Positions 1 through 64,000 of a DNA stretch of 64,000 nucleotides are shown here, piece by piece. How positions within the stretch are numbered: the stretch's first letter is position 1; each line of letters begins with the position of its first letter. Source of the stretch: Desulfobacterales bacterium (GTDB taxonomy: Bacteria > Desulfobacterota > Desulfobacteria > Desulfobacterales > JAHEIW01); contig JAQYWI010000004.1 of assembly GCA_030145015.1 (NCBI GenBank), forward strand, positions 1 to 64,000. The letters are read 5' to 3'. The notes below the pieces were generated by a model. The model made no database searches. It was not told the origin of the DNA and saw only the letters and a program-made list of their open reading frames with translations. A program made the position numbers and the translations under genes.

Positions 1-124
1 ATCAACTCATCAGTGCCATTATTTCTTACATCTTGACACTTTTCTTCTTTCTCTATAATTCCACTAATAATAAGAACCTAAATTGAGCGTTTCAAATTTT
101 AAAAAGGTTCATTTTGTCTTATAT

Positions 125-272
125 TTAGAAGTGGTTTCAAAACCTCAGATCAGGTTCAAGGGCAAGGCGCAGGCCGATCGATAACGCGCAGCATACATGG
201 GTATGTGAGCATTTATCGGAGGCCTGCAACGCAGCCATTGGACTTTAGATGGGGTTTTGAAACCACTTCTAA
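125..272. repeat. Inverted-repeat element, family A copy 1
   Basis: A perfect 20-bp inverted repeat (125-144 and 253-272, each end reading TTAGAAGTGGTTTCAAAACC outward-in) brackets about 108 bp. The interior, read on the minus strand, has GCTGCGTTGCA, a variable stem, a conserved centre like ATGCTCACNTACNNANGTATGCT, the complementary stem and TGCGCCTTG. The same interior plan occurs at 24039-24235. It has no coding capacity, so it looks like a REP/MITE-type dispersed element. The remainder of the first 317 bases shows nothing else I can name. Confidence 0.7.
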
Positions 273-317
273 GGAATATTTTGACATTTATCGAACCCGT
301 CAAGCCGGAAACCCGCT

Positions 318-1406
318 ATGGATGAAATTATTACGTTAACCCAAGACCTTGTTCGCTTTAAAACCATGCATTCGCAACCCGATGAAATCCAGCGATGTGC
401 GTCATTTATTGAGGCCTATTTAAAAAAATGCGGCGCCGATTATCAGCGGCTGGATCATGGCAACATCCCTTCGCTGATCGTTATGCCGCAAAATAATATG
501 GCCCCCATCCTGCTGATGTCACATATCGATGTGGTCGACGGCAGCGATGATCTGTTTAACCCGCGTTTGAAAGATAATGCCCTTTATGGCCGCGGCAGCA
601 TTGACGACAAGTATGCCGTGGCCCTGTCCCTGGTGCTGGTAAAAAACCATTTGAAGCAATTGCGCAAAAACGGCAAAACTCAAAACGATTTGCCCTTCGG
701 GGTGCTGATCACCGCCGATGAGGAAATCGGCGGCGCCAACGGCGCCCGCAAAGCGCTGGAAAAAATCAAAGCCGAGTTTTGCATCGCCCTGGACGGCGGC
801 AGCTTAAAAAAAATTGTCATAAAAGAAAAAGGAATTATCAAACTGAAACTGGTTGCCAGAGGCAAAACCGCCCACGGCGCCCGCCCGTGGCAGGGAGAAA
901 ATGCCATTGAAAATCTGATCAATGACTACCGGGTGCTGAAGACAAATTTTGAGCTTTCGGCTCCGGATCACTGGCACCGCACCCTAAATTTCAGCTGGAT
1001 TCAGGCCGGCAAGGTTTCCAATCAGGTCCCGGATTATGCTGAAGCTTTGTTCGATATCCGCTATACGGAGAACGACGATATGGAAGCGATTTTCAAAAAA
1101 ATCCAGGCGGAAATTAAAAGCGAACTTGTCGTGGAGAGAAAAGATCCTCTATTTGAAGGGGGTGATTCACCCTATCTGGATCTTCTTTTAGAAATTTCAA
1201 AAGATGCCGAAGTCGGTGTTGAGCACGGGGCCAGTGACGCTCGATTTTTAATCGCGCATGGTATTAAAGGGATTGTCTGGGGCGCCGATGGCGACATGAG
1301 CCAGCATTCGGCCGATGAACATGTCAATATCGACAGTGTTGACAAACTCTATGATTTGCTTGACACGTTTATAAATAGATCACAAACGCTAATGTCAAAA
1401 AGATAG
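318..1406 (+). CDS. M20 family metallopeptidase (ArgE/DapE/CPG2 type)
   Basis: Predicted zinc-dependent amidohydrolase that cleaves a dipeptide or N-acyl amino acid in the cytoplasm. The 362-residue protein has the family metal-site signatures: SHIDVVDG (H69, D71), GRGSIDDK (D96/D97) and ITADEEIGG (the catalytic Glu and metal Glu at 135-136), then a lid/dimerisation segment beginning around LVARGKTAHGARPW and a C-terminal HGASDARF metal-site region. Length is usual for the family. The ATG start has only a weak Shine-Dalgarno. It is followed after 14 bases by a tautomerase gene and then an acetyltransferase, and a peptide importer lies downstream, so a role in using peptides or acylated amino acids is plausible but the substrate is not determined. 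Confidence 0.85.
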   Translation: MDEIITLTQDLVRFKTMHSQPDEIQRCASFIEAYLKKCGADYQRLDHGNIPSLIVMPQNNMAPILLMSHIDVVDGSDDLFNPRLKDNALYGRGSIDDKYAVALSLVLVKNHLKQLRKNGKTQNDLPFGVLITADEEIGGANGARKALEKIKAEFCIALDGGSLKKIVIKEKGIIKLKLVARGKTAHGARPWQGENAIENLINDYRVLKTNFELSAPDHWHRTLNFSWIQAGKVSNQVPDYAEALFDIRYTENDDMEAIFKKIQAEIKSELVVERKDPLFEGGDSPYLDLLLEISKDAEVGVEHGASDARFLIAHGIKGIVWGADGDMSQHSADEHVNIDSVDKLYDLLDTFINRSQTLMSKR

Positions 1407-1420
1407 AAGGGATTCATCTC

Positions 1421-1654
1421 ATGCCGCACGTCATTGTAAAACTTTATCCCGGAAGAACCGAGGAGCAGAAAAAACAGCTTGCATCCAAAATCGTAAAGAG
1501 CGTTATTGAAATTGCGCAATGCAAGCAGAAATCCGTATCAATCGCAATCGAGGAAGTTGCACCTGATGATTGGGCCGAAAAAGTTTACAAACCCGATATC
1601 ATTAATAATAAAAAAAATCTGGTGGTGACACCGGGATATAATCCCTTTCAATGA
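1421..1654 (+). CDS. 4-oxalocrotonate tautomerase family protein, PptA-like
   Basis: A 77-residue tautomerase-fold protein. After removal of Met the N-terminal residue is Pro (MPHVIVKLYPG), the general base that defines the 4-OT superfamily. The pattern of VSIAIEEVAPDDW and the C-terminal TPGY matches the E. coli PptA (YdcE) subgroup better than classical 62-residue 4-OT. The enzyme would interconvert keto and enol forms of a small oxo-acid; PptA itself acts on phenylpyruvate-like model substrates, with an uncertain physiological role. A Shine-Dalgarno AAGGG precedes the start, and the gene lies 14 bases after the M20 peptidase, so the two are probably co-transcribed. Confidence 0.85.
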   Translation: MPHVIVKLYPGRTEEQKKQLASKIVKSVIEIAQCKQKSVSIAIEEVAPDDWAEKVYKPDIINNKKNLVVTPGYNPFQ

Positions 1655-1669
1655 AAAGACGCGTAACCG

Positions 1670-2098
1670 ATGACCGCTAGTATTCCGGAATTTAAGATCC
1701 GTTTATTTCAAGATTCGGATCGATCAGATGTCATTGATTTATGGCAGCGTTGTAACCTGGTGGTCCCGCAAAATGACCCGCAGCATGATATCGACCTGAA
1801 ACTCAAGGTCCAATCCGATCTGTTTTTTGTGGGCACGGTATCCAACAAGATTGTCGCGACCGTAATGGCCGGGTACGACGGGCACCGCGGCTGGATTTAT
1901 TATCTGGCCGTGGATCCGGATTATCAGCGCAAGCATATCGGCCGCCGCATGATGGCGAAAGCCGAATCCGCGCTACAAAAACGGGGTTGTCCGAAAATCA
2001 ATTTGCAGGTGCGGACTTCAAACCGGGCGGTGATCTCGTTTTATGAACGTCTGGGGTTTTCGAACGACGATGTCATCGGCCTCGGCAAAAGGCTGTGA
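1670..2098 (+). CDS. GNAT family N-acetyltransferase, YpeA-like
   Basis: A 142-residue acetyltransferase of the GNAT fold. The acetyl-CoA binding motif A is clear in YLAVDPDYQRKHIGRRMM (the Q/RxxGxG/A type loop around residues 86-105), followed by the motif B region LQVRTSNRAVISFYERLGF typical of small RimI/YpeA proteins. It is likely to acetylate a small amine or protein N-terminus; the substrate cannot be told. It begins 15 bases after the tautomerase gene and closes this three-gene unit. No strong Shine-Dalgarno is visible, which would fit coupled translation. Confidence 0.85.
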   Translation: MTASIPEFKIRLFQDSDRSDVIDLWQRCNLVVPQNDPQHDIDLKLKVQSDLFFVGTVSNKIVATVMAGYDGHRGWIYYLAVDPDYQRKHIGRRMMAKAESALQKRGCPKINLQVRTSNRAVISFYERLGFSNDDVIGLGKRL

Positions 2099-2395
2099 CG
2101 CCCCCTTTCAGCGGATACTCGCTGATAAGGTGGCCCGGAAATAATTTGCAATATTCGTCCGGATTGAAATAGACATCGCTCGGCTGTTAAAAGGGCTAAA
2201 AATAGTAATCATTTTTTATAGTTAACTATCTATTTTGCTTTTCTTACTTGACCTGCGCTTGCTTCTACAATATATCTTATCTTCGGCAGCAAGGATTTCA
2301 GCTCAATTTTAAACACGAATCTTTTCTAATGTGGGGGATTAACCAAAAAAGATATAGGTTATGCAAAGACAACGGGACTTCTGCCACCTTATTTT

Positions 2396-2422
2396 TTGAC
2401 AATTAAATTCAATTTTGATAAT
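2396..2422 (+). promoter_or_regulatory. Candidate sigma-70 promoter for the peptide importer
   Basis: TTGACA at 2396-2401 and GATAAT at 2417-2422 are separated by 15 bases, about 70 bases upstream of the binding-protein start. A weaker pair (TTGACC at 2248, TATATC at 2271, 17-base spacer) lies further upstream. The 396-base gap 2099-2494 holds nothing else I recognise. The spacer of the better pair is short for sigma-70, so this remains a candidate. Confidence 0.4.
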
Positions 2423-2494
2423 CAGCAGGATGTCTATTCACACCGGGATTTTTTTTTAAAGAAATCGTTAACCCATAAAAAGGAGGACTAACGT

Positions 2495-4102
2495 ATGTTA
2501 AAAAAAATCATTTTACTATCAACTCTGTTTGTTTTTCTTTGTTCAGGCATGGTGCTGGCCGCGCCCAAATCCGGGGGCACCCTGATTGCGGGTCGCGGAG
2601 GTGACAGCGTCGGGCTGGATCCGGCCTATGAAACCGACGGCAACTCGTTTATGATCTGCGACAATTTATATGAAGCGCTGGTTGCCTATAAGGATGAATC
2701 CACCGCTCTGGAACCCGGGTTGGCCGAGTCCTGGCAGATCTCTTCCGACGGCAAAACCTATACCTTTCAACTGCGCAAGGGTGTCAAGTTCCACGACGGA
2801 ACGCCCTTCAATGCCGACGCGGTGGTTTTTTCCATCGGCCGCATGATGAAAGACCGCAATGTCAAATTTCACGGCAAGGGCTGGGATATCCCGGCGCAGG
2901 ATCGGGTGCCCGAGTACTGGGTTTCCATGGAAATGGATGAGACCATCGGCGCTATCGAAGCCACCGGAGAGTATACGGTTGTTTTCAAGCTCAAAAGAGT
3001 CGAAGCACCGTTTCTGGCCAACATGGGCATGGACTTTGCCGACATCATCAGCCCGACGGCTTTTATGAAAAACCCCAAAGAATTTTTACGCAATCCGGTG
3101 GGAACCGGTCCGTTCAGTTTCGTCAAATGGGTCAAAGACGATCAGATTATCATGGAAAAAAACAAGAACTACTGGGACAAATCCGCAGGACCCTATCTGG
3201 ACAAAATCGTCTTTCGTTCCATCCCGGAAAATTCGGTGCGCTTTCTGGAATTGAAAGCCGGCAGCATTCATATGTGCCAGTTTCCCAATCCGGATGATAT
3301 CGGCCTCGCGGAGAAGGATCCAAACATCAAACTCGTCTCTCAACCGGGCATGAATATCGGCTACCTTTCTTTCAACCACACCAAGGAGCCCTGGAAGAGC
3401 AACCTGAATCTGCGCAAAGCGATCGCGCACGCCATCAACAGCAAGGCCATCGTGGACAACCTTTACCGGGGCATGGGACAGGTTGCCAAAAATCCGATTC
3501 CGCCCACCATGTGGGGCTACAACGAGGAAGTGCCCGGGTTTAAATACGATGTCGAACTGGCCAAGGCTGAACTGGCCAAAGCCGGATTCCCGGAGGGCAA
3601 GGGGTTGCCGGAAATTACCCTGTGGTCCATGCCGGTTCCCAGACCCTACAACCCGGATGGATTGAAAATCGGGGTGGCCATGTCGGGGGATCTCGCCAAA
3701 ATCGGCATCAAATCCAGGGTGGTCAGCTACGAGTGGGGCACCTATCTGAAGCGCCAGCGCGAACAACCCGAAGACATGGATCTGTTTCAGCTGGGCTGGA
3801 CCGGCGACAACGGCGATCCGGACAACTTCCTGGCGGTCCTCTTCGATGGTCTGGCATCGTCATCCATCAGAACCCAGTGGCACAACAAAGAATACCATGA
3901 CCTGATGACCCAGGGAAAACAAACCATCGATCAGAACAAGCGCGCCGAGATTTACAAAAAGGCCTTGAAGCTTATCTATGACGAAGTCCCGGTGGTCAGT
4001 GTGGCGCACTCCACGGTCATAGTGCCGGTTCTGAATAATGTCATGGACTTCAAACTGCATCCCACCGGCTCTATGCGGATGAAAAACGTCTGGCTGAAGT
4101 AA
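2495..4102 (+). CDS. ABC transporter substrate-binding protein, family 5 (DppA/OppA type)
   Basis: The periplasmic solute receptor of a peptide-class importer. The 535-residue protein begins with a Sec signal peptide (MLKK, a hydrophobic core, cleavage after AMVLA-type sequence near residue 23), with no lipobox Cys. The SBP family 5 body follows, including the signature ADAVVFSIGRM and the AIAHAINSKAIVDNLYRG segment near the middle. The start has a strong AAGGAGG at a good distance. Permeases and ATPases follow on the same strand, separated by a strong hairpin terminator, a layout that usually gives more binding protein than membrane components. Family members bind peptides, nickel, heme or opines; dipeptide-type is the best guess. 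Confidence 0.9.
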   Translation: MLKKIILLSTLFVFLCSGMVLAAPKSGGTLIAGRGGDSVGLDPAYETDGNSFMICDNLYEALVAYKDESTALEPGLAESWQISSDGKTYTFQLRKGVKFHDGTPFNADAVVFSIGRMMKDRNVKFHGKGWDIPAQDRVPEYWVSMEMDETIGAIEATGEYTVVFKLKRVEAPFLANMGMDFADIISPTAFMKNPKEFLRNPVGTGPFSFVKWVKDDQIIMEKNKNYWDKSAGPYLDKIVFRSIPENSVRFLELKAGSIHMCQFPNPDDIGLAEKDPNIKLVSQPGMNIGYLSFNHTKEPWKSNLNLRKAIAHAINSKAIVDNLYRGMGQVAKNPIPPTMWGYNEEVPGFKYDVELAKAELAKAGFPEGKGLPEITLWSMPVPRPYNPDGLKIGVAMSGDLAKIGIKSRVVSYEWGTYLKRQREQPEDMDLFQLGWTGDNGDPDNFLAVLFDGLASSSIRTQWHNKEYHDLMTQGKQTIDQNKRAEIYKKALKLIYDEVPVVSVAHSTVIVPVLNNVMDFKLHPTGSMRMKNVWLK

Positions 4103-4127
4103 AAAGCTTGCATTATTCAGCTAACTG

Positions 4128-4166
4128 AAAAAAAGGGAAAGAGGCATATCCTCTTTCCCTTTTTTG
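4128..4166 (+). terminator. Rho-independent terminator after the binding-protein gene
   Basis: A long hairpin (AAAAAGGGAAAGAGG, a CATAT loop, CCTCTTTCCCTTTTT) ends in a T tract, 26 bases after the stop codon. The A tract on the 5' side would make it work in both directions, but it is more likely a partial terminator that lets some transcription reach the permease genes. Confidence 0.85.
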
Positions 4167-4302
4167 TTTACACGGAATGTTATTTAGTATAGAGAATGAA
4201 TCTTAACCGGGTAGTAAGATACCATTAAGACATGCATAAAGACCGACGCTAAAACATTAGCGCATCAACCCCAATATAAACCATTCATTACCATAACTCT
4301 CA

Positions 4303-5307
4303 ATGCTGGCTTTTATCATCCGCAGAATATTCGTATTGATCCCCACGCTGCTGGGCGTATCCATCCTCGTGTTTCTGATGCTGCACTTTACGCCGGGGGA
4401 TCCGGCAGAACTGCTGATGGGGGAGCGCGCTTCGGAAGAAGCGTTGCAGCAAATCCGCGAGCATCTGGGACTCAACAAGCCGCTGTATGTTCAATACGGA
4501 CTGTTCCTCAAACAATTGATGAAAGGCGACCTGGGAGAAACCATCTGGACGCGCCAGCAAGTCTGGATCGAGATCAAACAGCGCTTTCCGGCCACCATCG
4601 AGCTCTCCGTTGTAGCCTTATTCATCAGTTGTTTTGCCGGCATGATCCTCGGCATTATCTCAGCCACCAAACAATACTCCATATTTGATTACCTCAGTAT
4701 GCTCGGAGCCCTGGCAGGGGTCAGTATGCCCATTTTCTGGCTGGGACTGGTATTTATGCTCATATTTGCTCTCAATCTGGGCTGGCTGCCCATGTCAGGC
4801 AGATTGAGCGTGGGCATCGATCTTGAAGTCATCACCAACTTCTATATCCTGGATGCGTTGCTGACCCGCAACTGGGCAGCATTCAGGGATGCGCTCTGGC
4901 ACATCATCATGCCGGCGGTTACCCTGAGCACGATTCCGACGGCCATCGTCGCCCGCATGACCCGCTCTTCGATGCTGGAGGTGCTGCGCCAGGATTACAT
5001 CAAAACCGCTAAAGCCAAGGGGCTTTCACAGTTTATCGTAATTTACAAGCACGCCCTGCGCAATGCGCTGATTCCGGTGGTCACTACCATCGGCCTTTCC
5101 TTCGGCGTACTCATGGGTGGAGCGATTCTGACTGAGACCATCTTTGCCTGGCCCGGTGTGGGCAAATGGATGTATGACGCCGTGATGCAACGGGACTATA
5201 TGGTCATCCGCAGCGGCACCCTGTTCATTGCCACGATTTTTATTTTGATTAACCTTTGCGTGGACGTACTGTATGCCGTTATCAACCCCAGAATCAGTGT
5301 GAAATGA
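4303..5307 (+). CDS. ABC transporter permease, DppB/OppB type
   Basis: An inner-membrane channel subunit of the peptide-class importer, 334 residues, about six transmembrane helices. The first helix (residues 3-28, LAFIIRRIFVLIPTLLGVSILVF) and the following FTPGDPAE are typical of DppB. The BPD permease EAA loop is seen in DYIKTAKAKGLSQFIVIYKHALRNALIPV (shown in part), which contacts the ATPases. The ATG at 4303 lacks a good Shine-Dalgarno. Its stop overlaps the start of the next permease by four bases (ATGA), so the pair is translationally coupled. Confidence 0.9.
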   Translation: MLAFIIRRIFVLIPTLLGVSILVFLMLHFTPGDPAELLMGERASEEALQQIREHLGLNKPLYVQYGLFLKQLMKGDLGETIWTRQQVWIEIKQRFPATIELSVVALFISCFAGMILGIISATKQYSIFDYLSMLGALAGVSMPIFWLGLVFMLIFALNLGWLPMSGRLSVGIDLEVITNFYILDALLTRNWAAFRDALWHIIMPAVTLSTIPTAIVARMTRSSMLEVLRQDYIKTAKAKGLSQFIVIYKHALRNALIPVVTTIGLSFGVLMGGAILTETIFAWPGVGKWMYDAVMQRDYMVIRSGTLFIATIFILINLCVDVLYAVINPRISVK

Positions 5308-6197
5308 ACACCCAAAAACCTAAAAAGAATCCGGAAGACCGGCACCCGTTTTTTGACCAGGTCGGTCAGCTGTGGCGCAACAAAACCGCCGTGCTGGGTC
5401 TGGTGATCATAACGATTTTTATCCTCAGTGCCATTTTGGCCCCTTATCTGACCCCGCACAACCCGATTGAAAACTCCCTTTACGATCAGCTCAAACCCCC
5501 GGTGTGGCATGCGACCGGCACCTGGAAAAATATTCTGGGCACCGATGACCTGGGCCGGGATATCCTTTCGCGCCTGATTTACGGTGCGCGCGTTTCATTG
5601 ATCGTGGCGGTCTTCAGCGTCGGTCTCGCATTTTGCTGCGGCATCCTGCTGGGCTGCATCTCCGGTTATTACAAAGGGTGGCGGGACAGCATCATCATGC
5701 GTATCATGGATATTATCCTGGCCTTCCCCTACATTCTGCTGGCCATTGTGGTCGTGGCTTACCTGGGGCCCAGTCTCCAAAACGCCATGATTGCCATCGC
5801 CATCACCTATGTGCCGCGTTTTGCACGCATTGTGCGCGGCAGTGTGCTGGAGGAATGTGAGAAGGATTATGTCAGTGCCGCCCGCGCCATTGGCGCCCGT
5901 GATTTTCGTATTATTTTTATTGCCATTTTACCCAACTGCCTGGGCCCCTTGATCGTCCAGACCACTCTGGGATTTGCATCGGCCATCCTGGATATGGCCG
6001 CCTTGAGTTTTTTGGGGTTGGGCGCCCAACCGCCCACACCGGAATGGGGCGCCATGATTGCCAAAAGCCGCGCGTTGATCCTGCGAGCCTCATGGGTCAT
6101 GACATTTCCCGGATTGGCGATTCTTTTCGCAGTGCTGGGTTTCAACCTCCTGGGTGACGGCCTGAGAGACGCTTTGGACCCCAGGCTCAGGGATTAA
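5304..6197 (+). CDS. ABC transporter permease, DppC/OppC type
   Basis: The second membrane subunit of the importer, 297 residues from the ATG that overlaps the previous stop as ATGA; a longer reading from 5256 would run deep into dppB and is not needed. It has the OppC N-terminal domain (a polar start, then a helix with LGLVIITIFILSAILAPYL), LGTDDLGRDILSR, and the EAA loop DYVSAARAIGARDFRIIF with a Gly at the conserved position. It pairs with the DppB-like subunit to form the channel. Confidence 0.9.
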   Translation: MNTQKPKKNPEDRHPFFDQVGQLWRNKTAVLGLVIITIFILSAILAPYLTPHNPIENSLYDQLKPPVWHATGTWKNILGTDDLGRDILSRLIYGARVSLIVAVFSVGLAFCCGILLGCISGYYKGWRDSIIMRIMDIILAFPYILLAIVVVAYLGPSLQNAMIAIAITYVPRFARIVRGSVLEECEKDYVSAARAIGARDFRIIFIAILPNCLGPLIVQTTLGFASAILDMAALSFLGLGAQPPTPEWGAMIAKSRALILRASWVMTFPGLAILFAVLGFNLLGDGLRDALDPRLRD

Positions 6198-6208
6198 GAT
6201 TAGGCGTT

Positions 6209-7186
6209 ATGCAAAACAATAGCCTGCTGGAAATAAAAAACCTGCGAACGTATTTCTATGTTCGCGGGTTTGTGGCCAAAGCCGTTGACAATGTCAGCCT
6301 GACGATCAGGTCCGGTGAAACATTGGGATTGGTGGGAGAATCCGGCTGTGGTAAAAGTGTCACCGCCCATTCCATCATTCGTCTCATACCGGATCCCCCG
6401 GGGAAAATTGAGAGCGGAGAGATCTTATTCGACGACAAAAAGCTGCTGGAGCTCAGCGAATATCAGATGCGCAAAATTCGGGGCAACCACATTTCAATGA
6501 TTTTCCAGGAACCGATGACATCGCTTAACCCGGTTTTTCCGGTGGGCGACCAGGTCGGCGAAGTGATCCGACTGCATCAGAAGTTATCCCGCAGCGAAAC
6601 CCGTGAGCGCGTGATCGACATGTTTCACCTGGTGGGCATCCCGGCGGCGGAAACGCGGCTATCCGAGTATCCGCATCAGATGAGCGGTGGGATGCGACAG
6701 CGCGTGATGATCGCGATGGCCCTGGCATGTAATCCGAAGTTGATGATCGCCGATGAGCCCACCACCGCCCTGGATGTAACCATCCAGGCCCAAATTCTGG
6801 ATTTGATGAACAAACTTAAAACGGAAACAGGGGCATCCATCCTGTTTATCACCCATGACATGGGCGTAATAGCCGAGATGGCCCAAAATGTGGCGGTTAT
6901 GTACACCGGCAAGGTAATGGAATACACGGACGTGCAAACGCTTTACGCCAGCCCGAAACATCCCTATACCATCGGTTTGCTGCAATCCATCCCCGTGCCG
7001 GGCAGAGAAAATAAAGAAGACCGGCTCAAGACAATTCCCGGCGTCGTGCCTTCCCTGCTCAATTTGCCTCCCGGTTGTCTTTACAGCGACCGCTGCCCGG
7101 ATGTTTTTAACGACTGTCATCAAGTGGAACCTGAGATGTATCAAGCCGGAAATAATCACTTAGTAAGGTGTTTGAAATATGCCTAA
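6209..7186 (+). CDS. ABC transporter ATP-binding protein, DppD/OppD type
   Basis: An ATPase of the peptide importer, 325 residues. It carries Walker [11 protein letters not shown]-loop [11 protein letters not shown], signature [15 protein letters not shown], Walker [12 protein letters not shown] and the switch His in FITHDMG. The C-terminal oligopeptide/dipeptide extension contains the cysteine-rich [11 protein letters not shown]; in homologous importers this Cys region can bind an Fe-S cluster. The gene starts 11 bases after dppC and overlaps the next gene by eight bases. Confidence 0.92.
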
Positions 7187-8168
7187 AATCCTGCTTGAAG
7201 CCACAAATATTGTTAAACACTTCCCCATCAAAGGCGGCGTTTTTATGAAGGAGATTGCCGCGGTTAAAGCCGTTGACGGCGTCAGTCTGACTATTGATGA
7301 GGGCGAAACCGTGGGGCTGGTGGGCGAATCCGGTTGCGGCAAGACAACATTCGGCAGAGCCATCCTGCGTCTGGAAGAGCCCACTTCCGGTGAAATCTAT
7401 TTCGAAGGTGAAAGCATTCTCAGCTATGATAAGAATAAGATGCAGGCCTTACGCGAAAAGATGCAGATCATCTTCCAGGATCCTTACTCTTCCCTCAATC
7501 CCCGCAAGACGGTAGCGCACATCATTGGCGAGCCTCTGCTTGTCCACGGGATGAGAAGCAGAAAGAAAAGAGAAGAAAAGGTACTCGAGTTATTGAGGGT
7601 AGTCGGGCTGCGTAAAGAGCACATGCGTCGCTATCCCCACCAATTCTCCGGTGGTCAGCGGCAAAGAATCGGGGTCGCCAGAGCCTTGGCACTGAATCCC
7701 AAACTGATCGTCTGCGATGAAGCCGTGTCCGCGCTGGATGTTTCGATACAGGCCCAGGTGATTAATCTACTCCAAGATCTGCAGGATGAATTCGGACTGA
7801 CCTATCTCTTTATATCCCATGATCTAAGTGTGGTGGAACATGTAAGTGACCGCGTGGCCGTCATGTACCTGGGCAAAATCGTAGAGTTTGCGCCAAGCCA
7901 AGCCCTTTACCGGACACCGCTGCACCCTTATACCCAGGCACTCCTATCAGCGGTGCCCGTTCCGGATCCTGCTCTCAAAAGTAATGAAAGGATAATTCTA
8001 AAGGGAGATGTCCCCAGCCCCATCGATCCCCCGCCGGGCTGCAGCTTTCACCCCCGTTGTCTTTTTGCCAAAGATATTTGCAGTCAAAGAGAGCCGCAAT
8101 TCAGGGAAGTTCAACATAAACATTTTGTTGCCTGTTTCTTTGCCGGTCAGTTAGGAATAAAAAGATAG
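7179..8168 (+). CDS. ABC transporter ATP-binding protein, DppF/OppF type
   Basis: The partner ATPase, 329 residues. Motifs in order are Walker [11 protein letters not shown]-loop [12 protein letters not shown], signature [15 protein letters not shown], Walker [12 protein letters not shown] and [11 protein letters not shown]. The Walker B Glu is followed by AVSALD, usual for the OppF branch. The C-terminal extension has [10 protein letters not shown], the Cys-rich motif shared with OppD/OppF. Its start lies inside the 3' end of the previous gene, so the two ATPases are coupled and probably act as a heterodimer. This gene ends the five-gene importer locus. Confidence 0.92.
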
Positions 8169-8170
8169 CC

Positions 8171-8263
8171 TCTAAATCAGATTCGTAGCGAACTTCTCCG
8201 TAATCAAATTATTATAGAATTCGGACAAGTATCCATGATGAAAGTATTGAGACCTGATTTAGA
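8171..8263. repeat. 10-bp inverted repeat between convergent genes
   Basis: TCTAAATCAG at 8171-8180 matches CTGATTTAGA at 8254-8263. It sits between the convergent 3' ends of the ATPase gene and the YihY gene and could act in bidirectional termination, but the loop is long and there is no T tract at the right place. Confidence 0.3.
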
Positions 8264-9611
8264 TGTCTTTTAGGAGTTTGTTGGCCGGCGATTTTTCCAT
8301 GGTGTCGCTGAAATTTTTCAATGCGTCCGAAAGCGCCCGGTAATCTTCAGTTTTGGCAACCGGTATGTCGTCGGTCCCCTTTTGATCGAGCGCTTCCAGA
8401 ACGTATTGAATGGTCATCTTGTTGATGTCGCGGGCGGGTTGATAGGCGAATTCCTTATCTGATTTTGTCTTGGTTTCTGAGACCAGACCGCTTTCAACCA
8501 GGTCGAAAATAATATTATGCACAAGCCGAACCGGCATGCTCAGATGATCTGAAATTTGGGAGTAAGTTAACGGTTTTTTGCCATTCGAAAAGTTTTTGAT
8601 CAACAAATGGGCAATTTGAAGGGTCAGCAACCGCTTAAAGGCCGGACTGATTTTAAGACAATCCGGTTCATACTCATAGGTATCGACGTTTTGATTTGCA
8701 AAGGACAGCTCGGCGCCAAATAGCACAATCCACCAGCTGATCTGAACCCACATCAAAAACAACGGCAGTGCGGCAAAACTCCCGTATATGGCATTATATC
8801 GGGCAGCTCCGACCTGAAAACTGATATAAGCCCACTGGGCAATCTGGTAAATCGTTCCGGCAACCACACCGCCGAGTAAGCCTGCCTTAAAATTAACCTT
8901 GGTATTGGGCATAATGATGTAGAGAAAAGTGAACAGCGCCCAGATCAGCGCGTAAGGTATAAATTTTAACAAAAAAGAAATTGCCGGACTGAACATTCCC
9001 AGCAAAGCGATCCTTTGCGTTATCTGCTCAACTTGGGTGGTAATAAACACCGTTACACTGCCGGACAAGATGATAAAAATGGGGCTGATGAGCATAATTG
9101 ACAAATAATCTCCGAATTTCCTGCCCCAGCTGCGGCCAACCTTGATTTCCCAGATGTCGTTAAACGATCTTTCGATATGATTAAGAACTTTTAATATCGA
9201 CCAGAATAGAACCGCCAAACCAATACCGGCGATAAGCCCGCCTCGTGTTTCCTGCAAAAGAGAATTGGAAAAGTTAAGGACCTGTGAAAGGACTTCTTGT
9301 TGACCTGGAAAATTTTCATATATCCGTTTTTCAAGTACCTTTTCAAATCCGAACCCCTTGGCGATACCAAAAAACATGGCCGCCACCGGAACGATGGATA
9401 GCAAGGTGTAAAAGGTCAGTGAAGATGCCCGAAAGAAACATTTGTCTTCATCATAGCCACGAATGGCCAGAATAATGATCCGGAGCTGTTTGATTAGGAA
9501 GGATTTGCCAAAGGGAAGATCCGCAAGTCGAATCCGCCAGATGTCAACTTTAATAAAATTGAAGAATTTAGAAATTTGATCGCGGATATCCTGTTTTGAA
9601 GTCGGTTTCAC
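8259..9611 (-). CDS. YihY/BrkB family inner membrane protein with C-terminal winged-helix-like extension
   Basis: A 450-residue YihY-type (UPF0761) integral membrane protein of unknown function. The conserved FFRASSLTFYTLLSIVP and the FYIIMPNTKVNFKAG-like region near residue 240 are family hallmarks, with about six transmembrane segments over residues 70-315. From about residue 330 a soluble tail (LLIKNF, LTYSQISDHLSMPVRLVHNIIFDLVESGLV) reads like a winged helix-turn-helix, a common extension in this family. The start is GTG with AAAGG about ten bases upstream. It sits alone, convergent with the importer. Older names linking the family to RNase BN are wrong. Confidence 0.85.
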   Translation of the reverse strand: MKPTSKQDIRDQISKFFNFIKVDIWRIRLADLPFGKSFLIKQLRIIILAIRGYDEDKCFFRASSLTFYTLLSIVPVAAMFFGIAKGFGFEKVLEKRIYENFPGQQEVLSQVLNFSNSLLQETRGGLIAGIGLAVLFWSILKVLNHIERSFNDIWEIKVGRSWGRKFGDYLSIMLISPIFIILSGSVTVFITTQVEQITQRIALLGMFSPAISFLLKFIPYALIWALFTFLYIIMPNTKVNFKAGLLGGVVAGTIYQIAQWAYISFQVGAARYNAIYGSFAALPLFLMWVQISWWIVLFGAELSFANQNVDTYEYEPDCLKISPAFKRLLTLQIAHLLIKNFSNGKKPLTYSQISDHLSMPVRLVHNIIFDLVESGLVSETKTKSDKEFAYQPARDINKMTIQYVLEALDQKGTDDIPVAKTEDYRALSDALKNFSDTMEKSPANKLLKDI

Positions 9612-9771
9612 TTTGTATACCTTTGAAAAATGGGTCCGTGGTTTGTGGCCCGTCGTCAGTTGTAATCGTCAGAAACGCAACGGGCGACTAACTCCGGACA
9701 ACTAACAAAATTAGTAAAAAGCCGCAAAAACAGATCTAATCGACGGCAATTCAACCCATAATGCTGCCGGC

Positions 9772-10080
9772 TTAATTGATGCGCTTAAATATAGCATAGG
9801 CCTTCATAAAAGCCGGAAAACCGGCAGTCGGGATCAGCAACAATAAAGCATGCTTGATTTCAGCTTCGTCAAGACCCGCCGCCTTTGCTTTGCGAATATG
9901 GGTCTCAAGGGCGCGTTTGTGGTTGCAGGCACCGGAGATGGCAATTTTAATCAACCAGCGACTGTTTTCAGATAGCGGTCCACCCTTTTCATGAACTTCT
10001 TTTCCCAAAGCTTCATGTTTTTCATGGATCTCGGGAAATTCTTCTTTAAACTGGCTAAAAATTTTATGAACATCTTCCAT
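9772..10080 (-). CDS. Carboxymuconolactone decarboxylase (CMD/AhpD-fold) family protein
   Basis: A small all-helical protein of 102 residues. The fold signature is SRWLIKIAISGACNHKRALETHIRKAKAAGLDEAEIKHAL (given in part), the CMD pattern with a C-x-H pair. Only one Cys is present where AhpD peroxidases have CxxC, so a thiol peroxidase activity like AhpD is unlikely. It is separated by four bases from the acyl-CoA ligase upstream and has its own Shine-Dalgarno (AAGGATT). In anaerobes such stand-alone CMD proteins often sit beside acyl-CoA genes; the function is unknown. Confidence 0.8.
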   Translation of the reverse strand: MEDVHKIFSQFKEEFPEIHEKHEALGKEVHEKGGPLSENSRWLIKIAISGACNHKRALETHIRKAKAAGLDEAEIKHALLLLIPTAGFPAFMKAYAIFKRIN

Positions 10081-10084
10081 AATG

Positions 10085-11611
10085 TTAATCCTTTAAGTTA
10101 AAGTTGTCCCGCATGACGCGCTTGAGGGTTTTACCGGCCACATTGCGGGGAAAATCTTCCATGACGACCACATCCTGTACCCGTTGAAATTTAGCGGCCA
10201 CACGGGCATTGATCCAATCCCGCAAGTCTTGAGCACTTACACTGCCGGATTCGTGTAGGACCACGGCCGCCAGCGGGGTTTCACCCCATTTAACATGGGA
10301 AATGCCAAAGACCGCAACCTCCTGAACTGCCGGATGCTGCACGGCGATTTCCTCAATGTCCCGCGGATAAACGTTGACACCGCCGGATATAATCATATCC
10401 TTCATGCGGTCCACCAGATACAGAAAGCCGTCGTCATCGACATAGCCCAGGTCGCCTGAATGCAGCCAGCCGTCTTTGATGGCCTCTGCCGTAAGGTCGG
10501 AACGTTTGTAGTACTCGGGCATCAGAATCGGACCGCGCCCGCAAATTTCACCCACTTCTCCTGCCGGGCATTCATTTCCGCTTTCATCCAGGATCCGTAT
10601 TTCGAAAAAAGGCGGAGGAACGCCCACCGATTCCGGCTTGGCAGCGTAATCCATTTTATCAAGCACGGTCACCATGCCTTCTGTCAGGCCATAAAGTTCA
10701 TAAAATCTTCCCGGCAGGCGTTTGTTGAGTTCATCTTTATGTTCTTTGAGCAAGGGCGCACCCAGGGATAAAATCATCTCCAGGGATTCCAACGTTTCAG
10801 CGGAAAAATTGGGGGCACTCAGAATTGCAATAATCTGCGCGGGCACCATCATCACATGGGTCACTTTTTCGCGTGCAATGGTTTCGATATAAGTCACCGG
10901 ATCAAAATGACTCAACAGAATATAGGTTGCCCCGACAAACATAGCGGGCATCATGTCAACAAAGGCGCCGTTGAAAACAATGGCGCCGGCATGCATGGTA
11001 ACGCTTTCGGGTGTCATCCGAAAGGCAGCGGCAAATGAGGCGCCGTACCACGCCCGCACATAATGGGTATGCACAATCCCTTTCGGCAACCCGGTGGTAC
11101 CGCTGCTGTACATGATGTTAAACGCGTCATCGTCATTGACGACGATGCCTTCAGGTTCCCGGTCAGTGGCAGCTGCTTTTAAGGCATGATAATCTTGATA
11201 GCCGGTCTGTCCGCAATAATCGGTGAGAATGTATCGATCGCCGTTAACTGCCGGAAGCGCTGATTTAATCGAATCGATTTTATCAGCAAAATCGGCATTT
11301 GTGATCACCATGACCGCGTCCGAATCCTGCAGCAAGGTCACCATGGCTTTTTCAAGAAGCAGTGTGCTGAAGGGTACGATAACGGCCCCAATTTTGGCCA
11401 CCGCCCAATAGGCTTCGAGAAGCGCCATACAGTTGGGCAGGATGGTGGCCACCTTGTCTCCTTTGCGGATGCCCAATTTCAGCATGACATGGGCCAGGCG
11501 ATTGATATTTTTGTTGAATTCAAGCCAGGTTAGACGCTGAGCTTCAAACACCACCGCAAGATGATCGGGACGATATTTGGCATGTCGCGAAAAAAGCGCA
11601 CCGATATTCAT
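10085..11611 (-). CDS. AMP-forming acyl-CoA ligase (class I adenylate-forming enzyme)
   Basis: Activates a carboxylic acid to its CoA thioester with ATP. The 508-residue protein has the P-loop YSSGTTGLPKGIVHTH (about residue 175), the ELYGLTEG adenine-binding motif, HSGDLGYVDDDGFLYLVDR and the hinge DMIISGGVNVYPRDIEE, and the catalytic Lys near the C terminus in NVAGKTLKRV. It resembles long-chain/aryl-type ligases (FadD/4-coumarate type) more than acetyl-CoA synthetase. GGGGAG precedes the ATG. Co-transcribed with the CMD gene. Substrate is open: fatty, phenylpropanoid or cyclic acid. Confidence 0.9.
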   Translation of the reverse strand: MNIGALFSRHAKYRPDHLAVVFEAQRLTWLEFNKNINRLAHVMLKLGIRKGDKVATILPNCMALLEAYWAVAKIGAVIVPFSTLLLEKAMVTLLQDSDAVMVITNADFADKIDSIKSALPAVNGDRYILTDYCGQTGYQDYHALKAAATDREPEGIVVNDDDAFNIMYSSGTTGLPKGIVHTHYVRAWYGASFAAAFRMTPESVTMHAGAIVFNGAFVDMMPAMFVGATYILLSHFDPVTYIETIAREKVTHVMMVPAQIIAILSAPNFSAETLESLEMILSLGAPLLKEHKDELNKRLPGRFYELYGLTEGMVTVLDKMDYAAKPESVGVPPPFFEIRILDESGNECPAGEVGEICGRGPILMPEYYKRSDLTAEAIKDGWLHSGDLGYVDDDGFLYLVDRMKDMIISGGVNVYPRDIEEIAVQHPAVQEVAVFGISHVKWGETPLAAVVLHESGSVSAQDLRDWINARVAAKFQRVQDVVVMEDFPRNVAGKTLKRVMRDNFNLKD

Positions 11612-11824
11612 AGTGGTCTCCCCTTTGCATTAATCTGCAATATCATTACTCCAATTTTTGTATGAAAGTAAAGCAATGTTTTAGATGTGCCGCAGTATAA
11701 ACACAGGCGCTTGTGCTTCACGTGACCGGCCTTTGCCTTTCATTTAAATTCTTCAGCAAATTATATCCCATAAGTCTTCTGTCCATAGAATTTATCTGCC
11801 TCCAAGACTTTTCTGCATTTTGAA

Positions 11825-11851
11825 TTGACAACAAACCGGCTCCCCTATAAG
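11825..11851 (+). promoter_or_regulatory. Candidate sigma-70 promoter upstream of the hydroxyacid dehydrogenase genes
   Basis: TTGACA at 11825-11830 is followed by TATAAG at 11846-11851 (15-base spacer) or TAAGAA at 11848-11853 (17-base spacer). It lies about 165 bases before the ATG at 12017. The gap 11612-12016 also holds the divergent upstream region of the acyl-CoA ligase; no other structure is evident. Confidence 0.4.
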
Positions 11852-12016
11852 AATTGCAGTCATTGATTGATAATAAGATCCAAACGTTCAGCCAGGCGGA
11901 TAAGATCTACAACACATTTGGCGAGGTTATTCAGATCGAAAAATGGTCGCAAAAAAAAACCGACCCATTTTCAGATTGAACGCCTGACAACTTAACGCCA
12001 TATCAAAAGCAAACTC

Positions 12017-14848
12017 ATGTTGCCTCAAAATTACAAACAATTTTACAGAGATCTGCTCGCTTTTATCCCCAGCACAAGGCTCATTACCGACCCGCTGCGT
12101 ACGCTGGTTTACGGTACAGATGCCAGCTTTTATCGCCTGATCCCCAAAATCGTCATCAAAGCGGATTCAGAAGAGGAGGTCTCCCGGATTCTGCAAACCG
12201 CCGATCTTCACAAGATCGCAATTACGTTTCGAGCCGCGGGAACCAGCCTCTCGGGCCAGGCCATCACCGATTCTGTTTTAGTCATCTGCGGCGGCAACTG
12301 GAATAAGTACAAGATACTTGACAACGGCGCCCGAATCCGGCTCCAGCCAGGTATCATCGGCGGCCAGGCCAACCGATACCTGGCGCCCTTCGGGAAGAAA
12401 TTAGGCCCGGATCCCGCATCCATTAACGCTGCCATGATCGGCGGAATTGCGGCCAACAATGCCAGCGGAATGTGTTGCGGCGTTGCCCAAAACAGCTATC
12501 AGACCATCCATAGTATGCGAATTTTGTTTCAGGATGGAGCCCTCCTTGACACGGCCGACAAGAAAAGCTGCGAGCGCTTTAAAAAAACACATCGAGCGCT
12601 GGTGGACAACATTCAGCAGCTGAGTGAAACGGTGCGCGCCAACACTGAGCTGGCAGAGCGCATCCGCCAAAAATTCAGGATTAAAAACACCACCGGATAC
12701 AGCCTGAATGCGTTAGTGGATTTTAAAGATCCGATCGACATTATCCTGCACCTGATAATCGGCTCCGAGGGGAGTTTGGGCTTTGCTTCCGAAATCACGT
12801 ACGACACCGTGGTCGAACACCCCAACAAAGCCAGCGCTCTGATGATCTTTCCGGATATCGCAAGTGCCTGTAATGCCGCAGCCATTCTAAAGAAAGGCCC
12901 GGTGGATGCTGCCGAAATTATGGACCGGGCGTCTTTGCGGTCGGTGCAGGACAAAGAGGGCATGCCGGGCTATCTCAAGGCCTTTTCGCAAAAAACGACC
13001 GCATTGCTGGTTGAAACCCGGGCGCACGCACATGACGAGCTGCAGCGCAATATCGACACGGTTAAGCGGTCGCTTGCGGATGTTCCCATGGAGCTTCCAA
13101 TTGAGTTTACCGATAAGGTTGATGAATACACCAGGCTGTGGAATATCCGCAAGGGACTGTTCCCGGCAATTGGAGCCGTGCGGGAAATCGGGACCACCGT
13201 CATTATCGAAGATGTTGCTTTCCCGATTGCGCGACTTGCCGACGCCACCCTGGAACTGCGAGATCTGATGACCGAATACCGCTACCATGAAGCCATCATT
13301 TTCGGCCACGCCCGGGAGGGGAACCTGCATTTCGTATTCACCCAGGATTTCGCAACTCAAAAAGAGGTGGAACGCTACCGCCGTTTTATGGATGAGGTCT
13401 GCGAGATGGTGGTTACAAAATACGACGGCTCTCTGAAAGCGGAACATGGAACCGGCCGCAATATGGCCCCTTATGTAAAAATGGAATGGGGCGCCGATGC
13501 TTACAGAATGATGCAGCAAATTAAAAACATCTTCGATCCGAAAAATCTCTTGAACCCCGGTGTTGTCATAAATCCCAACCCCAATGTGCATGTCGAAAAC
13601 CTGAAACCACTGCCGCCGACCAATCCAATTGTGGATCGATGCACGGAGTGCGGTTTTTGTGAGCCCTTCTGTCCGTCCAGGGACCTGAGCCTCACACCCC
13701 GGCAACGAATTGTCGCCCAGCGTGAAATGTCCCGCCTGAAAGCAACCCGGGAAAATCCCCAGAGACTGGCTGAATTTGAAAAAAACTATGACTATCTGGG
13801 TGAGCAGACCTGCGCTGTGGACGGAATGTGCGCGGTCGGTTGCCCGATCGATATAGACACGGGCGAACATACCAAAAAAGTTCGCGGCCTCAATGTGCAA
13901 AGACCCATTGTCCAACGGGCGGCCGCTCTCATCGCCAACAATTTCGGGCACGTTGCAAGCGTTGTCCGCCTGGGACTCAACGTCGTTGATCTGACGCATC
14001 ATTTGTTGGGCGCAAACATAATCGAACAGATTTCAGCAGGTGCCAGAAGTTTAAGCAAGGGTCGTCTGCCATGCTGGAATCGGTATATGCCAAAAGGCGC
14101 CGGGCCGATTAAAGCACCAAACCCGCATAGAGAGGACGGATTGCCAAAGGTTGTCTATTTCCCAAGCTGTATCAACCGGACCATGGGTCCGGCCAGGGGG
14201 GATCCGGACGATGAGTCCCTGCCGGCAGTTAGCGTGCGATTGCTCAAAAAAGCCGGTTTCGGGCTGATTTTCCCTGAAAACATGCACCGGCTCTGCTGCG
14301 GCACGGCTTTTGAAAGCAAGGGATTTTTTGAACAGGCCGACATGAAATCAAAAGAGCTCGAGGCCGCTTTGATGCTGGCGTCCAATGCCGGCCAGATACC
14401 GATATTGTGCGACACCAGCCCCTGCCTGTACCGCATGCGTACAAAGATGAACCCCAAATTAAAGCTCTATGAACCATCTGAGTTTATCTATGATTTCATG
14501 ATGGACCGTCTGGCGTTTGAACCTCTGGACGCCAGCGTTGCGATCCACCATTCCTGCAGCAATATGAAAATGGCGCTGGAGCACAAACTGCTGGCGGTTG
14601 CACAGGCCTGTGCCAGAAACGTTGTGGTTCCAGACCGAGTTGGTTGTTGCGGTTTTGCGGGTGATCGGGGATTTACCCACCCTGAATTAAATCAAGCCGC
14701 CCTGAGGGAATTAAAACCGGCGGTTAGCGAAAATTGTACCGCCGGGTATTCCACCAGCCGTACATGTGAAATCGGGTTATCCCGGCACAGCGGCCTGTAT
14801 TATAAGTCGATTGTTTATCTGGTTGATAAAAACACTCAAGTGATCTAA
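12017..14848 (+). CDS. FAD-linked hydroxyacid dehydrogenase fused to Fe-S/CCG modules (Dld-II type)
   Basis: A 943-residue oxidoreductase expected to oxidise a 2-hydroxyacid such as D-lactate and pass electrons through Fe-S clusters to the membrane pool. Order: FAD-binding type 4 (PCMH) domain with FRAAGTSLSGQ at about 71-81 and NNASGMCCG; FAD oxidase C-terminal domain with HAREGNLH and KAEHGTG near 430-480; two cysteine motifs CTECGFCEPFCP (about 542) and CAVDGMCAVGCP (about 598) for [4Fe-4S] clusters; two CCG-type modules with RLCCG (about 758) and GCCGFAGDRG (about 876). The length matches Pseudomonas-type Dld-II rather than the 1018-residue YdiJ. Weak Shine-Dalgarno. First gene of a plus-strand catabolic run. 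Confidence 0.9.
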   Translation: MLPQNYKQFYRDLLAFIPSTRLITDPLRTLVYGTDASFYRLIPKIVIKADSEEEVSRILQTADLHKIAITFRAAGTSLSGQAITDSVLVICGGNWNKYKILDNGARIRLQPGIIGGQANRYLAPFGKKLGPDPASINAAMIGGIAANNASGMCCGVAQNSYQTIHSMRILFQDGALLDTADKKSCERFKKTHRALVDNIQQLSETVRANTELAERIRQKFRIKNTTGYSLNALVDFKDPIDIILHLIIGSEGSLGFASEITYDTVVEHPNKASALMIFPDIASACNAAAILKKGPVDAAEIMDRASLRSVQDKEGMPGYLKAFSQKTTALLVETRAHAHDELQRNIDTVKRSLADVPMELPIEFTDKVDEYTRLWNIRKGLFPAIGAVREIGTTVIIEDVAFPIARLADATLELRDLMTEYRYHEAIIFGHAREGNLHFVFTQDFATQKEVERYRRFMDEVCEMVVTKYDGSLKAEHGTGRNMAPYVKMEWGADAYRMMQQIKNIFDPKNLLNPGVVINPNPNVHVENLKPLPPTNPIVDRCTECGFCEPFCPSRDLSLTPRQRIVAQREMSRLKATRENPQRLAEFEKNYDYLGEQTCAVDGMCAVGCPIDIDTGEHTKKVRGLNVQRPIVQRAAALIANNFGHVASVVRLGLNVVDLTHHLLGANIIEQISAGARSLSKGRLPCWNRYMPKGAGPIKAPNPHREDGLPKVVYFPSCINRTMGPARGDPDDESLPAVSVRLLKKAGFGLIFPENMHRLCCGTAFESKGFFEQADMKSKELEAALMLASNAGQIPILCDTSPCLYRMRTKMNPKLKLYEPSEFIYDFMMDRLAFEPLDASVAIHHSCSNMKMALEHKLLAVAQACARNVVVPDRVGCCGFAGDRGFTHPELNQAALRELKPAVSENCTAGYSTSRTCEIGLSRHSGLYYKSIVYLVDKNTQVI

Positions 14849-14870
14849 TTAATCTTTAGGAGCATGCTTT

Positions 14871-16250
14871 ATGGAAGAATTCACCAAAGATCAAATTGCA
14901 GCTTTGTCCAATTTTGTGACCGCTGACCGCTTCTCCATCGGCCAATCCAGCCGCGAACTGCATCTGCATGACATATCCGCCCACCGCGGAACCCTGCCGG
15001 CAGCTGTTATCTGGCCGATCACCACCGCAGAAGTTTCTAAAATTCTATCCTGGGCATATACTCAGGAGGTACCGGTTACCCCCTGGGGCGCCGGTACCAG
15101 TACCGAGGGCAATCCGGTACCCACCAGAGGCGGGCTCGTAATGGACATGACCCAGATGGATAAGATTCTTGAAATTCGACCCCAGGATCTGCAGGCCGAT
15201 GTCCAGCCCGGTGTTCTGCGCAAAGAGTTGAATCGCCAGGCCGGAAAGCAAGGTTTGTTTTTCCCGCCTGACCCCGGTGCCGATGCGTCCATCGGCGGAA
15301 TGATTGCCAATAACGCATCGGGAGTGCAAACCGTCAAATACGGCGCCACCAAAGATTATGTTATGAGATTAACGCTGGTGCTGCCCGGGGGGAATATCAT
15401 AAACACAGGGTGTAAAGCGCATAAATCTTCTTCCGGTTATGACCTGTCCAGACTGTTTGTCGGATCTGAAGGCACACTGGGAGTGGTTACGGAGGCAACG
15501 CTGCGGCTCGCCGGAATTCCGACCCACCACCTGGCAATTACAATCACATTTAATAAGCTGGATGAAGCCTCTCAGGCCGTGGCGATCATGATCGGCTCCG
15601 GATTGGAACCGGCCGCCCTTGAGTTACTGACGCCTGAGCTCATCAACCTGATGAACCGCGAAAAGGATCTCGGGCTTCCGGAAGTGCCTTCCCTTTTCTG
15701 CGAATTTCACGGTATCAGCAAGGCCAGTCTGCAAGAAACATCCGATCTTGCCAAAGAGTTGTGCCAGGACTGCGGTGCAACCGGTTTCCGATTCGGTGTG
15801 GAGGCCAATGAACGCGCCGAGCTTTGGCGTGCCCGCCATGAAGCCTGGGAAACCATCCATCGCGCCCACCCGGGCAAAGAAACCCTCATCGTGGATGCTG
15901 CGGTTCCGATCTCCCGCTACCCGGAAATGATGGTTTTCTCCCAAAAATTAGTGGATGACAACAATGCATCCGGATATGTCTTCGGGCACGCCGGTGACGG
16001 GAATCTGCATGTTGTTCTGGTAGGAGACCCCGACGATAAGAAGGAGTGGTCGATGCTGGAAAATATCAACGATCAAATTGTCAGCCGCGCGGTGAAACTG
16101 GGCGGCACCTGCACGGGAGAGCACGGCATCGGCATCGGCAAACGCAAATTTATGGAACTGGAGCACGGGCAGAGTTATGATTTGATGCGCCAGATCAAAG
16201 AATTAATTGATCCCAAAGGATTGCTGAATCCGGGGAAGATTTTTTTGTAA
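14871..16250 (+). CDS. FAD-binding oxidoreductase, GlcD type
   Basis: A 459-residue flavoprotein that probably oxidises glycolate, D-lactate or a related 2-hydroxyacid. It has PWGAGTSTEGNPVP in the FAD pyrophosphate loop, ASIGGMIANNASG, GSEGTLGVVTEATLRL, and the C-terminal FGHAGDGNLH and GEHGIGIGKR that build the active site. Unlike its upstream neighbour it lacks Fe-S modules. It follows that gene by 22 bases with an AGGAG Shine-Dalgarno. Two related dehydrogenases in tandem suggest two substrates or stereoisomers, or a shared electron route through the Fe-S protein. Confidence 0.9.
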   Translation: MEEFTKDQIAALSNFVTADRFSIGQSSRELHLHDISAHRGTLPAAVIWPITTAEVSKILSWAYTQEVPVTPWGAGTSTEGNPVPTRGGLVMDMTQMDKILEIRPQDLQADVQPGVLRKELNRQAGKQGLFFPPDPGADASIGGMIANNASGVQTVKYGATKDYVMRLTLVLPGGNIINTGCKAHKSSSGYDLSRLFVGSEGTLGVVTEATLRLAGIPTHHLAITITFNKLDEASQAVAIMIGSGLEPAALELLTPELINLMNREKDLGLPEVPSLFCEFHGISKASLQETSDLAKELCQDCGATGFRFGVEANERAELWRARHEAWETIHRAHPGKETLIVDAAVPISRYPEMMVFSQKLVDDNNASGYVFGHAGDGNLHVVLVGDPDDKKEWSMLENINDQIVSRAVKLGGTCTGEHGIGIGKRKFMELEHGQSYDLMRQIKELIDPKGLLNPGKIFL

Positions 16251-16255
16251 TCGTT

Positions 16256-16495
16256 CGTGGTCCGTTGTACTTTGTCCGTTGTCGTGGTCCTAATTCGACG
16301 ACCATGTTTCGAGTGTCGCGCACACGTTAAATTGGTTTGATTGGTTGAATTCCTTCAATTGGTTCGGTTTACCCCAACCCATTCAACTAATGAGACAAAT
16401 AAAACCAATTTAACAATTCCTCGCAACTTGAACCTTTGAACCCTGAACCCTGAACCTTTGAACCTATAATGTTAGAGCTAAATCACCACCAAACT
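16256..16495. repeat. Dispersed low-complexity inverted repeat, family C copy 1
   Basis: The 291-base gap before the next gene contains AAATTGGTTTGATTGGTTGA and its imperfect complement (AACCAATTTAACAATT), followed by tandem units GAACCTTTGAACC and CTGAACC at about 16429-16465. A similar arrangement of ATTGGTTTTATTGGTTT with AATTAAACCAATTAAAC lies at 33476-33715. There is no coding capacity. The tandem units are too short and spacer-free to be CRISPR. Confidence 0.55.
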
Positions 16496-16541
16496 ATCTC
16501 AAAAATTGATTTATGATACTAAAGCACAAGGGAGGACAAAG

Positions 16542-17417
16542 ATGAAAATCGCATTTATCGGCCTGGGAACAATGGGTGTGGGCATGTCGCTGAATATTCT
16601 TAAGGCCGGTCACGAAGTCACCGTCTATAACCGCACCCGGGAAAAAGAAGAAGCCGTCGCCAAGGAAGGCGCCGGGCGGGCGCATTCACCTAAAGAAGCC
16701 GCCGCGGGGGCGGAAATTATCATTACCATCGTAAGCGATACGCCCGACGTTGAAGAGGTGGTTCTGGGCGCCAATGGCATTATCCATGGTGCCGCCGAAG
16801 GAGCAATTCTGATTGACATGTCCACCATCAGCCCGGCAGCCACCCGTCAAATGGCTGAAAAACTGGGCGATAAAGGCATAAAAATGCTGGATGCGCCGGT
16901 TTCCGGAGGTTCTGAAGGTGCTCAGAATGGAACTCTGGCCATAATGGTCGGCGGGGATGCAGCCGATTTTGAAAAAGCTCTCCCGATTCTGGAGACCATG
17001 GGGAAAACGGTTACGCATGTGGGGCCGATTGGTGCCGGGCAGATTACCAAGGCAATTAATCAAATCATCATTTCGGGCACTTACCTGACAGTTGCCGAAG
17101 GTTTATCGCTGGGAATCAAAGCCGGGCTTGACATGCACAAAGTCATTGAAGCGATCGGTGGCGGAGCTGCCAGTTCTTGGGTTTTGCAGAACAGAGGGAT
17201 CAATATTATCAACAACACCTACCCGCTTGGTTTCCGGGTCAGGCTGCACCACAAGGATCTACGGATTGCACTGGATGCGGCTAGCGAGTTGAAAGTGACC
17301 CTTCCGGCAACTGCATTGGTTGCTCAAATCGAAAACGGCCTTATCGCCAGAGGATACGGCGACGACGATATCTCTGCCATTGGCCGCGTCATTCGAGAAC
17401 AATCCGGCCTGGAATGA
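16542..17417 (+). CDS. 3-hydroxyisobutyrate dehydrogenase family reductase (GarR/GlxR-like)
   Basis: An NAD(P)-dependent beta-hydroxyacid dehydrogenase of 291 residues, starting at the ATG preceded by GGGAGGACAAAG rather than at an upstream start at 16506. It has the Rossmann glycine motif FIGLGTMGVGM at the N terminus, the substrate-binding DAPVSGGSEGAQNGTL near residue 115 and the catalytic Lys in GQITKAINQI near 169. The family interconverts tartronate semialdehyde, 3-hydroxyisobutyrate, 3-hydroxypropionate and the like with their semialdehydes. The stop overlaps the next start by four bases, so it is coupled to the altronate dehydratase-type gene, which points to sugar-acid or hydroxyacid breakdown. 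Confidence 0.88.
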   Translation: MKIAFIGLGTMGVGMSLNILKAGHEVTVYNRTREKEEAVAKEGAGRAHSPKEAAAGAEIIITIVSDTPDVEEVVLGANGIIHGAAEGAILIDMSTISPAATRQMAEKLGDKGIKMLDAPVSGGSEGAQNGTLAIMVGGDAADFEKALPILETMGKTVTHVGPIGAGQITKAINQIIISGTYLTVAEGLSLGIKAGLDMHKVIEAIGGGAASSWVLQNRGINIINNTYPLGFRVRLHHKDLRIALDAASELKVTLPATALVAQIENGLIARGYGDDDISAIGRVIREQSGLE

Positions 17418-18955
17418 AACCAAAAGTGATGACCGGACAGGGAAAAACGATAAGACTCAGCCCCGAAGATAATGTAATGGTGGCGCTGAACGAGCTGGCC
17501 CCGGATTCCATTATCGTGGAAGCCGACATCAACTCTCGTGACAGAATCCCGGCCGGTCATAAGGTGGCTATATGCCGTATCAAGAGTGGTGGCCCGATTA
17601 TCAAGTACGGGCAGATCATCGGATTTGCCTCAAAGAACATTTTGCCCGGAGATCATGTCCATACCCACAATGCCGCGGTGTCGAGCTTCACGCGTGATTA
17701 TGCCATCGGTGACGACGCCCGGCCGACGTCGATACGGTCACAAAAAGATCAAGCAACTTTTGAAGGCATCGTAAGACCCGATGGCCAAGTTGCCACACGC
17801 AACTACATCGGAATTCTGGCGACCGTCAGCTGTTCGGCAAGTGTGGCCCACTTTATTGCCGATGCCATCGAAAAAGACAACCTGGGCCAATATCCCCATG
17901 TGGATGGGGTTCTTGCTTTAGGACACGGACTCGGGTGTGGCGCCGCCGAGGGTGGCGAAGGGATGGATTTACTTCAACGCTGCCTGGCTGGATACGCTCG
18001 CAACCCGAATTTCGGCGGTATTCTGCTTGTCGGGCTTGGATGTGAAGTCAACCATCTGGATTGCCTGCTCGGAAACATGCAGCTTGAAGAAGGACCCTGC
18101 CTGCGGACCGTCAGCATTCAAAAGGCGGGGGGAACAACGCAAACAATCCGCCAGGGTGTGCAGGCCGTTCAAGCCATGCTGCCGGAGATCAACCGGGTAA
18201 ATCGCAGCACGGTTTCAGCCAGCCATATTGTGCTCGGGTTGGAGTGCGGCGGATCCGACGGCTATTCCGGTATTTCTGCGAATCCGGCTCTTGGAAAAGC
18301 CGTTGATATTCTCGTAAGCAATGGCGGCACCGCAATTTTGAGCGAAACTCCGGAGATATATGGCGCTGAACACTTGCTTACCCGCAGGGCCGTCAGTCAG
18401 AAAGTCGGCCAAAAACTGATTGAGCGTATCCGTTGGTGGGAGGAATACACAGCGCGACATCATGCCCAAATAAACAATAACCCATCGCCGGGTAATAAAG
18501 CCGGCGGGCTAACGACGATTCTAGAAAAGTCCCTGGGGGCCGTTGCGAAAGGCGGTAAAACCAATCTGATGGAAGTCTACGGATACGCTGAGGCCGTAGA
18601 AGCCAAAGGTCTGGTCTTCATGGATACCCCCGGATATGATGTCGTTTCCGTAACAGGGATGATTGCCGGAGGTGCCAATATAATTTGTTTCACAACCGGC
18701 CGCGGGTCGGTTTGCGGATTTAAGCCGGTGCCAACCATAAAACTTGCCACCCATACTGAAATGTATCGACGCATGCGCGCTGATATGGATGTTAACTGTG
18801 GCCTTATTATCGATGGCAAAGCCGGCATCGAGGAGATGGGCGCAACCATATTTGATCTTATACTGGACACGGCTTCCGGAAAGAAGTCCAAAAGTGAAAC
18901 TTTCGGTTTCGGCGACAACGAATTTGTGCCCTGGCATATGGGAGCAATTCTATAA
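17414..18955 (+). CDS. UxaA/altronate-galactarate dehydratase family protein
   Basis: A 513-residue lyase with both halves of the family: an N-terminal SAF domain (about 1-100, HNAAVSSFTRDYAIG near its end) and the large catalytic UxaA/GarD domain (GIVRPDGQVATRNYIGI, then GLECGGSDGYSGISANPA). Members eliminate water (UxaA, GarD) or sulfite (SuyAB) from hydroxyacids and need iron. As SAF and catalytic halves are joined, the altronate/galactarate type fits better than the two-subunit sulfolactate lyase. ATGA overlap with the upstream reductase implies that the two act in one pathway. Substrate unassigned. Confidence 0.85.
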   Translation: MKPKVMTGQGKTIRLSPEDNVMVALNELAPDSIIVEADINSRDRIPAGHKVAICRIKSGGPIIKYGQIIGFASKNILPGDHVHTHNAAVSSFTRDYAIGDDARPTSIRSQKDQATFEGIVRPDGQVATRNYIGILATVSCSASVAHFIADAIEKDNLGQYPHVDGVLALGHGLGCGAAEGGEGMDLLQRCLAGYARNPNFGGILLVGLGCEVNHLDCLLGNMQLEEGPCLRTVSIQKAGGTTQTIRQGVQAVQAMLPEINRVNRSTVSASHIVLGLECGGSDGYSGISANPALGKAVDILVSNGGTAILSETPEIYGAEHLLTRRAVSQKVGQKLIERIRWWEEYTARHHAQINNNPSPGNKAGGLTTILEKSLGAVAKGGKTNLMEVYGYAEAVEAKGLVFMDTPGYDVVSVTGMIAGGANIICFTTGRGSVCGFKPVPTIKLATHTEMYRRMRADMDVNCGLIIDGKAGIEEMGATIFDLILDTASGKKSKSETFGFGDNEFVPWHMGAIL

Positions 18956-18997
18956 ATACGGTAAATGGGGTTCACGGGAACTCTTCCAATGTTTTCA

Positions 18998-19150
18998 GCA
19001 GCAACATATAAAGTCCCAAATTACAAGCACCAAACTACAAATAAATATCAAATTACAATTCCCAATGACCAAAACGCCCACACGTTTAGAATTTTGAATT
19101 TTGGTCATTGTTATTTGTTTGATATTTGGGATTTGAAATTTGTTATTTAA
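18998..19150. repeat. AT-rich palindromic element
   Basis: CAATGACCAAAA (19063-19074) pairs exactly with TTTTGGTCATTG (19099-19110), and the flanks (CCCAAATTACAAGCACC, TTTGATATTTGGGATTT) continue an imperfect palindrome. It is a non-coding dispersed-type element in the gap between the UxaA-type and the methyltransferase genes. Confidence 0.6.
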
Positions 19151-19203
19151 AATTTACGTTAATCCACCAACAAATCAATGAGCACGCATTGGAGGCTGTA
19201 TAA

Positions 19204-20214
19204 ATGAAAACATCTTCTTACAACCTTGTGATGTCGGCCATGTATAATGGACGCAAGGGGGATCGTCCACCGGTGGGAAATCCCACTTCCATTGTTTGCC
19301 ATGGGCTCATGGATACCGCCGGGGTGTCATTTCCGGAGGCGCATCTCGATGCCAATGCCATGGCTGATTTAGCCCTGGCAGGCCATGAGGTTTTAGGGTT
19401 TGACACCGTTATGCCCGAATACAGCGTGCAGCAGGAAGCTGCGGCCTTGGGATGCGAGGTGGACTGGGGCAATCGGGACCGCATGCCCGACAATAAAAAT
19501 TTTCCTTATGAAAATTTTTCGGATATCAACGTCCCGCAAAATATTTTGGAAAAACCGTCCATGCAGGTCGTTCTCGATGCCTTATCCATATTGCGGCGTC
19601 ATGTGGGCGGAAAAGCTGCGATTGTAGGCAAAGTGATGGGCCCCTGGACGCTTTCCTATCATATGGCCGGAACCCAGAATTTTCTGCTTCAAATCGGCAT
19701 GGGGGAAACCGAAAAAGTGATTAAAATGCTAAAACAGCTGATGCCGGTGACCATCGCTTTTGCACGCGCTCAATTTCAGGCCGGTGCCGATATCGTTGTC
19801 ATGGCGGATCATGTCACCGGAAGTCTGGTGGGTCCTTATCATTACAAAGAACTTCTCCTGCCCATTCATCAGGAAATTACAGCTCAAATTGAAGGTCCGC
19901 TGATCCTGCATGTATGCGGCGACTGCTCAGATCGGTTGGAATATTTTGCCCAATCCGGCGTGGACGCGTATCACATGGAATGGCAGGTGGATGCCAAAAT
20001 GGCGGTGGAAAAAGTCGGAACCCTTATGTCGCTGGTCGGTAACGTCAATAATCCCCAGGTGCTGTACCAGGGAACTCCCGAAGACGTACATAAACAGGTG
20101 CGATATGCGGTCGAGGCGGGTATCAACATCATCGGCCCCGAATGTGCGATCCCATTGTCGACCCCGATTGAAAACCTGAAGGCTATCGTGGAAGCGGCTC
20201 ATGAAGGGTATTAG
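19204..20214 (+). CDS. MtaA/CmuA-type methyltransferase (uroporphyrinogen decarboxylase superfamily)
   Basis: A 336-residue zinc methyltransferase of the MtaA branch, expected to move a methyl group between a corrinoid protein and coenzyme M, tetrahydrofolate or another acceptor. The Zn site His-x-Cys is visible in LHVCGDCSD (about residue 235), with a third Cys in GPECAIPLSTP near 315, as in MtaA. GGAGG precedes the start. The next gene is the cognate corrinoid protein. No MtaB-, MttB- or MtbB-like substrate methyltransferase lies in this window, so either this enzyme acts on the primary substrate or the partner is elsewhere. Its TAG stop is the first part of a dispersed repeat. Confidence 0.85.
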   Translation: MKTSSYNLVMSAMYNGRKGDRPPVGNPTSIVCHGLMDTAGVSFPEAHLDANAMADLALAGHEVLGFDTVMPEYSVQQEAAALGCEVDWGNRDRMPDNKNFPYENFSDINVPQNILEKPSMQVVLDALSILRRHVGGKAAIVGKVMGPWTLSYHMAGTQNFLLQIGMGETEKVIKMLKQLMPVTIAFARAQFQAGADIVVMADHVTGSLVGPYHYKELLLPIHQEITAQIEGPLILHVCGDCSDRLEYFAQSGVDAYHMEWQVDAKMAVEKVGTLMSLVGNVNNPQVLYQGTPEDVHKQVRYAVEAGINIIGPECAIPLSTPIENLKAIVEAAHEGY

Positions 20215-20335
20215 AAACCATCTCAAAATTAGCAGTTCATCTTGAAAGACAGAGAATAAAAGTTCCAAAGGTGCTCTGAAGTTAGAAGTGCCTAAAATGC
20301 CTAAAATGATCTAACGTGCCTAAAGTTAAGGGAAA
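20212..20335. repeat. Dispersed element, family B copy 1, overlapping the stop of the methyltransferase gene
   Basis: The element starts TTAGAAACCATCTCAAAATTAG, continues AGTTCATCTTG, and ends with units GTGCCTAAAATGCCTAAAATGA. A diverged copy lies inverted at 31530-31780 and a short remnant inverted at 27950-27981. The first TAG is the stop codon of the preceding gene. The end sequence resembles the family A terminus at 24039. Confidence 0.65.
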
Positions 20336-20341
20336 AACCAG

Positions 20342-20980
20342 ATGGAAAAATTGTTTGAAGAAATTAAAAACACAGTGATAGCCGGTAAGCATAAGGAAAT
20401 CGAAGCTCTGGTGCAAAAAGCAATTCAGGACAAAGCCAACCTGGATGATCTCATCAACAGGGCATTGATTGCGGCCATGGACGTGGTGGGTGATCGCTTT
20501 GCGAAAAGCGAAATATTCGTCCCGGAAATGCTTGTCGCTGCCATGACGATGAAAAAGGGGCTCGATATTATCAAACCCTTGCTAAAAGATCAGGAACAGC
20601 AACCAAAAGGCAAGATCGTTCTGTGTACGGTCAAGGGAGACCTCCATGACATCGGGAAAAACCTCGTCGCGATGATGCTGGAAGGCGCCGGCTTTGAAGT
20701 CATCGATCTGGGGGTTGATGTCACGGTTGAGAATGTGATCGCTAAGGTTGCCGATATTCAACCGCAGGTTCTGGGTTTATCGGCCCTCTTGACCACCACG
20801 ATGCCGGAAATGGAAAACGTGATCAGCGTTTTACAAACCAGAGGGATGCGTGGAGCCCTGAAAGTGATGGTCGGCGGTGCCCCGCTGAGTGCCGAATTTG
20901 CTGAAAAAATTGGAGCAGACGCCTTCGGCAAAGACGCCGCCGAAGCCGTCACCATCGCCAGAAGTTTCATCAATATATAG
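20342..20980 (+). CDS. Corrinoid-binding protein of a methyltransferase system (MtaC/MttC-like)
   Basis: A 212-residue cobalamin carrier. Residues 1-85 form the helical cap (VPEMLVAAMTMKKGL), and 90-205 the Rossmann-like B12 domain with the lower-ligand motif VKGDLHDIGKNLV (His near residue 101), then the SALLTTTMPEM and VGGAPLSAEFAEKIGADAF signatures. It shuttles a methyl group between methyltransferases while bound to cobalt. It stands 127 bases after the MtaA-like gene, with a repeat between. No reductive activator (RamA/AcsV type) is in the window. Confidence 0.92.
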   Translation: MEKLFEEIKNTVIAGKHKEIEALVQKAIQDKANLDDLINRALIAAMDVVGDRFAKSEIFVPEMLVAAMTMKKGLDIIKPLLKDQEQQPKGKIVLCTVKGDLHDIGKNLVAMMLEGAGFEVIDLGVDVTVENVIAKVADIQPQVLGLSALLTTTMPEMENVISVLQTRGMRGALKVMVGGAPLSAEFAEKIGADAFGKDAAEAVTIARSFINI

Positions 20981-21040
20981 TGTCGGCCGAATAAATTGGA
21001 CAGTCGCGTTAGAGGGCCGTAACCTTCCAGCTAAATGGCG

Positions 21041-21175
21041 ATTGTCAGTAGTTAGTTGTCTGTTGTCTGTTGCTCCAAAAAAGTATTGAATCTGCCAATA
21101 AAATAGGCCTTCTATGGATCTAAATTCGATGAGATTAATTTTGATTTCAACGAACCACTGACAACTGACAACGGC
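21041..21175. repeat. Imperfect inverted repeat in the gap before the iron alcohol dehydrogenase
   Basis: TTGTCAGTAGTTAGTTGTCTG near 21043 and CCACTGACAACTGACAAC near 21155 are imperfectly complementary. Similar wording (GTCAGTTG, GACAACTAAC) occurs in the gap at about 9650-9710. It belongs to the low-complexity dispersed sequence seen across this window; there is no gene here. Confidence 0.4.
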
Positions 21176-21247
21176 TAGATTGTACCTTGATCGACTTTGT
21201 GGTTACCCCGCATCCAAAAATGAACAGATGAACGAAAGGAAAGTAAT

Positions 21248-22525
21248 ATGAAACTAGAGACGGCCTTTTCGATGGATACGTCCAGTATCAAATACGGTCC
21301 CGGGGTTACAAGAGAGGTGGGATGGGATATGGAAGAACAGGGTGCCCGGCGCGTGATGGTGGTCACCGATTCCCATCTATCAGACAAAGAACCCGTCGCC
21401 GTGACGCTTGAAGCTTTGGGTCGACATGGCATCGATGCCGTTTTATACGACCAGGCAAGCGTGGAACCAACGGATATTTCCTTTAAAGAAGCCATTCAGT
21501 TCGCCGCAGACGGCAATTTCGATGGATTCGTAGCGGTCGGTGGCGGTTCCAGTATCGATACCGCCAAGGCGGCTAATCTTTACTCCACCCACCCGGCAGA
21601 CTTTATGACTTACGTAAATCTGCCTATCGGTAAAGGCGAGCCGGTGCCCGGCCCATTAAAGCCGTTGGTGGCTGTACCGACGACTGCCGGCACGGGCAGC
21701 GAAACAACCGGGGTGGCGATCTTTGATTTTTTGGAAATCAAAGCCAAAACCGGAATTGCCCATCGCACCTTGCGGCCCGTAAAAGGCATCGTAGATCCAA
21801 ATAACACCCGGTCCCTGCCCAAAATGATTGCCGCCTGCACCGGACTGGACCAGTTAACCCATGCTCTGGAAGCTTTAACTGTGCTGCCCTACAACCAGCG
21901 GCCGGCGGCCGAGCATCCCAAATTGCGCCCGGCTTATCAGGGAGCCAATCCCATCTCCCACATCTGGGCATCCCGGGCCATTGAAATGATCTCCCGGCAC
22001 CTTGTCCGCGTCATTGAGGATCCTTCCAATGATGAAGCCCGCGGAGAGGTGCTTCTGGCCGCAACCTATGCCGGTATCGGCTTTGGAAACGGCGGGTGTC
22101 ATCTGCCCCACGCCATGTCGTATCCCGTATCGGGAATGGTTCGCGATTACGTGCCCGCAGGCTACCCGCCGGGGCAGCCGCTTATCCCGCATGGAATGGC
22201 AGTTGTTTTGAATGCACCGGCCGTGTTTCGATTTACGGCTCCGGCCAATCCTGAAATGCATCTATATGCCGCCGAATTGATGGGTAGGGATATTTCCGAT
22301 GCGTCGCCCGAAGATGCAGGCGAGGTGCTGGCGAGCACCATCGTCGAAATGATGCGCAAGGTCGATATGCCCAACGGGCTCAGTGCAGTGGGTTATGGCC
22401 CGGATGATGTGGATAAACTAGTGGAGGGGACACTGCCCCAGCATCGGTTAACCAAATTAGCACCCCGGCCGGCAAGCGCCGAGGATTTGAAACAGTTGTT
22501 TTTGGATTCGCTCACACTATGGTAG
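21248..22525 (+). CDS. Iron-containing alcohol dehydrogenase, hydroxyacid-oxoacid transhydrogenase (ADHFE1) type
   Basis: A 425-residue group III alcohol dehydrogenase. It has the GGGSSIDTAK nucleotide motif, the VPTTAGTGSETT stretch and metal-site His residues in GGCHLPHAMSYP and LIPHGMAVV. The C-terminal wording (GLSAVGYGPDDV, LVEGTLPQHRLTKLAPRPAS) closely follows what I remember of mitochondrial ADHFE1, which oxidises 4-hydroxybutyrate while reducing 2-oxoglutarate with bound cofactor. A hydroxyacid-oxoacid transhydrogenase role is therefore likelier than an ethanol dehydrogenase, and suits a neighbourhood of hydroxyacid enzymes. AAGGAAAG precedes the ATG; a strong terminator follows. Confidence 0.85.
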   Translation: MKLETAFSMDTSSIKYGPGVTREVGWDMEEQGARRVMVVTDSHLSDKEPVAVTLEALGRHGIDAVLYDQASVEPTDISFKEAIQFAADGNFDGFVAVGGGSSIDTAKAANLYSTHPADFMTYVNLPIGKGEPVPGPLKPLVAVPTTAGTGSETTGVAIFDFLEIKAKTGIAHRTLRPVKGIVDPNNTRSLPKMIAACTGLDQLTHALEALTVLPYNQRPAAEHPKLRPAYQGANPISHIWASRAIEMISRHLVRVIEDPSNDEARGEVLLAATYAGIGFGNGGCHLPHAMSYPVSGMVRDYVPAGYPPGQPLIPHGMAVVLNAPAVFRFTAPANPEMHLYAAELMGRDISDASPEDAGEVLASTIVEMMRKVDMPNGLSAVGYGPDDVDKLVEGTLPQHRLTKLAPRPASAEDLKQLFLDSLTLW

Positions 22526-22550
22526 AAAAACGGGTTATAAACCCGTTTTT
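22526..22550 (+). terminator. Rho-independent terminator after the alcohol dehydrogenase gene
   Basis: AAAAACGGGTT, ATA loop, AACCCGTTTTT: an 11-bp perfect stem with a T tract that begins right after the stop codon. The A tract on the other side may also stop transcription from the convergent response regulator gene. Confidence 0.9.
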
Positions 22551-22585
22551 GTTATCAGTACTGTGGACAGCCCGTTAACCGGATT

Positions 22586-23089
22586 TTAGATCCCGGGCGT
22601 CCGCTTTAGCTTCTCTTCCCAGAACTCCTGTTCCTGCTCTCTCCATTTAGGACCGTGAAATCTTTTGTCATAGAAACCCCCAAGCCTTTCGAACCACTTG
22701 GCCCAGGGGCTCTTGTTCTCATCGATGGCCCGGAGCACATCTGCGACGAAAAGATCAATTTCATGCATTTTCTCTTTGGGGGCATAGTAGGAAGCACCCT
22801 CCTCAGCGGATCTCTTAAGATTCTCTTCGGACAAGCCGTGGGCGGTAAGCATCAGGGCCGGTATTTTCTGTTTTTTGGCAATCTCAAGAAGCTCAAATCC
22901 TTTGACGCCCATGATATCCAGGATGGCGACATCGTATGACTCTGCTTCAAGTAAGCGCTGGCCCTCTTCAAAAGAGGATGCGGTGTCTATCCTGCACATA
23001 TCCAGAAGCTCAATTAACTGCTCAAGAATATCGGGCTCATCATCTACGATAAGAATTTTTTTCCCTTTTAATAATTTTATCGGATCCAT
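22586..23089 (-). CDS. Response regulator receiver protein with short C-terminal tail
   Basis: A 167-residue protein; the start is the ATG preceded by GAGGAGGCAAGGAC, not an upstream in-frame codon at 23110. The receiver domain (about 10-125) shows the acidic pair in ILIVDDEPDI, the phospho-acceptor Asp in VAILDIMG, the Thr of MLTAHG and the Lys of APKEKM. The tail of about 45 residues is charged and aromatic (KWFERLGGFYDKRFHG) and matches no output domain I know. No sensor kinase is nearby, so it is an orphan signalling protein probably acting by protein contact. Confidence 0.85.
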   Translation of the reverse strand: MDPIKLLKGKKILIVDDEPDILEQLIELLDMCRIDTASSFEEGQRLLEAESYDVAILDIMGVKGFELLEIAKKQKIPALMLTAHGLSEENLKRSAEEGASYYAPKEKMHEIDLFVADVLRAIDENKSPWAKWFERLGGFYDKRFHGPKWREQEQEFWEEKLKRTPGI

Positions 23090-23141
23090 GTCCTTGCCTC
23101 CTCTTAACACCTATAATAGGTCCATGTTGTTAAAAATCAAC

Positions 23142-23444
23142 TCATGTTTGCATATTTTTGTCTATCAGGTAATAATGCTCATCCGTCGTGGAGCCGACAA
23201 TATTGCCGGATATCAAATGTTTCAGCGCTGTCGGCCGGTGATCTTTGTACCCTATTCTAAACATGGCATTGCGGGCATAGGAAAGGTCTACCGCTGATGC
23301 CGGGTCAAAGGCGCCCAGCTTCTTAAGATCTTCAATAATAAAGATGTAGGCCCGCTTTATCTTCCAGGCATGAAATCTTCTGGAAAGGACGAAGACAAGA
23401 ATCAGAACGCCGATGCCGATTATAAGTTCAATATTTTCTGACAT
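23142..23444 (-). CDS. Hypothetical membrane-anchored protein
   Basis: A 100-residue protein not recognised. An N-terminal transmembrane helix (about residues 6-22, IELIIGIGVLILVFVL) is followed by a basic stretch and a soluble part (AYIFIIEDLKKLGAFDPASAV ... ALKHLISGNIVGSTTDEHYYL) whose helix pattern would suit a small winged-helix-like or helical domain. It lies 52 bases upstream of the response regulator on the same strand and may be co-transcribed with it. Confidence 0.65.
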   Translation of the reverse strand: MSENIELIIGIGVLILVFVLSRRFHAWKIKRAYIFIIEDLKKLGAFDPASAVDLSYARNAMFRIGYKDHRPTALKHLISGNIVGSTTDEHYYLIDKNMQT

Positions 23445-23546
23445 TTTACCTTGAAGACGGATTAATTTATAGTTATATTAAAATTGATTTCTTATCCTAA
23501 TAAAACACAAAAATAAAGTCAAAGATGCAAGCTCTGGAGGAGAAAA

Positions 23547-24041
23547 ATGATACCTGAAATAAATAAAGTCCTTTACACCACGGATCTTTCCAAAAACGCT
23601 CGTCATGCGTTTAGTTATGCGGCCAGCATAGCCAACCGCTACGATGCCGGCGTCACCATTCTTCACGTTTTAGAAGACATATCTCCCACCGCTAGCAGTC
23701 TGGTGATTAACATCATTGGAGAAAAAGAATGGGGCCAGCTTCGCACCCGCAACGAAAAAGAGGTCATGGACAAACTTCGATCCCGGCTTACAAATTTTTG
23801 TGATGAGGTGCAGGCCGAACTGCCAGCCTGTCCGTTTATTACCGATAACATTATTGTAAAAATCGGCAACCCCGTGGATGAAATTTTGCTGGAGGTCGAA
23901 AATAAAGGCTATGACATGGTTGTAATGGGTGCCCACGGTCACAGTGCACTGTCAAATGCGCTGATGGGCAGCACCTCGAGACGGGTGATCCGGCGTTGTA
24001 AAACGCCGGTGTTGGTAGTGCGTTTACCCCAAGAAGATTAG
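23547..24041 (+). CDS. Universal stress protein (UspA family)
   Basis: A single-domain Usp of 164 residues. It begins INKVLYTTDLSKNARHAF and has the ATP-binding motif VVMGAHGHSALSNALMGSTSRRVIRRCKTPVLVV, given here in part, with the G-2x-G-9x-G(S/T) pattern that marks ATP-binding members. It likely binds ATP and acts in stress or energy-limitation responses. GGAGGAG lies upstream. The TAG stop is part of a dispersed repeat element immediately downstream. Confidence 0.9.
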   Translation: MIPEINKVLYTTDLSKNARHAFSYAASIANRYDAGVTILHVLEDISPTASSLVINIIGEKEWGQLRTRNEKEVMDKLRSRLTNFCDEVQAELPACPFITDNIIVKIGNPVDEILLEVENKGYDMVVMGAHGHSALSNALMGSTSRRVIRRCKTPVLVVRLPQED

Positions 24042-24235
24042 AACCCATCTCAAAAATGCGTCTAAGTGTCCATGGCGGCGTTGCAAACCGATTCAAAATG
24101 CTCACCTACTTACGTGTATGCTCCGCTTTCGAATCGGTTTGCGCCTTGATGCATACATTAATCTGATTAGATTAGACATGTAATCCCGCTTCAGCGGGGC
24201 CCTGAACCCTAATCCACCTTTTTGAGATGGGTTCT
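24039..24235. repeat. Inverted-repeat element, family A copy 2, overlapping the stop of the stress protein gene
   Basis: A 17-bp perfect inverted repeat, AGAACCCATCTCAAAAA at 24040-24056 and its complement at 24219-24235, encloses GGCGGCGTTGCAAACC, a centre ATGCTCACCTACTTACGTG, and GGTTTGCGCCTTG, the same plan as the element at 125-272. The TAG at its left end is the stop codon of the universal stress protein gene. A second hairpin (CCCGCTTCAGCGGGG) lies inside. Confidence 0.7.
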
Positions 24236-24266
24236 TGAACAGGTTAAAAATAAAGAGGCAAATGTT

Positions 24267-25925
24267 ATGCTCAAGCCACTCGATTCTTACGAAGCCGTAT
24301 ATAACGCATTTAAATGGAAGATCCCCAAGCATTACAATATGGGAGTCGATGTCTGCGACAAACACGCCCACCAGCGATATCGCCTGGCCCTGATCTATGA
24401 AAATGAAGAAGGCCGGATCGAAAAATATACCTTTTGGCAGCTGAAAAGGTTAACCAACCAATTCGCCAATACCTTACAGGCTTTTGGATTCGGTGCCGGA
24501 GATCGATTGGGAATCTTATTGCCGCAATGCCCGGAAACGGGTATTTCCCACATCGCCGCTTATAAGATCGGGGGGATTGCCATTCCGCTGTTTACTCTTT
24601 TTGGTCCGGAAGCTCTCGAGTACCGCCTCGCCAACAGCCAGGCCAAAGGCATCGTAACCGACGATGCCAATCTGCACAAGGTCCTGCAGATCCGCAAAAA
24701 TCTTCCTCATCTGGAAAGGGTCTTCGTGGTCAGGGGCAGAAAGGAAGAACAGGTGATCGACTTCTGGGAGTCCATCCGGAAAGGCTCCCATGATTTTAAA
24801 GCGGCCAAAACCAGAGCCGATGATCCGGCGCTCCTGGCCTATACTTCCGGCACAACCGGTCCACCTAAAGGTGCACTGCATGCCCATCGAATGCTTTTAG
24901 GACATATTCCCGGCGTGGAATTCCCTCACAATTTTTTCCCGAAAGAAGATGATCTTTTCTGGACCCCGGCGGATTGGGCCTGGCTGGGTGGCCTCACCGA
25001 TGTGTTGCTACCCAGCTGGTATCACGGAATTCCGGTGGTCGCTTACCGGGCCAAAAAATTCGACCCGGAATATGCCTTCCACATCATGGCCAAACACGGA
25101 ATTCGCAATTCCTTTATTCCCCCAACCGCCCTCAAACTCATGCGCCAGGTAAAAGATCCCGGTAGCCGACACGCATTTCAGCTTAGAACAGTCGCCAGCG
25201 GCGGCGAAACCCTGGGTAAAGAACTCCTCGATTGGGGTCAATCCGCGCTGGGGGTGACCATTAACGAATTTTACGGACAGACCGAATTCAACCTGGTGGT
25301 GGGAAACTGCGCTGCGATCATGGAAATCAGACCCGGTTCCATGGGAAAAGCCATACCCGGTCACGTGGTTGAGATTGTCGATGACAACGGCAATGTGCTG
25401 CCCCCCGGCACCACGGGTAACGTGGGTCTCAGGCATCCCGATCCGGTCATGTTTCTGGAATACTGGAAAAACCCTGAAGCGACCAGGGATAGTTGTGCCG
25501 GAGACTGGTATTTGACGGGCGATATGGCCCAAAAAGACGAAGATGGATATTTCTGGTTTGTCGGTCGCGAAGATGATCTGATTACAAGTTCAGGTTACCG
25601 GATCGGGCCCGGTGAAATCGAAGATTGCCTCATCAAGCATGCGGCCGTCGCCATGGTCGCAGTGGTCGGAAGTCCGGATGAAGTGCGCACCGAGATCGTG
25701 AAAGCCTTTATCCTTCTCACGCCGGGATTCAATGCCGACAAGGCCTTAGAAGACGATATCAAAAATTTCGTTCGAGACAGACTGGCTGCCCACGAATATC
25801 CGCGAGAAATAGAGTTTGTCGAAAAACTACCGATGACAGCCACCGGCAAGATTATACGCAGAGAGTTGAGGGAGTCGGAGAAAAAAAGAAAATCGAAATC
25901 GCCAACCGCCGGAATGCCGAGATAA
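24267..25925 (+). CDS. AMP-forming acyl-CoA synthetase, medium-chain (ACSM/acetyl-CoA synthetase-like) type
   Basis: A 552-residue adenylate-forming ligase that makes an acyl-CoA from a free acid with ATP. The ATG at 24267 has AGAGGC upstream and is preferred to 24222, which lies in the repeat. Motifs: P-loop AYTSGTTGPPKGALHAH, WTPADWAWLGGL, NEFYGQTEFNLVVGNC, the hinge YFWFVGREDDLITSSGYRIGP and catalytic Lys in MTATGKIIRREL. The closest characterised group is the medium-chain/benzoate-like ACSM enzymes. It belongs with the TRAP importer and dehydratase genes downstream as a likely activation step, though the substrate is not determined. Confidence 0.9.
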   Translation: MLKPLDSYEAVYNAFKWKIPKHYNMGVDVCDKHAHQRYRLALIYENEEGRIEKYTFWQLKRLTNQFANTLQAFGFGAGDRLGILLPQCPETGISHIAAYKIGGIAIPLFTLFGPEALEYRLANSQAKGIVTDDANLHKVLQIRKNLPHLERVFVVRGRKEEQVIDFWESIRKGSHDFKAAKTRADDPALLAYTSGTTGPPKGALHAHRMLLGHIPGVEFPHNFFPKEDDLFWTPADWAWLGGLTDVLLPSWYHGIPVVAYRAKKFDPEYAFHIMAKHGIRNSFIPPTALKLMRQVKDPGSRHAFQLRTVASGGETLGKELLDWGQSALGVTINEFYGQTEFNLVVGNCAAIMEIRPGSMGKAIPGHVVEIVDDNGNVLPPGTTGNVGLRHPDPVMFLEYWKNPEATRDSCAGDWYLTGDMAQKDEDGYFWFVGREDDLITSSGYRIGPGEIEDCLIKHAAVAMVAVVGSPDEVRTEIVKAFILLTPGFNADKALEDDIKNFVRDRLAAHEYPREIEFVEKLPMTATGKIIRRELRESEKKRKSKSPTAGMPR

Positions 25926-26005
25926 CCATCCTGCATATATTGAAAGATCTACCCATCGGATCCAAAGCGCTGTTCACAAGCGTTATCACGAGATCACGAT
26001 GGTTA

Positions 26006-26962
26006 TCATGATCGGGTAGCGCCTGTCCTGCCAACGCCCAACTTGAACCTATCCCAGCCGGCTTCAATCAGAACCGAAACGCAGATAACTAAAATGGCAA
26101 GTATTTGCCAGGCAGTCAGTTCCTGGTTGAGAAAGACAACAGCCAGAAAGGCGGCAATGACGGGTTTCAGAAAAAAAAGGTAACTTCCGCGCGTGATATC
26201 GGGTACCGCAGCCAATCCACCAATCCAGAGATATTGGGTGATGGTTGTATTCCATAAAGCAATTGTGAGCAGAGAGGCAACCTGGGATGCCGAGCGGTCA
26301 AAAAGCGCAAATGGATTCACCCAGATTTTCCAGAACAGGCCGACGACAAACCACAATCCGATTGCCCCGATACTCAAGGTAATGGCTGTAATACGTAACG
26401 CACCGTATTTGGCAATGATCGGGCGAACCATAACGGTGTAAAAGGCGACAACGGCTGCACAGCCCATGGCCATCAGCACCCCGATCAGGTTCTGCCCGGC
26501 ACCGGCCAACATGGCCAGATAACCGTCAGTGACCAACAACGCCACACCAAGCATAGCGCTGAGGCCGCTTATAACTTTAGCTCCGGAAAGGGGTTGTTTG
26601 TTGATCCACAGGTTTGCCAACCCGACAAAAATCGGAATTGTGGTCACCAAGGTAGCCACCTGAGGTACGGTCGCAAAATCAAGTGACCAGTGAAACAAAA
26701 GATACCCGGTCGAGATGCCCAAGATTGACAGCCCTACGAGCCGGAATCCGTGCGTTTTAAATGGGGCCAATAAATCTCGGCTGGACGGAAAGATAAGCGA
26801 AAGTAATAGGAGCCCGACACCACCCAGCAAAAATCGCCAAACCGACAGCTCGGGTCCCGCAATCCCGGAAAGGACGGAAACGAACTCACTGGATGCATGT
26901 CCGATGACACCTAAAAAAACGGCAAGATAGGCTAGAATTGCGTATTTATGCCAGAGTCCCAT
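26006..26962 (-). CDS. EamA/DMT-superfamily membrane transporter
   Basis: A membrane protein of 318 residues with ten predicted transmembrane helices arranged as two EamA repeats (first half about 5-140, second about 160-300, ending PVIAAFLAVVFLNQELTAWQ). Such proteins export or import small metabolites, often amino acids or nucleotide-like solutes. The ATG overlaps the TGA of the upstream hydrolase gene by one base (TGATG), with AAGGAG inside that gene, so the two are translationally coupled. Substrate unknown. Confidence 0.88.
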   Translation of the reverse strand: MGLWHKYAILAYLAVFLGVIGHASSEFVSVLSGIAGPELSVWRFLLGGVGLLLLSLIFPSSRDLLAPFKTHGFRLVGLSILGISTGYLLFHWSLDFATVPQVATLVTTIPIFVGLANLWINKQPLSGAKVISGLSAMLGVALLVTDGYLAMLAGAGQNLIGVLMAMGCAAVVAFYTVMVRPIIAKYGALRITAITLSIGAIGLWFVVGLFWKIWVNPFALFDRSASQVASLLTIALWNTTITQYLWIGGLAAVPDITRGSYLFFLKPVIAAFLAVVFLNQELTAWQILAILVICVSVLIEAGWDRFKLGVGRTGATRS

Positions 26963-27777
26963 CACAACTCCTTTGCGAAAGTGAGCAGCGCATCGGCCAG
27001 CGCTTCTGGCCGCTCTGCCGGAATAAGGTGCCCGGCGTCGCGCATATCGATTCGTTGGGCCCGGGGCAGGCGCGAGAAAAGACGTTCAACATCATCCCGA
27101 TCCAGAAAAACGTGATCCTGAAGACCGGTAATGACCCGTGTCGGCAGATCCAGTTTCTCATAGGGCAAATCCCAGTCGGCCGTGCGCCCGGCTTCTGCCA
27201 GGAGTTTGTATGCCCCGCTTTCGGGATCAATGGGTTTGTAAGCGGGATCGGGTTTTAAGAAATTGATTCGACTGTCAGCCAGCCATTTTTCGTTTACTAA
27301 AAGCGGCAGGAATAGGTCTTTGAAAAGCTCCAATCCGCCCACTTCAACTGCACGAACCAGGGCATCGCCGATCCATTGCAGCCGAGGACCATCTCTGCGC
27401 AACGTATTGATCAGCACCAGTCCAATCGCATTCGCAGCTTTCAACCAGGCCCGGGCAGCAAAAAGGCCGCCGATCGATAGGCCAACGAGGATGGATCGAA
27501 GCGGCCTGACTTCGTTTAGAAGTCGAACAGCGTCTTCCACAATCAGGTCACTGTTCAATTCAAGATCGGGCGAAAAGGGACTGTCGGTCTGCCCCCGCAT
27601 GTTGTAAACAAGCGTACCGTGACCGGCGGCTCTGAGCCGGGGTCCAATGACAGTCTCCCAGGTACTCGTATCACCTGTCAGGGCATTGAAAAAGACAAAT
27701 GTGTGCCCGTCGTCTGCCTGCGGCGCGGCGTATTCGTAATAAAGTGCATCTTGCTTGCCAAGATATAAATTCCCCAT
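26962..27777 (-). CDS. Alpha/beta hydrolase
   Basis: A 271-residue alpha/beta hydrolase. The start is the ATG at 27777 with AGGAGG upstream; a longer reading to 27891 is not supported. It has an oxyanion-type FFNALTGDTSTW region, the nucleophile elbow VGLSIGG (Ser near residue 110), an acid in VITGLQDHVF and the catalytic His in DAGHLIPAERPEALADAL. The cap region is short. It may be an esterase, lactonase or C-C hydrolase. Coupled to the DMT transporter, perhaps to process the solute it carries. Confidence 0.88.
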   Translation of the reverse strand: MGNLYLGKQDALYYEYAAPQADDGHTFVFFNALTGDTSTWETVIGPRLRAAGHGTLVYNMRGQTDSPFSPDLELNSDLIVEDAVRLLNEVRPLRSILVGLSIGGLFAARAWLKAANAIGLVLINTLRRDGPRLQWIGDALVRAVEVGGLELFKDLFLPLLVNEKWLADSRINFLKPDPAYKPIDPESGAYKLLAEAGRTADWDLPYEKLDLPTRVITGLQDHVFLDRDDVERLFSRLPRAQRIDMRDAGHLIPAERPEALADALLTFAKEL

Positions 27778-27949
27778 TCTAACCTCCTGAAAGATCGCTG
27801 CCGGTATGATGGTCGTCGACTGGCTCAAAAGCCTGATTTGCTCCGCGAACATCCTCGCTAATTCATACAAAAAATAAGTCGATAGAGTCAATCAAATTTG
27901 AAGCAAAAAACCCCGATTAAAAAGGACGATCAGGATTTACGATTCCTTG

Positions 27950-27981
27950 ATGAACTGCTAATTTTAAAATAGCTTCTAATA
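27950..27981 (-). repeat. Remnant of the family B dispersed element
   Basis: Read on the minus strand the stretch is TTAGAAGCTATTTTAAAATT followed by AGCAGTTCATCA, a diverged copy of the first 30 bases of the element at 20212. No other end was found close by. Confidence 0.5.
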
Positions 27982-27987
27982 TTTTGC

Positions 27988-28016
27988 TTGACAAGCCGGG
28001 TGTTCTTAGTTTAGAT
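27988..28016 (+). promoter_or_regulatory. Candidate promoter in the long leader before the TRAP genes
   Basis: A perfect TTGACA at 27988-27993 is followed after 17 bases by TTAGAT (28011-28016), a poor -10. It would start a transcript near 28022 that meets a strong terminator at 28147-28190, well before the binding-protein gene. Confidence 0.35.
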
Positions 28017-28021
28017 GCCAG

Positions 28022-28190
28022 GTGAAAATATAAACGTTGGTCATTTAATAAATTATATTTTGGCTATTTTGTAAACCAAGCAATCTCTTATCCCTAACCC
28101 TCGGGAGCGAACTGTGAGAAGGCCTTGCAAAAGATGCTGATAACTGAGCCTCTGAGGAACTGTGTTTATCCTTGGAGGCTTTTTAATTTT
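28022..28190 (+). ncRNA. Candidate small RNA or terminated leader upstream of the TRAP operon
   Basis: The 583-base gap 27778-28360 has no gene. A candidate promoter at 27988 and a convincing intrinsic terminator at 28147-28190 would define an RNA of about 165-170 nt with no ORF. The stretch CCCTCGGGAGCG and GAGAAGGCCTTGC before the terminator is more GC-rich than its surroundings. It fits no riboswitch class I can recall, and I could not make it match 6S or SRP RNA. It may be a trans-acting sRNA or an attenuated leader for dctP. Confidence 0.3.
28147..28190 (+). terminator. Rho-independent terminator within the TRAP leader
   Basis: AGCCTCTGAGGA (28147-28158) pairs with TCCTTGGAGGCT (28169-28180) through a 12-bp stem with two G-U pairs and a 10-base loop, then TTTTTAATTTT. 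There is no plus-strand gene immediately upstream for it to end, which is why a leader or small RNA is suspected. Confidence 0.7.
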
Positions 28191-28360
28191 AAAGGCTTTG
28201 ATTTTAATTAAGTTTAACCCAAAACGTCAATTGGATTGATCCAGGGATTCATAATTTAAAGTAACTGGGCAAATTGGATGAACAATGTCCCTTTGGCAAC
28301 ACCCATAAATTATATCCAGGATTGTTGCTATTCCATCAACCTTGAAAAGGAGGTGCAGGA

Positions 28361-29479
28361 ATGAAAATTAAGGTTTCGAGTAAATTATGGATCACCGTAG
28401 TCGTTTTGGCAGTTGCTCTAATGCTGTTAATCCAGCCGCAAACGACCCTTGCTCAAGAGAAGTTCAAGCTGAAATTCCAGGCCACCTGGCCGGCGGGGTC
28501 AACTTTGTACGAAAACTTCCTGATGTTTGCCGAACAGGTCAAGAAGATGTCCGGCGGCAGACTCGAGATTGAAACCCTTCCCGCAGGGGCTGTTGTGCCG
28601 GCCTTCGAGGTTCTGGATGCCGTTTCCAGAGGCGTCATTGATGGCGGCCATGCCTGGGCCTCTTACTGGGCCGGGAAGTCCAAAGCAGCCGTTCTGTTTA
28701 CCGGAGGCCCCGGCGGCACATTCGGCATGGATTTCACCGACTATCTGGGGTGGATGTTTGAAGGCGGTGGACTCGAGCTCTATAATGAATTTTATCAGAA
28801 AGAACTGAAACTGAAAGTGGTGCCCTATCCCATCATGTTTGCCGGGCCCCAGTCGCTGGGCTGGTTCAAAAAACCCATCAAGAACTGGGACGACTTTAAG
28901 GGCGTAAAATATCGTGTCGGCGGAATGGCCGGCGAGGTTTTTTCGAAGGCCGGAGCGAGCGTGGTCAACATCCCCGGCGGAGAGATCCTGCCCGCGGGTG
29001 AGCGCGGCGTCATCGATGCGGCGGAGTGGGTTACCCCCGGTGAGGATATGAAGATGGGCTTACATGAAGTCTGGAAAAATTACTACCTGCCCGGGATGCA
29101 CGAAAGCACGACCATCGCAGAGCTGCTTGTCAACCAGGATGTCTGGAACAAGCTTCCGGCGGATCTCCAGGCGATTGTAGAAGCAGCCTGCATCTACACA
29201 TTCGTCCGCTGGCAGGCCAGTTTTAACAAGTACAATTCAGAGGCCCTCAAAACGCTGCGAGAGAAGCACGGCGTCACCATAAGTAAAACCCCCGAGGATA
29301 TTCTGATCACCTTTCTGAAATCCTGGGATAAGATTGCGGCCGAAGAATCCGCCAAAAATCCCTTTTTCAAGAAAACGTTGGAATCCCAGCGGGCGTTCGC
29401 CAGCATCGTCGTCCCCGCGCGCAGTTTTATGTTTCCGCCTTACTCGTTCGCTGCCGAGTACTACTGGGGTAAGCAATAG
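28361..29479 (+). CDS. TRAP transporter substrate-binding protein (DctP family, FcbT1-like)
   Basis: A periplasmic receptor of 372 residues. The signal peptide covers about residues 1-31, with cleavage after TLA in TTLAQEKF. The mature part begins LKFQATWPAGSTLYENF and contains the Arg-bearing binding segment KGVKYRVGGMAGEVF followed by GAAVVNIPGGE-like sequence. The wording places it in the COG4663 group, annotated for mannitol/chloroaromatic or other organic acids and including the 4-chlorobenzoate receptor FcbT1. AAGGAGGTG gives strong translation. Two permeases follow. The nearby CoA ligases and BcrB/C-type enzyme suit uptake of an organic or aromatic acid. Confidence 0.88.
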   Translation: MKIKVSSKLWITVVVLAVALMLLIQPQTTLAQEKFKLKFQATWPAGSTLYENFLMFAEQVKKMSGGRLEIETLPAGAVVPAFEVLDAVSRGVIDGGHAWASYWAGKSKAAVLFTGGPGGTFGMDFTDYLGWMFEGGGLELYNEFYQKELKLKVVPYPIMFAGPQSLGWFKKPIKNWDDFKGVKYRVGGMAGEVFSKAGASVVNIPGGEILPAGERGVIDAAEWVTPGEDMKMGLHEVWKNYYLPGMHESTTIAELLVNQDVWNKLPADLQAIVEAACIYTFVRWQASFNKYNSEALKTLREKHGVTISKTPEDILITFLKSWDKIAAEESAKNPFFKKTLESQRAFASIVVPARSFMFPPYSFAAEYYWGKQ

Positions 29480-29575
29480 AAGCGTCGATCATATAACACC
29501 GGTTCACAAGAGGGGTTAGCCGGGGAGCTGACCCCTCTATTTTAAACTGATTTTGATAGCGCCAGGTGCTCAACA

Positions 29576-30160
29576 ATGGATGAATTGATTGGTGATGCGT
29601 TTGTTCCCAAGAAAGAAGCCGAACTCGAAGGAGAGCCCCCTCCCAAGGCACTCGCAACCATCATACGCTTGATTGACACCTACGTCGGGGAACTGTCGGG
29701 TAGGATATTCATGCTGATGATATTTCCCCTGATCGGCGGACTGACCTACGAGGTCATCGCGCGCTATGTATTCGACGCTCCCACGAAATGGGCCTATGAC
29801 ACATCCTACATGCTTTACGGGAGCCATTTCATGCTGGGGGCGGCTTACTGTCTTTTAAAGGGAGGACACATCCGCACCGATGTTTTTTATGAAAAGTTTT
29901 CCGTCCGCTGGCAGGGGCGCATCGACGCCTTCCTGTACATTTTCTTTTTCTTCCCGGGGATGATCCTGTTTTTATGGTTTGGAAGCATAGAAGCCCTCCA
30001 CTCCTGGGACATTATGGAAGAATCTGTCGTTAGCCCGTGGCGTCCTCCCCTGTATCCGTTCAAAACGGTCATTCCGGTATCCGCTGCGCTGCTCATGATT
30101 CAAGGGATCTCTGAATTGTTAAAAAGCTTGTATGCAGGTATGCGCGGGAGGTGGTTATGA
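29576..30160 (+). CDS. TRAP transporter small permease (DctQ family)
   Basis: The 194-residue small membrane subunit with four transmembrane helices (first near residues 45-65, ending KSLYAG). The conserved pattern WAYDTSYMLYGSHFMLGAAYCL and KGGHIRTDVFYEKF is typical for DctQ, and a polar N-terminal tail of about 35 residues precedes it. It stabilises the large permease and takes part in docking the binding protein. Its stop overlaps the DctM start by four bases. Confidence 0.9.
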   Translation: MDELIGDAFVPKKEAELEGEPPPKALATIIRLIDTYVGELSGRIFMLMIFPLIGGLTYEVIARYVFDAPTKWAYDTSYMLYGSHFMLGAAYCLLKGGHIRTDVFYEKFSVRWQGRIDAFLYIFFFFPGMILFLWFGSIEALHSWDIMEESVVSPWRPPLYPFKTVIPVSAALLMIQGISELLKSLYAGMRGRWL

Positions 30161-31473
30161 GTCCCGAATATCTCGGTCTGGTCCTTTTGGGAGCCCTCCT
30201 AACCGGTATTTTTGTGGGGTTCCCCATCGCTTTTACCCTGATCATCCTGAGCTTTGTTTTCGGCTACATCGGCTTCGGCAAACTCGTCTTTTACCTGATG
30301 TATTTTCAGACCCTCGGGCTGATGAAGGAAGAAACCCTGGCAGCCGTCCCGTTATTTGTCTTTATGGGACACATGCTCGAGCAGGCCGGGCTGATGGAAC
30401 GGCTTTTCAAGGCCTTCCAGTTTATTTTTGCCCGCGTGCGGGGCTCACTTTACCTGGGCGTCCTCTTGACGGCCACCGTGTTTGCCACAGCCACCGGCAT
30501 TATCGGTGCCTCGGTGACGGTCATCGGGCTTTTGGCCGCTCCGGCAATGATGAAGAGCCGCTATAATGTGGCGCTGTCGGCCGGGGTCATCACAGCCGGC
30601 GGATGCCTCGGGATCTTGATCCCGCCCAGCGTTATGTTGGTTATCCTCGGACCGGTACTGGGGGTGTCCGTCGTCCAACTGTTCATGGCGGCGATTGTTC
30701 CGGGCTTGCTCCTCTCCGGTCTTTTTGTCGGGTATACCCTGATCAGATGTTACATCAACCCCAAGCTGGGACCGCGCCTGCCTGAAGATCAGCGGCCGAC
30801 ATCCTACGCCGAGGTTTTGAAGGAATTTTTGTCGGGCATCCTGCCGCTGGGGGTGATTATCTTCGCCTGCCTGGGAAGCATCATCGGCGGTCTGGCGACA
30901 CCCACCGAAGGTGCTGCCATGGCGGCTACCGGGTCGGTGCTTCTGACCGCATGTTACGGTCGCCTGAGCTGGGAAAATCTGAAAGGCGCCGGCCTTAAGA
31001 CCCTGCAGACCTCCAGTATGATCCTGTTTCTGGCGGTCGCCTCCAACATTTATGGATCGGTATTTGCCAGGCTGGGGACAGCCACCCTGATCACCAATAC
31101 CATGCTCTCGCTGGCCGTTTCACCGATGGTCATGGTTGTCATTTTGATGGTGGTAATCTTCATTCTCGGATGGCCCCTGGAATGGCCGGCCATCATCCTG
31201 ATCTTCGTCCCCATCTTCTACCCGGTGGTCGACAAACTGGGATTCAACCTGGTGTGGTTCGCTACGCTGGTGGCGGTCAACTTACAGACGGCGTTCCTCT
31301 CCCCACCGGTGGCAATGGCCGCATACTACCTCAAGGGGGTTGCCCCCGACTGGGAACTGACACAGATCTATCGCGGGATGATGGAGTTTATGATCCTCCA
31401 GTGTATCGGCCTTATGCTCATTCTCTTCTTTCCCCAGCTCGCACTGTGGTTGCCCAGCTTGATTATTAAATAG
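30157..31473 (+). CDS. TRAP transporter large permease (DctM family)
   Basis: The 438-residue transport subunit with about twelve transmembrane segments, using the Na+ gradient. Start at the ATG that overlaps the dctQ stop as ATGA, with GGGAGGTGG upstream; the GTG six bases earlier is less likely. Family marks are VPLFVFMGHMLEQAGLM, the GGCLGILIPPSVMLVI segment (with the PPS hairpin) and GLATPTEGAAMAATG. It completes a DctPQM importer. Confidence 0.92.
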   Translation: MSPEYLGLVLLGALLTGIFVGFPIAFTLIILSFVFGYIGFGKLVFYLMYFQTLGLMKEETLAAVPLFVFMGHMLEQAGLMERLFKAFQFIFARVRGSLYLGVLLTATVFATATGIIGASVTVIGLLAAPAMMKSRYNVALSAGVITAGGCLGILIPPSVMLVILGPVLGVSVVQLFMAAIVPGLLLSGLFVGYTLIRCYINPKLGPRLPEDQRPTSYAEVLKEFLSGILPLGVIIFACLGSIIGGLATPTEGAAMAATGSVLLTACYGRLSWENLKGAGLKTLQTSSMILFLAVASNIYGSVFARLGTATLITNTMLSLAVSPMVMVVILMVVIFILGWPLEWPAIILIFVPIFYPVVDKLGFNLVWFATLVAVNLQTAFLSPPVAMAAYYLKGVAPDWELTQIYRGMMEFMILQCIGLMLILFFPQLALWLPSLIIK

Positions 31474-31529
31474 ACATAGGTTTCTGTTTTAAATTGGTTA
31501 CGGAAAAGCTTAAACCTATAATAAGTGCT

Positions 31530-31780
31530 AACAACAAATGAGCTAAAATTAAAAATGATCTAAAATGCCTAAAATTATGGTCTCGTCATGCTCCATCTTT
31601 TATTACAAATATGATCGTTCGACCCAGTCGTTAGACCCTGAGGCTCTCGAAGGGAAGAATTCCTCAACTTTAGTCATTTTAGCTCATTTTAGGCATTTTA
31701 GGCACTTCTAACGTTAGAGCACCCTTTGAACTTTTTTCCCTGTCCTCCAAGATGAACTTCTAATTTTGAGATAAATTCTA
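31530..31780. repeat. Dispersed element, family B copy 2, overlapping the stop of the SDR gene
   Basis: On the minus strand from 31780 it reads TAGAATTTATCTCAAAATTAG, AGTTCATCTTGGAGG, GGTGCTCTAACGTTAGAAG and TGCCTAAAATGCCTAAAATG, matching the plus-strand copy at 20212. The plus-strand side (about 31530-31575) has related units GAGCTAAAATT, ATGATCTAAAATGCC, so an imperfect inverted structure spans the 304-base gap. The first TAG is the stop codon of the SDR gene. Confidence 0.65.
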
Positions 31781-32635
31781 GTACGTTAGGACCATCCCCC
31801 CATCAAAAAGCAAATCCCCCCCGATAAGGTATCTAGCAAATCGGGAGAACCCGAAAACAAAGAGGTTGCCGACCTCAATCGGCGACATCATCTCCTTGAT
31901 ACGCGATTTGCCCATCATCACATCCGTGACCACTTCTTGCTCGGTGATGCCGCGCTGTTCGGCCTGGGCCGAAATCTGGTTTAATGCCAGGGGTGTTTTG
32001 ACAAATCCGGTGCTGAGGGTAAAAGACCGAATCGCGCCTTCCCCTTCGGCCGAAATGGACTGACTCAATGCTTTTAACCCGAACTTGGTGATGTTATAAA
32101 CCGGCTTGTTTTTGGTACAGATATGGGCATGGACCGACGCCATATTACCGATAACCCCGATCCCGTCGCGGCTTTTTCGCATATGGGGGATGGCCAGTTT
32201 GGAAAGATAAAAAGGGGCTCTGAGCATCAGGCGTTGCATGAGATCGTATTTTTCCATGGGAAAATTGTCCACCGAATCAATATGCTGGACTCCGGCAATG
32301 TTTGCCAGGTATTTGACGGTGCCCAACTTGGCTGCCTCCCGGATGGCCTTTTCGATATCCTCATCCGAGGTTAGATCGGTTTTGATGAAGACCATCCGGC
32401 CCCCGAGTTCATCGGCCATTTTCCGGGTTCGATCGCCCTCTTCCGGGTTAATGTCCAACCCCACCGTCATTAAATTATTGGCAGCCGCAGCAATGGCCGT
32501 GGCCCTCCCAATCCCGGTGCCGGCACCGCTAACCACACAAACATTTTTGCTGTTAAAATTTTCATCCTGAAGAAAAAGAATTTCCTCGCGCGTAATTTTG
32601 GGTTCCTGGGTGTCAACCGGCTTTGTGGTTACCAT
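31778..32635 (-). CDS. Short-chain dehydrogenase/reductase
   Basis: A 285-residue NAD(P)-dependent oxidoreductase of the classical SDR group. An unusual polar N-terminal extension of about 28 residues precedes the Rossmann motif VVSGAGTGIGRATAIA. The NAG motif appears as LANIAGVQHID, and the active site as GNMASVHAH ... YNITK (Ser near 167, Tyr near 180, Lys near 184). It could act on a 3-hydroxyacyl or alicyclic alcohol; 3-hydroxybutyrate dehydrogenase-like enzymes share this shape. GAGGAG lies before the ATG. It is divergent from the MarR gene, the usual layout of a regulator and its target. Confidence 0.85.
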   Translation of the reverse strand: MVTTKPVDTQEPKITREEILFLQDENFNSKNVCVVSGAGTGIGRATAIAAAANNLMTVGLDINPEEGDRTRKMADELGGRMVFIKTDLTSDEDIEKAIREAAKLGTVKYLANIAGVQHIDSVDNFPMEKYDLMQRLMLRAPFYLSKLAIPHMRKSRDGIGVIGNMASVHAHICTKNKPVYNITKFGLKALSQSISAEGEGAIRSFTLSTGFVKTPLALNQISAQAEQRGITEQEVVTDVMMGKSRIKEMMSPIEVGNLFVFGFSRFARYLIGGDLLFDGGMVLTY

Positions 32636-32907
32636 CGTTGTTCTCCTCTAATTTTGAAATGATTCATAATATTTAAAAATCCGTATCATAAGTTACTCAA
32701 TAGATCAAAATCTCAGTTGTTGTTCAATCGATTTGCCCAGGTTTCATCATCATTCCCTGATAGCATTGAAAGTCACAGAGAAAAATAACCCGTCAAATAT
32801 CGCGGCAAGATGCCGCTCCCACTGCTTACAATGCGATGCTGGATCCCTCTAAACGGGAGAATAGCTACAAATTTTCTACTATTTTTGATACAGCTTTTAA
32901 TTAAAAC

Positions 32908-32942
32908 TTGACAAATATTTTGTATACGTATAGTTCGTATAC
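32908..32942 (+). promoter_or_regulatory. marR promoter with overlapping palindromic operator
   Basis: TTGACA at 32908-32913 is followed by an inverted repeat GTATACG (32922-32928), seven bases, CGTATAC (32936-32942), lying across the spacer and -10 position (TAGTTC at 32931 with 17-base spacing). A MarR dimer bound here would block RNA polymerase, so autoregulation is likely and control of the divergent SDR gene, whose start is at 32635, is possible. The rest of the 328-base gap shows no gene. Confidence 0.55.
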
Positions 32943-32963
32943 GTGATAAAATGGTGAATTAAG

Positions 32964-33413
32964 ATGACGCTAAAATCTGTTAAAGAATGCCCGTATTATC
33001 TGATTTCAAGAGTCAGCCTGGCGGTGACTTCCGCCCTAAAAAAAGGTTTTGCCGCCGCCGGGGTGGAAAAGGTCAGGCCCGCTTATTTATGTGTAATGAT
33101 GAGCCTGTGGGAGGAAGATGGTTTAAAAGTGATCGAACTCGGCAAAAAAGCAGGGCTGGAGCCCTCCACCATGACCGGCTTGCTGGATCGCATGGAGCGC
33201 GATGGTCTGGTCAGCCGCACGATGGACCCGAGGGACCGCCGGGTACTGCGGATTTACTTAAATGAAACCGGGCAGAACGTTCGCGACCCGATTCTCAAAG
33301 TGATTGACGACGTTTTGGCCGATGTTTTTGCCGGAATTCCCGAGGAAGATATCTCCCACACTAAAAATTTATTGCGCCATGTACTCGCCAACGCGCATGA
33401 AGGAAGCATGTGA
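32964..33413 (+). CDS. MarR family transcriptional regulator
   Basis: A 149-residue winged-helix repressor. The recognition region VIELGKKAGLEPSTMTGLLDRMERDGLV and the wing DPRDRRVLRIYLNETG are classical MarR. Such proteins respond to phenolic or CoA-thioester ligands; BadR and similar regulators of benzoate degradation belong here. The site between a divergent SDR gene and the dehydratase genes suggests control of this organic-acid pathway. The Shine-Dalgarno is weak. A palindrome lies in its promoter. Confidence 0.88.
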   Translation: MTLKSVKECPYYLISRVSLAVTSALKKGFAAAGVEKVRPAYLCVMMSLWEEDGLKVIELGKKAGLEPSTMTGLLDRMERDGLVSRTMDPRDRRVLRIYLNETGQNVRDPILKVIDDVLADVFAGIPEEDISHTKNLLRHVLANAHEGSM

Positions 33414-33475
33414 AATCCATTTTTTTAGCTTTGGGTCGGATTGAAGCTGCATCCCTATTGGTTAGAGAATTGTAG

Positions 33476-33715
33476 TTGTTCAATTGGTTTTATTCGTTCT
33501 ATTGGTTTTATTGGTTTAGGGAATTGAAGAGTCGGGAGGTTTTCCCGTCATAGCCACAGTGATTGCGCCGTGATGTCATTGCGAGGAAGTGAAGCGACCG
33601 ATGCAACCCATGTAAGGTATCGCCTCGAGCAAATCCATGGGACCTCTGTTTTTTTATAACCAATGAAACAAATTCAACGAATTAAACCAATTAAACATTC
33701 TAACTTAAACTGTGG
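33476..33715. repeat. Dispersed low-complexity inverted repeat, family C copy 2
   Basis: TTCAATTGGTTTTATTCGTT and ATTGGTTTTATTGGTTT on the left face AATTCAACGAATTAAACCAATTAAAC on the right. Between them lies CATTGCGAGGAAGTGAAGCGACC, which resembles the CATTGCGAGGAGCGAAGCGA repeat seen in many bacterial genomes. No coding capacity in the 334-base gap. Confidence 0.55.
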
Positions 33716-33747
33716 ATAGATAGACACGGTGAGGACCCGAAACAGAC

Positions 33748-34803
33748 ATGTCTAGAAGAAATGAAAAAATTGGTTATGCCTGCGCTTATGCCCCGCTGGT
33801 CTTGATCGATGCGGCCGGATACTCACCGTATCGCATCCTGCCGATGAGTGCGTGCCCGGACCAGGCCGGGCAACTGCTGCACGACAATCTTTGCCCGCAT
33901 GTCAAACGTATTCTGGATCGCGCCATCGGCAAGGATCTTCCTGATCTTGCGGGTGTCGTTTTTATAAACAGCTGCGATGCCATGCGCAGGGTGTGCGATG
34001 CCTGGCGGCACGTGCGCCCGGATGAGAATATCATCTTGCTGGACCTGCCGGCCGTCTGCGATGATGCTGCAGTTGCTTTTTTTGCCAAAGAGCTTGCCCG
34101 CCTTATGGAAGCGCTTTCAGAATGGAGCGGACGCACCATCTCAAATAGTGATGTTCAAGCCGGTATCGAGCGGTACAACAACCTGTCCGACATTTTTGCC
34201 CGGCTGCGCAAACAGCTCCGCCAGGGCAAGCTAGCGGGTGGCAGCACCGCGATGCAAACACTTTACAATGCAGCCATGACGGCGTCGTTCGAAAAAAGCG
34301 TGGCACGCTTACAGCAGGCGCTGGCCGAACCGGAATCGAAGGAATCAGAAAGCGACGGAATTCCCGTATTTCTTTTTGGCAATGTCCTGGCAGATCCCGA
34401 GGCATTTTCGTTGTTCGAATCCTGCGGCGCCCGTATTATCGAAGATGATCTTTGCACAGGTTCAAGATTATTCACTCCGCTAGAAATTGACGGAAACAAA
34501 GATCTGGTTCTTCAAATTTCCCGGAGCCTCATGACCCGCCCCCCCTGTGCGCGGACATTTGATCCTGCCCAGCCGCTGAAGATGGCCGACGACATCCTGA
34601 CACGCGCTCAGGCTTCCGGCGCCAGAGGTGTTATCGGACAGACGCTCAAGTTTTGCGACCCGTACCTGGATCGTCTGCCGATGGTGCGCGAAACATTGCG
34701 CCAGGCCGGCATTCCATTATTGCTGCTCGAAGGGGACTGCAGCCTACGCTCAATCGAACAGCAACGGACCCGAATTGAAGCCTTTATTGAAATGCTGGTT
34801 TAA
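33748..34803 (+). CDS. 2-hydroxyacyl-CoA dehydratase / benzoyl-CoA reductase subunit (HgdB/BcrC-like)
   Basis: A 351-residue Fe-S subunit. Conserved Cys residues that would hold the [4Fe-4S] cluster are in VFINSCDAMRR (about residue 76) and LKFCDPYLDR (about 308), with a further Cys in LLEGDCSLRS, which is followed by the C-terminal family mark RTRIEAFIEML. Family members remove water from (R)-2-hydroxyacyl-CoA or reduce the aromatic ring of benzoyl-CoA, after ATP-driven electron injection by an activator ATPase. That activator (HgdC/BcrA/D type) is not in the window. A second family member follows after 41 bases. Confidence 0.85.
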   Translation: MSRRNEKIGYACAYAPLVLIDAAGYSPYRILPMSACPDQAGQLLHDNLCPHVKRILDRAIGKDLPDLAGVVFINSCDAMRRVCDAWRHVRPDENIILLDLPAVCDDAAVAFFAKELARLMEALSEWSGRTISNSDVQAGIERYNNLSDIFARLRKQLRQGKLAGGSTAMQTLYNAAMTASFEKSVARLQQALAEPESKESESDGIPVFLFGNVLADPEAFSLFESCGARIIEDDLCTGSRLFTPLEIDGNKDLVLQISRSLMTRPPCARTFDPAQPLKMADDILTRAQASGARGVIGQTLKFCDPYLDRLPMVRETLRQAGIPLLLLEGDCSLRSIEQQRTRIEAFIEMLV

Positions 34804-34844
34804 TTGATTCCATTTAAAATAAATTAACAAAAAGGGTGTGCCAA

Positions 34845-36077
34845 ATGATGTACGAATACTTTAAAGACATGGCATCCGGAATTGAAGCCAAGATTTTGCA
34901 AGAGCCGGAGCTGCCAAATCCCAGGAAAAAATATGCCCTGGAGGTTGCCAGGCTCAGCGGGCGCTTATACTCCGGTAAGGATCAGGTTGCATGGTGCGGC
35001 CTGGCCGTCCCTTTCGATCTGCTCAATGCCATGGGCGTCACCTCCTGTTTTGTCGAGTTTGTGGGCGCCGCGCTGGCATCAATCGGCATGGCCGACCCCT
35101 TCCTTGAAGAGGCCGAACAGGCCGGCTTTGTCGGCGATACCTGCGGCTTTCACCGCTCGGTAATCGGGGCCGCCAGAAAAGGAATTATGCCTGAGCCGGA
35201 TTTTATCATCGCCAGCACCTGTCCCTGCTCCGGCGGTATAGCGGTACTGGAAAACCTGGCGCACATGTTTAAAAAAGACCTTTTCGTTTTAAATGTGCCC
35301 CAGGAACAATCCGAACAAAACGTACAGTATCTGGCTGAGCAGATAAAAGATATGATTGATTTTATTTCCCGGCATACGGGCGAACCGCTCGATGAGAACA
35401 AATTACACCAGGCTGTCGCAAAAACAAATAAAGCCCGGGAAATCATGCAAGACATGTATCGACTCGCCCAAAAAGTGCCTTCGCCGACGGACGGCCGCCT
35501 TCTCATTAATTTCGGCATCGTCATGCTGTTATTTCTGGGTACGGATTCGGCCATTGAAATTGCCCAGGCCTACAAAGACGAATTCAACGCCAGGATCGAT
35601 AATGGGATCCAGGGTGTACCCGATGAAAAGCTGCGGCTGTTGTGGATCCAAAACCGCATTCAGTTTAAGAACCCGCTGGTCGAACTGCTGGAAAAAGAGT
35701 ATCAGGCCAACATTGTTTCCGATGAATTGAACGACATCTACTGGGATGCCATTGATCCGCAAGACCCTTTTATCGGGATGGCGCGCCGGGCCATTGCAAA
35801 ACCGTTAAACGTCAACATGCAAAGCCGAATCCATCACCTCCAAAAACTGGCCCGGGACTATAAACTGGACGGTGCCATCAATCCCTGCCACTGGGGCTGC
35901 CGCCAGGGAACGGGCGCCAGGGGGCTGATCAGTGACGGACTCAAGCAAATCAATGTGCCGGTGCTGAATCTTGAAGTGGATTGTATGGACACCCGGAATT
36001 TTGCCGAAGGACAGCTGCGAACCCGCATCGAAGCCTTCGTGGAAATGCTTGAAAGCCGGCCGCGCCCGGTATGGTAA
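34845..36077 (+). CDS. 2-hydroxyacyl-CoA dehydratase / benzoyl-CoA reductase subunit (HgdA/BcrB-like)
   Basis: The partner subunit, 410 residues from the ATG at 34845 (an in-frame GTG lies nine bases upstream). Family wording: WCGLAVPFDLLNAMGVTSCFVEF, Cys residues in GDTCGFHRSV, ASTCPCSGG and NPCHWGCRQGTG, and the C-terminal LNLEVDCMDTRNFAEGQLRTRIEAFVEML. Together with the preceding subunit it should form an alpha-beta heterodimer with one or two [4Fe-4S] clusters. The stop codon lies directly against a decayed gene on the other strand, a sign of a deletion junction. Confidence 0.85.
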   Translation: MMYEYFKDMASGIEAKILQEPELPNPRKKYALEVARLSGRLYSGKDQVAWCGLAVPFDLLNAMGVTSCFVEFVGAALASIGMADPFLEEAEQAGFVGDTCGFHRSVIGAARKGIMPEPDFIIASTCPCSGGIAVLENLAHMFKKDLFVLNVPQEQSEQNVQYLAEQIKDMIDFISRHTGEPLDENKLHQAVAKTNKAREIMQDMYRLAQKVPSPTDGRLLINFGIVMLLFLGTDSAIEIAQAYKDEFNARIDNGIQGVPDEKLRLLWIQNRIQFKNPLVELLEKEYQANIVSDELNDIYWDAIDPQDPFIGMARRAIAKPLNVNMQSRIHHLQKLARDYKLDGAINPCHWGCRQGTGARGLISDGLKQINVPVLNLEVDCMDTRNFAEGQLRTRIEAFVEMLESRPRPVW

Positions 36078-36271
36078 GAAATGAGATTCGCCTTTAAGGC
36101 GTAAGCGGCCAGAAATGTCAGCGCCACCAGGCCCAGCATCACCGACTGGGGTCCAAGGGGGCCGACAACGCTGACAACGCCTTCAGCAATCAGCCTGGCA
36201 GTCCCGGTTTGATCCAGCGCCGTGCCCAGAGGGAGCATTCCGGCAATCCGGAACACCGCCTTCCATTCAAT
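36077..36271 (-). pseudogene. Fragment of an SLC13-type anion permease
   Basis: About 65 codons on the minus strand read IEWKAVFRIAGMLPLGTAL, DQTGTARLIAEGVV, GPQSVMLGLVALTFLAA. This is the conserved part of Na+/dicarboxylate-sulfate (SLC13/DASS) permeases where a IDW.vll.iaGmlplG pattern recurs. Everything before and after is missing: one side abuts the stop of the dehydratase gene, the other runs into the MscS-like remnant. It is a gene relic. Confidence 0.65.
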
Positions 36272-36795
36272 CTGGCGATAGGCGCAGCAATTCACTAACG
36301 GCTGTAAGCGCCAATACAGCCAGCAAAATGCGGACCGGCCAAATCGCAGCCTCCAATACCATTCGCATACGGATTTTTTCGCCCGAGGATCTGAGCATAA
36401 ATGTCATTTGAGTCAGAAAAGTGCTGATTTGACGCACTGCAACAAAAAGAATAAAGATGACTGCTAAAATCAATAAACAACACTTCAATGCTATGCAGAA
36501 CTTTGATGAACTGGGGTGTAAGGGGTAGCAACGGTTCGATTAAACGCAAAAGCAACGCCACAGCAGCAAGCCTTAATGGCAGCATGAAGCCCTTAAGCCG
36601 CCATTGTCGGGGATCCTGTCCTTTTTTCGCAATTGATGCTTGGACAGGTCGTTTCGCCAAGTGAAAAATGATTTCCAGCACGATCAGTCCGACGATAAAA
36701 ATCGCTAAAGATGCGATCAGCCGTCCCGGGTGGCCTGCATCTCCGGACTGACCGATCACGCCCAGCTGTTGTAAAAGCTGCTGCCAGGTATTCAT
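36267..36795 (-). pseudogene. Truncated, frameshifted MscS-like membrane protein
   Basis: The ATG at 36795 has AGGGGGAAGCG upstream and opens a membrane protein (FIVGLIVLEIIFHLAKRPVQ, then MLPLRLAAVALLLRLIEPLL). Near 36480-36490 the reading shifts: the first frame degenerates, while a second continues the transmembrane pattern (LLILAVIFILFVAVRQIS, then LEAAIWPVRILLAVLALTAVSELL) to a stop at 36267. The N-terminal helices look like those of mechanosensitive-channel family proteins, but the channel beta domain is absent. The 3' end is joined to the SLC13 fragment. Confidence 0.55.
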
Positions 36796-36906
36796 CGCTT
36801 CCCCCTTAAGTTGCGCCAGATTTTGAACGGATTAGAGGATAGGGTTAATAAAATGTCTTCTGGCCAAACGAATCAAGCATGTGCTTTGAATCCATCACCA
36901 TTTTGC

Positions 36907-37992
36907 CTACAACCACTTTTTACGTCTAAAATAAAGAAGCATGCCGCAGAAAATCACAATCAGCAAAACCCACAGTAAAAGATAGGACCATTTCCACTCG
37001 AGCTCCGGCATATATTTAAAGTTCATTCCATAGATGCCGGCCACAAAGGTCAGGGGAATGAAAATGGTGGCAATGATGGTCAATACTTTCATGACTTCAT
37101 TCATTTTGTTACTGACGGTGGACAGGTATAAATCCATCATACCCGAAATAATATCCCTGAAGGATTCGATCGTATCGATCACCTGAATCGTGTGATCGTA
37201 CACATCGCTGATAAATACTTTATTGGCTTCCTGAATAATAGAAGATTCTGTCTTTTGCCAGGTACTCAGGACTTCCCTGATCGGCCATACCTGCTTGCGA
37301 AAATAGATCAATTCTCTTTTCAGATCATAAATGTTCTGTAGAATTTCCGGTGTTGGCTGCTCATGAAGCCGCTCCTCAATATGCTCGATTCTTTCACCCG
37401 CTTTTTCAAGGATTGAAAAATAGTGGTCAACCACTGCATCAATGAGGGCATAAGCCAGATAATCGGGCCCGGATTTGCGAATATGCACCCTCCCCTTGCG
37501 GATACGCTCGCGCACAAAATTAAAAACATCTCCTTCAGTTTCCTGGAAGGATATCAGATAATGCGGCCCCAGAATCAAACTAACTTGCTCGGAAGCGATA
37601 TGGCTGGTCGTTTCATCAAACTTCAGCATCTTAAAGACAAGATAAATGTAATCTTCGAAATCCTCTACCTTCGGCCGTTGGCCGGTATTTACAATATCCT
37701 CCATGGTCAGCGAGTGGGTTTTGAAACGGGTCCCGACTTTTTCAATCAACTCGATATCATGAAGTCCGTCGATATTAATCCAGGTAACCGGAGGCGTGTC
37801 TTTATAGGCAAAAGATTCTTCAATGCGCTTTAATTCCTTTTCTTCCAAACGGTCCTCATCGTAATTAATTAGGGTGATCCTGGCCTTGTCTATCTTCTGT
37901 TCTCCGACATGCACAAGGGTTCCCGGAGACATGCCGGCCTTTTTGGATGACTTTTTGATAAATCTGGAGGTTCTTTTAATTTTTTTTTGCAT
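36907..37992 (-). CDS. corA: CorA family Mg2+/Co2+ transporter
   Basis: A 361-residue divalent-cation channel. The large cytoplasmic funnel domain (about 1-290, with PPVTWINIDGLHD and MEDIVNTGQRPKVEDFEDYIYLV-type wording, given in part) is followed by two C-terminal transmembrane helices, the first ending in the selectivity signature YGMNF (GMN near residue 320). The acidic loop YMPELEWKW lies between the helices. AGGAG precedes the start. The gene follows a secreted-protein gene on the same strand and begins a region rich in Mg2+ transport genes. Confidence 0.93.
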   Translation of the reverse strand: MQKKIKRTSRFIKKSSKKAGMSPGTLVHVGEQKIDKARITLINYDEDRLEEKELKRIEESFAYKDTPPVTWINIDGLHDIELIEKVGTRFKTHSLTMEDIVNTGQRPKVEDFEDYIYLVFKMLKFDETTSHIASEQVSLILGPHYLISFQETEGDVFNFVRERIRKGRVHIRKSGPDYLAYALIDAVVDHYFSILEKAGERIEHIEERLHEQPTPEILQNIYDLKRELIYFRKQVWPIREVLSTWQKTESSIIQEANKVFISDVYDHTIQVIDTIESFRDIISGMMDLYLSTVSNKMNEVMKVLTIIATIFIPLTFVAGIYGMNFKYMPELEWKWSYLLLWVLLIVIFCGMLLYFRRKKWL

Positions 37993-38026
37993 GTTTTGTT
38001 ATCTCCTTGCCGGTGCCGGATCGTTT

Positions 38027-38554
38027 TTACTTTCGGTTGACGGATTTTAAGAGTTCAACACACTCTTCCAATGACCCAATCGAGGACACGATGACCTTGC
38101 GCTCCGTATTTGCAAGGGCCTGCTCAAAAAAATTGGGTGGTAAAATCGTGTAGTTAATCTGAATCTGTTTATGCATATTGTTGATCTGTTTTATCGAGGT
38201 TTCCAGGCTTTCAATTCTGACCCCGTAAAATTTTTTGCGGTTCTTTTCCTTTAAATCGCCAAAAAGGATCAACAAATCACGATTATACTCCAGTATCGCG
38301 GTGATAGTTGTGATCGCCAATTGAGAGGAGAGAAAAATATTTTTTTGTTCGCCGTAATTTTGACTGGCCCTGGCGGATGCATCCATCTTGTTCTGAAGGT
38401 CTTCAAAAATATTAATATACGCAGACAATTTACCAATTGCGGACTCCAGATCAGGCTGATTATCAGAAAACCGAACCGCTTGATTCTGTGCCGCTACGAA
38501 GTTTATGCTCAATATGAAAACAATAGAAAAAAATAACTGAGATCGTATATACAT
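38027..38554 (-). CDS. Hypothetical secreted protein
   Basis: A 175-residue protein not recognised. Start at the ATG at 38554, which has GGAGATTTCG upstream. The signal peptide covers about residues 1-22 (MYIRSQLFFSIVFILS, cleavage after VAA). The mature part is almost wholly helical and charged (ESAIGKLSAYINIFEDLQNKM, SLETSIKQINNMHKQI) and may form a helical bundle or coiled coil in the periplasm. It lies 34 bases upstream of corA and is probably in the same transcript. Confidence 0.65.
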   Translation of the reverse strand: MYIRSQLFFSIVFILSINFVAAQNQAVRFSDNQPDLESAIGKLSAYINIFEDLQNKMDASARASQNYGEQKNIFLSSQLAITTITAILEYNRDLLILFGDLKEKNRKKFYGVRIESLETSIKQINNMHKQIQINYTILPPNFFEQALANTERKVIVSSIGSLEECVELLKSVNRK

Positions 38555-38659
38555 CGAAATCTCCAATCTAATAAAAATGTACGCAAATGCCAGTTCAATC
38601 CCACCATACTATCTATTTCCCTCCGCCGAGCAACTTAAACCAAGTTTGCCGAATCCGGT

Positions 38660-38675
38660 GGCGGAGTATTTGCGA
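38660..38675 (+). promoter_or_regulatory. Weak candidate sigma-54 promoter upstream of the ABC exporter
   Basis: TGGCGGAGTATTTGCG has GG at 38661-38662 and GC at 38673-38674 with the required ten bases between, but the -24 box departs from TGGCAC. It lies about 190 bases upstream of the exporter start. Part of it is in a hairpin (TCCGCC/GGCGGA). The rest of the 310-base gap holds nothing recognisable. Confidence 0.3.
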
Positions 38676-38864
38676 ATGTTTCGGCTTTGCACTCTCACTA
38701 TTTTATTTAAAGCCATATAATCATTTCAATGAGCGCAATGTCTGTCAGCAAAAATGCGCAACAGTATTATTTTGTATATAAGTTAGTTGTTTATTTCAAT
38801 AGCCAATCTAAGTTATATAGAAATGTCAAAAACCAATTAATCATCTATCTTGGAGAAAACGAGT

Positions 38865-41381
38865 ATGATCAAGGGCAAAACGCTAATAGTGAAAAAATCT
38901 CTGTTTTCATGGATCTTTTCAGGTAGCCTTAAGCTTCAATTAATTTTATTAGGAACCATAATCATTTCGGTAATTGTACGTGTATTTCCTTTAGAGATGC
39001 AAAAGCGAATCGTCAACCAGGCCATCCAACTAAAAGCATTTGAATTATTGTTAATTTATTGCAGTTTTTATCTTGCAGCCGTAATGCTTGCCGGCGGATT
39101 GAAATACGTCATCAGTTATCTTCAGACCGTTATTGGTCAGCGAGCCGGAAACGACATGCGATCCGAACTGTTCCGCCACATCCTGACGCTGCCTTTGGGA
39201 TTTTTCCGAAAGACACAGCCCGGCATGGTCGTCCAGTCGCTCTCGGCCGAATTGGCCACGGCAGGGGATTTCGTCGGAATGGCCGTCGGCATCCCTGTGA
39301 CAAGCGTACTGACTCTGCTCGCTTTTGGCGGATACTTGTTCTGGCTCAACCCGCTTCTGGCGCTGGTATCTTTTGCCATTTATCCATTGGCGCTCTTTGT
39401 GCTGCCGATGCTGCAAAAACGCGCCAATGCCGAAAATAAAAAGCGGGTGGATGCCGCCCGCGATCTTTCCAGCAAAATTGCCGAAGCGGTAACCGGCATT
39501 CATGAAATTCAAGCCAACGGCGCGCACCACATCGAAGCCCGAAAGTTTGATTTTCTGGCGGAAAAGTTGATGCATATCAGGATCCTCTGGAATCTCTACC
39601 GCCAGGCGATCAAGGTCAGCAGCAATTTTTTTACCAACCTGGGCCCGTTTTTAATTTTTATTCTGGGCGGATATCTAACCATTCAGGGCCGTTTGGAACT
39701 GGGCGCGCTGGTCGCATTTTTATCCGCCCAGGAGAAACTCTATGACCCCTGGCGGGAACTCATCGACTTTTACCAGGCGTATCAGGAAGCTTCGGTGAGT
39801 TATCGCCGCACCATGGAATATTTCGATGAAGCGCCTGAGTTTGCCTTAGAGCCTGTAGGCCGGAAGTCCTATCAACTTAAGGGTAAAATAGAAGTCAAAG
39901 ACCTGTCATTTACGGTGGACGGAGGGATCAAATTGCTCAATGACATTGATTTTTCGGTTGAGCCTGGAGAGCAGGTCGCCCTGGTCGGTTTTTCCGGCAG
40001 CGGCAAAAGCACCTTGGCACTGTGTATTGGACAGCTTTTCAAATATACCGGTGGACACGTTTTGATCGACAATCATGAAGTTGCCGATCTTTCGAAAAGA
40101 GATATTGCTCAAAACATCGGCTTGGTTTCACAAACACCATTTATTTTCGACGGCACGATTGAAGAAAATCTACTTTACAGTTGCCTGGCCCAAAAAGAGG
40201 GCAACGGGTCTAACCCCGCCCAAGCTTTGCCTGATCTCGATGAAATGATCGAAATCGTACAGCAGACCGGTATTTTCCCGGATGTTTTACGCTTCGGTCT
40301 TAACGCTGTACTCGATTCCTCGAAATACGTAAACCTGGTGCCCAATCTGATTCGGATCCGCAAAAAATTGGCGCGAAGGTTAAGTGCACCACTGGCTGAA
40401 CATGTTGAGTTTTTCGATAAAGAAAAATTTCTTTATTACTCTACTGTGGCAAAAAATATGACATTTGGCAGCGCTAATCAGGATTCATACAAGGAAAGTA
40501 ACCTTTCCAAAAATGATTATTTTTTGAAGTTTTTGGACGAGACGAAAATTACAAAATCGCTGCTGGATTTAGGTGGCGACTTATGTCAAAAGACCATGGA
40601 CATTTTAGGCAATCTTGCAGGCGATGAAACTTTTTTTGAACAAAGCCCGATAACTCCGGATGAGCTGGATAAATACAAAGTGCTGCTCGAAAAACTAAAA
40701 AAAAGTGACGCCCAAACGCTACCCGTCGAGGAGCGCCAAAGGCTTCTTGAACTTGCTTTGCGGTTTATCCCTGGCAAGCATAAAATGGTCGCTTTGTCGG
40801 ATCCGCTCAAAGAAAAGATTCTTGATGCTCGAACCCGTTTCAGAGAAAAGATTTCTGTTGACGCGCCTGGGGTGTATTCATTTTATCGGAAATCCGATTA
40901 CATCTATTCCCACACCATTCTAAATAATATATTCTTTGGAAGATTGGAAACGGATGATCCAGGGGTCCAGGACAAAATCAACGAACAAATCGTCCAGTTG
41001 CTGATCGAGGAAGACCTTTTGGAAACGGTGATTAAAATCGGCTTGCAGTTCCAGGTCGGAAGCAAAGGAGACCGACTTTCCGGGGGACAACGCCAGAAAT
41101 TGGCAATTGCGCGAGCCTTTCTTAAAAAACCAAAAATTTTAATTATGGACGAAGCGACCTCAGCGCTGGACAATCAATCTCAAGGGCGTATCCAGAATTT
41201 GCTGGATACCCATTGGAAGGGAAAAAGCACGCTAATTGCCGTAATCCACCGCCTCGATATCATCAAAGGCTACGATAAAATTGGTGTGATGAAGACCGGC
41301 AAAATCGAAGAAATGGGATCTTATAATGAACTGATGGCAAAAAAGGGCCTGTTGTATGAACTGGCCACAGGTAGAAAATAA
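38865..41381 (+). CDS. ABC exporter (permease-ATPase fusion) with a large insertion in the nucleotide-binding domain
   Basis: An 838-residue half-transporter; the ATG at 38865 follows GGAG at nine bases. Residues about 15-325 form the type-1 exporter transmembrane domain (MQKRIVNQAIQ, GMVVQSLSAELATAGDF). The NBD starts near 345: Walker A GFSGSGKST (about 374), Q-loop GLVSQTPFIFDGTIEENLLY (about 421). Then comes an extra stretch of about 250 residues before LSGGQRQKLAIARAF (about 737), Walker B ILIMDEATSALD and switch IAVIHRL. The insert holds two more copies of the post-Q-loop motif (STVAKNMTFG near 526, HTILNNIFFG near 682). The ATPase site itself is intact. The cargo is unknown. Confidence 0.85.
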   Translation: MIKGKTLIVKKSLFSWIFSGSLKLQLILLGTIIISVIVRVFPLEMQKRIVNQAIQLKAFELLLIYCSFYLAAVMLAGGLKYVISYLQTVIGQRAGNDMRSELFRHILTLPLGFFRKTQPGMVVQSLSAELATAGDFVGMAVGIPVTSVLTLLAFGGYLFWLNPLLALVSFAIYPLALFVLPMLQKRANAENKKRVDAARDLSSKIAEAVTGIHEIQANGAHHIEARKFDFLAEKLMHIRILWNLYRQAIKVSSNFFTNLGPFLIFILGGYLTIQGRLELGALVAFLSAQEKLYDPWRELIDFYQAYQEASVSYRRTMEYFDEAPEFALEPVGRKSYQLKGKIEVKDLSFTVDGGIKLLNDIDFSVEPGEQVALVGFSGSGKSTLALCIGQLFKYTGGHVLIDNHEVADLSKRDIAQNIGLVSQTPFIFDGTIEENLLYSCLAQKEGNGSNPAQALPDLDEMIEIVQQTGIFPDVLRFGLNAVLDSSKYVNLVPNLIRIRKKLARRLSAPLAEHVEFFDKEKFLYYSTVAKNMTFGSANQDSYKESNLSKNDYFLKFLDETKITKSLLDLGGDLCQKTMDILGNLAGDETFFEQSPITPDELDKYKVLLEKLKKSDAQTLPVEERQRLLELALRFIPGKHKMVALSDPLKEKILDARTRFREKISVDAPGVYSFYRKSDYIYSHTILNNIFFGRLETDDPGVQDKINEQIVQLLIEEDLLETVIKIGLQFQVGSKGDRLSGGQRQKLAIARAFLKKPKILIMDEATSALDNQSQGRIQNLLDTHWKGKSTLIAVIHRLDIIKGYDKIGVMKTGKIEEMGSYNELMAKKGLLYELATGRK

Positions 41382-41493
41382 AAATCATACCGGTTATTTA
41401 TTTAAACGGAAAACCATTAAGCGCAGTTCGGTTGCGACGATGTGCCGAACCAGTCGATTCTTTTATATGTGGGGGCGGCTTCTATCCGCGATT

Positions 41494-42441
41494 TTAAGGA
41501 ACAATACAAACGGCCATGTCCGCTGCTCTATCCAGGATCTTTTTGGAGATGCTGCCCATGGAATAATCCTTGACATTGGAATATCCTTTTCGGCCAAGTA
41601 TAACCGTGCCAATCGCATTTTCTTCAGCTTCCTTTATAATATCCCTGGCAGCACTGCGGCTGCCATCAACCAGCTTCACTGAAATTTTGTTTTCAGCAAG
41701 TCCTGCCTGGATAAGCATTTCACGGGCGTTTTTCATGTAAGGGGCTACCACTTCTCCGGCTTTTCTTTGCCAGAATTTCTGAATCCCCGGAAATTCTTGC
41801 AGCACGTCTTTAGGAACAAAACGCCTCAGATCCCGTTTAGAATGAAATATGGTAACGTTTACGTCGGTGCCCGAAAGAAGAAAGCCGGCATGTTCCACGG
41901 CCCGCATGGCATTTTCCGAATTGTCAACAGCCAGCAGAACCTTCTTACTTCTCACCCTACCCTTGACCATCCAGACCGGACACTCCTTTACATATTCCAG
42001 CACCTTATTTGCAATCTCGCCTGTAAAAAAATCCTCCAGGCGGCCTCGCCCGCGTGAAGAGAGGATGATTGCATCCGCCTTTTTGTTGTTCTCGGTCCAA
42101 CTGCAGATATCCCGGGCAACTCCAACCTCTATTTTACGGAAAACCGTCTCGATTGTTTTTTTAGTGAATCCGATTTGCATCAGCCGGTCTTTAGCATCAG
42201 TCAATATGCGATCGGCCATCTGGCTGTTTCTTTTTTCGATTTCCCGCAACTGATCTAAAGTTTCCCGGCTTTTTCTGCTCTCTTCGACAAGAATCGACGG
42301 CAACTTCGGCACAAGGTATACCAGTGATACGCTTAAATTATGTTTGGATCCGAAAATACGGTTGATATAATCCAGAGATTTCAATGCATTCTCGGAGCCA
42401 TCAATCGGTACGACAATCATTTTTTCCTGATTTTTTGTCAT
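41494..42441 (-). CDS. Tandem-domain universal stress protein
   Basis: A 315-residue protein with two Usp domains. The ATG at 42441 with GGAGGAG upstream is preferred to a start at 42519. The first domain (MIVVPIDGSENALKSLDYI, then ILSSRGRGRLEDFFTGEIANKVL) and second (KVLLAVDNSENAMRAVEHA, then VILGRKGYSNVKDYSMGSISKKIL) both keep the G-2x-G-9x-G ATP-binding loop in whole or in part. Tandem Usps often serve in long-term survival under starvation or low energy. It is convergent with the ABC exporter. Confidence 0.9.
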   Translation of the reverse strand: MTKNQEKMIVVPIDGSENALKSLDYINRIFGSKHNLSVSLVYLVPKLPSILVEESRKSRETLDQLREIEKRNSQMADRILTDAKDRLMQIGFTKKTIETVFRKIEVGVARDICSWTENNKKADAIILSSRGRGRLEDFFTGEIANKVLEYVKECPVWMVKGRVRSKKVLLAVDNSENAMRAVEHAGFLLSGTDVNVTIFHSKRDLRRFVPKDVLQEFPGIQKFWQRKAGEVVAPYMKNAREMLIQAGLAENKISVKLVDGSRSAARDIIKEAEENAIGTVILGRKGYSNVKDYSMGSISKKILDRAADMAVCIVP

Positions 42442-42833
42442 TTTTTCTCCTCCAATCGAAAATGGATTATATTCAACCGAAATCTGTAACAATTTATTCA
42501 GTAATGAAACCAAAATCAACTAAAAGGTAAATATGCTCCGTTTGACTTCGACATAGTGGCTCGGGCGGTTTTTATTTTAAACCACAGAAAATAATAGACC
42601 GATCTGCCTAAAGATTTTGAAAACCCATCCCTTGGTCGTTGGTTATATTCATATGGATTTAAATATCGCCACCCTTACAAATACCGAGTTGACAATTACC
42701 TGCGGATTCGATAGAAATTTAAGAATAGTTTACATTTATTCGAATTTTCTTTATGTCAGGCGGTATCTGAAACCGATTTCCAACTCGATTTTGTTATTAA
42801 TCCACCCGATAAAAAACGAGTACTCATCAAATC
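42442..42833. other. Intergenic region without recognisable features
   Basis: A 392-base AT-rich gap between divergent genes. It must hold the promoters of the tandem Usp gene and the first CNNM gene, but I see no convincing sigma-70 or sigma-54 boxes, no hairpin with a T tract and no small ORF with a good Shine-Dalgarno. Confidence 0.5.
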
Positions 42834-44168
42834 ATGGATTATGTCCTTTGGCTTGAAGTCGGCCTTTTTGTTCTCATGATGGGCCTTTCAGGCTTTTTTT
42901 CCAGTTCCGAAACCTCACTTTTTTCTCTGAGCAATGTACAACTGGAGCAAATGCGGCGGGATCAACACCCTCGAATTGGCCTCATTCAGCGCCTGCTAAG
43001 CCAACCGCGACGTCTCATCATTACGATTCTGATCGGCAATGAACTGGTGAATGTAACGGCTTCAGTTATCTCGGCAGTAATTGTGATAAGAGTTCTGGGC
43101 GCTGAAAACAAATGGATCAACCTGCTCATTATGGTGCCGCTGCTGCTGGTTGTGGGAGAAATCACACCCAAGGTTTTGGCCATCCGTCACAACGTTGCCT
43201 TTGCCTGCTTTGAGAGTAGGCTCGTCGAATTCTTTGCATGGCTGATCAAGCCGATACGATTAGTTGTGCGCACCGTAGCAGACTGGATTATTACGCTTAT
43301 TATCGGCAAGGAACGTTCCCGCGGCAATATTATTACCGAAGATATGGTTAGGGTCCTGGCCAGAGAAGCAGTGGGGGAAGGCGCCCTGGATCGGGTTGAA
43401 GCCCAATTCATCGAACAGATATTTGACTTTGGCAACAAAACTCTAGAAGACGTCATGACACCCCGCTCCGATATCTTTTTTCTGGCCATGGATATGCCGC
43501 TGGGCGAGATCATCGTCGAGGTGTGCAAATCCCGCCACACGAAGATCCCCATCTATCAGGAAAACCGGGATAATGTCTGCGGTATTCTGCATGCAAGAGA
43601 TCTTCTGGGAATCGACATCGAGAAGTTTTCCCGGGATCCTCACCGACTGCAAGAACTTTTACGAAAACCGTATTTTGTACCGGAGTCCAGACTGGCCGCC
43701 GATCTTTTCCGCACGTTCCGGGAGCGCAAATTGTCCATTGCCCTTACCGTCGACGAATATGGCGGTGTCACCGGTCTGATCACCATGGAAGATCTGCTGG
43801 AGTGCATTTTCGGTGAAATTCACAGTCCGTCGGACGAGGTAGACCAGGTCAGCATCAAGGATCTGGGCGAGGGCCGCTACGCCGTGGACGGCAGTATGCC
43901 GATCGCAGAATTCAATCAGGAAATGGATTCGGATCTTTCCGAGGAATGGGGCGAAACCATCGGTGGCCTGTTGCTGCACAATTACGGCGAACTTCCACCC
44001 GAAGGCGACAAAATCGAAATCGACCGATTCCGGTTTCGAGTTACCGAAGTAGAAGAAAACCGTATTAAGACAATAGAGTTTGAAGAAACCCCGGAAGTGA
44101 CGTCACCTGAAGAAAAGCCGACTGAATCTTCCGAGGATCCAATTCAAAAGCAGGGCGCCAACGAATAA
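42834..44168 (+). CDS. CNNM/CorC family membrane protein (DUF21-CBS-CorC_HlyC), first copy
   Basis: A 444-residue protein with an N-terminal DUF21/CNNM transmembrane domain (about 1-190, [24 protein letters not shown]), a CBS pair (about 205-335, [11 protein letters not shown] and [18 protein letters not shown]) and a C-terminal CorC_HlyC transporter-associated domain (about 350-430, [14 protein letters not shown]). Proteins of this shape are linked to Mg2+ or Co2+ efflux and often misnamed hemolysins. It has a low-complexity acidic tail ([17 protein letters not shown]). A paralogue follows after 61 bases. Confidence 0.9.
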
Positions 44169-44229
44169 ACCACAAAGCCGGCGGGCGCCCGGCGTACCGA
44201 ATTGCTTGAAGTGAGACGATAGTGAAACC

Positions 44230-45462
44230 ATGGACATATTGTTGACCCTGATTTTAATTTTGATCTTCCTTCTGATGGAAGGCTTCTTTTCCGGTTCAGA
44301 AATCGGCGTGGTCAGCGCGGATCAGATGAAGCTGCGCCATGATGCCGCCAAAGGTTCCCGCGGGGCGAAACTGGCTCTGGAAATGCTCAAGAAACCGGAA
44401 TGGTTGCTGTCCACTACGCTGGTCGGCACCAATATTGCGGTGGTCAGTAACACCACCATTGTTACGGCTTTAATGATCGAATTGTTCGGGGAGCAAAACA
44501 GCTGGTTAGCCATTATCCTGGTGGCGCCATTGATCTGGATTTTTGGGGAGATTGTGCCTAAAAGTATTTTCCAGCAGCGTGCCAACACCATCACCCCCCG
44601 TGCGATTTTTCTGCTGCGCCTGTTCTCCTATATGTTTTACCCCATACTCACTGTATTCACGCTAATAACGCGCCTGCTCACATGGAGTTCCGGGCAAAAG
44701 ACTCAAAATCCCTTCATCCTTCGCGAGGAGATTCTTACCACGCTGCAGATGCCGGTTGCCGAGGGCGATATCCAGCCCGTGGAAAAGGACATGATCCAGC
44801 GCATTTTCAGCTTTTCAGAGACAACAGCTTATGAAGTTATGATTCCGTTGATCGATGTGGCCGCCATTGAACAGGGCGTCACCTGCGGTGAGGCCATTGC
44901 GCTGGCACATGCGGAAGCCCATATCCGCCTGCCGGTATATGCTGCACGGGTGGATAAAGTCGTGGGAGTGCTCAACGCCCTGGAACTTCTCGATGTCGAA
45001 CCGCACAAACCCATAAAGTCTTTTATTCGAGACGTTCGATTTGTCCCCCCATCTAAAGATATCAGCGAACTCCTCCTGGATCTGCGCAAGGACGGCGATA
45101 CGGTGGCAGTGGTTGTCGATGAGTTCGGAGGCGCCGCTGGCCTGGTAACCATGGAAGACATCATGGAAGAAGTAGTAGAGGAAATGGAAGATGAATATGA
45201 CGGCGATGAAAAACCGGTACAATGGGTACGTAAGATTTCTAAAAAAGACTATATTGTGAGCGCCCGCATCGAGATTGACAGCCTTGAGGAAGAGCTGGGA
45301 ATCCAGCTTCCAAAAGGTAAATATGCCACTCTGGCCGGATTTTTACTGGAAAAGGCAGGTGAGATCCCCGCCCCGGGAACGGTCATTAAAAGGAAAGGAA
45401 TCACGTTCACCATTGAACGCAGCACCCCCCAGGCAATCCAGGAAGTCCGTGTGCGCTGGTGA
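44230..45462 (+). CDS. CNNM/CorC family membrane protein, second copy
   Basis: A 410-residue paralogue of the preceding protein with the same three domains: DUF21 (MEGFFSGSEIGVVSADQMKL, about 1-185), CBS pair (YEVMIPLIDVAAI, VVDEFGGAAGLVTMEDIMEE) and CorC_HlyC (YIVSARIEIDSLEEELGIQL). Both N-terminal domains keep the FFSGSE/FFSSSE motif that contributes to the metal site of CNNM proteins. Tandem pairs of this family are common and may work as a heteromer. No good Shine-Dalgarno is visible. Confidence 0.9.
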   Translation: MDILLTLILILIFLLMEGFFSGSEIGVVSADQMKLRHDAAKGSRGAKLALEMLKKPEWLLSTTLVGTNIAVVSNTTIVTALMIELFGEQNSWLAIILVAPLIWIFGEIVPKSIFQQRANTITPRAIFLLRLFSYMFYPILTVFTLITRLLTWSSGQKTQNPFILREEILTTLQMPVAEGDIQPVEKDMIQRIFSFSETTAYEVMIPLIDVAAIEQGVTCGEAIALAHAEAHIRLPVYAARVDKVVGVLNALELLDVEPHKPIKSFIRDVRFVPPSKDISELLLDLRKDGDTVAVVVDEFGGAAGLVTMEDIMEEVVEEMEDEYDGDEKPVQWVRKISKKDYIVSARIEIDSLEEELGIQLPKGKYATLAGFLLEKAGEIPAPGTVIKRKGITFTIERSTPQAIQEVRVRW

Positions 45463-45521
45463 TACCTTAGCATCGCTGGAAGTATCACAGCCAGGCCACC
45501 CACAATAGAAGTTTCGAAGAC

Positions 45522-45623
45522 GGTTTTTGCCGCAAACATGTAGGTAATATAATTTTGTAAAATCAAAACAAACCAGATACCCAAAAGCACATACCAGATG
45601 AAAAATTTTTGCCGCTTTTCCAC
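45522..45623 (-). pseudogene. Remnant of the N terminus of FtsH
   Basis: A GTG with AGGAGG upstream opens about 34 codons reading VEKRQKFFIWYVLLGIWFV, LILQNYITYMFAAKT. This is what I recall as the first membrane helix of FtsH proteases of Desulfobacterota. The sequence then leaves the family: the periplasmic domain, AAA module and HEXXH protease are absent, and the reading runs antisense into the CNNM gene. Start signals are intact, so a short peptide could still be made. It lies just downstream of mgtE. Confidence 0.55.
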
Positions 45624-45649
45624 GATTCCTCCTGAAATTGAATAACGGC

Positions 45650-47023
45650 CTACCCTGATAGCTTTGGAAGCATAAACGAAGCAAAACTTAGAACGAAGAA
45701 AAATCCGCACATATCCGTAATCGTTGTCAAAAGAGGCCCGGAGGCCAGGGCCGGATCGGTTCGCAGGCCCCTTAAAATAAGCGGGACCAGTCCCCCGAAA
45801 CTCACGGCCACAAACGTATTGGCCGCCAAAGAAACTCCGACCACCAATCCGAGGTAGGGATTTCCTTTCCAGAGGACGGCCGCTCCTCCAAGTAGAATTC
45901 CCAGCACGATCCCGTTGATGATACCAATGGCAGATTCCTTGGTCAGCACGCGAACCAATTCGCGAGGCCGCACCAACCCCAGCGTCAATTCACGGATACT
46001 CACGGCAACGGCCTGATTGCCGGAGCAGCCGCTCATATCGGATATAATGGGCAGAAAAACAGCGAGCACAATCGCCTTTTCCAGGGTGTCCTGGTATAAA
46101 GCAATTACACTGGCGGCAACAATGTTAAGAACAATGTTGATGCTGAGCCAGGACAGGCGCCGGGATGATCGCTTGAACAGCGGCATGCTTCTGGACTCTT
46201 CGCCGCCTATGATACCGGCAAATTTCAAAAACAGCTGGTTGTTCTGCCGGTTGGCCGCTTCTCTCACAGATGAACTCCGGATAACACCGACCAGTTTGCC
46301 TTCATCGTCGGTTACAGGAGCGCCTAAAAACGTATACTGCCTGAAAAAATCCTTCAAATCCCGCAGGGAGGCATTGATGTTGACGTGCAGGGGGCTTTTG
46401 ATCATCGTTTCGCTGAGTACCCTGTCTCTGGGAGCCATGAGAAGGTCCCGCAACCGCAACACACCGCTTAAATGGCCTGTTTCAGAAACCACATAGGCAT
46501 ACTGAATATCAAAATCAGAATAGGTCTCGCCGTGTTCACGCAGATCATCCAGCACCTCCTTGACCCGCATGTCTTCAGGGTATGAAAGGTATTCGGTGAT
46601 CATCAATCCGCCGGCCGTATTCTCCGGATAACGCATGAGTCTTTCGATCTTTTTGACTTTGTGCGGTTTTATGGCGTGCAGTATCTCGCTGGCTCTATTT
46701 TTCTTCATGCGCCTGAGAAGGTTGACCTGCAGTTGACGTGGCAGTTCATTTACGATCGGCGCCGCCTGTTCGGAAGTCAGTTGCGCAACCATATTCGCCG
46801 CGCCCAGACCAGATATTTTCGAAATTATGCTTGCGGATTTCTCCGGCCCCAATAATTCAAGAAGATGAATGTGATCGGCTTTATTGAGGCTGGAAATCAT
46901 GCGGGCCATTTCTATCGGCGGCAATTCCTCGAAAACAGCCTCGATTTGAGATGTGTCGTTGGATTGCATCAATTCCCCTAAAAGTAACGGTTGCGATTGA
47001 ATTTTTGCTTGATTTTCAGACAT
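45650..47023 (-). CDS. mgtE: MgtE family magnesium transporter
   Basis: A 457-residue Mg2+ channel. Order: MgtE N domain of helical repeats (about 15-135, LGAANMVAQLTSEQAAPIV), CBS pair (about 140-265, ENTAGGLMITEYLSYPEDM and FLGAPVTDDEGKLVGVI), connecting helix and five transmembrane helices (about 285-455) with the pore region PIISDMSGCSGNQAVAVSIREL. The cytoplasmic domains close the pore at high Mg2+. GAGG before the ATG. The fourth protein linked to Mg2+ transport within 10 kb (CorA, two CNNM, MgtE). Confidence 0.93.
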   Translation of the reverse strand: MSENQAKIQSQPLLLGELMQSNDTSQIEAVFEELPPIEMARMISSLNKADHIHLLELLGPEKSASIISKISGLGAANMVAQLTSEQAAPIVNELPRQLQVNLLRRMKKNRASEILHAIKPHKVKKIERLMRYPENTAGGLMITEYLSYPEDMRVKEVLDDLREHGETYSDFDIQYAYVVSETGHLSGVLRLRDLLMAPRDRVLSETMIKSPLHVNINASLRDLKDFFRQYTFLGAPVTDDEGKLVGVIRSSSVREAANRQNNQLFLKFAGIIGGEESRSMPLFKRSSRRLSWLSINIVLNIVAASVIALYQDTLEKAIVLAVFLPIISDMSGCSGNQAVAVSIRELTLGLVRPRELVRVLTKESAIGIINGIVLGILLGGAAVLWKGNPYLGLVVGVSLAANTFVAVSFGGLVPLILRGLRTDPALASGPLLTTITDMCGFFFVLSFASFMLPKLSG

Positions 47024-47089
47024 GTTTAACCTCGCAATATAATCACCGGCATCTCATCATGATTCACTATGAAGATCCGTGCCATTTGC

Positions 47090-48034
47090 TCAGAACTCAG
47101 GTATAAATCGAAGATTAACGACAAAATAGAGTGCAAGAGCGATGAAACAGGCAATTGCCGGTGTCAGTAACCATCCGATCAAAATGTTGGTTAGCGTTCG
47201 CCGGCTGACCGTGTTGATCCCTTTGACGACGCCCACGCCTATGACGGCCCCGATCACCGCCTGGGACGTCGAAACTGGAACCCCGACAAATGTATAAAAA
47301 TGAACCGTAAGGCCTTCGGCCAGGACCACCACAAGAGCCGAAAAAGGATCCAGACGCACCAGCTTTTTCCCAACCGTTTCTATGACTCCCCGGCTGAAGG
47401 TCAGAATACCCAGTGCAATGCTTAAGCCGCCCACCATCGAAGCACTGAAAACAGTCAACTGCCCGGCTCCCACAAAGACAGCGGTTACATTGGCAACATT
47501 GTTGGCTCCCAGGGCGTATGCCGCATAGGATCCGGCAACAATCAAAGCCATACGCAACAGAATGTCGGATTCGAACATATCGATTCGGCTGCGATTATAT
47601 AACACCGCCAGCACTCTATAAAGCACGATCGCGATCAGCAGGCCGCCGATCGGGGTGCCGAACCAGCATGCAACCACTTTACCCAGACCGGCAACATTCA
47701 GCTGTTTGTTCAAAAAACCGATGCCTAAAATGGCGCCGACGGCCGCCTGGGAAGTCGACACCGGCAGACCCAGCAGGGTCATAATGGAGACCGTGACAGC
47801 GGCGGCAACCGATGAGACAGTCGCCATTTTGAGTGTCAACTCGGTCAGGCCTTGCAAAGTCTCAATTCCCGCCCGGCCCTCAAGAACGGCTCCCAGCACC
47901 ACAAAAAGCGAGGCTAAAATCGCAGCCGTCCAGAACTTCACCATGCGTGAGGACACCGCTGAACCGAAGGCATTGGCGGCATCGTTGGCGCCCAGAGACC
48001 AGCCCAGAAAGATTCCTCCCAGAAGCGTCAGCAT
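47090..48034 (-). CDS. pit: PiT family inorganic phosphate transporter
   Basis: A 314-residue phosphate/metal symporter with about ten transmembrane helices. Both PiT signature copies are visible: WSLGANDAANAFGSAV at the start and YALGANNVANVTAVFVGAG near residue 175, each followed by a VSTSQA motif (LGLPVSTSQAAVGAILG and VGVPVSTSQAVIGAVIG). Its start overlaps the stop of the DUF47 gene by one base (TAATG), so it is coupled to its usual partner. Confidence 0.93.
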   Translation of the reverse strand: MLTLLGGIFLGWSLGANDAANAFGSAVSSRMVKFWTAAILASLFVVLGAVLEGRAGIETLQGLTELTLKMATVSSVAAAVTVSIMTLLGLPVSTSQAAVGAILGIGFLNKQLNVAGLGKVVACWFGTPIGGLLIAIVLYRVLAVLYNRSRIDMFESDILLRMALIVAGSYAAYALGANNVANVTAVFVGAGQLTVFSASMVGGLSIALGILTFSRGVIETVGKKLVRLDPFSALVVVLAEGLTVHFYTFVGVPVSTSQAVIGAVIGVGVVKGINTVSRRTLTNILIGWLLTPAIACFIALALYFVVNLRFIPEF

Positions 48035-48684
48035 TAGACCCGCCGTTTCATGGTCATGATGTTAACCCGTTTGGATACCCTGTCGGTCTGATCCGAGATT
48101 TCGCCCATAACGATGACCATTTCCTTTAATTGCAACTTTAAGAAAGGCTCGAGATCCGAATCAAAAAGCTTGTTGATAATCCGTCGCTCAATATGATCGC
48201 AATGGCTCTCGTTTTGATCGATCGTCGACATCAGCGCTCTGACGCCTTCTTTTTTCTTCACGAACACATCAATCTGCTTGGCCATCATATCGCAACTTTC
48301 CAAGGAAACCCGGATGAGTTCCTGAATGTCGAGAATCAGGAATTCGGGGAAAGTAAGTTTTTGGGTCCGGATCATATTTAAGATTTGCTCAAAAGATCGG
48401 GGAATCTCATCAACGCGTTCAATCAGTGCCATGATGTCCTCCCGCGATTCGGGAATCAGGGCACGACTGTACATCAACTCGTTAACTTCATCCCGCAAAT
48501 CATCGGCTCTGGATTCATATTTGTGTGCCTGATCCATAAGGAAATAAAAATCGTCACAAATGCCGTCTTTTAGACAAATTTTCATGGCCTTGCCAAAATG
48601 GTTTTGAATCTTGCCAAGATTTTCGAGGTAACTGTAAATTAGCGCTTCGAGCTCGCGCTCTTTTTTGAAAAGAAAATTCAGCAT
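48034..48684 (-). CDS. DUF47/PhoU-like protein (TIGR00153), partner of the phosphate transporter
   Basis: A 216-residue all-helical protein like PhoU. The ATG at 48684 has GGAGTC upstream and is preferred to 48699. It begins MLNFLFKKERELEALIYSYL and has acidic metal-binding-like positions in KYESRADDLRDEVNELMY and NESHCDHIERRIINKLF. Family members lie beside PiT genes and are thought to regulate or inhibit the transporter. It is the middle gene of a unit that starts with the interrupted 49143 gene. Confidence 0.88.
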   Translation of the reverse strand: MLNFLFKKERELEALIYSYLENLGKIQNHFGKAMKICLKDGICDDFYFLMDQAHKYESRADDLRDEVNELMYSRALIPESREDIMALIERVDEIPRSFEQILNMIRTQKLTFPEFLILDIQELIRVSLESCDMMAKQIDVFVKKKEGVRALMSTIDQNESHCDHIERRIINKLFDSDLEPFLKLQLKEMVIVMGEISDQTDRVSKRVNIMTMKRRV

Positions 48685-48717
48685 AACAGACTCCGTCACA
48701 TTTTTTCTGTTTAGGTT

Positions 48718-49143
48718 TTATGCCTCACTAAAAAACTGTCTGACTTTGGCGGCAATTTGCCTTTCGGTCATTTTATCGGCCGCTTCCACCGTAATTTTTT
48801 TTAACGCCAGTTCCTTGGATTTTTCTATTTCTTTTTTTAATTCAGTTTCGGCTTCTCCGGGGCCAAAAATCAAGATTTTATTCGCATCTTTAATTCTTCG
48901 AATAATTACTTGATAGTACTCGCGCAACTGATGCTTTATCCGTTCTTCCTGTTTGCCGTCAACGGAAACCTGCTGGGGCCCGTAAGGCTTTTTGGCGGTA
49001 CGGGACCCACCGGACAATCTGACTTTGCGTTCGATATCGGATTCGATTTTCTCGATGGTTTCTCCCTCATCGGTGATGGGCACAACAATCGCTTTACGAT
49101 GGTCTATTTAAAGACCTGCATAATTTTTTTGATCGGCTTTCAT
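48718..49143 (-). pseudogene. Conserved small protein interrupted by an in-frame TAA at codon 12
   Basis: From an ATG at 49143 with GGAGAGC upstream the frame reads MKADQKNYAGL, then TAA (49108-49110), then IDHRKAIVVPITDEGETIEK and onward to residue 141. From memory, relatives have WIDHRKA at this point, so a Trp codon appears to have been replaced. The C-terminal part (ILIFGPGEAETELKKEIEKS, DKMTERQIAAKVRQFF) is intact and resembles the eRF1/Pelota-like C-terminal fold. Translation could restart at the GTG at 49083 (121 residues). A sigma-54 promoter lies upstream. It may be a pseudogene, an assembly error or a read-through product. Confidence 0.6.
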
Positions 49144-49200
49144 TCTTGCTCTCCATTTCCCCCCGGGTTTCAAAATATATTCAAAAACATCTTTTAGTAG

Positions 49201-49215
49201 GCAATTGATATGCCA
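49201..49215 (-). promoter_or_regulatory. Sigma-54 promoter for the 49143-pit unit
   Basis: On the minus strand CTGGCATATCAATTGCCT has -24 GG (49213-49214) and -12 GC (49201-49202) exactly ten bases apart, a good match to TGGCAC-N5-TTGCA. Transcription would start near 49189, about 45 bases before the ATG at 49143. Confidence 0.65.
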
Positions 49216-49469
49216 GTTTTATCAAAGGGAAATTAATACATAACGCAAAGAAATGGATGCGTCTTAAAACGTGCTGAATCTTATAAGAAAACCGATTCCG
49301 CCAAATAAAATCTGTTTATCGGAAATATTCATAAGGAAAAATATGAAGTCTAAAACCTTTTCAGACGAGAATTCCCGATTCCGATTTCTTTCCAATATCT
49401 GAATCGAAAGTTCCGATCCCCGGTTCATAAAAAGAAATTAATCATTTTGATTTCAGCAAGTTAAATAAT

Positions 49470-49485
49470 TGGCATATAGATTGCT
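49470..49485 (+). promoter_or_regulatory. Sigma-54 promoter for the stress protein gene
   Basis: TTGGCATATAGATTGCTTT has GG at 49471-49472 and GC at 49483-49484 with ten bases between. It lies about 170 bases upstream of the Usp gene at 49658 and is divergent from the sigma-54 site at 49201. An activator binding between 49215 and 49470 could serve both. The remaining bases of this 514-base gap show no gene. Confidence 0.65.
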
Positions 49486-49657
49486 TTGTATATTGAGCGT
49501 GGTGCAACCGAATTTAACACACGGGACCCGTGCGCGAATATTTTTCCAGCCGGGGCAAAGAAAGAAGAAGAAGTATAGCATGTGGAATGTTGGCGCTGTT
49601 TAATTTGATCGATATCGCCAATTCATAATCAGTAGAAAACAGGAAAGGATATCAGTT

Positions 49658-50104
49658 ATGTATGAGAAAATCCTGGTCCCTCTAGACGGATCAAAAAGAG
49701 CGGAAATGATCCGTCCCCATGTGAGAGAGCTGGCGGGCCGGTTTCAGGCAACTGTCATCTTTCTCAGGGTTATCGAACATACTTACACCAATGGTATTGG
49801 AGAAACATTTCATAGCATCAGTGACAAAGTTTTTGATGCAAAATTGAAAGAAAGCGAGTCTTACCTTGATGGAATTGCATCCAGGTTCCGGAATAAAGGT
49901 ATTACCTGTAAAACGCTGGTTGCCCATGGACCGGTTGTAGAAAAGATAATTGAGGCTGCAGACACGGAAGACGTAGACCTCATCGCGATGACGAGTCATG
50001 GATATGGGGGGCTTACCCGCATTTTTTACGGCAGTGTTGCCGCCGGTATTTTAAACCGGGTAGATCGTCCGCTTTTTATCGTACGTTCACGGTGGGCTGA
50101 ATAA
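49658..50104 (+). CDS. Universal stress protein (UspA family)
   Basis: A single Usp domain of 148 residues. It starts YEKILVPLDGSKRAEMI and ends with IAMTSHGYGGLTRIFYGSVAAGILNRVDRPLFIV (in part), close to the ATP-binding G-2x-G-9x-G pattern. AGGAAAGGA lies before the start. It is the first gene downstream of a sigma-54 promoter and leads a group with a second Usp and a glutamate dehydrogenase-CBS gene. Confidence 0.9.
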   Translation: MYEKILVPLDGSKRAEMIRPHVRELAGRFQATVIFLRVIEHTYTNGIGETFHSISDKVFDAKLKESESYLDGIASRFRNKGITCKTLVAHGPVVEKIIEAADTEDVDLIAMTSHGYGGLTRIFYGSVAAGILNRVDRPLFIVRSRWAE

Positions 50105-50231
50105 ATAAAGCTCAAAAGATAACCAGGCGACTTTCACCTTGGGTTGATGCCGCGGAGGATCGGAGACAAACTGAATGTCGATTTCTTCCTTCTGACCTTC
50201 TAACGGTTTCATCCAACTATGGTGAGACGAA

Positions 50232-50768
50232 ATGAGTAGAATTAAAAAAATAATGGTGGCTGTCGATTTTTCAGTATATTCAGTGAAAATTGTTAAATAT
50301 GCCAGAGGTATTGCAGGGGATTTAAAAGCGAAATTGGTATTTGTCAACGTCATCAATAAGCGAGATATCAATGCCGTCAAGCAAGCGTTTGTTTATCATT
50401 CAAAAAACCTGTCGGTGGATGATTACATCAGCAAGCTCAAGCGCGAAAGAGCTGAAAAAATGAAAAAATTGATGGAAAAGACAGGCTGCATCAATATCAC
50501 CCACAGGGTAGTGATTAGGATGGGAATTCCTTTTGTGGAATTAATAAAAGCCGCCGGAGAAGAGCAGGTCGATATTGTGATCATGGGGGCCAAAGGACGC
50601 AGCGATCTCGCCGGAATTTTATTCGGTTCGACGGCTGAAAAAATGTTTCGCCGCTGCCCGGTGCCGCTCCTCAGCGTTCGTGAAAGAGATCATCAAACAG
50701 GCGGCGCTGCTCTTTTCCGGCCCCTTTATCTTTTTGGCACTAATTATCTGAAAAACACAGCGGAATAG
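50232..50768 (+). CDS. Universal stress protein (UspA family)
   Basis: A Usp of 178 residues. It begins IKKIMVAVDFSVYSVKIVKYARG, and has the ATP loop VIMGAKGRSDLAGILFGSTAEKMFRRCPVPLLSV (in part). About 25 residues after the domain are extra (DHQTGGAALFRPLYLFGTN). It is seven bases upstream of the dehydrogenase gene, so the two are likely co-transcribed and a stress signal may affect amino-acid catabolism. Confidence 0.9.
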   Translation: MSRIKKIMVAVDFSVYSVKIVKYARGIAGDLKAKLVFVNVINKRDINAVKQAFVYHSKNLSVDDYISKLKRERAEKMKKLMEKTGCINITHRVVIRMGIPFVELIKAAGEEQVDIVIMGAKGRSDLAGILFGSTAEKMFRRCPVPLLSVRERDHQTGGAALFRPLYLFGTNYLKNTAE

Positions 50769-50775
50769 TAAAACG

Positions 50776-52647
50776 ATGATACCCAGGAATATGGAAGCTT
50801 ATCTGATGGCGCATATTCCCGAAGCCGCCATTGAAAATCGCATCCAACGGGAAAAGGGGAGGTGTTTTCTGGAGTTTGGCTATATGGATGAGCATCTCCT
50901 TTCTCGAATCGGAATCAATTGCGATAGAATTGGCCCCAGACTTGTTGCCTGCATGTGGGACGAGGCCTCCGCCCTGGAAGTCGGCGGCTTTCTGGTGGTA
51001 GATAATCTCTCGATGGGGAGCCCATCCATGGGAGGAATCCGCATGCTTCCCGACATCATCCCGGCAGATATTCACAATCTGGCCCGGGGCATGACGTTTA
51101 AAAACGCGGCGGCCGACCTGCCCTGCGGCGGCGGTAAAGCGGGCATTGTGGCCGAGCCTGACATGCCACCGAAGGAACGCACCGAGCGGGTCAGGAGATT
51201 TGCACGCCTGCTTCGACGTTACCGGGACATCTATGTGCCCGGTCCGGATGTCGGCACCAATGACGCCGACATGAAAACGATTGCGATAGAAAATGGTATC
51301 GACAGTGCGGTGTCCAAGCCCGCCGACATGGGCGGCAACCGCATCGATGAATTGGGAGCCGCCGCCGGTGGTTTGATTATCGCGCTTGAGCGATTGCTGG
51401 AAATTATGCCGCGCTTAACGGTATTGCCCCAATTTATGCAATTGAAGGTGCCTTCCCCTGAGGAGCTTACCGTTATTATTCAGGGCTTCGGGGCGGTTGG
51501 CGCGCATGCCGCCCGCCTTCTGATCGAAAAAATTCCAGCGGCAAAAGTCATCGGGGTCAATGATCTCCAGGGTTACATTTACGACAGGGCCGGTTTATCA
51601 ATCGACAAACTTTTGATGATGGGCAAGCAGCAGGGCCTGGTTACCCGTCAATACTACGAAAAGGAAATCGCGTCGCTGGGGTATCGCCACCCCACCAAAT
51701 TTTCAACAGACGCCAACAACCTGCTGCGCGAGTCGGCTTTCTGTTTGATACCGGCGGCCCCCATGCCCAATTACCTGGGCGTACTTCCTGCAGAAAAGTG
51801 TTCCATGAGTGTCGACCGGATGGGAAAATGGTCGCTGATTATTGAGGGCGCCAACACCTACTCGCCGGATCCGAACCGCAAGGCAGCGCGCACCCGCATG
51901 GAGCAGGAAGTCTACCGTCAAAAAGGCGTGATGATCGCCAACGACTATTTGGTCAACTCAGGCGGAGTCATTTTTGCTGCCCAGGAGCACATTATCCCAA
52001 CGCCTGCACACCTTCAGATTCCCGACAAAATACTCGGCAAACCCAGGGCAGTCGATAACTGGCTTTCTAAAAATGCAGCCGAGTTTAGCGAAATTTCTGC
52101 CAGACGTTTGGAAGCAGGCATCGCGTTTAGAGAAAAGTCTATTCGACGTAACATGACAGAGCTGGTCGACTTGCTGGCCTCGGATTCAGAGCTGCTGCCC
52201 AGCCAGGCTGCAGAGCGCATTAGTCTTTACCGTCTGACCGCAAAAGAAAAAGAGCGCACTGCCAAAGACATTATGGAATCGATACCCACCATTAGCATTC
52301 ATGCCGAACTGCAGGAAGCTGCTTTGCTGATCGTCGAATCCCAGAGCAATATCATCGCCGTGCTTTCACAGGATGGCAAGCTTGCAGGCGTCGTCACCAC
52401 CTGGGACATTACCAGAGCGACTGCCAGGGGCATTAGCGAAGACAGCGTAGATAAAATAATGACCCGAAAGGTGATTTCGGCAAATCCAACCGACAGTATT
52501 CTGGATATGGTAACCGATCTGGAGCAAAACCAAATTTCGGCGATGCCGGTTGTTGAAAAAGAAACCGTCCTGGGTGTGGTCAGTTCAGATCTGCTGGCCC
52601 AAGGGTATCTATTGAGACTCCTGCGTTCACAGGTAAAGATCTCGTAA
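50776..52647 (+). CDS. Glu/Leu/Phe/Val dehydrogenase fused to a C-terminal CBS-domain pair
   Basis: A 623-residue amino-acid dehydrogenase. The N-terminal catalytic domain keeps SMGGIRMLPDI, the FKNAAADLPCGGGKAGI substrate Lys region (about 116) and VPGPDVGTNDADM; the Rossmann domain has IQGFGAVGAHAARLL (about 236). From about 497 a linker leads to two CBS motifs (VLSQDGKLAGVVTTWDITRAT and SAMPVVEKETVLGVVSSDLL). CBS pairs bind AMP, ATP or SAM, so adenylate control of deamination is likely. The catalytic part is longer than the usual 410-450 residues. It follows a Usp gene by seven bases. Confidence 0.88.
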   Translation: MIPRNMEAYLMAHIPEAAIENRIQREKGRCFLEFGYMDEHLLSRIGINCDRIGPRLVACMWDEASALEVGGFLVVDNLSMGSPSMGGIRMLPDIIPADIHNLARGMTFKNAAADLPCGGGKAGIVAEPDMPPKERTERVRRFARLLRRYRDIYVPGPDVGTNDADMKTIAIENGIDSAVSKPADMGGNRIDELGAAAGGLIIALERLLEIMPRLTVLPQFMQLKVPSPEELTVIIQGFGAVGAHAARLLIEKIPAAKVIGVNDLQGYIYDRAGLSIDKLLMMGKQQGLVTRQYYEKEIASLGYRHPTKFSTDANNLLRESAFCLIPAAPMPNYLGVLPAEKCSMSVDRMGKWSLIIEGANTYSPDPNRKAARTRMEQEVYRQKGVMIANDYLVNSGGVIFAAQEHIIPTPAHLQIPDKILGKPRAVDNWLSKNAAEFSEISARRLEAGIAFREKSIRRNMTELVDLLASDSELLPSQAAERISLYRLTAKEKERTAKDIMESIPTISIHAELQEAALLIVESQSNIIAVLSQDGKLAGVVTTWDITRATARGISEDSVDKIMTRKVISANPTDSILDMVTDLEQNQISAMPVVEKETVLGVVSSDLLAQGYLLRLLRSQVKIS

Positions 52648-52761
52648 AAAAATTTCGATTGCATCACACCGAATTCAAGATGGACCACCTGCAAATTGCA
52701 TCGAACCATGCTAAACATCAAGTCTGGTTTCTGCGGCTGAAAGTAAACGATATCGAACACC

Positions 52762-53973
52762 ATGATACAACCCCTAATCAAATTCGAGAATGTTTCTAAG
52801 AGTTTCGGCACGAACCAGGTACTCAAGGAAGTCAGCCTCAGTATTTATCAGGGAGAGGTTACCGCCATTATCGGCAAAAGTGGTGTCGGTAAAAGTGTAC
52901 TGCTCAAACATATAATCGGTCTGATGCAGCCCGACGCCGGGGAAATTTTCTTCAATGGACGCCCATTATCGAGAATGAAAAATCCGGAAATTGATAAGCT
53001 AAGGGAGAAATTTAGTTATGTATTTCAAGATACAGCTCTTTTTGACTCTATGACCGTGCGTGAAAACATCGCATTTCCGCTGCGGGGAGGCACATCGCTG
53101 CCGAAATCAGAGGTTAAAAGTCGGGTGGAGGAAAAAATGAAGATGTTTGAATTACAGGGGGTTCATGATAAATATCCCAGTCAGATTTCCGGGGGCATGA
53201 AAAGGCGGCTTGCTCTGGCAAGAGCCCTCGTAACGGAGCCGGAGGTAGTCCTCCTTGACGAACCGACCACAGGTCTCGATCCGATCCGCAAAAACGCAGT
53301 GTACAGCATGATTGTCGACTTACAGAAAAAAATCGGTTTTTCAGCCGTGATGATCAGTCATGAAATTCCGGACATTTTTTATTTTTCCCAGCGCATCGCT
53401 ATGCTGAATGATGGAATAATCTGCTTTGAAGGCACTCCTGAAGAGATTCGGCGGTTTTCTGACCCGGTTGTCCGGCAATTTATAAATGGTCTGGAAAAGC
53501 CCCGCGACATGTTGACAGGAATGGCAACTCGGACACAGGTAGAAAGAAAATTTCAGGAAGAATTAGCGCGCTTACAGCTCCATCGGATTGACTTTTGCGT
53601 GGTTATGCTGACGGTGGAAAACATAGATGAAATCAACGAAAAAATGGGGCATATGACAGGCCTAACGATTATCAAGAACTTTGCCATTCAAATACAGCAG
53701 CGTCTCGATATTACGGATTCCTGCTCGCGCTACAGCCTGGATAAAATTCTCATCGTTCTGCACAATGCCGACATTAATGAAGCGCGGAAGTTTGTTAACC
53801 GCCTGGCCCGGGAATTGATAGTTGAAGATCTGCTGAATAATAAAGCAAGTGCTAAGCTCACTATCCGAATTAGCGCCGGATATGCCCAGGCAGAAGAAGA
53901 CAGCCTGTTAAAGGAGGTTCTCTCAAAAGCGGAATCCAAAGACAGCTTGTATAATGAATTTGAGTTGAAATGA
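52762..53973 (+). CDS. MlaF-type ABC ATPase fused to a degenerate GGDEF-like domain
   Basis: A 403-residue protein. Residues 1-245 form an MlaF/Ttg2A-type ATPase: Walker A GKSGVGKSVLLKHIIGLM, Q-loop VFQDTALFDSMTVREN, signature ISGGMKRRLALARAL, Walker B VVLLDEPTTGLDP, switch MISHEIPD. Residues about 260-400 look like a diguanylate-cyclase fold (FCVVMLTVENIDEINEKMGH, then LTIRISAGYAQ) but the GG[DE]EF loop is replaced by YSLDKIL, so catalysis is unlikely. No MlaE permease or MlaD gene is adjacent. It could regulate lipid transport through binding of a nucleotide or a partner. No strong Shine-Dalgarno is seen. Confidence 0.8.
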   Translation: MIQPLIKFENVSKSFGTNQVLKEVSLSIYQGEVTAIIGKSGVGKSVLLKHIIGLMQPDAGEIFFNGRPLSRMKNPEIDKLREKFSYVFQDTALFDSMTVRENIAFPLRGGTSLPKSEVKSRVEEKMKMFELQGVHDKYPSQISGGMKRRLALARALVTEPEVVLLDEPTTGLDPIRKNAVYSMIVDLQKKIGFSAVMISHEIPDIFYFSQRIAMLNDGIICFEGTPEEIRRFSDPVVRQFINGLEKPRDMLTGMATRTQVERKFQEELARLQLHRIDFCVVMLTVENIDEINEKMGHMTGLTIIKNFAIQIQQRLDITDSCSRYSLDKILIVLHNADINEARKFVNRLARELIVEDLLNNKASAKLTIRISAGYAQAEEDSLLKEVLSKAESKDSLYNEFELK

Positions 53974-54023
53974 CAATATTGCTCACGCGGCTGTGCGTGT
54001 AAGATATATTCTAAACTAAGATT

Positions 54024-54058
54024 AAAAAGGCCGGGATACGGTTTTGCCGCATCCCGGC
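54024..54058 (-). terminator. Rho-independent terminator of the Hsp20 operon
   Basis: On the minus strand GCCGGGAT (54051-54058) pairs with ATCCCGGC (54030-54037) around an inner GCGG/CCGT stem and an AAAA loop, then CTTTTTAAT. It is about 60 bases after the last Hsp20 stop. Confidence 0.85.
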
Positions 54059-54118
54059 GATCTTGCCGCCGATTGTCTTCATTAAAGCGCACAAGAAAGT
54101 ATCCTTCAGGTCAGGCGT

Positions 54119-54529
54119 TTATCCGGCCTTGATGGTAATTTTCCTCGGGGTGGCTTTCTCAACTTTGGGCAGCGTCAATTGCAGCACTCCGTCATTGAGC
54201 TGGGCGTCGATCTTATCCTGATCAATGAGTTCCGACAGGGTGAACTGCCGGTAGTAGTTACCGACCTCGTATTCTATCAGAATGTCTCCTTCATCGGGTC
54301 CTTCGAAAGGCTTGACTTCTCCGGTCAGCGTTAGGACGTCGTCTCTAAGGTCGATGGTCAGATGCTCTGTCTTCACCCCCGGCAGGTCAGCAAGCAGGGT
54401 AATTTCTTTTTCGGTTTCAAAAATATCAACCGCCGGTGTAAAAACCTTGCCCGGCTTGGTTTGTTCCACAGGCGGCGCTGTTTCCATTTTCTCTTTAGCC
54501 TGCAGTTCTTTGGTTGCGGTCTCAGTCAT
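54119..54529 (-). CDS. Hsp20 family small heat shock protein (third in operon)
   Basis: A 136-residue alpha-crystallin-domain chaperone. The N-terminal arm (about 1-35) is short and charged (TATKELQAKEKMETAPP), the core has FETEKEITLLADLPGVKTEHL, and the C-terminal strand LQLTLPKVEKATPRKI has the L-x-L-P form rather than I-x-I at the usual anchor. Preceded by AAAGGAGGA. The arm differs from those of its two neighbours, so the three may form mixed oligomers or serve distinct clients. Confidence 0.92.
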   Translation of the reverse strand: MTETATKELQAKEKMETAPPVEQTKPGKVFTPAVDIFETEKEITLLADLPGVKTEHLTIDLRDDVLTLTGEVKPFEGPDEGDILIEYEVGNYYRQFTLSELIDQDKIDAQLNDGVLQLTLPKVEKATPRKITIKAG

Positions 54530-54568
54530 AATATTTTCCTCCTTTGAAATTGAACCGGATATTCAATT

Positions 54569-55024
54569 TTATTTCACCGTAATTTGTTTGGGCTTTGCCG
54601 CTTCAGCTTTCGGAATGGTTACGGTTAAGACACCATCAACCAGTTCGGCTTCAACTTTGTCTACCTCAATGTCGCCCGGCAAAGCAATGATGCGATTAAA
54701 ACTTCCGGCTCCGCGCTCTTTTCTGTGGAAGTTTACGTCATCGCCCTTAGAGGAGATCTTGCGTTCGCCGGATAGGATCAGGTTTCGGCCGGTTGCTGAG
54801 ATGTTTAATTCTTCGGCTTTCAGCCCGGGCAATTCGGCTCTGACATAATAATTGTCTTTATTTTCGGTTAAATTAATTAATGGAAATACACCGGCGGTCT
54901 CCGGACGATAGGTTCTTCCCAGCACATGCTGAAACACCCGGTCCATGTCACGCTGTGTACGTTCCAGGTCTTCAAACGCACCTCTCCAACCAACGGTTGG
55001 TATATTAAATTTTCTGACAATCAT
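54569..55024 (-). CDS. Hsp20 family small heat shock protein (second in operon)
   Basis: A 151-residue sHsp, the most typical of the three. Arm WRGAFEDLERTQRDMDRVFQ, core NYYVRAELPGLKAEELNISA, the GAGSFNRIIALPGDIEVDKV motif (A-x-x-x-n-G-v-L follows in VDGVLTVTIPKAEA), and a C-terminal VTIPK. Binds unfolding proteins without ATP. AAAGGAGAT upstream of the ATG, 39 bases from the following gene. Confidence 0.93.
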   Translation of the reverse strand: MIVRKFNIPTVGWRGAFEDLERTQRDMDRVFQHVLGRTYRPETAGVFPLINLTENKDNYYVRAELPGLKAEELNISATGRNLILSGERKISSKGDDVNFHRKERGAGSFNRIIALPGDIEVDKVEAELVDGVLTVTIPKAEAAKPKQITVK

Positions 55025-55094
55025 AATTATAATCTCCTTTCTTTGCTTAAATAAAAAAATTGAAACGAATCATATTAATCCAGCAATTTAGCTT

Positions 55095-55559
55095 TTAACT
55101 CCTGCCTCTAACCTGAATTGTTTTGCTCTCCGCCTCTTTGGTTTTCTTCAATACGATTTTTAATACCCCTCTTTTGTAAGAGGCATCAATTTTTTCGGAA
55201 TCGACCTCAGCAGGAAGTTCGATTGTGCGACTGAAATATCCGTAGGCGCTTTCCATCCGATGGTAATTTCCAACCGCCTCCTCTTTTTCCTGCTTTTTCT
55301 CGCCTTTAATGGTCAGCCGCCTTCCATCCAGAGATACACCGATATCCTTGGCTTCGACTCCCGGTATTTCGGCTTTCAGAGTTATTTTCTTCTTGTCTTC
55401 TAAAATATCAGCCGTCGGAAACCAGAGTGCTTTCCCAAGAGGATCACCGGGAACCGCAAAACCCCGCCCAAAGAATCGGTTGCGCAGATCGCCAATTTCG
55501 TGGTGAAGACGGGAAACATCCCCTTTTTGTTGTTTTCTCCAGGGAACTAAATCAAACAT
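55095..55559 (-). CDS. Hsp20 family small heat shock protein (first in operon)
   Basis: A 154-residue sHsp. It begins MFDLVPWRKQQKGDVSRLHH, then DILEDKKKITLKAEIPGVEAKDIGV in the crystallin core (given in part), and KRGVLKIVLKKTKEAESKTI at the end. The start follows AAAGGAGGAA. The gene lies 55 bases after a 39-codon ORF, and a near-consensus sigma-54 promoter precedes both. Confidence 0.93.
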   Translation of the reverse strand: MFDLVPWRKQQKGDVSRLHHEIGDLRNRFFGRGFAVPGDPLGKALWFPTADILEDKKKITLKAEIPGVEAKDIGVSLDGRRLTIKGEKKQEKEEAVGNYHRMESAYGYFSRTIELPAEVDSEKIDASYKRGVLKIVLKKTKEAESKTIQVRGRS

Positions 55560-55614
55560 CTTTTTTTCCTCCTTTTTTTACAATCGTAAGCTGGGTGGTG
55601 GTTAAAACGTATTT

Positions 55615-55734
55615 TTAAAAATAGGGTCTGATCCAAGCAAGATATGCCAACCCGAATATGAATGCCACTATAACAGCACCAGCGTACAAATAAACTATGA
55701 TGTTATCGTTTTCGTTTTTGACTATTTTTTCCAT
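55615..55734 (-). CDS. Small single-pass membrane protein, 39 residues
   Basis: An ORF reading MEKIVKNENDNIIVYLYAG, AVIVAFIFGLAYLAWIRPYF. The ATG has GGGAGA nine bases upstream. The charged N terminus and a 22-residue hydrophobic helix suggest a small inner-membrane protein. It is the first ORF after the sigma-54 promoter at 55792 and before three Hsp20 genes. I do not recognise the family. The strong start context, the hydrophobic pattern and the position in the operon support it as real, but no homologue can be checked here. Confidence 0.6.
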   Translation of the reverse strand: MEKIVKNENDNIIVYLYAGAVIVAFIFGLAYLAWIRPYF

Positions 55735-55791
55735 CTTTTATTGTCTCCCATTGTCAGTAATAAAAATCTGATAGACCCTGATAATCCATAT

Positions 55792-55807
55792 AGCAACTGG
55801 TGTGCCA
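55792..55807 (-). promoter_or_regulatory. Sigma-54 promoter of the Hsp20 operon
   Basis: On the minus strand TTTGGCACACCAGTTGCTAT is almost the full consensus TGGCAC-N5-TTGCT, with GG (55805-55806) and GC (55793-55794) ten bases apart. The transcript would start near 55781, about 47 bases before the 39-codon ORF. This is the best sigma-54 match in the window. The rest of the 356-base gap to 56090 is AT-rich without a gene. Confidence 0.75.
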
Positions 55808-56011
55808 AAATATAAGCTATTGGAATAACACAAAAAAATAAAAGGGAGCATTGAGATGTGAACTGGCGTGACTGGTTTCGGTAATATATTTAGGTGTGAA
55901 ACGATCGCGGTGTGTACGATTATTTACTTAATTGCTTGAAATCTAAACAAAAAAAAACAAGACTTGGCAGTTCTTATATTTTCTTTTGACGGAATCATTA
56001 TTTCCTATTTT

Positions 56012-56026
56012 GATAATCGAATTATC
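56012..56026. repeat. Short perfect palindrome GATAAT-CGA-ATTATC
   Basis: Six-base arms flank a three-base centre, about 65 bases beyond the glgP stop and upstream of the sigma-54 region. It could be a regulator site for the Hsp20 operon, about 215 bases from the promoter as enhancer sites often are, or have no role. Confidence 0.3.
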
Positions 56027-56090
56027 GGGTGCAGATCCATTCTAATTTTATCATTTCAAATTTAAATAATAGGCAATTCCGAATTTTGTT

Positions 56091-58220
56091 CTATATGTTT
56101 TTTAATGCCTTTTTATAAAACTTTTCAACATATTCCTTAATCATTCGTCGGGCCGAAAACCTGGCGGCAGTGCTCTTTATCGATTCTCTCATTACCTTTA
56201 CCCATCCGTATGGTACGCCTTCTTCTGAAACATCGTAATACAGGGGAATAATTTCTTCTTCGAGAAGTCGGTAAATCTCAGCAGCATCGGTTTGATCCCG
56301 ATCACCATTCATTTCTTCATGGCTTACGGCCCAGCCGTTTTTGCCGTTGTAGCCTTCCATCCACCAGCCATCCAAGACACTAAGCTGCGGTACTCCGTTC
56401 AGCCCTGCCTTCATGCCGCTGGTCCCGCTGGCTTCCATCGGCGGGAGGGGGTTGTTCAACCATACGTCCACCCCGTGTACCATGTACTGCGCCAACTGCT
56501 CACCATAATCTTCGACAAAGGCAATGCGTCCGCCCATGTCGGGGTCACGGCTGACATTAAAAATTCGTTGGAGTATGCGCTTGCCCGAGTCGTCGGCCGG
56601 ATGTGCTTTGCCGGCGAAAATGACCTGCATGGGCCGCCAGCGATCATTGAGAAGTTTTTTTAAACGTTCAAGATCGTAAAAAATCAAATCCGCTCTTTTA
56701 TAAGTCGCAAATCGCCGCGCAAAACCGAGGGTGAGGACCGAGGGATCCAGCAACGATCCTCCGGACAGAATGATCGATGGATTCGCCCTTTCTTTCGCCC
56801 AGCGCAGACGGGACCGTTCGCGAATGGCATCAATCAATTTGATCTTCAACCAATAATGGGTTTTCCAGAGTTCCTCATCCGGAAGCTTTTCAATCAATTC
56901 CCAGATGAGCGGATTGTCGTGATCTTCCTTCCATTCGGATCCCAGATGTTTATCCAAAAGAAGCTTCATCTTGGGCTCAATCCAGGTCGGGACATGGATA
57001 CCATTGGTTACATGGTCAATGGTGCTTTCGCCTTCGGGCAAATCCGGCCAGAGACTTTGCCAAAGCTGGCGGGATACTTCTCCATGCTTTTTGCTGACAC
57101 CATTGCGGTATTTGGAGAGCCTCAGCGCCATAGCCGTCATATTAAACCCGGCTTCCGGTTTTTCCGGATGAACGCCAAGTTTTAGAAATGCGTCGTGATC
57201 CAACCCCAGTGCCGGCCAGTATGCGTGAAAATATTTTTCAATTAGATGAAACGGAAAGACATCATGGCCGGCAGTCACCGGGGTGTGAGTCGTAAAAATA
57301 GAAGTATTCCGCACCCACTCCGAGGCCTCCTGATAATTATTGCCCTGATTGATTCGGTCCCGAATTTGCTCCAACAGGGCAAATGCAGCATGACCTTCAT
57401 TCAGGTGTAAGATAAGACGTTTAATTCCCAGGGTCTCCAGCACTTCGGCCCCGCCGATTCCCAGAACAATCTCCTGGCGCAGCCTCTGCTCCAAATCGCC
57501 GGTGTAAAGCCGCGCCGATATCCCTCGATTCCAGGGATCGTTTATCTCGATATCCGTATCTATGAGATAAAGTGGCACTCGACCGACATCCACTCGCCAT
57601 ACCGCTACATGAATCTGCGGTTCGATCAGAGGGACCTTGACCACAAGCTGGTTACCGTCTGCAGTCAACACCCGGGCAATCGGTGCAGCATCTCGATCCA
57701 GCTTTTCTGTAAAATTTTCCTGCCAGCCGTCATCACGGATTTGCTGATAAAGATAACCTTCCGGATACATAAATCCTACCGCAACAACCGGAACATTCAA
57801 ATCACTGCATTCCTTCAGGTGATCCCCGGCCAGAAAGCCCAATCCGCCGGCATAAAACGGCAGTGATCGATGCAGCCCATATTCAGCTGAAAAATAGGCA
57901 ATAGCAGAAACCCCTGGATCCGGTAGATCAGGTAAAAACGGGCACCCCTTTGTTTCCATATATTTGGCAAACCGTGATACCACGACGTCATATTGTCGCA
58001 AGTAGTCCGCGTTGCCGGCTGCAGCTTCCAGAATCTTTTTCGGAAGCTCTTTGAGCATTTTGTCCGGATTATGCACGCTTTCTTTCCAGGCCTGACGGTC
58101 TAAAGTTTTATACAGCATTCGCGCAGCCGGATTCCAGCTCCACCATAAGTTTTCTGCCAACTCGCCCAGCCCGCTTATCCGCTGCGGGAGATTGGGAAAA
58201 ATATTTTCCTGTTCAATCAT
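56091..58220 (-). CDS. glgP: Alpha-glucan (glycogen) phosphorylase
   Basis: Releases glucose 1-phosphate from glycogen or maltodextrin with phosphate. The 709-residue protein is of the TIGR02094 class, with the N-terminal DUF3417-type start (ISGLGELAENLWWSWNPAARML) in place of the extension of classical phosphorylases. It shows AYFSAEYGLHRSLPFYAGGLG, HLNEGHAAFALLEQ, TTHTPVTAGHDVF, HVTNGIHVPTW and the pyridoxal-phosphate Lys in MEASGTSGMKAGLNG. AAGGTAATC precedes the ATG. Its start is two bases after the stop of the secreted-protein gene, so it belongs to the minus-strand run from 63 kb; no other glycogen gene is near. Confidence 0.92.
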   Translation of the reverse strand: MIEQENIFPNLPQRISGLGELAENLWWSWNPAARMLYKTLDRQAWKESVHNPDKMLKELPKKILEAAAGNADYLRQYDVVVSRFAKYMETKGCPFLPDLPDPGVSAIAYFSAEYGLHRSLPFYAGGLGFLAGDHLKECSDLNVPVVAVGFMYPEGYLYQQIRDDGWQENFTEKLDRDAAPIARVLTADGNQLVVKVPLIEPQIHVAVWRVDVGRVPLYLIDTDIEINDPWNRGISARLYTGDLEQRLRQEIVLGIGGAEVLETLGIKRLILHLNEGHAAFALLEQIRDRINQGNNYQEASEWVRNTSIFTTHTPVTAGHDVFPFHLIEKYFHAYWPALGLDHDAFLKLGVHPEKPEAGFNMTAMALRLSKYRNGVSKKHGEVSRQLWQSLWPDLPEGESTIDHVTNGIHVPTWIEPKMKLLLDKHLGSEWKEDHDNPLIWELIEKLPDEELWKTHYWLKIKLIDAIRERSRLRWAKERANPSIILSGGSLLDPSVLTLGFARRFATYKRADLIFYDLERLKKLLNDRWRPMQVIFAGKAHPADDSGKRILQRIFNVSRDPDMGGRIAFVEDYGEQLAQYMVHGVDVWLNNPLPPMEASGTSGMKAGLNGVPQLSVLDGWWMEGYNGKNGWAVSHEEMNGDRDQTDAAEIYRLLEEEIIPLYYDVSEEGVPYGWVKVMRESIKSTAARFSARRMIKEYVEKFYKKALKNI

Positions 58221-58222
58221 GA

Positions 58223-58798
58223 TTACCTTTTTATCAAATTCGGATTTTCTGAAGCGTAAGCCTCGATAAATACATCCACCTGACTTTTAATATCATCCTT
58301 AATAAGCGCCAGACGTCTCAACCCCACGGATTCAGCCTGCCAGGTAATTGAAAATGCCTTTACGGACGAATCACGCTGCAAGGCGACCATTTGGCGAAGG
58401 TTAAGACGGAGTGCATAAATGTATTTTTTTTTGGTGTCCGCTGTCTCAATTTTTTCTTCCTTATCATCGAGAGATAAAAATGTTTTTTTGGCGGGTTCAT
58501 GAGCAACAAATTTGAGTCTCACGCTCAGAATACCTTCAAATGCCGATTGATTGGAGGCCTCCTCGGCTAAGACTTGAATGCCGGCCTTCTGCAGTTGCTG
58601 CTCGATGGATGATTGCAAAACGCTTTCAGACAGCCCCACCTTTTCAAGTTCAGCGCGCCATTCCGACTCTACAGGGTGAACTTTTACAATTATCGATTGA
58701 ATACCGCGAAGCGTGGCGCGGTCCCTTGCTCTATCATCGGCCTGACAAAATGAACTCAAAGATAAGAGAATAAAGAAAAAAACAATTTTTTCTTTCAT
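58223..58798 (-). CDS. Hypothetical secreted protein
   Basis: A 191-residue periplasmic-type protein with a signal peptide (MKEKIVFFFILLSLSSF, cleavage after CQA near 21; the Cys is not followed by lipobox spacing I would trust). The body (GIQSIIVKVHPVESEWRAEL, LQSSIEQQLQKAGIQVL, LSVRLKFVAHE) has the alternating pattern of lipoprotein-like or secreted domains of uncertain family. It lies between the LapA-like gene and glgP with 25- and 2-base gaps. Function unknown. Confidence 0.7.
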   Translation of the reverse strand: MKEKIVFFFILLSLSSFCQADDRARDRATLRGIQSIIVKVHPVESEWRAELEKVGLSESVLQSSIEQQLQKAGIQVLAEEASNQSAFEGILSVRLKFVAHEPAKKTFLSLDDKEEKIETADTKKKYIYALRLNLRQMVALQRDSSVKAFSITWQAESVGLRRLALIKDDIKSQVDVFIEAYASENPNLIKR

Positions 58799-58823
58799 TT
58801 TTCATTCCTCTTCCAAATAAATA

Positions 58824-59045
58824 TTATTTTCTACCTTTGCTTTCATCTCGATACTTTTTTTTGCCTTTCGGCAAGGTCAATAGCCAACCGGCAATAAATC
58901 CGATCGCCAGCGTACCGAACAGCATTAATGCGCGTGACATGGATATCGTCCATACCAGAAATCGGAACTCGACCACCTGGGTATTTTGAACGACAAAGAT
59001 AAGAACAAAAGCGATCAGACATAAAAAGATAACGATTCTGATCAT
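58824..59045 (-). CDS. LapA-domain (DUF1049) small membrane protein
   Basis: A 73-residue protein with two transmembrane helices (IVIFLCLIAFVLIFVVQNTQ and ALMLFGTLAIGFIAGWLLTL) and a basic tail KGKKKYRDESKGRK, the layout of lipopolysaccharide assembly protein A (LapA/YciS) domain proteins, which bind FtsH partners in E. coli. AAAGGAGG lies before the ATG. It is 27 bases downstream of the ATP-grasp ligase gene. Confidence 0.85.
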   Translation of the reverse strand: MIRIVIFLCLIAFVLIFVVQNTQVVEFRFLVWTISMSRALMLFGTLAIGFIAGWLLTLPKGKKKYRDESKGRK

Positions 59046-59072
59046 GATAAGCCTCCTTTCCGGACGGATGAA

Positions 59073-60020
59073 TTATCTGCTATGCTCGAAGTTATGTTTC
59101 GAAAATTCAACACGGTCATCAAGATTTACCAACTCGGTGTGATGCTGCTCAACCAGTTTTAAACGCGGTAGCAAGCCTGCCCGGTTGGCAATCTGGATAT
59201 TGAGGCCCGGGCGTGCGTTTACCTCCAGGATCAACGGTCCTTTATCTTTGTCCAATACGAGATCGACACCGATATATCCAAGGCCGATTAGCTCAAAGTG
59301 GAGGGCGGCGATGTTGAGCAACGCGTCCCAGTTCGGGATGGTAACACCGGTGACCTGATTGCCGGTATCCGGATGTTCGGAAATGATATTATTTTTCCAT
59401 ACCGCTGTCAGGGTTTTGCCGGAGGTGATGTCGATTCCTGCGCCGATGGCCCCCTGATGCAGATTGGCTTTACCGCCGGACATGCGAGTGGGCAGGCGCA
59501 CCATTGACATGACGGGCACACCGAGAAAAACAATCATACGTATATCAGGCACTCCTTGATAACTGATGGCTTCGAACACCGGGTCAAATTGCACCCGATA
59601 TTCGATCAATGCCTTATCCGGCTGACCCCCCAGGCTGTAAAGGCCACTGATGACATTAAAAAGATGATATTCTACCTCGTCACGGTTCATCAGAACTCCG
59701 TCGGCTTTGCGAAACATCTCCTTTGAACGCCCACTGATGACCAAAATGCCCCTTCCACCGGATCCTCTGGAGGGTTTTATGACAAAGTCCGGGTAGGATT
59801 GAACCAGGTGTGCGAGATTGCGGACTTCGTATTCCGTCTCAATGACGCCATAAAGCTCAGGTACGGCGATACCGGCTTTCAAGGCAAGTTTTTTGGTTCG
59901 CAGTTTGTCATCCACCAGGGGATAGCGATGCCGCGAATTGTATTTCATGGTGTATTCGGCGTTTCGCCGGTTGATCCCCAGCACACCGGTTTCAGCAAGC
60001 TGTTTTTTTAGCTTAATCAT
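59073..60020 (-). CDS. Alpha-L-glutamate ligase-like ATP-grasp protein (RimK-related, TIGR02291)
   Basis: A 315-residue ATP-grasp enzyme that should join an amino acid such as glutamate to an acyl acceptor by an acyl-phosphate. The conserved N terminus GVLGINRRNAEY marks the TIGR02291 group; then DKLRTKKLALKAGIAVPELY, the ATP loop FVIKPSRGSGGRGILVI (about 80-98), and the Mg/ATP site LGYIGVDLVLDKD and LEVNARPGLNIQIAN. The start lies inside the 3' end of the 7TM gene (eight-base overlap). It works with the two upstream genes in a conserved set. Confidence 0.88.
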   Translation of the reverse strand: MIKLKKQLAETGVLGINRRNAEYTMKYNSRHRYPLVDDKLRTKKLALKAGIAVPELYGVIETEYEVRNLAHLVQSYPDFVIKPSRGSGGRGILVISGRSKEMFRKADGVLMNRDEVEYHLFNVISGLYSLGGQPDKALIEYRVQFDPVFEAISYQGVPDIRMIVFLGVPVMSMVRLPTRMSGGKANLHQGAIGAGIDITSGKTLTAVWKNNIISEHPDTGNQVTGVTIPNWDALLNIAALHFELIGLGYIGVDLVLDKDKGPLILEVNARPGLNIQIANRAGLLPRLKLVEQHHTELVNLDDRVEFSKHNFEHSR

Positions 60021-61548
60021 CTGATCCTAATTTTGCCAGCGCTTTGAACCGCGGCAATTCCAGCAATCTGAATCCTGAATAGCGCCCCAGCAGTAACATC
60101 CCGGCCAGCAAGATGAGCAGCAACTCCGGAAACACAAATACCAGATGTTCAATATAGCTTATCGTCATCACGATATAGGCCAGCACGGCCGCGACCAGGG
60201 ACCATGCGCCCTGCTGCAGGGTTTCCAGGGCCCCCAGCTCTTCCCACACAATAGACATTCTTTCAATGGTCATGGTCAAAATCACCATGGGAAAAAGGGC
60301 TACCGATAGTCCCCGTTCCAGACCCAGTTTATGGGTCAGAATGCTAAAACCGGCCATCAAAAATATAACAATAATCAGAATAGCCGAAAGACGCGGCACG
60401 ACCAGCAACTGCAGATGCGCGAGATATAACCGGATACTCAATCCCAGTGCAATTAAGGTCGTAAACAGAAAGAGACCCCAGACCAGTTGGGTTTCTCGAA
60501 ATGCCAGCCCAATCAGCACCGGCATGAACGTTCCAAAGGTTCGGATGCCGATTACGTTTCGCAGAATCACCAGTAAAAAAACACCGACCGGCAGCAACAG
60601 GATGACATGATAGACCGACTGGGTTTCAATCGGAAGGCTGAACAACGAAAAATTCAGCAAAAACGGTTTCTTCATCTCTTCTATATCAAGCGCAGCCTGT
60701 ATAACCGGCTCCTCGCTTCGAGACACCGATACTGTTGCGGCAAGGTTTTTCGTTCCCTGAGACTGAACCAGCGGCTCCATTCCCCGCCACCAGGCCAGGT
60801 AATCCTCGGGAACGCCGCGCTTTCCGGTAACCGCATCATAGGATACCCACTGCTTTTGATCGTAAATTTCCAGCCAGCGGATAATTGTCGAACTGCGCCT
60901 TTGATCTTCCAGCCGAATACCATGCACGCTGCGGGCATGAATACCGGCCAACGCCAGTAATTGAGCGGATAGATCCACTTTCTTCTGGACCGAGGCTTTT
61001 TTCCCCAGCAGCAGCGCGACATTATCACCCGGCCGGGGGTTATTAAGGCGTTGCAATAACTCGATGACGATGCCGTTTATATCAGCGGATTTTTCACGTA
61101 CCTCCGAGACAATGGCCTCGGAGGCCTCGCGATAAGCGCCTTTAAGGTCGGGTTTTTTAGGTCTGGATCCTTCAGGTTTCTTGGGGGGGATGTCTCGACC
61201 CATCCGGCGCACTGAAGCCCGGTAATAAAGATTTTGAGTTCCCTTAGCCTTGCGAATCGACCAATGAACCTTGCGTTTCCCGTCCTCGGCTACGACGTTG
61301 ACGCCATAGCCACGGGAAATAAAATTCTCATTCACGATCGCAAATCGGTGGGAATTGCGAGGAAGATTCATTGAAACCTTGATAGGTTTATCGTCGGAGA
61401 CAAAGGTCAGGTGGGCCTCAACATCCCAGATATCGGATCGAACTTCAGGCACCAGCGGAAAATCCAATACCAGCGCCTTGTACAAAAATACAATTGACCC
61501 GATAAACATTAATGTAACCGTCAGAATGATTAGATGACGCCTGTTCAT
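60013..61548 (-). CDS. Inactive transglutaminase fused to seven transmembrane helices
   Basis: A 511-residue inner-membrane protein. One anchor helix (about 5-27) is followed by a periplasmic domain (about 30-290) with a transglutaminase-like fold, in which LLALAGIHARSVHGIRLED stands where the catalytic Cys should be, so it is predicted inactive. A linker (EEMKKPFLLNFSLFSLPIETQ) leads to seven transmembrane helices (about 305-490). These correspond to the 7TM_transglut Pfam families. The ATG overlaps the protease stop by four bases. It may sense or present a peptide for the partner ligase and protease. Confidence 0.85.
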   Translation of the reverse strand: MNRRHLIILTVTLMFIGSIVFLYKALVLDFPLVPEVRSDIWDVEAHLTFVSDDKPIKVSMNLPRNSHRFAIVNENFISRGYGVNVVAEDGKRKVHWSIRKAKGTQNLYYRASVRRMGRDIPPKKPEGSRPKKPDLKGAYREASEAIVSEVREKSADINGIVIELLQRLNNPRPGDNVALLLGKKASVQKKVDLSAQLLALAGIHARSVHGIRLEDQRRSSTIIRWLEIYDQKQWVSYDAVTGKRGVPEDYLAWWRGMEPLVQSQGTKNLAATVSVSRSEEPVIQAALDIEEMKKPFLLNFSLFSLPIETQSVYHVILLLPVGVFLLVILRNVIGIRTFGTFMPVLIGLAFRETQLVWGLFLFTTLIALGLSIRLYLAHLQLLVVPRLSAILIIVIFLMAGFSILTHKLGLERGLSVALFPMVILTMTIERMSIVWEELGALETLQQGAWSLVAAVLAYIVMTISYIEHLVFVFPELLLILLAGMLLLGRYSGFRLLELPRFKALAKLGSDD

Positions 61549-62075
61549 TTAGGTATTACTCCCTGGCAGTCCGGTTTAACCTTAAACGTTGCAGAGGCGT
61601 CTACCAGAGTTGAATTTCGGAGGTAACTGCGTCCGATAAGCATCTGGTAATTAAATTTCCCCCGATCCTCCAGATTGACTTCAACTTCCTTGTACACTTT
61701 GCCCAGGCAGATTCCAAGGCGAATGACTGGACGCGTGATCGATGAAGTCCCAATCTGTTTGATTATGGCCATGCGAATCACTCTGGCCTCCATACTTAGC
61801 GTTCGTCCTTTCCAGTTTTTCAACTTGAAGCGCACCCATTTTGCCCCGTCACGCTCAAATTCCTCAATATGGTTTGCATTTAAAGATGAATTCCTGGCAC
61901 CGGTGTCCAGCTTGGCCTTGATTTCCAAATTGCCCGGGAAAATGCTGACTCTTTCCACCCAGCCGGCAACCTGTTTTTCCCCGGAAATAGCATTGGGGAC
62001 ATAGATCTGCAAAACGGCAATGATTAGAATAAGGCCATAAAGGGTTTTGGCGTAATTATTTAATTTTTTTTTCAT
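61545..62075 (-). CDS. Retropepsin-like aspartic protease (RimB/Zn_protease family, PF05618)
   Basis: A 176-residue secreted or membrane-anchored protein. An N-terminal hydrophobic segment (about 11-30, LYGLILIIAVLQIYVPNAIS) is followed by the family domain with the active-site motif KAKLDTGARNSSLNA (Asp near 58) and YQMLIGRSYLRNSTLVDASA at the end. The older name ATP-dependent zinc protease is misleading, because the D-T-G-A motif is that of aspartic retropepsins. Start at ATG 62075 (a TTG lies one codon before). Coupled to the 7TM gene by four bases. Confidence 0.85.
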   Translation of the reverse strand: MKKKLNNYAKTLYGLILIIAVLQIYVPNAISGEKQVAGWVERVSIFPGNLEIKAKLDTGARNSSLNANHIEEFERDGAKWVRFKLKNWKGRTLSMEARVIRMAIIKQIGTSSITRPVIRLGICLGKVYKEVEVNLEDRGKFNYQMLIGRSYLRNSTLVDASATFKVKPDCQGVIPK

Positions 62076-62133
62076 CAACTACGGGAATTTGCATTTTTAA
62101 TTTATTTATAATTTTTGTAGCATATTAATCATT

Positions 62134-63024
62134 TTACCAGTGAGGCTGATTGCCGATGCGCCTACCCATAACTTCAAGGGTTTCTGTGACGACGACGAAA
62201 GCATTGGGATCGACTTTGCGAATCAGTTCTTTGAAACGCGAAAGTTCCGTAAATGTAACAACCGAGTACAGAATATGCAGTTGCTGCCCGGAATATCCGC
62301 CCTCTCCTTTAACGATGGTCACACCCCGTTGCAGTTTGTCCATGATTTGATGGGAAATCTCTTTCCATTGAGGAGAGATGATCATTATGGCCTTGCGCTG
62401 GTTGAGCCCGATCACCACCAGATTAACAAAATGAGAATTGATGTAAAGATAAATCAATGTATACAAAACGATTTCCATCGGCAGGCGAAATAGGGCAATA
62501 AACAGCAATATAGCATGAAACGTCATTACCGTGTTTCCCGGACGTATCGAGAAGCGTTTAAATAGAATCACTGAGAGAACATCCAAACCACCTGCAGACC
62601 CCAGGGATCTTAAAATAATACCCGAACCTATCCCGGAGATGATTCCGGCTGCCAGGGCATTGAGAATCATGTCCTCAACAGGGAAAACCGGATACGGCCA
62701 GAATATGACGGCTGAAAAAATGACCATCCCCGCCAGGCTGTACCAGAAGAAACGTCTACCCACGAACATCCAGCCGATGACAAACAGGGGTATGTTCAGC
62801 AGGAAATAGATAAATCCGATCGGCAGGGACGGAAAGACATAATGACCGAGGAGGGCCAGTCCGGTTACACCGCCGGCCAGAAATTGTTTGGGAACCAGAA
62901 TCCCTTTAACGGCTGCTGCGCAAAGAACGCTGCCTGCGAAAATCAGTAATAGGTTCCATAATACGATACATATGGATTTTAACTCTTTCCTTGTAAAATA
63001 TTTGAGTAACATTTCGAATTTCAC
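62134..63024 (-). CDS. YitT family membrane protein (DUF161/DUF2179)
   Basis: A 296-residue protein with five or six transmembrane helices (about 15-200, [24 protein letters not shown]) and a C-terminal DUF2179 soluble domain (about 215-290, [24 protein letters not shown] and [17 protein letters not shown]), which is thought to bind a small ligand. Function unknown in general. The ATG overlaps the stop of the upstream epimerase-like gene (ATGA) and the protease gene follows after 58 bases. Confidence 0.88.
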
Positions 63025-64000
63025 TTTAATTCAAATCCCAGACCGGGTTTTGGCGTTGGATAAAGAATTCCCTTTTTTAAAACGACAGCCCCCTGGGCAG
63101 GATCGTCCAATAGATCCAGATGGCCGTCCAAATCCGCATAAATCACATTGGGCCGTGCCAGCGCAAAGTGCAGACCGGCCGCGATGCCCAAGGCCGATTC
63201 GTCCATACATCCTACCATGGCCTCGAGGCTTGCAGCGCGGGCGACGGCATTTATCCTCGCGGCCTCGGCGATACCGCCGACTTTCATCAATTTTATGTTG
63301 ATCATGTCCACCAGTCCTTTGCGGGCCAGTCGAAAAACATCTCGCAGGTTCATGATACTCTCATCGGCCATCACCGGTATCGGTACGCCATCGGTGATTT
63401 TGCCCAGAAGGTCAAAATCCGCCCTGTTTGTCGGCTGTTCGATCAATTCGAGTTTGGCCGAACGGGTTGCGTTAACAAAGCGCAGCGCCTCTGCCTCTGT
63501 ATATCCCTGGTTGGCATCAAAGCGCAGCTCGATCTTTTTGCCCACTTTTTCCCGCACCTTTAAAACCTTCTCAATGTCCGCCTCTACATTTCGCCCACCT
63601 TTTATTTTCAAGGATCTGAATCCTTTTTTAATCCATTCTTCGGCTCTGGCAACCGTTTCAGCCAGGGGGTAAATGCTGATGGTCACACAGGTCCTTATGC
63701 GCGTGCGATAGCCTCCCAGCAGTTTGTAGAGGGGCAGCCCGCAGACTTTACCCAGGATATCATGCAGCGCCATATCCACCATGGCCACCGCGGATGGATG
63801 ATCAGGTAAAATCGGTACCAGTTTTTCGGTGATTAGGGCAAGCCGCAACGGATCCGAGTGCTTCACGACCGGATCAATTGCATCGCTGCAGATTTTTATA
63901 ACCGTCTCGGGGGTTTCACCGGTAACCTGTTTATCCGGTGCGGCACAACCATATCCGACAGTGCCGGTATTGGTTTCGAGGCGCAAAAAAATGTTGGTCG
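63021..64000 (-). CDS. Mandelate racemase/muconate lactonizing-type enzyme, dipeptide epimerase-like (cut by window edge)
   Basis: The C-terminal 326 residues of an enolase-superfamily enzyme; the 5' end lies beyond the window, and the frame is open to base 64000 ([17 protein letters not shown]). Active-site motifs: the KxK pair in [11 protein letters not shown], metal Asp in [15 protein letters not shown], Glu in LELIEQPT, Asp in VMADESI, and the second acid/base Lys in [12 protein letters not shown]. This matches the L-Ala-D/L-Glu (dipeptide) epimerase group. The link to a glutamate-ligase-like gene downstream suggests a common glutamyl-peptide theme. Confidence 0.85.

Follow-up and report, generated by a model that had tools for sequence, protein, structure and literature searches.

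A Desulfobacterota version of the Pseudomonas rlo operon within an eight-gene run

Gene content of the run

The window, by which we mean the whole 64,000-nt stretch of the Desulfobacterales contig JAQYWI010000004.1 analysed here, carries a run of eight minus-strand genes at its end (Table 1). All eight were found at the places given in a preliminary description of this DNA, together with the overlaps it had claimed, of 4 nt between the retropepsin and 7TM genes and of 8 nt between the 7TM and ATP-grasp genes. A further 4-nt overlap, absent from that description, joins the epimerase and YitT genes. The YitT and retropepsin genes are 55 nt apart, and the remaining three gaps measure 27, 25, and 2 nt. 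For the retropepsin, translation may begin with the ATG at 62075, one codon past the TTG at 62078. Between positions 55400 and 64000, promoter-like sites (13 against 12.8 in shuffles) and terminator-like sites (9 against 10.2) occurred at chance level, so that the transcription units are not separable from sequence. No RNA element in the window matched Rfam at gathering scores.

Table 1. Genes of the run, with their positions in the window and family matches
Gene product	Position	Strand	Family matches and remarks
Dipeptide-epimerase-like enolase-superfamily enzyme	63021-63998	-	PF13378/PF02746; 5′ end beyond window edge
YitT-family membrane protein	62134-63024	-	PF02588 and PF10035
RloA-type retropepsin-like aspartic peptidase	61545-62078	-	PF05618 (E 2.3e-33)
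RloB-type membrane protein, inactive transglutaminase and 7 TM helices	60013-61548	-	PF14400, PF14402, weak PF01841
RloC-type ATP-grasp, alpha-L-glutamate-ligase-like	59073-60020	-	PF14397 (E 7.3e-94); TIGR02291
LapA-domain small membrane protein	58824-59045	-	PF06305 (E 3.5e-12)
Orphan 191-aa ORF	58223-58798	-	no Pfam or NCBIfam family at E ≤0.001
Alpha-glucan phosphorylase	56091-58220	-	PF11897/PF00343; TIGR02094 (829.6 bits, cut-off 191.7)

The rlo-type trio and its conservation

The comparative-genomics source for the trio of retropepsin, 7TM protein, and ATP-grasp is reportedly the 2009 work of Iyer et al. on amidoligases. In this run it represents a Desulfobacterota form of the rlo operon known from Pseudomonas, with the same A-B-C order on one strand and the same domain make-up, including an inactive transglutaminase-7TM RloB and an ATP-grasp RloC. 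It differs from the Pseudomonas operon in the flap of RloA and in its relatives, which are Desulfobacterales, and an epimerase/YitT pair lies upstream. Also unlike the Pseudomonas proteins, the window RloA (best NCBIfam match RloA3, 123.5 bits, cut-off 210) and RloB (NCBIfam RloB, E 8.4e-147, 489.9 bits, cut-off 900) score under the NCBIfam Rlo cut-offs, so they are rlo-type homologues not assigned to those exact families. The ATP-grasp passed the cut-off of TIGR02291 (479 bits against 314.2) and missed that of NF007764, the model of the S6 ligase RimK (26.3 bits against 331), which sets it apart from RimK.

The window RloA matched the PDB structure 9g58 (E 5.5e-23), whose residue numbering is used here and reproduces the residues named in the available text of PMC12239564. 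In this alignment it keeps K46, D48, R92, K97, R114, and R137. It shares with Pseudomonas RloA the catalytic D-T/S-G-A and the main, pseudosymmetric polyglutamate contacts (K46, R92, R114, and R137), but neither of the asymmetric ones (K95 and K109) nor the flap residue R99, with I at 95 and 99 and a gap at 109. Across 62 RloA proteins including that of the window, taken from our own ORF calls with a length filter of 120-260 aa, D48, R114, and R137 occurred in 62/62, and position 46 held K or R in every one. The N-terminus of the window protein, read by eye from the translation, has a basic start and a hydrophobic stretch, and the peptidase is probably periplasmic.

The catalytic Cys of the transglutaminase is missing from the window RloB. 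Any Cys in residues 180-200 was found in just 1 of 66 aligned RloB sequences, and the window protein has none there. With the PF14400 and PF14402 matches, this loss fits an inactive transglutaminase domain fused to a 7TM part. The protein also aligned weakly to 6g49 (E 0.006).

We surveyed the neighbourhoods of 116 other rloB loci, counting for each gene only the eligible loci. rloC lay downstream of rloB in 108 of 110, and as a rule the two genes overlap or almost touch, 66 of the 73 measured rloB-rloC junctions spanning 20 nt or less. rloA preceded rloB in 82/113 loci, while 31/113 had no rloA within 700 nt upstream. The rlo module characterised in Pseudomonas belongs to a broader system, whose constant element is the rloB-rloC pair; the gene of the protease is attached to it more loosely. 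The two loci without rloC downstream (L143 and L164) both have a divergent RloB, the two being related to each other at 63% identity, beside a RimB-like gene whose best NCBIfam match is RimB (131 and 126 bits, respectively, below the cut-off of 200). L143 also carries RimK (460 bits, cut-off 331) and an AstE-like gene, as if RloB could partner another polyglutamate-making ATP-grasp; the RimK link comes from this one complete locus, the L164 contig stopping before the RimK position.

Glutamate chains and the proposed role of RloB

According to the available text of PMC12239564 (2025), RloA of Pseudomonas cuts polyglutamate runs and needs 8 or more glutamates. The paper also solved the structure of a retropepsin from Pseudomonas fluorescens Pf0-1. 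Among the exchanges, R114A and R137A affected cleavage most strongly, and neither gave rescue; deleting rloB or rloC rescued the loss of RloA1-3 in hypoosmotic medium. That text reports neither RloC ligase activity nor a polyglutamate product, and our literature search on this operon found nothing beyond the same paper. With this cleavage and epistasis in Pseudomonas, and with the main residues kept in the window protein, the initial proposal that the trio is one functional unit around glutamate chains holds up.

We lean on balance towards a division of labour in which synthesis of a glutamate chain falls to RloC, its handling at the membrane to RloB, and its trimming to RloA. RloC would use ATP in the cytosol to build an alpha-linked glutamate chain, either free or on an acceptor. 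RloB, the regular membrane partner of RloC, would hand this chain over, or present it, to the periplasm, and its inactive transglutaminase domain would bind without catalysing. There RloA would cut chains of about 8 glutamates or longer and so keep the polyanion from accumulating. The best Pfam model of RloC, PF14397, bears the name sugar-transfer associated ATP-grasp, and a substrate other than glutamate is therefore possible. The question raised is whether an ATP-grasp and a 7TM protein make an exported glutamate chain.

It is possible, if doubtful, that the 7TM part of RloB is a remote relative of PgsC/CapC (PF14102) and that RloB and RloC form a Gram-negative synthase and exporter of poly-alpha-glutamate, with the ATP-grasp replacing a Mur-like ligase and RloA acting as the periplasmic cutter. 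The partner of CapC is a Mur-ligase-like enzyme, not an ATP-grasp. The resemblance between RloB and PgsC/CapC is suggestive but statistically weak. Both carry a GxxxxGxxxP motif after the first helix, which a post hoc count placed in 103/104 RloB proteins, 31/32 CapC domains, and 4/71 other membrane ORFs, and which was also aligned by hhalign in a comparison of RloB with CapC (probability 3.7%, E 0.012). Global profile alignment of RloB with pooled CapC scored 21.7, against at most 9.9 for decoys (62 windows, forward and reversed, from just 5 membrane families) and 27-59 for known pairs of CapC subgroups; with each single CapC subgroup, RloB scored 2-5. The forward score exceeded the reversed one in 40/40 subsamples by global alignment and in 27/40 by local alignment. 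When proteins were ranked by four CapC HMMs, the top 20 held 17, 9, 7, and 11 RloB proteins in two incompatible registers, counts that are inflated because 104 related RloB proteins were ranked with 71 other membrane ORFs.

Unlike PgsC/CapC, RloB gave no significant profile match: PF14102 was absent from the matches of the window RloB at E ≤10 with the HMMER filters on. Among the weak hits of CapC models in 25 rloB genomes, 1/20 in one scan and 2/6 in another fell on RloB, all in a single genome in which hits of CapC models fell solely on RloB. An RloB-profile search of 14 CapC genomes, run without a positive control, returned no hit, and a single CapC sequence used as query found nothing. An ungapped profile scan favoured other registers and was equalled by 12-86 of 300 shuffles. 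No CapC relative was found in the PDB at E ≤1. Tandem-CapC proteins were considered as a bridge and rejected, since the ORFs around six of them and around locus L144 gave no RloC-, RimK-, RloA-, or RloB-like hit at E ≤10.

Rather unlikely, in our estimate, is a post-translational polyglutamylation of one particular envelope protein by RloC and RloB, with RloA taking the tail off and no free polymer involved. This is one of two options of the authors in the available text of PMC12239564, and it has a parallel in RimK and RimB, which act on the cytosolic ribosomal protein S6. Like the RimB-RimK pair of S6 polyglutamylation, the window combines a retropepsin with an ATP-grasp of the glutamate-ligase kind; unlike the window trio, RimB is cytosolic and the rim operon published in that text is without RloB. 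Acidic runs in all eight window proteins are no longer than 3, which is compatible with added tails and led us to reject a substrate with an encoded acidic tail within the cluster. However, the envelope acceptor has no known candidate, and with RloC predicted to be cytosolic and RloA exported, the target would need export after modification or presentation by RloB.

That RloB is instead a receptor for a periplasmic glutamyl ligand, regulating RloC in signalling and not in polymer making, is improbable: its 7TM part and degenerate periplasmic enzyme domain would suit ligand binding, but the family matches of RloB and RloC include no known signalling domain, our analysis found no evidence for the sensor role first given to the 7TM protein, and the rescue by losing either gene (available text of PMC12239564) fits joint synthesis and transfer, though it might also reflect regulation.

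Genes flanking the trio

The preliminary description had made the epimerase, YitT, and downstream genes parts of one system with the trio. In such a system, these neighbours would provide or process a glutamyl peptide, which might for instance come from peptidoglycan. The common strand and short gaps agree with this, as does the nearest solved structure of the epimerase-like enzyme, the L-Ala-D/L-Glu epimerase 1jpm (E 1.2e-65), which aligned across almost its full length, KxK and DxD included; against the dipeptide epimerase model NF041118, the protein, 5′-truncated by the window, scored 225.8 and missed the cut-off of 500. The neighbourhood counts, however, cut this over-extended hypothesis back, and we give it little credence. 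An epimerase upstream of rloB was found in 3/84 eligible other loci, YitT upstream on the same strand in 3/94, LapA downstream in 3/97, the 191-aa ORF near 1/93, and an alpha-glucan phosphorylase downstream in 2/83, one of them just 35% identical. With the epimerase and YitT so rare, an eight-gene system is unsupported beyond close relatives.

Conservation of the whole neighbourhood thus failed across the other rlo loci and held for some genes in the four closest (L001-L004). YitT was present in 3/4 of these and the epimerase in 2/4, with the order epimerase-YitT-rloABC in L002 and the same order with one interposed gene between epimerase and YitT in L001; L004 has YitT without the epimerase, and L003 lacks both. 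LapA followed rloC in all three of these loci with sufficient downstream sequence (L001, L002, and L004). Six more loci of the same class carry rloABC and no epimerase. The added neighbours seem to be kept beside the trio only in close relatives, of which few entered the counts, so that linkage inside this close group is under-sampled, and YitT and the epimerase-like enzyme are probably outside the core. Genomes with an RloB more than 75% identical to that of the window were scarce in the collections scanned. For the 191-aa gene, at least eight pairs with equal lengths of the longest contig hint at shared contigs with rloB in close relatives.

The 191-aa protein is apparently exported, judging from a putative signal peptide recognized by eye. 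It had no PDB match at E ≤10. Scanning 16 members of its family at E ≤1 listed ten families, each in one or two members, with a best E of 0.012; one candidate, the poly-gamma-glutamate hydrolase family PF05908, appeared in a single member at E 0.19 and was taken as chance. The protein has 349 homologues, and the named organisms among the 120 of these that were listed are Desulfobacterales or Deltaproteobacteria.

Identity and layout of the rlo-type operon

The window carries an eight-gene cluster whose central trio encodes a retropepsin, a 7TM protein and an ATP-grasp protein with matches to the Rlo families. Against their top NCBIfam models, window RloA scored 123.5 (cut-off 210) and window RloB 489.9 (cut-off 900), both below the strict cut-offs, whereas the ATP-grasp protein scored 479 against TIGR02291, above the cut-off of 314.2; we therefore use the label "rlo-type operon" rather than assigning the genes to the exact NCBI families. 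The operon belongs to an already known kind, the Rlo names coming from a Pseudomonas aeruginosa operon described in 2025 (PMC12239564). PF14402 was present in 20 of 247 genomes from the phylum of scanned genome G002 and in 22 of 194 from the order of scanned genome G001, so the rlo operon is a minority trait in those groups.

Features in the window and in compared loci
Feature	Contig or locus	Coordinates	Strand	Assignment
Eight-gene cluster	window	56091-63998	minus	
RloA	window	61545-62078	minus	retropepsin; PF05618; top NCBIfam model RloA3
RloB	window	60013-61548	minus	7TM protein; PF14400+PF14402; NCBIfam RloB
RloC	window	59073-60020	minus	ATP-grasp; PF14397; TIGR02291
ORF191	window	58223-58798		191-aa orphan protein
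Row of three small heat-shock genes	window	54119-55559	minus	HSP20
ABC ATPase with C-terminal GGDEF domain	window	52762-53973		PF00005 then PF00990
Glutamate-dehydrogenase-family protein with C-terminal CBS domains	window	50776-52647		PF02812, PF00208, PF00571
rimB-like, rimK and AstE-like genes	L143	9142-15839	opposite to flanking rloB and rloA-like genes	
Glutathione-synthetase-like ATP-grasp gene	L040	1535-2587		
Tandem-CapC protein	L144	5195-8437		two CapC domains

The window sequence bore out the overlaps given in the preliminary description, 4 nt between the retropepsin and 7TM genes and 8 nt between the 7TM and ATP-grasp genes; the epimerase and YitT genes also overlap by 4 nt. An Rfam scan of the window gave no family at its threshold, and promoter- and terminator-like sites in the cluster region were about as common as in shuffled sequence. 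Outside the cluster, the GGDEF signature of the unusual-looking ABC ATPase-GGDEF fusion appeared degenerate by eye; such a protein might couple transport with nucleotide signalling.

Gene neighbours of rloB

Excluding the window, we compared 116 rloB loci, which comprised the 80 best of 415 confirmed matches from one genome collection and 36 loci from further genomes; L072 and L163 are probably halves of one gene split over two contigs. Loci were counted only with enough flank, and neighbours had to lie on the same strand within a set distance. Downstream of rloB, rloC was found in 108 of 110 eligible loci, and rloA lay upstream in 82 of 113. By tblastn with the window proteins as queries (E 1e-4), a search that highly divergent YitT or LapA could escape, the other neighbours were found at few loci: YitT (3/94), epimerase (3/84), LapA (3/97), ORF191 (1/93) and phosphorylase (2/83). 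In six further loci of the same class, rloABC was present in all six and the epimerase in none, with YitT in two, on the opposite strand only. At L040, a glutathione-synthetase-like ATP-grasp gene stood two genes upstream of rloB; its family, named from one member, occupied this position in four loci.

Close relatives were few in the first genome collection. In the four closest loci, L001–L004 (RloB 67–75% identity), YitT occurred in three and the epimerase in two, and LapA was present in all three that had downstream sequence (76–92% identity). The order was epimerase–YitT–rloABC in L002, with a SpoIIE-domain gene between epimerase and YitT in L001; L004 kept YitT and not the epimerase, and L003 had neither. 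At L140, the epimerase gene was followed by a Usp gene and then rloB. The ORF191 family comprised 349 homologues. At least eight pairs of listed ORF191 and RloB homologues agreed in the length of their longest contig, which suggests that the two genes share contigs in close relatives; among the matches listed for both proteins, the named organisms were all Desulfobacterales or Deltaproteobacteria. Given these linkages, one group does carry the extended cluster, which counts against a pure passenger reading, yet the extension is not a defining part of the rlo system. Of the eight-gene glutamyl system proposed earlier, the trio is supported as a unit concerned with glutamate chains; the five other genes, each at no more than 3 of 83–97 eligible loci, are not supported as members beyond close relatives.

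Conserved residues and a possible polyglutamate pathway

Window RloA matched the solved retropepsins 9g58 (E 5.5e-23) and 9g59 (E 2.9e-20). In 9g58 numbering, which agrees with the residues named in PMC12239564, it carries K46, D48, R92, K97, R114 and R137; isoleucine occupies positions 95 and 99 and position 109 is gapped, the flap alignment being uncertain. Among 62 RloA proteins (from ORF calls, length-filtered, the window's own included), D48, R114 and R137 were invariant, position 46 held K in 49 proteins and R in the other 13, and R92 was kept in 51. In Pseudomonas RloA, R114A and R137A had the largest effects on cleavage and gave no rescue (PMC12239564). The transglutaminase domain of window RloB aligned weakly with 6g49 (E 0.006); any cysteine within residues 180–200 occurred in 1 of 66 RloB sequences, and none in that of the window.

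We propose, as the most likely mechanism, that RloC would act in the cytosol to lengthen a chain of glutamates, RloB would pass it on to the periplasm and RloA would trim it. Loss of RloA would let the chain build up, to the harm of cells under hypoosmotic conditions; if RloB or RloC were missing, it would never be made or never delivered, and an RloA mutant would thereby be rescued, as reported for loss of rloB or rloC in Pseudomonas (PMC12239564). Chain making, handover, trimming and build-up are all steps that we infer; the rescue is published. The discussion of that paper allows both a free polymer and a protein modification.

L143 and L164 were the sole eligible loci without rloC (2/110). 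Their divergent RloB proteins are 63% identical to one another, and in both a divergently transcribed retropepsin adjoins rloB, with RimB as its top NCBIfam match at 131 (L143) and 126 bits (L164), below the cut-off of 200. The L143 retropepsin had no evident signal peptide by eye. After its gene come RimK, at 460 bits over a cut-off of 331, and an AstE-like gene, with a separate RloA-like gene beyond; the L164 contig stops short of where RimK would stand. The RimK product is poly-alpha-glutamate (PMC12239564), and L143, the single complete case, suggests that a ligase making polyglutamate may be the partner of RloB. Supplements to PMC12239564 report a survey across taxa and how far RloA proteins are conserved. 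Three sequence-level observations, namely quantified rloB–rloC pairing, conservation of polyglutamate residues in Desulfobacterota and RimBK-linked RloB, were not found in the open-licence literature searched.

Comparison of RloB with PgsC/CapC

RloB (103/104) and domains of the poly-gamma-glutamate synthesis protein PgsC/CapC (31/32) share a GxxxxGxxxP motif directly after a first helix, which, counted after the fact, was present in 4 of 71 other membrane ORFs. In global profile alignment, RloB scored 21.7 against the pooled CapC set, with at most 9.9 for decoys, which were 62 windows in forward or reverse direction drawn from just five families; known CapC subgroup pairs scored 27–59, and RloB against each single subgroup only 2–5. 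The hhalign comparison aligned the motif with a probability of 3.7% (E 0.012). In 25 rloB genomes, CapC models matched RloB in G098 only, as 1 of 20 weak matches in one search and 2 of 6 in another. The RloB alignment, run without a positive control, had no match in 14 CapC genomes, and PF14402 matched in one of 15, once at a true RloB-type gene and once weakly at a stray site, both away from the CapC gene. A profile scan without gaps favoured other registers, and between 12 and 86 of 300 shuffles equalled it, the number varying with the window and the kind of shuffle. The boldest reading, which we consider rather unlikely, is that the 7TM domain of RloB is remotely related to PgsC/CapC and that RloB–RloC is a Gram-negative poly-alpha-glutamate synthase/exporter.

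Among the CapC loci, L144, L230, L231, L234 and L235 encode proteins of ~1000–1200 aa with two tandem CapC domains each, and these genes adjoin large membrane sensor-like and response-regulator-like genes, as labelled by eye.
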